Shown here: positions 1 to 20,374 of the stretch, in pieces
Numbering within the stretch: position 1 is the stretch's first letter
Layout of the letters: each line of letters starts with the position of its first letter
From: a virus
Direction: 5' to 3' (one strand)
Virus record (IMG/VR): IMGVR_UViG_3300009285_000361
Coordinates: 1 to 20,374 of that record
Length of the DNA stretch: 20,374 nt
Program-made: the position numbers and the translations under genes
Notes under the pieces: model-generated
The model's database searches: none
The model's input: only the letters and a program-made list of their open reading frames with translations
What the model was told of the DNA's origin: nothing

Positions 1-160
1 GCCCCTCGCCGTCCCCCCCCCGCCGGTAATACGACCACGACGCCTCCAAAATCGGAAGAACCCGCTGGCGCGTAAACGTCACACCCGCGCCGAAGCCCGA
101 AGGCTGGACGAGGAACGCCCAGATTCCAAAGGGTTCGGGGATCTTGGACGACGCAGACAT
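1..160 (-). CDS. Unknown tail-region protein, N-terminal part only (runs off left edge)
   Basis: An ATG at 160 opens a frame that stays open for 53 codons to the window edge, so only the N-terminus is visible. It starts 3 bases after the stop of the Dit-like gene, the same tight spacing as its neighbours, which argues that it is real. The visible protein begins MSASSKIPEPFGIWAFLVQP and is rich in aromatic and small residues. No domain is recognisable. Position after Dit suggests a baseplate, tail-tip or fibre component, but that is inference from gene order only. A run of nine G (minus strand) falls inside this frame at 13-21. Confidence 0.7.
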   Translation of the reverse strand, partial: MSASSKIPEPFGIWAFLVQPSGFGAGVTFTRQRVLPILEASWSYYRRGGDGEG

Positions 161-163
161 GAC

Positions 164-943
164 CTAAATCCACCGCTTCGTGTACGCCGAGGCAACCGTG
201 ATCGAAGTCGGCCCCGTGAGCGTCACAATCTCCAGAGTGTTGACGCCAGGCTCCAACCACAAGAAATCACTTCCTGTCCCGCCGGAAGTCTTCCAGTTGT
301 TGAGATCGCTCGTCCCATTGTTCGCGACTGTCTTATCCTCCGCGTCCGCGACGAGGGCGTTCCCGGCAGACACGGAGCCTTGGTAATCGAAGGTCCGTTG
401 CGGCGAGAGCGTGTTGTTTCGGATCGTGAAGCTCGTCATGGTTCCGCCGGCCGGGGTGAAGGTCCACGTGGGCCATACCCGGCTTCCGCCGGTGTTGTTG
501 ATCGTGAAAGTATTTGTCGCGACTAACCCCGCGTCGCTGCTGGAGGAAGCAGAAGTCGAATAGTAGAAGGGGTCGTCGCAGAAAAATGTGATGGTTGCTC
601 GAAATACCAGGCCCGCCGAGCCCTCAACGAATTCCTCTGAATCAATCCCAGCCCAATAGGCGTTCAAGTAACGGTCGTCGTGTTTGTAGAGGGTGCTCCG
701 CCCGAGCGGAAAGCTCTGAACAATAGCATCGAAGTTTGTTCGCGCGTCATCTGCACTGGACCCATGAACTTCGAGGGCAATCCGAACTGTTCGAGGCTCG
801 AAGGTGGGCTCCTCGCTTATTTTTGCTCCGTCTTCGCGGGGGGTAGTAATTGGGTTCAGCCGGCGAGGACAAGATTCCGTCCAACTCACCGCTTCGTCGG
901 TGATGTCTACAGAGCCGAATTTAACAAGCACCGAAGCTGGCAT
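164..943 (-). CDS. Distal tail protein (Dit-like, siphovirus tail family)
   Basis: This 259-residue protein is probably the distal tail (Dit) protein, the hub that joins the tail tube to the tail tip. The N-terminal half has the look of the Sipho_tail family: a short beta-rich start with a PRRLNPITTPREDG stretch around residues 26-39, then a region with ARTNFDAIVQSFP near 67-79 and a DDPFYY motif near 124-129 that typically ends the N-terminal belt domain. The C-terminal half is beta-rich and serine/threonine-rich, consistent with a galectin-like domain. The ATG at 943 has a GGAG ribosome binding site 8 bases upstream and lies 3 bases after the tape measure stop. Gene order (tape measure then Dit) supports the call. 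Confidence 0.75.
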   Translation of the reverse strand: MPASVLVKFGSVDITDEAVSWTESCPRRLNPITTPREDGAKISEEPTFEPRTVRIALEVHGSSADDARTNFDAIVQSFPLGRSTLYKHDDRYLNAYWAGIDSEEFVEGSAGLVFRATITFFCDDPFYYSTSASSSSDAGLVATNTFTINNTGGSRVWPTWTFTPAGGTMTSFTIRNNTLSPQRTFDYQGSVSAGNALVADAEDKTVANNGTSDLNNWKTSGGTGSDFLWLEPGVNTLEIVTLTGPTSITVASAYTKRWI

Positions 944-946
944 ACC

Positions 947-3900
947 CTATACTCCAAAGCCCGCGACGGCTTGCTGTTGGAACAGCAGGGCGAGTTGATC
1001 TGCGGCATCTTGGATATCAAGAACGGAGTTTATTTGGAATGAATTGTTCAGCGTAACATTGGGAAGTGCCGTGGACGTAAGCTTCTTCTTCAAGGCAGAA
1101 TCTACGTCACCACCCCAGGGGTCAAGAAGCGTAGACGCCGCTTGCCCCGCTTGGGTTTGTACGCTTGCGGCATAAGATGACTCGATGAAGGGCGTGATAT
1201 AGTCCGAAACCATCTTAGCCACTTCAGTTGATATCCCGGTCGCTAGTTCGGGGAAAGTCGTCGTTCCGATAGCTTCGATAGCCTTCTGGAACAATGCCGT
1301 GAACCCATATCCGGTAAGAAGATTCTGCGCCGCTGTTGCAATCTCCGGATATTGGGTGGACGTGGAGAGATATTCAAGCTCCTGTTGAATCGCTGTGACC
1401 GTTCCGGTGGCCTTGGCTCGCGCTTCCGTTATCGCTTTACGTTGTTGTTCCGCTTTGGTGCCCCGCGTCGTAGTTTCTCCAAAGAAAATCTGCCGAGCTA
1501 CCCCGTTGTTGGATTCTCCCGGCAGCAAAGGTACATTTGACATGGTGAACGGCGCAATCTTAGACAACGCTTCCCCCGTGGGGAGCGTGGTGGGTTCGGC
1601 AGAACTCACCGCCATCGCCCGAAGCTCCTCCGATGGTTCCCGCAGGACATAGCCTAGACCGGGAACAATTTCAGACCGCTTAATTAACTCGCGTTGGGTC
1701 GCGTTTTCAACATCGTAGGAGAAAGTGGTAAAGGCACCCCTGGTTTGTTCGAACTGACGGTATTTAGTTGTGTGCGGACCGTCCGGGCTCACAAAAGCCT
1801 GGATGGACTTCATCTCAGTCTCGAACTTCTTGACCACCGACTGCAAGACCTCAAGCGGAACGTCCGCGGCTAAAGCAACTTGAAGGGCCTTCTCGGATTT
1901 CGCCGCTGCCTCAGATACTCGTTGCTTTTCCGCCGGAATGAAGTCTCTCGATTGCATTTCCTTGGCGCTTCCGGCAATTGCGGTTTCTCCCTTGAAAATG
2001 GAAGAAAGAACCCCTCCGGCCCCGCCAAGGAGGTCCACTCCGTACTTCTTTTGAATGGTATCCGTGAACAGTTTCCCCAGCGCGGCGACGCCCGCGAATC
2101 CCGCTGCGGCCCCAAGGAGAGCAGTTCCTCCAATAGCTGTTGGAGCCACCGCGCCCCCCTTTGCCGCGATAGAGAAAGCGGCACCTAAACCGCCGCCCGG
2201 CAACATCCCAAGATTCCCCGAGGCGATGGCATCCGCGGCTTTCTTCGCTGCCGCCTGCGTAACGAGCATCTTTGTTGTAGATGCCATAATGGCTTTGCCG
2301 ACGCCAGCAAGTACCCCCCCCAGGACGCCCATGAGTCCGCTTCCAGTTTCGTCTCCAATGATCGCTTTGAGCAAGCTGTTCGCAGCCATCTTCGCGAACG
2401 CTTGAAGCCACATATCCAAGATTGCGTCCTTGAAGTTCTTGAATACGTCGGTGGCATTGTCCCAGCCGTGTTTCCACCCCTCCACAAGGAAGTTTCCGAG
2501 TGTGTCCTGGAAACCAGAGAACGTGCTGGACCAGAGATTTCTGAAATTAACTGTCTCGTTGGTAAGTTTGGTTTTGAACTCCCCCCAAGCCGCTCCCGTC
2601 TCCTCGAAGGCAAGCTTGCCCAGGCGGGAGACGTTCTCCCACTCGAAGAGGCTTCCAACCCGGTAATCCCCGCGTGCGAGAGCCTCGGCTTCCTTGCGGA
2701 AGTCCTCCAAGGAAATCGTCCCCCGCTCCAAAGAAGCCACAAGGGCCTGGTACTCTGCTTTGACTGCTGCGCCCATGAAGCGCATATCTTCCAGCGTTTT
2801 CGTGTGCGCCACGATAACCGGCCCAAGGTACTGCAATTCTCCCCCGAAAGCTTCGGCGGACTCTTTCGCACCCTCTTGGGTTTCGTCGAGTTGTTCCAGA
2901 GAATAAATGATATTCTCGATGTGCGCTTTGTACGGTCCAGACGCGGCGGTAAGAAGCTTTTGAGCCTCCGCGAGCGCATCCTTTCGAGCTTTGGAAGCAG
3001 CCTCCCACTCGGCCAGTTTCTTCTGAGCTTCCACAGATTCCCGCATAGCGTTTAATTGGTCGATCAAATCCTGGGTGATTTTCTCGACGGGAATACCCAG
3101 ATCCCATGCGGCCCGTTCGAGGGTCTTCATGTTGACCGAACCACGGGCCGCATATTTATTGGCTTGATCGAGAATTTTGGCGTAGTCCGTAAGGCTCTTG
3201 CGCGCGGTGACAAGTGTTGGAAACATCTCCTCCAACTTGGCCTTGTGCTCCGGAAGAGCTTTGTTGATGGCCTGCATCGCCCCCTCGGAAACTTTATTAG
3301 CTTCCGCGATCAAGGTTTGCTCGGCACGGTACTTGGCAACGGCCGGGACTGCGGCTTCGGCCTTTTTACCCAAGTCAGCTACTTGTTCCGCGTAAACCTT
3401 GAGGATCGGCAGGGCGTTGCTCTGGGTGTTCCCAACGGCGTTAATATCCCCCGCGAGAGCGGCCATCTTCTCCTTGAGCGTTCCAGTCGCGTAGGCTTGA
3501 GCAATTCGGAGATCCGTCAGCAGCTTGCCTTTTTGTTGATCCACATCATATTGTACGGAGAGATCAATCAGCGCATTACGTAATCCTATGGTGCGTTCTT
3601 CGAGAGTCGCTGTAGACGCGGAAATGTCCTCGATCTTGTCGTCTTGCGTGCTTGTAATCTCCGCGAAATCCTTGGTCGGGCCTAAAAGCTTTAGAATTGC
3701 GGCGCGTTGATCGTCCGTGGCCGACGAGAGCTTCACCATGACCTCTTTACGGACGTTCATGGCGTCCTTGAGGGCCGCTTCTTGCCCCGCAAGGGCTTCG
3801 TCTTGAAGAGCTTTCTTGCGTGCAGCTTCCTGAGCAGCTTCTTCCGCTTTAACAAGATCCTTCAGAGCAAGCTCTTGCGCCGCGATGGCTTTGATACGCT

Positions 3901-5836
3901 TCTGCATGTTGGCTTCGACTTCTTTTTGTGTCCCAATAGCCGCTTCCAATACCTTGATTTCTGTTTCCGTTTGTGCTATATACCCGCCCAGCGTGGCCGC
4001 TGCCGAGGTCGTGAGACTTTCATGCACTTCCGCGAGGAAAATACGCTTCGCCGCGATGGCTTCCATGAGCGCAACAATTGAAATCCCTGCGGCTATTAAT
4101 CTCTCTTCCGCAGACGCCTTCATGGAAGTCCGCTGCGCCTCGTCGGCCTCCTTGAGTTTCTCGGTGAAACGGTCGTACTGGTTCCCGAGATCCGCGACAA
4201 GCTTGCGATGGTTCTCAATAATGGAAGTCCGATCCTCCATCGTCTTGGTCATGGCGTCGTAGCCGGTTGTCGCGGTGTAAAGAAGCGCCCCAAGCCCAGC
4301 GATAGCCAATGCAAGGGGGCCTAACGCCAGCAGAGTTGCCCCCGACGCGCTTCCCCAGCCCGCGATGGTCGACCCTAACGCTGCAAATCCCCCGGATAAC
4401 TTAACCACGGTTCCACCCATCGACTGTAACCACGGGAGCATCGGCCCCAGAGCCAGCCATGCGAGCCCCAAAGATCCCAAGGCACCGACCGCGGCTTCTG
4501 TGCCGGTAGTGATTCCGCTCATAACCGCCGAGAAAGTCTGATTCTTGTTCACGAAGTCCGTCATGGCGTTCGTGGCCGCTGCCAGTGCAGGAGTAAGCCC
4601 TTCGCTCATGGCAAGCTTGGCTTCGTTGATCGCATTCTTGAATCGCTTGGTTGCTCCCTCCCAGGTATCCGTCATGGTCTGGGCCATGCGATCCATCGTG
4701 CCCTGGACATTCTGCAAGTTATCCTTCATGTCGTGCAAGGCTGTGCCGCCGTCCTTGGCGAGCTTGATGAGAGTCTCCGCGCCACGAGTCGTGAAAAGCT
4801 TGAAAGCGTCATCGGCCCCCATGCCGGCCTCGGTAAGCTTGCGGATAATCTGTTCCAAGGTGTGCGTCTGGGGCGAGACATCCCCGATGGTTAGCCCCAT
4901 GTCTCGCAGAGCCTTTGTAGCTTCTTTGCTCGGGTCCAAAAGACTTGCAAGCGCGGAGCGGAGGCCCGTACCCGCGCGGCTTCCGTCGATGCCGTTATTG
5001 GACAGAACCGCGATAGCTGCCGCGGTCTCGGTGAGGGTAAATCCCGCTTCGTGAGCCGTACCAGATACATGCGAGAGAGCCGAACCGATAGATTCGATGG
5101 ACGCTACCGACTCGGCCGCAGCTTTACCGATGGTATCGACCACGAATTGTGATCTCTCCATGCCAAGCTCAAAAGAGGTAATCGTCTTGACCGTGGTTTC
5201 AACAGCTTCTCGCAGGCCCATCGTCCCGGCCGTCGCCAGGGCCATAACATCCGGCAAGACCCGGATGGCATCCTCAGCGGAAAGACCCGCCTTGGAGAGT
5301 TCCGCCATCGCCCCGGCGACCTCTGTTGCGGAAAAAACGGAGTTTTTGGCGAAGTCTCGAATCGCTGTCTGGACGGCTAAGAGCTGCCCACCCGTCGCGC
5401 CGGTAACAGCCTCGACCTCTGCCATCGCGGTCTCGAAACTCTTAATCGCCTCGATAGTGGCTCCAACGTCCCGGATCGCAGCAAAGGCGGTGATGATGTA
5501 CCCGAAGCCCATCGTCGGACTTCCGCCTCCCCCGTGTCCGCCCCCGCCCGAGGGAGCGGGCGTTTGCGCAGCTTGGTGTACGCTCCCCACCGCCGCCGCC
5601 GCGCCGGAAGCCGCCTGCGTGACCCCAGAAAGTTGGGTTGTAAGCGGAGCAAAGGCTTGCCCGGAAACGGGGGTGACGAGGCTACTCCGGAAGGAGAGCA
5701 TCGCGTTCGTCACCATCGTCAACTGGCCGAGGAGCGCGGTGAGGTTTGTGCGCAAAGGGCTCGTAGGCCCGATGCCCTGGGTCATCTGATCTACAAGGGC
5801 AAGGTGAAGCTCGTGACGATCTATAGATTTTGCCAC
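947..5836 (-). CDS. Tail tape measure protein (TP901 family)
   Basis: The 1629-residue protein sets tail length and is threaded inside the tail tube. Residues about 110-325 match the TP901-type tape measure core: an alpha-helical stretch with KSFETAMAEVEAVTG near 132-146, followed by FAKNSVFSATEVAGAMAELS and GTGLRSALASLLDPSKEATK motifs seen across that family. A Gly/Pro-rich linker precedes it at about 93-109. A hydrophobic block lies at about 445-525 and a second Gly/Ala-rich one at about 1165-1257; between them are long charged helices (about 540-1150) of coiled-coil character. No lysozyme or peptidase motif was seen. It starts at GTG 5836, 3 bases after the stop of the chaperone T frame. 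At about 0.15 nm per residue it predicts a tail near 240 nm. Confidence 0.95.
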   Translation of the reverse strand: MAKSIDRHELHLALVDQMTQGIGPTSPLRTNLTALLGQLTMVTNAMLSFRSSLVTPVSGQAFAPLTTQLSGVTQAASGAAAAVGSVHQAAQTPAPSGGGGHGGGGSPTMGFGYIITAFAAIRDVGATIEAIKSFETAMAEVEAVTGATGGQLLAVQTAIRDFAKNSVFSATEVAGAMAELSKAGLSAEDAIRVLPDVMALATAGTMGLREAVETTVKTITSFELGMERSQFVVDTIGKAAAESVASIESIGSALSHVSGTAHEAGFTLTETAAAIAVLSNNGIDGSRAGTGLRSALASLLDPSKEATKALRDMGLTIGDVSPQTHTLEQIIRKLTEAGMGADDAFKLFTTRGAETLIKLAKDGGTALHDMKDNLQNVQGTMDRMAQTMTDTWEGATKRFKNAINEAKLAMSEGLTPALAAATNAMTDFVNKNQTFSAVMSGITTGTEAAVGALGSLGLAWLALGPMLPWLQSMGGTVVKLSGGFAALGSTIAGWGSASGATLLALGPLALAIAGLGALLYTATTGYDAMTKTMEDRTSIIENHRKLVADLGNQYDRFTEKLKEADEAQRTSMKASAEERLIAAGISIVALMEAIAAKRIFLAEVHESLTTSAAATLGGYIAQTETEIKVLEAAIGTQKEVEANMQKRIKAIAAQELALKDLVKAEEAAQEAARKKALQDEALAGQEAALKDAMNVRKEVMVKLSSATDDQRAAILKLLGPTKDFAEITSTQDDKIEDISASTATLEERTIGLRNALIDLSVQYDVDQQKGKLLTDLRIAQAYATGTLKEKMAALAGDINAVGNTQSNALPILKVYAEQVADLGKKAEAAVPAVAKYRAEQTLIAEANKVSEGAMQAINKALPEHKAKLEEMFPTLVTARKSLTDYAKILDQANKYAARGSVNMKTLERAAWDLGIPVEKITQDLIDQLNAMRESVEAQKKLAEWEAASKARKDALAEAQKLLTAASGPYKAHIENIIYSLEQLDETQEGAKESAEAFGGELQYLGPVIVAHTKTLEDMRFMGAAVKAEYQALVASLERGTISLEDFRKEAEALARGDYRVGSLFEWENVSRLGKLAFEETGAAWGEFKTKLTNETVNFRNLWSSTFSGFQDTLGNFLVEGWKHGWDNATDVFKNFKDAILDMWLQAFAKMAANSLLKAIIGDETGSGLMGVLGGVLAGVGKAIMASTTKMLVTQAAAKKAADAIASGNLGMLPGGGLGAAFSIAAKGGAVAPTAIGGTALLGAAAGFAGVAALGKLFTDTIQKKYGVDLLGGAGGVLSSIFKGETAIAGSAKEMQSRDFIPAEKQRVSEAAAKSEKALQVALAADVPLEVLQSVVKKFETEMKSIQAFVSPDGPHTTKYRQFEQTRGAFTTFSYDVENATQRELIKRSEIVPGLGYVLREPSEELRAMAVSSAEPTTLPTGEALSKIAPFTMSNVPLLPGESNNGVARQIFFGETTTRGTKAEQQRKAITEARAKATGTVTAIQQELEYLSTSTQYPEIATAAQNLLTGYGFTALFQKAIEAIGTTTFPELATGISTEVAKMVSDYITPFIESSYAASVQTQAGQAASTLLDPWGGDVDSALKKKLTSTALPNVTLNNSFQINSVLDIQDAADQLALLFQQQAVAGFGV

Positions 5837-5839
5837 GAG

Positions 5840-6079
5840 TTACCGCCGGAGATTCCGGGGGATATTTCCTTTCCCCGCAGGCATAGCGGGGGCCTGAAGC
5901 CGGTTAAGCTCCGCCGTTCCGGCCAGAAGTAAACGGACTTGTTTCGGGGTCAAGCGGGCGAACTCCCTCGGGGTTATACCCGCGTTACGGCACAGGAAAC
6001 CCACAACCGCCGGCCAGCCTACGCGCCTTCCGCCGCCGTCCGCGGAAGGGCGGTCCGAGGGTCCAACTTGTCCACCCCC
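5840..6079 (-). CDS. Tail assembly chaperone T extension (-1 frame product with the G gene)
   Basis: A frame one base behind chaperone G is open through the end of G and continues to TAA at 5840-5842, 3 bases before the tape measure start. After the G stop it reads GWPAVVGFLCRNAGITPREF and then ARLTPKQVRLLLAG, ending NIPRNLRR. The arrangement matches the lambda G/GT system, where a minority of ribosomes slip -1 near the end of G and make a longer chaperone that bridges tube and tape measure. The LTPKQVRLLL helix is typical of the T part. The left boundary given here is the GGGGG run at 6075-6079, a possible slip site; the true site is not certain because the -1 frame is open much further upstream. 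No good independent start was found. Confidence 0.7.
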   Translation of the reverse strand, partial: GGGQVGPSDRPSADGGGRRVGWPAVVGFLCRNAGITPREFARLTPKQVRLLLAGTAELNRLQAPAMPAGKGNIPRNLRR

Positions 6080-6465
6080 GGCCAGCCCGAAGCCTTGAGC
6101 ACGCCCACTACCGCGTCCACGACCTCTTGACTCGCGAGGTCCACGGGGGTGAACATTCGGGCCGCTTGCTCTTGCGAGAATTCGTATTCCCCGCGATCAA
6201 GTTGCTCGTCAGTTCGGCCCCCCTTGCGCAGAAGAAGCCAGAGCATGAACACCGTGGTCTGGATCTCGCTAGGCGGCTTGGCCTCGGCCTTGACGAAGGA
6301 CTCGAAATCCACAACGTCGCCCATGTCCAAGAGCCGCAGGGTATGTTCTTTCCCGTTGGCGTCGGTGAGCTTGTGCGTGCCGGAGCGAACAAGCGCTCGG
6401 AGTTCTTCGAGTCCTTTGTCATCTTTCGCCTTCCGGGCGAGGATCTTCCGTTTCACTTCTTCCAT
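6019..6465 (-). CDS. Tail assembly chaperone (lambda gpG-like)
   Basis: This 148-residue acidic, helical protein lies between the tail tube gene and the tape measure gene, the invariant place of the tail assembly chaperone that coats the tape measure before the tube polymerises. It starts at ATG 6465 with an AGGAGG site 5 bases upstream. The protein has a charged N-terminus (MEEVKRKILARKAKDDKG), a central helical segment with PSEIQTTVFMLWLLLRKGG near 65-83, and a Pro/Asp-rich C-terminus. It has no sequence motif that identifies it alone; size, order and the frameshifted T extension in the same transcript make the call. It ends at TAG 6019-6021. Confidence 0.8.
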   Translation of the reverse strand: MEEVKRKILARKAKDDKGLEELRALVRSGTHKLTDANGKEHTLRLLDMGDVVDFESFVKAEAKPPSEIQTTVFMLWLLLRKGGRTDEQLDRGEYEFSQEQAARMFTPVDLASQEVVDAVVGVLKASGWPGVDKLDPRTALPRTAAEGA

Positions 6466-6495
6466 GCTGCCCTCCTATGCCCCACACTTCGTCTG

Positions 6496-7485
6496 TTACG
6501 CGACCGTGGCGTTGTCATTCTCCAAGTCGATGGTGTATTCCTTGCTGGTTTCCGCTGCGTTCCGGAAGCACTCGAAGTTGAAAGTTTCCTCGATCTGCCC
6601 CACGTCGCCCACCGGGGCGCTGTGCGAGGTGAGCCGGCAGTAAGGAAGCGTAATCGTGAGCTTCTCGCTACCGCTGTAAGCCCCGCCGATGGCCCCGCCC
6701 GTGCAGGTAAGCACGATCTGGAATGCGGTCGCCGCCATGAACTTGTCATAGCGAGCGAAGGATTCGAAGTCCAGGGTGAGCGACCCCGTGACAGCGATCT
6801 TGCCGTCGCGGGTCGGCTCGAAGATCGTTCGAGACCCCAACCGGCGCTTGTTGGCATTCAGGCTGTTGTTGATCGTGAGGTTGAAGTTCGCGACGTTGTA
6901 GGAGGCCCCGTCGATGGTGACAGCCCCCTGGGTAAAGACGATCAAGTTCTCCGCCGGAAGCGACGGCGAAGACTTGGCTCCGCGCGACTGGTTCTTGGCG
7001 ATGATGCTCGCTGTTACCTGAAGGAAAGAGTCCACGGCGGCAGCAAAGGTCATTTGATTGATCTTGCAGCCATCGTAGAGGAAAGCCTTGTTCTGATCCG
7101 GGGTGAGGAAGTCCGCGGAGTCCCGGAAAACCTCCAATGTGAAGGAATCGTCCACGTCATCGGCCGGGACAACGGTGTGCTTGGCGGAAGTTGCAGTGGC
7201 CGCGTAGGTGTACCCTGTGGAGCCAGAGAGGAACCGCAGCAAGCGCTCCCACCCCCCGTACATCGCGTCGAAGGCGATATCCCCCGCGTAAGCCTGCGAT
7301 CCCGCCGCCACGCGGGCAGTATCCACGCCGACCTTGTTCAGGGCACCGGACTTGACGATGGTGTGGTTGTCCACGACGGACTCGGAATTCACGTCGAGGA
7401 AGTACGACCTCGCCACCGCGGTGCCGTAAGTCGATTCCTCGCCATAGCCGACGTAAAGCTGGTGGCCGTGCCCTGCGGTTCCCAT
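6496..7485 (-). CDS. Major tail tube protein
   Basis: The 329-residue protein is the likely subunit of the tail tube. It begins with the YVGYGEESTYGTAVA pattern near residues 11-25, which is common to phage tube proteins, and shows repeated beta-strand segments such as GKIAVTGSLTLDFES near 228-242 that suggest the tube beta-sandwich fold with extra domains. The ATG at 7485 has an AGGAGGA site (7491-7497) 5 bases upstream, the strongest in the tail region, as expected for an abundant structural protein. The preceding stop TAG overlaps this site. It sits between the tail terminator and chaperone genes. The length is greater than the minimal tube protein (about 200 residues), so an added domain is possible. 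Confidence 0.88.
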   Translation of the reverse strand: MGTAGHGHQLYVGYGEESTYGTAVARSYFLDVNSESVVDNHTIVKSGALNKVGVDTARVAAGSQAYAGDIAFDAMYGGWERLLRFLSGSTGYTYAATATSAKHTVVPADDVDDSFTLEVFRDSADFLTPDQNKAFLYDGCKINQMTFAAAVDSFLQVTASIIAKNQSRGAKSSPSLPAENLIVFTQGAVTIDGASYNVANFNLTINNSLNANKRRLGSRTIFEPTRDGKIAVTGSLTLDFESFARYDKFMAATAFQIVLTCTGGAIGGAYSGSEKLTITLPYCRLTSHSAPVGDVGQIEETFNFECFRNAAETSKEYTIDLENDNATVA

Positions 7486-7495
7486 CGTGATCCTC

Positions 7496-9385
7496 CTACG
7501 CCCGAGCGCGCACGCGCACTCGAAGGGTTAATGCGACTGCAAACACGTGGCCGTGGCCGTGGTAGACATCCTCGGGAGGACGGACCTCGGCACGGTCCAC
7601 GATACAATATGCTATCTGCCCTTGGGTTATCTTTCCACCCGGTTTGTTCAACTGCCGGAAGTCCGCGAAGAGACCGACCAACATCCCCAGCGAGTCCGCA
7701 CGCAGGCGAACCACGTCGTCCGTGGTCGCGTACTCGCGGGCGAAGTTGATCCGGTAGAAATAATCCAGGTCGTATCCCCGCGGCATGTCCGCCCAACGAA
7801 TTCGGGCGTCAACAAAATCCACAAGGCAAAGCGGGAGCAAAGAACTCTGATCCCGGAGATTCGGGTAGTCCCGCAGCGTTCCATAGTTCGCGTTGCGCGC
7901 GAGGTTTAGCCGGTTGGACGCGGAAAGGTTACTATTCACGAGGGTCATAATGGCCTCGGTGATCTCCGAAGCGTCCCAGATGTTCGCGGCCCCGTTGGGG
8001 ACGACGGTGTGGATCTCCCCGAAGTCTCCTGCGGTGACTCCGTTCAAACCCTGGAAGGCGATCTCATAAACAGAGTTCTCCGTCAATCCCGTAATCGACA
8101 TCGTTGCCCCGGAAGCAACCGAGGAATTCGTGGCAGTGTAGGTCCAAGTGTTGGGAGTTGCGAAGTTTTGCACCCGGTAAGCCATTCGCCAGCCGTCGAT
8201 ATTTGATCCAGGGAAAGTGTCCAGATACCCCGTGAGCGAAGTCGCTGCGACGGACGACACCCGCCCACCAATGGCCGCGGTGGGCGCAGTCGGTGTGCCG
8301 ATAGTGCAGGAAATCGTCCCGTCCCCCAGGGATACGCGCTGATGCCCGTCAGACGTGAATTGTGCCTGGATATAGAAGTATCGTCCCGAAGGATCGGTCT
8401 CGGCTTGTAGCTGCGCCAGCGTTAACCACGAAGCATTGTATGACCCACCCCCCAAAGTGTTCGTAGCCTTGTACTTGTACTGGACAGTCCCAACCGTCGC
8501 ACCCTCGAAGTTCTCGAAGGTATCGATGGTGCTCATATCCCACGAAGTGTCATTACTCCCGCCGTCTAAGGGAGCGAGCGTAGCTGTGGGGGACGTTGAG
8601 AGAAATGGGTTTATCGCCGTTGTTGCGGGTGTGAAGCCGACAGTATGTAATTCGACTCCATAAACTTCGATCTCGTCGATATTTCCTAACCAGTTACGGT
8701 TGTCGCTATTAACCTGAGCCCCCACAGCGAACAAAGAACTGGTGGGCTGTGAAAACGCGGCAGTTACCGCGGTTGACACGGCGACAGATACGCCGTCGAT
8801 GAATATCTGCATCCGGTTGTTTGCGTCGGACCACGCAACTTCCATGTGATACCAAGTTCCTGACACCGGGGACCACGCCACGCTTCTGGTGTCCGATGTT
8901 CCAGATGGCGCTGACACGTCGAAAGTAAGTAATCCGTTGGTGTTGTGCCACAATCGAATTCGGTTGTACCCCGCTGGAGCATCCACGGAGTATAAGTCCA
9001 CAAGGAACCGTATCGCCGATGGGGCTCCCGTGTATGCAGGTCGTGCCCACATCGATATAGTTCCCTCCGCTCCGGGGTGTATCCCCGCACCAGAAGAAAC
9101 GAGCGCAACCTGTTTAGTGGACGTGTCCCACAAAAACGAGGAGGCCCCAAACTTCGGATTAGTGGTATCTCGCGTCGGGGATGTCGCCTGGATGGTTTGT
9201 CCGATGGCTCCAGCGGAGTAGATTTCGAGCGGCCCCGCTTGATCGCAGTCCAAATAGAAAAGTAAATTTGAGACTTGTTGAGATAAACGAAGGCCGGTGG
9301 CCCGAGAACCGTCCGCGCGGGTTTCTTCGACCCCACTATCAAGCGTGGCCCCATCGACTGAAATCGGAATCGTAACCGTGGTCAT
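7496..9385 (-). CDS. Tail terminator-like protein with N-terminal LamG/lectin-like and Ig/Fn3-like domains
   Basis: This 629-residue protein appears to be a fusion. Residues about 35-250 look like a LamG/concanavalin-A-like jelly roll: GTISMWARP at 108-116, WYHMEVAWSD at 178-187, MQIFIDGV at 192-199 and IDEIEVYGVEL at 236-246 are typical positions of that fold. Residues about 275-362 and 370-465 are beta-rich and Ig/Fn3-like (TGLTENSVYEIAFQGLNG at 432-449). Residues about 468-629 begin with a helix (ASEITEAIMTLVNS), then an LPLCLVDF strand, a YFYRINFAREYA strand, a helix DSLGMLVGLFADF and a final strand pair ending in basic residues. That order, and its place just before the tail tube gene, fit a tail terminator. 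The ATG at 9385 overlaps the previous stop (ATGA). The terminator assignment is inference. Confidence 0.65.
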   Translation of the reverse strand: MTTVTIPISVDGATLDSGVEETRADGSRATGLRLSQQVSNLLFYLDCDQAGPLEIYSAGAIGQTIQATSPTRDTTNPKFGASSFLWDTSTKQVALVSSGAGIHPGAEGTISMWARPAYTGAPSAIRFLVDLYSVDAPAGYNRIRLWHNTNGLLTFDVSAPSGTSDTRSVAWSPVSGTWYHMEVAWSDANNRMQIFIDGVSVAVSTAVTAAFSQPTSSLFAVGAQVNSDNRNWLGNIDEIEVYGVELHTVGFTPATTAINPFLSTSPTATLAPLDGGSNDTSWDMSTIDTFENFEGATVGTVQYKYKATNTLGGGSYNASWLTLAQLQAETDPSGRYFYIQAQFTSDGHQRVSLGDGTISCTIGTPTAPTAAIGGRVSSVAATSLTGYLDTFPGSNIDGWRMAYRVQNFATPNTWTYTATNSSVASGATMSITGLTENSVYEIAFQGLNGVTAGDFGEIHTVVPNGAANIWDASEITEAIMTLVNSNLSASNRLNLARNANYGTLRDYPNLRDQSSLLPLCLVDFVDARIRWADMPRGYDLDYFYRINFAREYATTDDVVRLRADSLGMLVGLFADFRQLNKPGGKITQGQIAYCIVDRAEVRPPEDVYHGHGHVFAVALTLRVRVRARA

Positions 9386-9672
9386 GCAGCAAGGACTTCC
9401 AAAGCCGCACGAAGGAACGCCTCGCGCAAGGTGCCACCTTCGCCGGTTTGTTCCGTCGTGCCGTCTGCGGAGACCGCGTGGACTTTGTACCGCGGGACTC
9501 CCCCCTGGGCAGGGTCATAGCCGTCTACACGGCTCACGTGCCAGCCACGTCCGTATAGAATGTCCATCGCCGTATCAGCGGTGACGTTGGCGGAATCTCC
9601 GGGACCGAGGACGACTCCCAAGCAAGCGAGAAGCTCGACTCCCAGGGTTTGCTCCGCTTGCGTGAAAGTCAT
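9382..9672 (-). CDS. Small phage protein, ABA-sandwich-like
   Basis: This 96-residue protein starts at ATG 9672, overlapping the stop of the gp10-like gene by ATGA, and ends in an ATGA overlap with the next gene, so it is translationally coupled on both sides. It has an N-terminal helical part, a central strand pattern with GRGWHVSRVDGY near 41-52 and VPRYKVHAVSAD near 59-70, and a C-terminal helix TLREAFLRAALEVLAA near 81-96. A tryptophan strand, a Tyr-x-Val strand and a terminal alanine-rich T-x-x-E-A helix resemble the phage ABA sandwich domain. It occupies a spot where a neck or tail terminator protein is often found, but it is too short for a usual terminator. Role in the virion is unknown. 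Confidence 0.7.
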   Translation of the reverse strand: MTFTQAEQTLGVELLACLGVVLGPGDSANVTADTAMDILYGRGWHVSRVDGYDPAQGGVPRYKVHAVSADGTTEQTGEGGTLREAFLRAALEVLAA

Positions 9673-10178
9673 GGTCCCCCCGCGGCCAAAATGGTTTGCA
9701 TGGCCTGCTGAACATCGGACTTCAATTCCTTAGCTCCCTCTTCCCCCGCCGGGTAGAGGTATGGCTGCGCCGGCACTCCGGGGTGCATGACACGATCCGC
9801 GAACACCGTGCCCCCCAGATACCCGGTGAAGACGAGCTTGGTAGCGCGAATGGGGACGATCTCGATGGGTTGACCCACGGGGTGTGACCGAGGCTCGCTG
9901 TCCGGGGGCGTGAGAGTTGTTCCGGAGGTCCCACCCAATGCTGTGCCAAATTCCGTCGCGGCGGCGTGCGGAGCGTTGAAGTAAATCGCCGCGTCCAGGG
10001 TATCCCCTTCGGCGGTGACTTCCACCCCCGATTGCAGACGGAGAGCCCCAGTCTCCAAGGGTGCAAGCTGTTGCGCGGTGCGCTCGACCGCTTGCGCGCG
10101 AGCGTCCAAAAGATCCTCGCCCCACCCTCGGAAGCGAGAAAGCAGTTCCAGCTTGGTGAGAAGATTCTCGATACCCAT
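9669..10178 (-). CDS. HK97 gp10-like neck/tail-completion protein
   Basis: The 169-residue protein matches the HK97 gp10-like family found at the head-tail junction of many siphoviruses. Diagnostic features are LETGALRLQS at 41-50, YFNAPHAAATEFGT at 66-79 and the hallmark HPGVPAQPYLYPA at 132-144, followed by a C-terminal helix. An insert of about 45 residues between the EFGT and HPGV motifs is longer than in the smallest members. The ATG at 10178 starts 3 bases after the previous stop and has a GAGCGAG site. The gene order connector, head closure, gp10-like, terminator fits the standard neck module. Confidence 0.88.
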   Translation of the reverse strand: MGIENLLTKLELLSRFRGWGEDLLDARAQAVERTAQQLAPLETGALRLQSGVEVTAEGDTLDAAIYFNAPHAAATEFGTALGGTSGTTLTPPDSEPRSHPVGQPIEIVPIRATKLVFTGYLGGTVFADRVMHPGVPAQPYLYPAGEEGAKELKSDVQQAMQTILAAGGP

Positions 10179-10181
10179 GTG

Positions 10182-10496
10182 TTACTCGCTCTGTAGCCGT
10201 CGGGCGATGCAACGGTAGTGGAACTCGTACTCCTCGACAGTCTCGATCTCGTAAGTCACATCGCCCTTGACTACCTGGAACCCCGGAGCGACGGTATGCG
10301 CCTTGTGGACGAAGATCGTAAACCGTTCCTGGGCCGGGATCGCGCCCAAGTTAGTTAGGAACTCCTTGGTCTTCAAAGGCGAAATTTTGACCTGTGCGGA
10401 AGTCTCGTTCGAGGCATAGGACACCGAGTAGGGCGCGGTAGTCCCGGACCGGGTGCCAGCCTTGATAGTCGCAATCTCGGTTAGTCCGAACAGCAT
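10182..10496 (-). CDS. Head-closure-like protein
   Basis: This 104-residue protein lies between the gp6-like connector and the gp10-like protein, the usual position of the head-closure (stopper) protein that seals the filled head. It is predicted to be beta-rich, with segments such as TAPYSVSYASNETSAQVKIS near 20-39, RFTIFVHKAHTV near 58-69, FQVVKGDVTYEIETVEEY near 73-90 and a final strand FHYRCIARRLQ. The VVKGDVTYEI pattern (a loop in which a coordinate or field is defined) is common in head-closure proteins. The ATG at 10496 begins 3 bases after the connector stop. The call rests on order, size and this strand pattern. Confidence 0.65.
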   Translation of the reverse strand: MLFGLTEIATIKAGTRSGTTAPYSVSYASNETSAQVKISPLKTKEFLTNLGAIPAQERFTIFVHKAHTVAPGFQVVKGDVTYEIETVEEYEFHYRCIARRLQSE

Positions 10497-10499
10497 GGA

Positions 10500-11123
10500 C
10501 TACCCCAGAACCGGGAAGAAGTCGTCCACCGGGGGATCTACCCGACGCCACACGTCCAGAGTTTCTCGGAACGCGGTTGGAATAGCCTTGTCCTCCATAA
10601 TAACGAAAAGTCCGCCCTCGGCACGCTGTCGAATTCCGCGGACCCCGGCCCCGCGGTAGAGATACGCCGCGAACTCGATGCCAACCCGTTTCAGCGCTTC
10701 CGGGGTCGTGGCGTAGCCGGCGGTGTAGACCACCTTGATGTTCTGGGTTCCCCGCACCCAAATGGCGTCACCCAGACACCGGAGAATCCCCTCCGCGCTT
10801 TCTACTACGTAATCGTCGTCCGCAGGGCTGGACTGCCCGGTGAGCCACGCAGTTGCCGCCGCGAAATTCCGTTGCCCGTCCACGTTTACAGTCGTTGGAT
10901 TTCCGATGAGCGGGTAGTTGCGGAGGTTTAGGACTGGCGTATCGTTGCCGTCGTGGTACTCCGTGTAAGCGGTGGAAAGGATAGTCCGGTCGATGTACGC
11001 GAGGATGACCTCCGTCGCCCGATTGATGGCATCGTCCAACTGCGTGTCGTTGGTCGTACCCGACAGGCGTAGGAAATCCTTGAGATCCTGCTGCGAGCAA
11101 AGGGCGTTCGTGTTGACGGTCAA
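10500..11123 (-). CDS. Head-tail connector protein (gp6-like)
   Basis: The 207-residue protein looks like the adaptor ring that binds beneath the portal. It starts with a helical segment CSQQDLKDFLRLSGTTNDTQ near 9-28 followed by LDDAINRATEVILAYIDRT near 29-47, the typical opening of gp6/gp15-type connectors. A middle beta-rich insertion (near 50-125) ends with IKVVYTAGYAT near 128-138, a strand-turn motif widespread in this family, and then helices that finish the fold. The start is TTG at 11123, 3 bases after the glycosyltransferase stop, preceded by a GGGGGG purine run within that gene. No in-frame ATG is available near the N-terminus without losing the first helix. Confidence 0.85.
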   Translation of the reverse strand: MTVNTNALCSQQDLKDFLRLSGTTNDTQLDDAINRATEVILAYIDRTILSTAYTEYHDGNDTPVLNLRNYPLIGNPTTVNVDGQRNFAAATAWLTGQSSPADDDYVVESAEGILRCLGDAIWVRGTQNIKVVYTAGYATTPEALKRVGIEFAAYLYRGAGVRGIRQRAEGGLFVIMEDKAIPTAFRETLDVWRRVDPPVDDFFPVLG

Positions 11124-11126
11124 GGA

Positions 11127-12191
11127 CTACCCCCCGATGGGCTCGAAAGTGACCGGCTTGCGCCCCTTACGCGCCGCGGGCGTGAAAGCGTTGAGCGCTG
11201 AAGGAACCGGCGCAGACGCGGCTTTGGTTGCGAGGGGGCCTTCCAGCCGCCACTCAGCAGTGTTGGCGAGGCTTGCCGCGTGCGCCAAGGTTGTAACGAT
11301 TCGCTCGCCCGAGGACACATCTACGACCACCGCGGCATCCCCGTAGCGAATGATAGGCGGGCGCTCGGGATCGGCTGCGGTGGGCTGCGCCGGAGCATCG
11401 GACGCTACGCGAAAGTCCCGCGGGAAGTCCGCGAGCAACCTCCGGGCAACGGCCTCGGGAACTTCGACCACACCGGGGTGATCCAAGGACAGTCCTGTTC
11501 CCCGGTATACCGGGCGCGTCCGAGCCAAGAACTCGATTTTCAGTTGCCCCACAACTGGACCCCTTTCCTGCATTCGATCAATCCACGCTGCGTGCGGGGC
11601 TTCGTGCCCCTGGAGCCATTGGTAATACGCTGCGCGGGCCTCCCGTCGCTCTCTAGTATACTGCCGGACCTCGTGGAGAAGAATCGGAGAGTCCAAGACG
11701 GGCCGGGGCAGGTGGTTCCGGCACTGTGTCCCCACGAAAAGCCCGAAATGGGTGTGCCGGTACTCCAAGCCTCTTTCATGGCGAAACACCCGGTACTTTC
11801 GCTCGGGGATATTCCGTCCGTCTTGCCGGATAAGCCAGAGATCCGCGTCCGAACCGTCGAAGCCCGGCCAGACGCCTTGAGGGATCTCGTCGGCGTCGAT
11901 CGTCACATAGAGATCCCCCGGTTCCCCCACGAGGTAAGCACTCCGCTTGGCGACCTCGGAGGACCAGGGCGAGCCCCGTGGAGCCTCGATCAGGTGATCG
12001 GCAAGGGATCGGGCCACATCGAGCGTGTCGTCTGTGGACGCGCCTGTATCGACTCCAGGGAACTGCGCATAGCGACCGTCCACGACGATGATCTGAACGT
12101 CTGACGGAAACGAAACACGGGTGGCCCGGAGCATCCGCTCCAGACCACCCGCGCAGTTGTAGACGCTGCAAACTACAAGCAGCTTGGGCAT
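11127..12191 (-). CDS. Glycosyltransferase (GT-A, family 2-like) fused to a small phage head-associated domain
   Basis: The product is 354 residues from the ATG at 12191. The N-terminal part is a GT-A glycosyltransferase: MPKLLVVCSVYN gives the first strand, IIVVDGRY (34-41) the nucleotide-sugar strand, and VTIDADEIPQGV (96-107) the D-x-D metal-binding motif. Residues about 216-264, with RPVYRGTGLSLDHPGVVEVP and VARRLLADFP, resemble a short domain that stands alone after the capsid gene in other phages. The last 90 residues are basic, Ala/Pro-rich and end TFEPIGG. The start was chosen because the first strand begins there, 8 bases after the capsid stop; a frame opening at 12260 would add 23 unlikely residues inside the capsid gene. 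It may glycosylate a virion or host surface component; the target is unknown. Confidence 0.8.
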   Translation of the reverse strand: MPKLLVVCSVYNCAGGLERMLRATRVSFPSDVQIIVVDGRYAQFPGVDTGASTDDTLDVARSLADHLIEAPRGSPWSSEVAKRSAYLVGEPGDLYVTIDADEIPQGVWPGFDGSDADLWLIRQDGRNIPERKYRVFRHERGLEYRHTHFGLFVGTQCRNHLPRPVLDSPILLHEVRQYTRERREARAAYYQWLQGHEAPHAAWIDRMQERGPVVGQLKIEFLARTRPVYRGTGLSLDHPGVVEVPEAVARRLLADFPRDFRVASDAPAQPTAADPERPPIIRYGDAAVVVDVSSGERIVTTLAHAASLANTAEWRLEGPLATKAASAPVPSALNAFTPAARKGRKPVTFEPIGG

Positions 12192-12199
12192 TGTTGGGA

Positions 12200-13588
12200 C
12201 TAGACGGTATCGGCCACGTTGTACAGAAATGCCGTGTGGTTCTTCCCGCTGCCCTCCCACGAACCGAAGTCCCAGCGCGCGGACACGTTGATCTTGTCCT
12301 GGTCCACGCGGGAGTCATTGAAGACCTTGACGGTCACGCCGCGTCGCTCGCCCAGAGTCCAGGCCGTGCGGTTGACGATGACGATGACCGTCTTCGTTGT
12401 GGTCGTGCCGTCGTAGACGCCCGAGGCGTTCAAGTTCTGCCGGCAGTCCTCGCTCACGACGATGGGGATGTTGTCCAGCTTGTCGATCTCGCCGCGAAGG
12501 ATGGACGCATTCGCGCCGTACTTCTCGGCGGTCTCGACCTGGGTGAGTCCCAGGATTCGCATGGCCCCGGCCACGGAGGTGATGATGGCGAGATCCTTCG
12601 GATTCGCCATGTACTTCGCACCCGTCGCGCGGGCGTTGCGGAACAGGGAGAGGGCGAAGGTCGCGCCATCGAACTGCATGGCCGCGGGCGCGTACTTGCG
12701 CAATCCTGTCCAGAGCTTGTCGGCATGCGTGGAGGAGTCCACGTCCGAGTCCTGGTGAGGCTCGGTCGTGTCGCCGTTGATAAGCGCCGAGTCCAGGCCG
12801 TGCGCCATCGCCTTGGTGATGAGGGCGCGGATCTTGGGCAGGACGGGGATGATCGAGTCCTCGTTCAGTTCCTCCGAAATCGGGATCTGGAAGCCGGCCT
12901 TCTTGGCGGTGAGCGTCAGCTTCCCGGTCGCCTGCGAGACCGAAGTGAACTGGCTCGCGGAGTTGGTCGTGGCCTCGGTCAGGATCTTCATCAAGGGCAG
13001 CGTGCCGTCGATGGGAGCCTGATAGGGATTGCTGGGCATCCGCGTGACATCGAAGAGGCTCGCCACGCCCGCCTCCAGCCGGACGACCTCGTGGAGCTTC
13101 GAGGATGTCTCGGTCGGGACCCATTCGTCGCCGACTGCGGTGCCGGTGGAGTACATCGCGGCCTTGGCGACGCGCGACGCCTTCACGACCTTCGCGCCCT
13201 GCTCGCAGAGCTTGGGGAAGCCCTTGCGAAGCTGGTGATACAGGCGGGAGTTGACCGCCGCGGGCGAAACCTGCCACACGGGGTTGTCCTCGTCCTTGTT
13301 CAGGAGCCGGACGTTGCCCAGGATCGAGTGGACGAGCACGAAATCATCGACGGCCTTCTGGAATCCCACGAGTTCATCCTTCTCGTGGTGCCCGAACAGC
13401 ACATCCTCGAAGTCCCGCACCTCCGTGATCCCGGGGCGGTCGGCGACCTCGGAGTGCGTGCTCTGCGTGCGGGCCGCGAGGGCGGCGATGCCCTTCTTGA
13501 TCTTCTCGGGATCGCCCTTGGCGCGGACGGCGTTGCGGATGTCCGAGGACTCCTTCCGGAAGGCGTCCAAGGTCGCGGTGGTCAACAT
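12200..13588 (-). CDS. Major capsid protein (HK97 fold)
   Basis: This 462-residue protein is the probable major capsid protein. An N-terminal helical region of about 80-100 residues (MLTTATLDAFRKESSDIRNA onward) could be a scaffold-like delta domain. Beyond it come the hallmarks of the HK97 fold: a long spine-type stretch with ELNEDSIIPVLPKIRALITK near 245-264 followed by the AMAHGLDSALINGD motif (267-280), a P-domain segment near 325-375 and a C-terminal strand HTAFLYNV. It has the best ribosome binding site in the head region, GAGGAGA at 13596-13602, 7 bases before the ATG, as suits an abundant protein. It follows the protease/scaffold gene, as in most HK97-like phages. Codons here are strongly G/C-ending compared with the tape measure gene. 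Confidence 0.93.
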   Translation of the reverse strand: MLTTATLDAFRKESSDIRNAVRAKGDPEKIKKGIAALAARTQSTHSEVADRPGITEVRDFEDVLFGHHEKDELVGFQKAVDDFVLVHSILGNVRLLNKDEDNPVWQVSPAAVNSRLYHQLRKGFPKLCEQGAKVVKASRVAKAAMYSTGTAVGDEWVPTETSSKLHEVVRLEAGVASLFDVTRMPSNPYQAPIDGTLPLMKILTEATTNSASQFTSVSQATGKLTLTAKKAGFQIPISEELNEDSIIPVLPKIRALITKAMAHGLDSALINGDTTEPHQDSDVDSSTHADKLWTGLRKYAPAAMQFDGATFALSLFRNARATGAKYMANPKDLAIITSVAGAMRILGLTQVETAEKYGANASILRGEIDKLDNIPIVVSEDCRQNLNASGVYDGTTTTKTVIVIVNRTAWTLGERRGVTVKVFNDSRVDQDKINVSARWDFGSWEGSGKNHTAFLYNVADTV

Positions 13589-13595
13589 GGTCTTG

Positions 13596-13602
13596 TCTCC
13601 TC
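13596..13602 (-). promoter_or_regulatory. Ribosome binding site of the major capsid gene
   Basis: The minus strand reads GAGGAGA 7 bases before the capsid ATG at 13588. It is a near-perfect match to the anti-Shine-Dalgarno consensus, stronger than most sites in the window, and explains high capsid output without a separate promoter. Confidence 0.75.
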
Positions 13603-13628
13603 GCGTGGGTTCGGGATCTTGGGGGTTT

Positions 13629-13985
13629 CTACTTCGCGCCGTCGCCGTTGATGGCCCCGGCCAACTTCTCGGCTTCCATCACATCCGGGGCGCTGCGCAG
13701 GGCCTCGACGGTCGCGCTGAGTTCGCGGATCGTGTTCTGCTGCTCGTCGATGACCTCGGCGGACTTGGCGAGCACCTCGTTGCGCACGGCGACGGCCTTT
13801 TCCACGGAGACGAGGACGCCCAGGACGTACTGCGCCTGGTCGTTCGTGCTCTTGGCGAGGGCCTCGGCCTCGTCCTTGACCGGCGCGAAGCTCGGTACGA
13901 ACTCGACGCGCTCGGCTTCGACGGCCTTGGAAAGGGCGACTGCGGACTTCTGGATGGCTTCCAGGGTCGTCTTGATGGGCTCCAT
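13629..13985 (-). CDS. Nested scaffold protein from an internal start in the protease gene
   Basis: An in-frame ATG at 13985 (Met272 of the protease reading frame) is preceded, after exactly 8 bases, by AAGGAGA (13994-14000), one of the best ribosome binding sites in the window. The 118-residue product starts MEPIKTTLEAIQKSAVALSK, is rich in Glu, Lys, Ala and Val, and should form a long helix or coiled coil with no catalytic residues, as expected of an internal scaffold. Lambda C/Nu3 and several HK97-type phages use this same in-frame arrangement of scaffold inside the protease gene. The start is seen directly; the function is inferred from position and composition. Confidence 0.75.
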   Translation of the reverse strand: MEPIKTTLEAIQKSAVALSKAVEAERVEFVPSFAPVKDEAEALAKSTNDQAQYVLGVLVSVEKAVAVRNEVLAKSAEVIDEQQNTIRELSATVEALRSAPDVMEAEKLAGAINGDGAK

Positions 13986-14798
13986 GTGCTTCGTCTCCTT
14001 GTTGAGTTGGCCTTTCGCCACAAAGGATAGCTTGTTCGCAGGGTTGCGTACAAGGGAGACCTTCGTGACGAGAAGATTGACCATCTTCTTGACCCCGTTG
14101 GGCTCATGTTGCTTGTCACAGACCCCTTCGATGGACCAACCCGTGTAGACCCCCTGCTCGACCTCTTGCCAGCGGGCATCGGACTTGACCGTGAAACGTC
14201 CGCACCAGTCGGACTTACGGGCATCGATCTCAGAGATACCTGCGGGGGCGAGGTAACTCTCCACCGGCACCACGTCGGAGGCTACCTCGTCCGTGTGCTC
14301 AATGTTGACCACGCGGCTGTCCGCGAGCCACAGATGCGCGGCCTTGCGAAGCTCCACCTCATCCGTGTACTCGTTCTGGGCGTCGATCCGGTTGGCGGGG
14401 TAAATGACCCCGAAAAGTTCTCGCTTGTTGCCGGCCTTATGAAGTGGGATCTGGCGGGTAAAGGCCACGGACTTCTCGATCTTCTCATTCCCGGACTTCC
14501 TGGCTGGGTCCGGAGGGGGCGGCGGAGGACCCGCCTTCCTGTCTTGCTCGGCTTGAATCCGGCCGCAGATTCGCCGCGCAGATTCATCGTCGTGACCTTC
14601 CTTGGTGTGGTAGAGCACACAGGCGTCGAAAGTCCCCTCGCCATCCCCGAAATGAAGCATCTTCGTGGTATCTGTCCCGACTACCGGCTCCGTTGCAGCG
14701 GTGGCGACGGCCCGTTCGGTTCGTTCAACCGGGGAACCACCGAGGGCCTTGGCGACGGCAAGTTCTTGAGTCAGGCGAGCGATATAGGTCTTCGGCAT
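13629..14798 (-). CDS. Prohead protease, XkdF-like, with C-terminal scaffold-like region
   Basis: This 389-residue protein fits the XkdF-type putative serine protease that matures phage heads. Residues 130-262 hold the protease: FGVIYPANRIDAQNEY near 129-144, VNIEHTD with candidate catalytic His168, YTGWSIEG with candidate Ser222, and the terminal VSLVRNPANKLSFV (247-260) that resembles the usual VSLVDxPAN ending. The N-terminus has a small cysteine-containing helical motif FDACVLYHTKEGHDDESARR near 57-76, then a poly-Pro linker at 91-96. From about residue 272 the chain is charged and helical and looks like scaffold, with an internal start (see nested gene). There is no good ribosome binding site before ATG 14798. 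Confidence 0.85.
   Translation of the reverse strand: MPKTYIARLTQELAVAKALGGSPVERTERAVATAATEPVVGTDTTKMLHFGDGEGTFDACVLYHTKEGHDDESARRICGRIQAEQDRKAGPPPPPPDPARKSGNEKIEKSVAFTRQIPLHKAGNKRELFGVIYPANRIDAQNEYTDEVELRKAAHLWLADSRVVNIEHTDEVASDVVPVESYLAPAGISEIDARKSDWCGRFTVKSDARWQEVEQGVYTGWSIEGVCDKQHEPNGVKKMVNLLVTKVSLVRNPANKLSFVAKGQLNKETKHMEPIKTTLEAIQKSAVALSKAVEAERVEFVPSFAPVKDEAEALAKSTNDQAQYVLGVLVSVEKAVAVRNEVLAKSAEVIDEQQNTIRELSATVEALRSAPDVMEAEKLAGAINGDGAK
13994..14000 (-). promoter_or_regulatory. Internal ribosome binding site for the nested scaffold
   Basis: The minus strand reads AAGGAGA, 8 bases upstream of the internal ATG at 13985. It lies within coding sequence for residues LNKETK of the protease, where such a strong purine site would be unexpected by chance. 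The parent gene start at 14798 lacks a comparable site. Confidence 0.7.
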
Positions 14799-14805
14799 GA
14801 CTAAG

Positions 14806-14834
14806 ATTATGGAGACTCTCGCGACTTAATGCAA
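14806..14834 (-). promoter_or_regulatory. Candidate sigma70-type promoter before the protease gene
   Basis: On the minus strand TTGCAT (14829-14834) is separated by 17 bases from CATAAT (14806-14811). The -10 box matches five of six consensus bases and the -35 box starts with TTG. A start site about 7 bases downstream would fall at the ATG (14798), giving a leaderless or nearly leaderless message, which fits the lack of a ribosome binding site there. The gap in which it lies (14799-14842) is the longest in the window. This is a single-site pattern match and could be chance. Confidence 0.35.
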
Positions 14835-14842
14835 GCGAGTCG

Positions 14843-16189
14843 TTAGTCAAGCGCTCCTGACCCCGGATCAATACCCTGTTGTTTAGCGTAAAGCGTGGCT
14901 CGACGGCGTACCACATCCACCCACCGAGGTTCGATGTCCATGATCCGGGCCTTGCGCCCAGTTTTCATGCACCCCAACAGGCAAGTCCCGGAACACGCAA
15001 AGGGATCAAACACCAAATCCCCCTGCCGGGTGTGGTTCTGGATCGGTGTTTCGTAAAGCGCCACTGGCTTCATGTTGGGGTGACTCCGGTTCTGGTGCGC
15101 CGTATCATCCGGCACGTCCCACACCGTCGTCTGATTACGTTCGCCGTAAAACGGAGGGCGCGATCCCTGTTTCCATCCGTAAAAGCAAGGCTCGTGCTGA
15201 AACTGATAATCCCCGTAACCGAAGGATGGGCTAGATTTCCGCCAAATAATTTGTCGGTGAACCAGAATTTCAAGGCCCGTAAGGGCGGCGGAAAAAACTC
15301 CGTGCGTTCGATCCGCGAACCACACGTACCACGCCGCGTTTGGGGCCAATGCGCAGTCCCGAGCGTTCTTGAAGGCGGAGTCCAGGAGTTCTCGTAAAGC
15401 CTCGGGAGTGTCCAGGGCTATTTCCGTGACCCACTTCCGGCCTTTGCCTGACTCCGTTCCCGTAGCAACTTGCGCTTTGAAGCGGTCCTCGTCCGTGTAA
15501 TTCACGCCATATGGGGGGTCCGTGACCATGAGCGCTGCGTGCTCCCCAGCCATGAGGGCCGAGACGTGCTCGGGATTGCGGGCGTCGCCGCACATAACGA
15601 GATGCCCGTCCCCAATCGCGTAGATTTCGCCCAAAACGCTGGCAGGCGTTTCGGGCTCTTCTGGGCACACAGAACGTTCGGGCTTGGCAGGCGTACCAGC
15701 TTGCGCGACAAGCTTCGCGGCTATGGCCTCAAGTTCTTGAAGCCGCGTAGACCCATACAGGTCTGGTAACGCGGCGCGGGTTTGTTGAAGAAGTTCATCG
15801 AGTTGCTCGGTCCAATCCCCTTGGATCGCAGTGTTGTTGAGCGCGAGATTCAGAAGTTTCTCTTCGTTCTCGGAGAGATCCACCACCGAGACGGGAACTT
15901 CCGTAGCTCCGAGTTCCGCAAGGGCCTTCAAACGCTGGTGTCCCCCCACCACTCGGTGCAGCCTTCGGTTGAAAACAACGTCCTGTACAAGTCCAAACTG
16001 CGCGATGCTCGCGGTCAGCCCGCGCAAAGACGCGGCATCGATGGTCCGAGGATTGTACTCGGCGGGGTGTAATGCCGAGAGCGGCATCGTGGTGCGTGCC
16101 ACGACGGGCACACCTCGCAAAGGAGCCAAGGGCGACGCGGCGCGGAAACGTGCTCGAAGCTTTGCAAGCTTCTCGGGAATTTCAGGCAT
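14843..16189 (-). CDS. ParB-domain / DNA methyltransferase fusion
   Basis: This 448-residue protein has two recognisable parts. Residues about 32-120 are a ParB/Srx-type domain: YNPRTID near 45-51, FGLVQDVVFNRR near 65-76 and VVGGHQRLKAL at 80-90. Residues about 185-430 are an amino-methyltransferase: the catalytic DPPYGVNY at 224-231 comes first, then HPNMKPVALYETPIQN near 370-385, then the SAM-binding VFDPFACSGTCLL at 393-405. This order puts it in the beta group of N4-C/N6-A enzymes. No restriction partner is seen nearby, so it is likely an orphan methylase protecting phage DNA from host nucleases. The ATG at 16189 overlaps the portal stop by 8 bases with no clear ribosome binding site, so translational coupling is likely. 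Its place between portal and protease is an insertion in the head cassette. Confidence 0.92.
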   Translation of the reverse strand: MPEIPEKLAKLRARFRAASPLAPLRGVPVVARTTMPLSALHPAEYNPRTIDAASLRGLTASIAQFGLVQDVVFNRRLHRVVGGHQRLKALAELGATEVPVSVVDLSENEEKLLNLALNNTAIQGDWTEQLDELLQQTRAALPDLYGSTRLQELEAIAAKLVAQAGTPAKPERSVCPEEPETPASVLGEIYAIGDGHLVMCGDARNPEHVSALMAGEHAALMVTDPPYGVNYTDEDRFKAQVATGTESGKGRKWVTEIALDTPEALRELLDSAFKNARDCALAPNAAWYVWFADRTHGVFSAALTGLEILVHRQIIWRKSSPSFGYGDYQFQHEPCFYGWKQGSRPPFYGERNQTTVWDVPDDTAHQNRSHPNMKPVALYETPIQNHTRQGDLVFDPFACSGTCLLGCMKTGRKARIMDIEPRWVDVVRRRATLYAKQQGIDPGSGALD

Positions 16190-18119
16190 CGAGAACGGGG
16201 AGCGTTAAACACCGACACCCGAGGCGCGCTCCGGACTCTGCCTGTGCGTGGTGCGGGTGAAGAATCTTCTGGCCGTCCACCATGAATGGTGTTCTCAGGG
16301 GCGCGCGGAAACCATGAGCTTGCGCGTGCGTCGGCCGAGAATAAGCGTCCCGCTGTGAGAACCATGTGGTTTCCCGGACCTTGGCGAGCCAGTACGCTCG
16401 ATAAGCCGCGTGATTCGCGGCGGCAAACGCGAGGTCCATCGCGAGAACTCGCAAGCGAGGCCGAATGGTTTCTTCTGGGTCTTCGGACTTGTAGATCGCG
16501 TCTCGCAGGCCCGCGGAGAGAAGGTCCTCGACATGGCAGACCGGGGAGAGGAGAAGCCCTCCCTCGGATTTCGCGACCACATGCAGAATCTCGCAAGCGT
16601 CCTGGAACACGCCTTCATAACTCGCTGTGACCGTGGCCCCCAGCGGAGAGCGGAATTTCCTACCACTTTCGGCTAGAAGCGTCGGGAGTTGCGGATCGCG
16701 GCGAGTTGCCGCCTTGGCGACGGACAGTTGCGCATCGAAGGTGTCCTGAAGGATCGCTTCCAAAGACGGTGTGATATACCGAACCGCGGCGGTGTACGAC
16801 TTGAGAAGGTCATCGGCCCGCCCGGTCTGTCCGGAGTTAGACACAACCGGATTCGGAAGCGGAAGCTCCGGGGCCACGACGTTGACAGGCGTTCGCGGAA
16901 CGGTTTGCCCGGATGCTCCGGCCAGAGCATTCTTTCCCTGCGGCAAGATGTCCGTAACGAAGACTTCACCGGCCTCCGGAGGCAACGGGTCCAGGTTACA
17001 CCCGATCCGGGCCTCGTTGCGGGTGGCAAGGCCGTCGCGCCAGAGGCCCCGCCACTCTTGCTTGCGCTCGGTTAAAGTCTCTGCGGTAGTCAGGAATTCC
17101 TCAAACCGAGCTACAACCCGCGCGCCGTGAGACGCGAAGACATGCCGATTCAATGTGCCGAAAACTTTACGAACCTGCGGCTTGAGTGTCCCGGTATAGA
17201 AGACGTGCTTTTCTTCCTTGACCGCCGCTCGACCCGCTCCCCCGGAAATACCGACCAAAACAGGTGGAACTCCGCGAGCCATGAGAATCTTTTCGCGCGC
17301 CGAAGCACTCAAGTCCTTGAAGGCCATGTCTCGGTATGACGGGGTAAGAACCTGGACCTCCATACCTGCCGTGACAATCCCGATTCCGTGGGCCTTGTCC
17401 ACCCCACCGAAAGCAGCCCTCCAGCCAGACAGCAAACGCCGCTTCTGGATATTGGAGAGGATTCGATCCGTTTTGAGCACGATCCCGGGGAGTGCGTTAT
17501 TCGAGAAAAAGACCACGTTGAATCGCTGGGAGTAAAAATCAGCCAAAAGAGCTTGCCGAGACGGGACGCTGGGCGAGAGGCCCAATACTGGGTTGGATGG
17601 GTGAAAATGCCGGGAGATGACGATGTTCTCGGCGGGAATTACAGACTTCTCACGCCCGTCCACGTCCTCGAAGACCCAGGATTGTACCGTTCCATCGGGG
17701 TTGGTTTGGTAAACACTCAAGCGATCCGAGCGCGTGGGATACACGCTGGAGACCAATTCCCCGGCGTAAACGCGGTGAATCGGGACATGCCCGAACAATT
17801 CCCGGTAGAAAAAGCACGCCTCGATAAACTCAAACCACGTCCCGTCCTTGTAAGGCTCTTGCTGAAGAAGCACTGCCGGGTGATCGTCTGGAGCGGAAAC
17901 CCACTTGCCCATATCCCCCTTGATCTGAACGTCAAGGGGCATGTCCGCGGCATGATTCGCGATGCACTTGATGGCCGCGTAGTCATAAACCGTTCGGAGA
18001 GTAAGCTCCGCCTGGGAAAGGGTAGACTGCGTAACCTCGCCCATGTCGGCCACGTCCACGACCGGGTGCCGGTCCAGGGCACCTTTCGCGTACTCGATGA
18101 CAGCTTTGAAGATGTTCAA
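16182..18119 (-). CDS. Portal protein with MuF-like C-terminal domain
   Basis: The 645-residue protein is a portal of HK97/phage lambda type fused to a head-morphogenesis domain. Residues about 1-400 are portal: TVYDYAAIKCIANHAADMPL near 44-63, the NNALPG core segment followed by KTDRILSNIQKRRLL, and the RNEARIGCNLDPLPPEAGE stretch typical of the portal clip region. Residues about 430-645 resemble the MuF domain, ending in TTWFSQRDAYSRPTHAQAHG (584-603) and GCRCLTLPV (634-642), the usual W-x-D, paired His and C-R-C signature. Starting at TTG 18119, it overlaps the terminase stop (TTGA) and has GAGGA upstream. MuF-like domains in the portal chain are usually injected or scaffold-associated; here it replaces a separate gene. 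Confidence 0.92.
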   Translation of the reverse strand: MNIFKAVIEYAKGALDRHPVVDVADMGEVTQSTLSQAELTLRTVYDYAAIKCIANHAADMPLDVQIKGDMGKWVSAPDDHPAVLLQQEPYKDGTWFEFIEACFFYRELFGHVPIHRVYAGELVSSVYPTRSDRLSVYQTNPDGTVQSWVFEDVDGREKSVIPAENIVISRHFHPSNPVLGLSPSVPSRQALLADFYSQRFNVVFFSNNALPGIVLKTDRILSNIQKRRLLSGWRAAFGGVDKAHGIGIVTAGMEVQVLTPSYRDMAFKDLSASAREKILMARGVPPVLVGISGGAGRAAVKEEKHVFYTGTLKPQVRKVFGTLNRHVFASHGARVVARFEEFLTTAETLTERKQEWRGLWRDGLATRNEARIGCNLDPLPPEAGEVFVTDILPQGKNALAGASGQTVPRTPVNVVAPELPLPNPVVSNSGQTGRADDLLKSYTAAVRYITPSLEAILQDTFDAQLSVAKAATRRDPQLPTLLAESGRKFRSPLGATVTASYEGVFQDACEILHVVAKSEGGLLLSPVCHVEDLLSAGLRDAIYKSEDPEETIRPRLRVLAMDLAFAAANHAAYRAYWLAKVRETTWFSQRDAYSRPTHAQAHGFRAPLRTPFMVDGQKILHPHHAQAESGARLGCRCLTLPVLDA

Positions 18120-19048
18120 CTTTCCTCTTCGCCAGGCGGCAGGGCGTAGAACCCGAGATCATCCTCGGGCAAAGATCGTCTACCACCATCGTAACCCGAA
18201 TCGGCTCCGGAGGGTAGCCCGCGGGGGATCGGAACAATCTCCGGAATCTGTCCGATCTTCTCTCCCTCAAAGCAAGATACCAAAGCTCCCGCGAGAGCAT
18301 CGCTCACGTCCTTCGATCCGGTAGACCTGTGGTCGATTTTCTTCCCGCCGTGAACCAGCACGAGGTCTTCGAGATTTCGGAAGAGCGGCTCGTAGGCGTA
18401 GTAGTCCAGGAAACCAGAGTAGAACGCTTCCTGGAGAGTTTCATGCGCCTCAGCGGTACGGTCTACAGAAATGTGTTTCGTTTGCACCCCCTGGGCTTCT
18501 AGATCCTGTTTCAACTGTACCGAACCCCACTGGTCCCCGCTGGCACAGGCGATGTGAAAGCCGGAGCGGATCAAAGCCTTGATGAGAGTTTCCACCGCAG
18601 CGATTCGGATTTGCCCTCCTTCCGGCGCTCGGATTTCCAACACAAAATCCACAACCACGCGACCGCGCTTAGGCGAGTAGTGGACCATCGCCAAGCCCGT
18701 TGCGTCCCGCGTGGCAGAGAGGTCAAAGTGCAGGTAGTAGTTCGCGAAACGGGGACGAAGATCCCGGGTGAACCGGCCGTCGTCCGTGAAGGGGTGTTGA
18801 CGGGAGGATGCAGCGGCTCGAATCGGGTCCACGGAGGGGTAAAGAGAACGTTCCTCGCTTTGGTCCTCGGGAGCCGAGGCCATGTCTCGGAGCGCCGCGT
18901 GAGGAGCGATTGCGAAGCGGGAAAGAAAGTGCTCAAACGTGACGGATGGCGAGAACGCCCACACCGGCCCCAACACCGCGAGCCGGTTCTTGTGGATATA
19001 AACCTCGACAGGGAAATCTTCCGGAGAGGGGTTTACGCGCTTTCCCAC
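18116..19048 (-). CDS. Terminase large subunit, nuclease part
   Basis: This 310-residue frame holds the C-terminal half of the large terminase, the enzyme that cuts DNA at packaging. VWAFSPSVTFEHFLSRFA near 29-46 and ALRDMASAP near 52-60 match the linker between ATPase and nuclease. The RNase H-like nuclease shows LHFDLSATRDATGLA (106-120, Asp109), the ASGDQWGS strand (169-176, Asp172) and KDVSDALAGAL near 246-256 (Asp247/Asp250) as candidate metal ligands. It starts at GTG 19048 with GGGGGAG 9 bases upstream and overlaps the ATPase half by 16 bases. Alone it lacks ATPase motifs, so it is either a second subunit or the rest of a frameshifted gene. Confidence 0.9.
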   Translation of the reverse strand: MGKRVNPSPEDFPVEVYIHKNRLAVLGPVWAFSPSVTFEHFLSRFAIAPHAALRDMASAPEDQSEERSLYPSVDPIRAAASSRQHPFTDDGRFTRDLRPRFANYYLHFDLSATRDATGLAMVHYSPKRGRVVVDFVLEIRAPEGGQIRIAAVETLIKALIRSGFHIACASGDQWGSVQLKQDLEAQGVQTKHISVDRTAEAHETLQEAFYSGFLDYYAYEPLFRNLEDLVLVHGGKKIDHRSTGSKDVSDALAGALVSCFEGEKIGQIPEIVPIPRGLPSGADSGYDGGRRSLPEDDLGFYALPPGEEES

Positions 19049-19866
19049 GGAATGGGGCTCCCCCGGCGCTTGATGTCCTCGATGACTTGCCGTTGGTGGT
19101 CCTCTTTGCTTCGGCTGGAAGAGATCGAAAGGACTTTGTAGTGCCGTGGAAACCGGCTTTCGGCCGAAGACACGATCATCTCCATGAGAACTCTCGCGTT
19201 GGACTTGCCTGAAGTATCCCGGTGTTTGTTGGCTTCGTCCAGTACGCCCCGAAACACGTCATGGCCTTCGAGCCCCTCGGAGCGGGAATGCCCGCAGAGG
19301 GCCATGACCCGCCCATCGGGGAACATGGGTGAGCGGTCCCAGACGATAGTCGTTGTGAAGAACTCCGCTCCTTCAGCCAAGTATGGGACTCGCTTCACAA
19401 AGCTCTTAAGTTTCGCGAAGACGCCGTAACGTGCCGTGCCCTCCGAAGTGGACACGTTGAGAAGAACGATGGGCCGTCCCGGGTCCAGGCCAAAAAAAGC
19501 GTGTGGATCGCCCAGGGCTTTCAATTCTCCGCGGGCGTAGGCAAGAAATGCCGCGCTCATCGTGGATTTCCCACCGCCTTTTCCGACTTCAATGTACGCT
19601 TCTCGAATTTCCGGGCGATGCACGAGACGAAGAAGTCGCTGCACTCCGGGCCAGATTTTGGCCCCCCCCAGCCACGCCGGGTCTTCGAGGAACCCCCGGA
19701 TATCGAGGTAAGGGCCTTTAGCGATTTGGTACGCAAGCTGCGCGGCTCGTTCGGGGTCTTTCCTCCGAAGTTCCAACAAGGTGCGTGCGATTTCCCCGGG
19801 ATCGGGAAATCCACCCACTTCGGGTAGTGCCCTAATTTGCACGCACCGCCTCGGGGGTAATGTCAT
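19033..19866 (-). CDS. Terminase large subunit, ATPase part
   Basis: This 277-residue frame carries the packaging motor ATPase. YIEVGKGGGKSTMSAAFLAY contains the Walker A GKGGGKST at 95-102, VFRGVLDEANKHRD the Walker B with Asp210 and Glu211, and KVLSISSSRSKED (244-256) the coupling motif III. The chain ends after SPIPWESA at TAA 19033-19035, where a normal large terminase would continue into its nuclease domain; that domain is found in the -1 frame of the overlapping gene. The ATG at 19866 overlaps the stop of a small ORF (ATGA) and lacks its own clear ribosome binding site. Sum of both parts is about 585 residues, a normal size for a large terminase. Confidence 0.9.
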   Translation of the reverse strand: MTLPPRRCVQIRALPEVGGFPDPGEIARTLLELRRKDPERAAQLAYQIAKGPYLDIRGFLEDPAWLGGAKIWPGVQRLLRLVHRPEIREAYIEVGKGGGKSTMSAAFLAYARGELKALGDPHAFFGLDPGRPIVLLNVSTSEGTARYGVFAKLKSFVKRVPYLAEGAEFFTTTIVWDRSPMFPDGRVMALCGHSRSEGLEGHDVFRGVLDEANKHRDTSGKSNARVLMEMIVSSAESRFPRHYKVLSISSSRSKEDHQRQVIEDIKRRGSPIPWESA

Positions 19867-19994
19867 TCGGCCACACGATAAGCGTCTATCGCCACCGCCA
19901 CTATAGTGCGCGTCACTTGACCCATCGACCTGTCCTCGGTAATTTCCAGGAGTCCCCTGCCGCGCAACTTCATCACGTCCCGAACGAGCGTCAA
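19863..19994 (-). CDS. Small protein of 43 residues, coupled to the terminase
   Basis: Between the 80-residue gene and the terminase lies a short frame opening at TTG 19994 with AGGAG (20000-20004) 5 bases upstream, an excellent ribosome binding site. It runs 43 codons (start TLVRDVMKLRGRGLLEITED, end DAYRVAE) and stops in an ATGA overlap with the terminase ATG. An ATG at 19973 would give a shorter form of 36 residues. It has a basic N-terminal half and a helical C-terminal half. No family is recognised. Its position just before the large subunit is where small terminase subunits sit, but it is far too short for a typical one. Coupling to the terminase is the best-supported role. Confidence 0.5.
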   Translation of the reverse strand: MTLVRDVMKLRGRGLLEITEDRSMGQVTRTIVAVAIDAYRVAE

Positions 19995-20012
19995 AAACGC
20001 TCCTACTCTGTT

Positions 20013-20255
20013 TCAGGTCTTCAGTGCCGCACGCGCGAACCAGTCTGACCCGATGCCTTTGCCAGATCCCCCGGCGATTGACGCTGCCACGTTGCCGCAG
20101 TGTGGACAGGCTTCGCCTCCGTTGGCGGACACGAGCCAGCCCGTCGCGCTATTGCCGCGAATGCACGCAGTCACGCGGCGCACAACTTTAGCGTCCTTGC
20201 GGTAATAGGCCGATGTCACAAGATCGCCGACTTTGAACGGCGGAGAATCAGCCAC
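20013..20255 (-). CDS. Small conserved-looking phage protein of unknown function
   Basis: The 80-residue protein starts at GTG 20255 with AAAGGGTG shortly upstream. It opens with FKVGDLVTSAYYRKDAKVVR, a pattern seen in SH3-like barrels, and has one CPHCG motif at 50-54 plus Cys31; three cysteines are one short of a usual four-cysteine zinc site, so metal binding is doubtful. A short Gly-rich stretch and IGSDWFARA follow. It precedes the terminase module and could be an accessory packaging or regulatory protein, but this is only position. Confidence 0.6.
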   Translation of the reverse strand: MADSPPFKVGDLVTSAYYRKDAKVVRRVTACIRGNSATGWLVSANGGEACPHCGNVAASIAGGSGKGIGSDWFARAALKT

Positions 20256-20281
20256 GTTTCACCCTTTCGCCTTTCAGGCTG

Positions 20282-20374
20282 TTAGCCCGGCGGACCGTCT
20301 GGATTGAGATAAGTCCAGAGGGAATCCAAATGTTCATCGGTGAGGCTATCCCAGGAATCAACAAATAGATGCCC
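20282..20374 (-). CDS. C-terminal end of an unknown protein (runs off right edge)
   Basis: A frame open from the right edge to TAA at 20282-20284 encodes 30 residues, GHLFVDSWDSLTDEHLDSLW and then TYLNPDGPPG. The acidic, aromatic helix-like end and the 26-base gap to the next start with a ribosome binding site fit the end of a real gene in the same operon. Too little is visible for a function. Confidence 0.5.
   Translation of the reverse strand, partial: GHLFVDSWDSLTDEHLDSLWTYLNPDGPPG

Follow-up and report, generated by a model that had tools for sequence, protein, structure and literature searches.

A 629-residue protein encoded in the 20,374-nt stretch of DNA analyzed here (the window), which comes from an uncultured long-tailed phage, is, with a probability of roughly 0.8, a tail terminator (residues 465–629) to which an N-terminal arm of about 460 residues has been added. 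The arm carries a lectin-type LamG domain and a fibronectin type III (fn3)-like domain and is proposed to be displayed at the neck of the virion.

An ORF check of the window places the 629-codon reading frame at positions 7496–9385 of the minus strand. On the minus strand, the portal gene is followed in turn by a ParB-type methyltransferase (by eye), the protease/scaffold region, the capsid protein, a glycosyltransferase-like gene, the adaptor, a probable stopper, the gp10-like gene, a 96-residue orphan, the 629-residue protein, the tube, a chaperone-like gene, the tape measure, and Dit (Table 1). A first-pass annotation of the sequence had described this frame as lying directly before the tube gene, with only a 96-residue protein between it and the gp10-like gene, and both points hold: the tube gene is identified by its Pfam family, and the gene order confirms the rest. 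The 629-residue gene thereby occupies the slot directly before the tube and after the gp10 and stopper genes, where the terminator gene also lies in the IMG/VR locus IMGVR_UViG_3300031716_000051 (L020), P74-26, PaMx28, VpKK5, and Elanor. Phages with homologous tubes carry a bare terminator of about 126–182 residues at or beside that slot.

The ATG of the 629-residue gene overlaps the TGA of the 96-residue gene (ATGA), and an equivalent overlap links the ATG of the 96-residue gene to the stop codon of the gp10-like gene. These overlaps fit translational coupling and a correctly assigned start for the 629-residue frame. The 96-residue gene is inserted between the gp10 and terminator genes and is apparently translationally coupled to both.

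The glycosyltransferase-like gene between the capsid and adaptor genes (11127–12215, minus strand; phrog_7009, E = 4.5e-4) has relatives at the same position in L020 (11117–11896) and L039 (2552–3355), and L024 and L038 carry other glycosyltransferase-like genes nearby, judged by eye. Its product might modify virion proteins. The ParB-like DNA methyltransferase-type gene, also recognized by eye, occupies 14843–16189 (minus strand), with the portal gene on one side and the protease/scaffold gene on the other. The large terminase (18116–19866, minus strand) apparently consists of two overlapping frames, 19033–19866 and 18116–19048, and seems split, whether by a sequencing error, a frameshift, or a true split.

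Table 1. Positions of the proposed terminator gene, its parts, and its neighbors in the window
Feature	Position	Strand	Basis
Tail tube protein	6496..7485	-	PF18906, E = 5.8e-33; L020 homologue, E = 2e-52
Proposed decorated tail terminator gene, 629 aa	7496..9385	-	Unbroken frame, ATGA start/stop overlaps, domain matches, L020 homologue
Tail terminator domain, residues 465–629	7499..7993	-	L020 homologue (phmmer, Smith–Waterman), AF2 fold of homologue
Fibronectin type III-like domain, residues 392–460	8006..8212	-	Pfam fn3, sub-cutoff
Segment without family, residues 256–391	8213..8620	-	Sequence pattern
Laminin_G_3 (concanavalin A-like lectin fold) domain, about residues 38–250	8636..9274	-	Pfam, codon usage
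Pfam Laminin_G_3 match proper, residues 100–246	8648–9088	-	E = 2.3e-15
96-aa orphan protein	9382..9672	-	No family match; no counterpart in relatives
HK97 gp10-like tail completion/neck protein	9669..10178	-	PF04883, E = 6.5e-5; phrog_5, E = 3.6e-11
Probable head-closure stopper	10182..10496	-	Weak Phage_HCP match (E = 0.027) and position
Head–tail adaptor	10500..11123	-	phrog_442, E = 6.1e-24; L020 homologue, E = 7.5e-19

Domains of the N-terminal arm

LamG-like motifs had been noted in the first 250 residues of the protein, followed by Ig/Fn3-like segments to about residue 465. The LamG domain is real: its Pfam Laminin_G_3 match scores 57.5 bits against a cutoff of 27.6, far above chance, and the domain reaches 61.8 bits in a genome search. 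No close relative of it with a solved structure was found. The second claim stands in part. Residues 392–460 match fn3 slightly under the Pfam cutoff (E = 1.1e-4; 22.7 bits, cutoff 25), whereas residues 256–391 match no Pfam family; the label "Ig-like" applies to the former only. From their sequence pattern, residues 256–391 could possibly form a further beta domain, although this is a guess. Neither PHROGs nor NCBIfam gave a match for the 629-residue protein, and the phage matches of a full-length query were limited to LamG.

Identity of the C-terminal domain

Terminators are reported to share a fold without sequence similarity (PMC11784142). The C-terminal domain had no sequence match in Pfam, PHROG, NCBIfam, or the PDB, terminator family models included, and neither the full protein nor this domain, searched directly against IMG/VR, GTDB genomes, phages, and plasmids, retrieved a relative of the domain. 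When the domain, by itself or paired with its L020 homologue, was compared by HH-suite with terminators of known position and decoys, terminators did not rank first and no score was significant. Single-sequence AF2 modeling of residues 459–629 yielded a pLDDT of 33 and no usable model.

It was the comparison with L020 that settled the terminator identity of the domain. A two-row capsid alignment (the window and Microcystis phage Mvi-JY20) led to 24 IMG/VR loci, L020 among them, and by sequence L020 is clearly the nearest relative found of the window phage. The capsid proteins match at 40%, and homology extends to the tube and adaptor (Table 1), Dit (E = 7e-35), the protease region (4e-19), the glycosyltransferase (7e-10), and the chaperone (1e-5), with a gp10 gene also common to both. 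Directly before its tube gene, between stopper and tube, L020 has a free-standing gene (13465–13968) for a 167-residue protein that matches residues 499–628 of the window protein (phmmer, E = 5.3e-8). This phmmer search, run with the C-terminal domain on 2359 ORFs, gave no further match beyond the L020 locus and its near-identical twin. The Smith–Waterman score of the domain against the L020 protein is 108, compared with a mean of 26.7 (SD 4.1, maximum 53) for 2000 shuffles (z about 20), and the other window proteins tested against the L020 protein reached local scores of at most 34. Both sequences contain the motif E-x-R-P-P-E-D-x-Y. The L020 protein itself matches no family in Pfam, PHROG, or NCBIfam.

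The L020 protein was modeled with AF2 from two rows only, its own sequence and the window domain; a broad terminator alignment was left out as too gappy and partly circular. With no known terminator in the AF2 alignment, the terminator match of the model was not built in. The model (pLDDT 63.2, pTM 0.59) runs through a long helix, strands, a long strand, a second helix, and two long strands, so that the homologue aligned with the window domain is predicted to have the helix, antiparallel sheet, second helix, and two long strands of the terminator fold. Foldseek searches against the PDB returned terminators throughout the best matches. VIA-align 2 gave Z scores of 11.3 for T5 p142 (over 145 residues), 10.8 for the P74-26 neck chain, 10.7 for DT57C, 10.4 for HFTV1, 10.0 for Chi, and 9.9 each for Mu and RcGTA. 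Nearly all of the 50 PDB matches listed belong to the neck, cap, or terminator proteins found in phages or phage-like machines. A Z score slightly above 8 may lack specificity, which is not true of a list in which almost every entry is a terminator and the phages are unrelated. The P74-26 neck chain has 155 residues, the length of gp92, whose gene precedes the homologous tube. In BFVD, the model matched annotated tail terminators and also HHTV-1 gp26, and the HHTV-1 tube is homologous to the window tube and among its nearest.

The strand–helix order of tail terminators that the first-pass annotation had read in the C-terminal part is thus confirmed through the homologue; in the comparison with lambda gpU that the annotation had put forward, the model of the homologue scores Z = 8.8. 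Since the window-only model was unusable, the fold of the window domain rests on homology at 22–26% identity. The annotation had also considered that the C-terminal part might not be terminator-like, or that the 96-residue neighbor might be the terminator instead; the evidence speaks against both. It is very unlikely that the domain belongs to another connector ring protein, such as a stopper or tail completion protein: small alpha–beta folds are common to connector rings and the AF2 model is of middling confidence, but the gp10-like and adaptor genes are identified separately, the stopper weakly, and the best structural matches listed are terminators rather than stoppers or gp10 proteins. Still more improbable is that the 96-residue protein, despite its position between the gp10-like and tube genes, is the true terminator and the 629-residue protein a separate neck or tail decoration, given that the former has no match in PHROG, NCBIfam, or other family searches, lacks a counterpart in L020 and in 18 other records, and is shorter than the comparator terminators, while the C-terminal domain of the latter has a homologue with the terminator fold in the terminator slot.

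History and proposed role of the arm

Because the terminators of L020, the HHTV-1 group, P74-26, and other relatives are bare, the simplest account is that the LamG-plus-fn3 module was gained N-terminally in the window lineage. No LamG match was found in L020. The LamG segment shows the poorest fit to the codon usage of the contig, within the lowest 1% of comparable windows, which suggests, without proving, that LamG was a later arrival in the gene; parts of the tape measure gene are equally low, and the terminator domain is ordinary. In relatives, LamG is found 3' of the tape measure gene, in Mvi-JY20 (at 68122) and in Marinitoga virus UF08_35, and HHTV-1 gp36, a LamG protein by annotation, also follows the tape measure gene.

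The window protein is the one fused terminator found. The 562-residue gene of Mvi-JY20 was considered as a second case and rejected, as it reads as the tube of that phage and is followed by the chaperone, and Marinitoga virus UF08_28, considered as an enlarged terminator, was rejected as looking by eye like a second tube. The probable Mvi-JY20 tube (L012, 13185–14873) seems to bear an extra N-terminal domain of about 170 residues. In L030 (12048–12979), two successive pre-tube genes are both terminator-like by eye, suggesting a duplicated terminator.

The terminators described so far assemble as hexamers on the final ring of the tube. Their sheet, which the helices flank, lines the lumen, and they halt tube growth and contact the head (PMC11784142). 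By analogy, six copies of the window protein would assemble into a ring at this position, end the growth of the tube, and dock with the stopper and head, with six LamG–fn3 arms pointing outward around the neck. An N-terminal fusion is plausible at this site, since the T5 terminator is soluble and monomeric with an N-terminal tag and polymerizes with a C-terminal one (PMC11784142). The neck of the phage is therefore probably encircled by six such arms, each putatively binding sugars.

Ig-like or carbohydrate-binding domains on the tube, capsid, or neck bind glycans or cells in some phages, making a weak, avid adhesive role the best guess for the arm. The Ig-like domains of Douge bind host glycans (PMC13033339), and in 936 phages the carbohydrate-binding modules at the neck bind to the cells of the host (PMC6669499). 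The arms may likewise bind glycans weakly but with avidity, keeping the virion on host or environmental surfaces. That the terminator has been turned into a receptor-binding or surface-anchoring device, with six neck lectin arms whose number is fixed by the tail-ending ring, is a tentative reading whose odds we place just short of even.

The main rival, which we consider unlikely, holds that the arm is structural, with LamG and fn3 bracing the head–tail joint or touching the capsid. The neck is distant from the adsorbing tail tip, and the adaptor of roseophage R4C has an Ig-like domain close to the capsid, which the authors of that study linked to local stability, not adsorption (PMC10276861). 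However, an arm of this length with a lectin-fold domain is far bigger than bracing needs, and the cell-binding neck modules of the 936 phages also count against a purely structural part. The chances are slimmer that the arm is cleaved or optional, with most virions carrying a bare terminator from which the lectin part has been removed or released: the codon usage of LamG is what would be expected of a recent, dispensable addition, but the 629-residue gene is a single unbroken frame.

Relation to known systems

As a proposed terminator with a lectin-type arm, the window protein resembles the siphophage terminators T5 p142, lambda gpU, P74-26 gp92, and those of HFTV1 and Chi in the predicted fold of its homologue, its pre-tube position, and a domain size of about 165 residues. 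Those terminators are bare, at about 120–180 residues, whereas the window protein has its additional N-terminal residues with LamG and fn3. The neck passage structure (NPS) of the 936 and P335 lactococcal phages also has carbohydrate-binding modules at the neck, which in the window protein are putative. However, the NPS protein, which is dispensable, makes up a collar of its own with a BppU-like base and coiled-coil fibers and is modeled in 18 copies (PMC6669499), whereas the window module lies within the terminator itself and is expected in six. The orientation also differs: the NPS has an N-terminal base and a C-terminal carbohydrate-binding module, and the window protein has an N-terminal lectin and a C-terminal anchor.

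The R4C adaptor is similar in that an extra beta domain is fused to an essential head–tail connector protein, but it forms the adaptor ring, has one Ig-like domain and no lectin fold, and was proposed to contribute to stability (PMC10276861). Large terminators of contractile phages and injection systems (T4 gp15, P1, PVC cap, and phiKZ) likewise combine a terminator domain with extra residues or domains; these can serve the sheath (PMC11784142), whereas no sheath gene was seen within the 20,374-nt window. The Ig-like decorated tube and capsid proteins of lambda (gpV), T5 (pb6), and Douge also bear promiscuous virion-decorating beta domains but, unlike a terminator, display them in many copies along the tube or capsid.

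A review of phage Ig-like domains names tail fiber, baseplate, tube, capsid, and Hoc proteins as their carriers, and terminators are not among them (PMC9022992). A literature search, with many subscription journals outside its coverage, found no case of a terminator with LamG, lectin, fn3, or Ig domains. A lectin-bearing siphophage terminator does not seem to have been described; it would be a new combination of known parts, decorated tubes, capsids, adaptors, and neck collars being known already.

With this protein, the terminator would join the virion components bearing Ig-like or lectin-type domains. Since exactly six terminator copies are expected in each virion, the fusion would give a countable collar of lectins with no need for a separate neck protein. 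The domain gain affects a ring protein that is among the most conserved, a bare homologue is available for comparison, and the fusion may serve as a natural test of the size of N-terminal cargo that a terminator ring accepts. If the terminator does act as an adhesion device, it would represent a new site in the virion for adhesion domains.

Follow-up and report, generated by a model that had tools for sequence, protein, structure and literature searches.

Mycobacteriophages are reported to carry glycans on the capsid and the tail tube that protect the virion from antibodies (PMC11256854, PMC12363180 and PMC12619734, in their accessible portions). Among protein glycosyltransferases, the TPR domain of GmaR has been proposed to set specificity (PMC9638930), and FlmG owes its specificity to a flagellin-binding domain (PMC7591256), according to the accessible portions of both papers. 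A search of the openly licensed literature, by title and start of abstract, for fused or capsid-adjacent phage glycosyltransferases found no published fusion of the kind described here.

The window, that is, the whole stretch of DNA analyzed, is a virus record of 20,374 bases. It contains a single open frame of 354 residues plus stop (12191..11127, minus strand) that joins a predicted glycosyltransferase to a small head module and a C-terminal tail. A sequence-only reading of the window had placed a fused gene at 11127-12191; the coordinates hold, and the gene is read on the minus strand, with the plus strand over this interval interrupted by stops. The motifs singled out in that reading, IIVVDGRY (residues 34-41), IDADE (98-102), VYRGTG (229-234) and VARRLLADFP (248-257), all fall in one uninterrupted frame.

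The fused gene lies directly behind the capsid gene, as had been proposed. Its start is 8 nt past the stop of the major capsid gene (13588..12200; Pfam Phage_capsid E 6.2e-14, phrog_10 major head protein E 3e-19), and the gene for the head-tail connector or adaptor (11123..10500; phrog_442 head-tail adaptor E 6e-24, Pfam Phage_connect_1 E 5.5e-5) begins 3 nt past its end. The window genes named here are all on the minus strand. Upstream of the capsid gene are a portal protein (18119..16182), a protease (14798..13629) and, between the two, a ParB-like domain joined to an adenine-type DNA methyltransferase (16189..14843). The C-terminal part of the portal protein resembles the Mu F head morphogenesis protein (Pfam E 0.009; phrog_2468 E 7e-11). 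Downstream of the connector are a small head-completion-like gene (10496..10182), an HK97-gp10-like gene (10178..9669), a small gene with no assignment (9672..9382), a 629-residue LamG/fn3 protein (9385..7496; Laminin_G_3 E 2e-15 plus an fn3 domain) and the tail tube (7485..6496). Beyond the tail tube gene is a 1629-residue ORF that we take as the tape measure from its size and place. The LamG/fn3 protein has no PHROG match; its gene separates the neck genes from that of the tail tube. A virion sugar system involving this protein (7496-9385) had been suggested; the link is one of co-occurrence only.

A divergent glycosyltransferase family in phage head-tail clusters

We are confident that residues 1-209 (11565..12191, minus strand) are predicted to form a GT-A fold, GT2-like glycosyltransferase with an intact D-x-D motif. 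Database matches to the N-terminal half are weak by themselves. Pfam Glycos_transf_2 scores 12.2 bits against a curated cut-off of 23.3 (E 0.18 for the whole protein, 0.036 for the glycosyltransferase half), and the PHROG match is to glycosyltransferase phrog_7009 (E 4e-4 over 72 residues). The relatives that we tested likewise fall below their Pfam glycosyltransferase cut-offs, and the family is therefore divergent. The identity of this half is settled by its relatives, a family profile and the fold. The profile built here, which includes the window sequence itself, covers residues 3-204. An AlphaFold2 model of residues 1-210 has pLDDT block means of 78-98, and Foldseek aligns it with 124 PDB chains at E ≤ 0.001, the top matches being glycosyltransferases. 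The best fold matches are SunS (Foldseek E 1.4e-8) and ThuS (Z 15.9, rmsd 3.7, 189 aligned residues), followed by WrtF (Z 14.2).

Sixteen residues never vary in an alignment of 25 glycosyltransferases: V37, D38, G39, Y41, F44, P45, S52, W76, K82, R83, D99, D101, E102, H148, H173 and R182. These include VDG-x-Y of the VDGRY motif (residues 37-41, 12069..12083, minus strand) and D99, D101 and E102 of the DADE motif (residues 99-102, 11886..11897, minus strand). The D-x-D motif is thus kept in 25 of 25 aligned enzymes (alignment A7), and also in 8 of 8 in a further alignment (A10).

When the 25-row profile was compared with all PDB chain sequences, only four distinct sequences were found at E ≤ 1 and all are protein or peptide glycosyltransferases: GmaR (1e-9), two SunS sequences (2e-5 and 4e-5) and ThuS (6e-4). 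A search with alignment A3 gave a similar set plus one unrelated chain at 0.89. This kinship is the strongest hint at the class of acceptor, although the substrate cannot be read from a profile match. It bears on the possibility that the enzyme is merely located in the head cluster and acts on a host surface polysaccharide or lipid carrier (in seroconversion or superinfection exclusion) or on phage DNA. Enzymes acting on polysaccharide, teichoic acid and lipid-linked substrates do match the fold well, with TarS (Z 13.3) and DPM synthase (Z 12.7) not far behind WrtF, and some relatives occur in a sugar cluster (L094) or beside a nucleotide-sugar dehydrogenase gene (L014). However, the sequence kin in the PDB are exclusively protein or peptide glycosyltransferases, the position in the head cluster is conserved, and the enzyme is fused to a module from the head slot. 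We regard an acceptor on the host surface or in DNA as unlikely.

Relatives of the enzyme were sought in several collections. Scans of viral contigs with the single glycosyltransferase, capsid and portal proteins found no relative, and tblastn of the glycosyltransferase found nothing in plasmids. In a phage collection, tblastn returned nine records, all from Mycobacterium phages (Omegavirus), over 71 residues at E 8e-3 to 1e-2. Direct BLASTP of the window enzyme against gp21 of the Omegavirus LittleE gives 43% identity over 86 columns (E 2e-9), and a gene akin to LittleE gp21 is present in 49 Omegavirus phage records. A scan of viral contigs with an alignment of four glycosyltransferases identified 47 loci; later scans based on other alignments recovered 20, 32 and 19 loci, some of them shared, and a scan of genome contigs gave two.

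The family is frequently encountered in head-tail gene clusters of phages. In 72 of 89 loci bearing the glycosyltransferase, it lies near at least one of a capsid, connector or tail-tube gene, although these 72 are neither independent nor complete, since the capsid, connector and tube profiles derive from these very loci and many of the contigs are truncated. Of the 89 loci, 47 have the end of a capsid gene no more than 2500 nt upstream of the glycosyltransferase, and in 22 this distance is at most 100 nt; downstream, 40 have the start of a connector within 1000 nt and eight have a tail-tube gene within 700 nt. The tally takes in the window, three annotated Omegavirus loci, two bacterial genome loci and near-identical contigs, and drops the repeats L001, L055-L058, L071, L076, L092 and L104. 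The remaining 17 loci include cut contigs and loci where the enzyme is on the terminase and portal side. Examples of the latter are L100-L103, and in L094 the enzyme is in the sugar cluster mentioned above. These loci point to a head-cluster family, with protein-glycosyltransferase kin, in many uncultured phages beyond the Omegavirus records.

Several further features of these loci were observed. The dehydrogenase gene of L014 (L014:3175-4521), of the UDP-glucose/GDP-mannose type, is upstream of the glycosyltransferase, and ORFs that resemble it by eye are present in L018, L033 and L036, which suggests a donor-sugar gene in the head cluster. The enzymes of L008 (L008:4461-5630), L009, L061 and L059 are extended at the N-terminus by some 180 residues, which by eye resemble a methyltransferase; L008 has no Pfam methyltransferase match. 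In L008, L009 and L061 the extended gene is just before the tail-tube gene. The enzymes of L063, L070, L100, L101 and L110-L113 have a C-terminal extension of several hundred residues that by eye resembles a second glycosyltransferase; L113 ends in DPxGRLLYGR-type repeats, and a phrog_442 connector gene follows about 1.4 kb downstream. In L095, L096, L097, L098 and L106-L109 the order is capsid, glycosyltransferase, an ORF that is gp10-like by eye, and connector, with no small module gene between.

The small head module and its second fusion

Residues 214-263 (11403..11552, minus strand) form a small module that, judged by an aligned core of about 23 residues (VVEVPEAVARRLLADFPRDFRV), is homologous to stand-alone genes of the phage head slot. 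Such genes came from a scan with a capsid alignment that yielded 17 relatives. In L077, L078 and L079 the capsid gene is followed by a gene of 69-72 codons and there is no glycosyltransferase; one short ORF intervenes in L079, and the connector directly follows the small gene in L078 and L079. In L072 a small gene of 97 codons overlaps the end of the glycosyltransferase gene. Similar short modules had been said to exist as separate genes between capsid and connector in other phages; at these four loci the module is indeed a gene of its own, past the capsid. A profile made solely from their four stand-alone proteins was compared with 165 ORFs of the window, and the glycosyltransferase ORF alone was significant (E 0.0025; next 4.2). 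None of 2000 shuffles of the C-terminal part scored as well.

Folded alone with its kin by AlphaFold2, the module shows strands-helix-strand in its first 50 residues (block means 76-92), with low values for the rest. The best match in a PDB fold search is a GINS-type chain (Z 4.8), which we take as no finding. YqbF (2hjq) matches weakly (Z 3.4, rmsd 2.6, 49 aligned residues), among unrelated chains of up to Z 4.8. In BFVD the best match is an 85-residue marine virus protein (E 4e-3), and one structure named DUF7210 appears at E 0.2. The best match of the module profile to PDB sequences has an E of 0.14. The C-terminal part of the window protein has no Pfam match to DUF7210; among the stand-alone kin, that of L078 matches DUF7210 below the cut-off (E 0.014, 15.4 bits against 27), and that of L079 matches phrog_2616 (E 0.002). 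In phages, tblastn of the module and two of its stand-alone kin found nothing. A FluMu-type N-terminal domain, with which a fold comparison had been proposed, did not emerge: the C-terminal 137 residues have no Pfam match at E ≤ 10, though for so short and divergent a domain this absence is weak evidence.

The small proteins of L053 and L075 look by eye like the same module, but profile and shuffle tests lend this no support, and a two-sequence profile made from them fails to find the window module. The small protein of L006 is borderline on the module profile (16 of 2000 shuffles better), and the L060-type small genes found no support as kin. A 68-residue ORF, L084:12491-12697, matches the module profile (E 0.0014) and phrog_2616 (E 2e-4); it belongs to a capsid relative and is far from the capsid gene. 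An alignment with short modules added (A6) was misaligned and was not used.

The rest of the protein, residues 264-354 (11130..11402, minus strand), is an Ala/Pro-rich tail with pLDDT block means of 34-56. It had been described as basic and Ala/Pro-rich; the composition is indeed 33% Ala plus Pro, but with nine K/R and nine D/E the tail is neutral, and only its last 25 residues are basic (four K/R versus one D/E). A second copy of the module in residues 274-354 found no support; AlphaFold2 shows a similar order of strand and helix there at low confidence.

Among the first 64 glycosyltransferase ORFs, the window alone carries the module, and the long C-terminal extensions of L063 and L067-L070 are by eye of a different kind. 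The same fusion was nonetheless to be found elsewhere: among 20 further loci that were read, one, L093 (contig IMGVR_UViG_3300036761_000864), from a distantly related phage, encodes a glycosyltransferase of 271 residues whose last 59 are the module. This segment scores 30.6 bits on the four-gene profile, with none of 2000 shuffles as good, and the glycosyltransferase part gives no match. Shuffle tests thus place the module beyond chance in the window and in L093 alike. The gene upstream in L093 is the 3' end of a capsid gene, identified with a capsid profile made here, and the gene downstream is a phrog_442 connector (E 9e-19). Linker and length of this fusion differ from those in the window, and a direct local alignment between the window and L093 is weak (15 of 1000 shuffles as good). 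A five-gene profile, to which the L093 module was added, was searched against ORFs of at least 40 residues in the loci examined; it finds its training genes, the L084 ORF (E 0.0014) and, with the E value of this larger set, the window (E 0.041), and no other glycosyltransferase.

In a tree of 27 glycosyltransferases, which has long branches, the window enzyme joins those of L053 and L075 (91/81), and the L093 enzyme joins those of L072 and L099 (85/88). The fusion probably arose twice, since a tree forcing the two fused enzymes together is disfavored by 16.4 log units (p-AU 0.022). The second case also bears on whether faulty sequencing or assembly of one metagenomic contig produced the fusion. 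The window is a single contig; stops in the other frames lie close to the junction, and one wrong base there could have merged two overlapping genes. However, L093 has this pair of domains connected by a different linker, and in the window a helix is predicted in this frame through residue 209, with pLDDT dropping from about 90 to 62-78. An error of this kind is very improbable.

One product or two

At the point where the separate genes start, the window has an in-frame GTG at residue 214 (11550..11552, minus strand), the domain boundary by alignment with those genes, and just 5' of it a Shine-Dalgarno-like sequence, AGGAAAGGGG (11560..11569, minus strand). A free module may therefore also be made from this codon. 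The predicted duplex with the anti-Shine-Dalgarno sequence is -7.3 kcal/mol; the enzyme's own ATG has no such sequence (+0.6 kcal/mol). In the nearest relatives of the window enzyme the order is the same and the genes are apart: 1 nt separates the glycosyltransferase stop from the ATG of the small gene in L053, and the two genes overlap or adjoin in L075. For these relatives, a shared slot refers to position only.

These arrangements are also what would be expected if the fusion were neutral, with the module a structural protein made mostly from GTG 214 and the enzyme glycosylating a virion protein without its help. Genes of the head slot are packed within a few bases, so two of them can fuse readily without any cooperation being implied. 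The separate glycosyltransferase and small genes of relatives overlap or are 1-11 nt apart, and stops in the other two frames at codons 204 and 217 leave a small step from two genes to one. By duplex energy the internal start is unremarkable: counting itself, it is among 19 of the 293 internal start codons that reach this value or better. Further, the fusion is found in two separate branches, and L093 lacks a comparable internal start: from residue 151 on, no ATG or GTG with a good Shine-Dalgarno sequence precedes its module, and the sole in-frame start close to where the module begins is a TTG (-3.0). The L093 module is therefore probably made only within the enzyme. No second copy of the module occurs among ORFs of at least 40 residues within 6856 of the 13,472 bases of the L093 contig. 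A neutral fusion is possible, and we consider it the less probable account.

The account we put forward, with about an even chance of being correct, is a glycosyltransferase of virion proteins that is tethered to head subunits by its module. The fused enzyme would work in the cytoplasm of the host while heads are being assembled. Its N-terminal domain would move a sugar from a nucleotide-sugar donor to a virion protein by way of a metal site at D99-x-D101, the likeliest acceptor being the capsid protein of the adjacent gene or else a neighboring head protein. The C-terminal module, in other phages a small head protein with its own gene between capsid and connector, would hold the enzyme on head subunits and so set its substrate. 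Activity, sugar, acceptor and tether are what we infer, whereas fold, motifs, kinship with protein glycosyltransferases, gene position, kinship of the module and the second fusion come directly from the computations. The observation made in the sequence-only reading is confirmed, and two of the outcomes that it named as refuting, no relative with the fusion and loss of the D-x-D motif in relatives, did not occur. Its interpretation, that the fused domain directs virion glycosylation, is partly supported, and more strongly than could be known at the time because the fusion recurs and the stand-alone module has been found.

Alternatively, the glycosyltransferase could itself be a virion part, built into the head or neck in place of the small head protein and carried in the particle, an arrangement that would probably have evolved at least twice. 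We think this quite improbable; if true, the particle-borne enzyme might work either on the virion or at the surface of the cell. For the tethered enzyme that we favor, the recurrence suggests that such enzymes are steered to the virus shell. A glycosyltransferase joined, apparently twice, to an otherwise stand-alone head-slot protein is a genetic hint at how it could find a virion target, and the fused gene offers a small, expressible protein pair for testing targeting.

Comparison with known systems

The Omegavirus protein LittleE gp21 (phrog_7009) belongs to the same glycosyltransferase family as the window enzyme and shares its motifs, with a family profile score of 239 bits (the profile includes Omegavirus rows). 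Its gene is likewise between those for the capsid (gp13) and the connectors (gp22-gp23). However, gp21 has no fused module and is followed by an unrelated small protein, phrog_6852, and three more annotated glycosyltransferases accompany it in LittleE. The virion glycosyltransferases Che8 gp110 and Corndog gp38 are also phage-encoded and, in the accessible portions of the reports on them, have the outcome proposed for the window, namely sugars on capsid or tail tube. Membership of the window enzyme in the Che8 gp110 family was ruled out, as the family profile scores Che8 gp110 at 0.4 bits. The gene for this proven virion glycosyltransferase, unlike that in the window, is near the 3' end of its genome.

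The small head-slot proteins (phrog_2616, DUF7210; the B. subtilis YqbF fold) are separate and are not joined to an enzyme, in contrast to the module in the window. For the enzyme half, GmaR (the Listeria flagellin GlcNAc transferase) and the peptide S-glycosyltransferases SunS and ThuS show profile-level kinship, which for SunS and ThuS extends to the fold. Their substrates, unlike the one proposed here, are bacterial or bacteriocin ones. SunS comes from prophage SPbeta. In the accessible portion of its description, GmaR carries TPR and antirepressor domains rather than a phage head module (PMC9638930). FlmG of Caulobacter differs in serving a bacterial flagellin system, and its likeness to the window protein, in the accessible portion of the source, is one of idea alone: it is a modular protein glycosyltransferase in which an extra domain binds the structural substrate.
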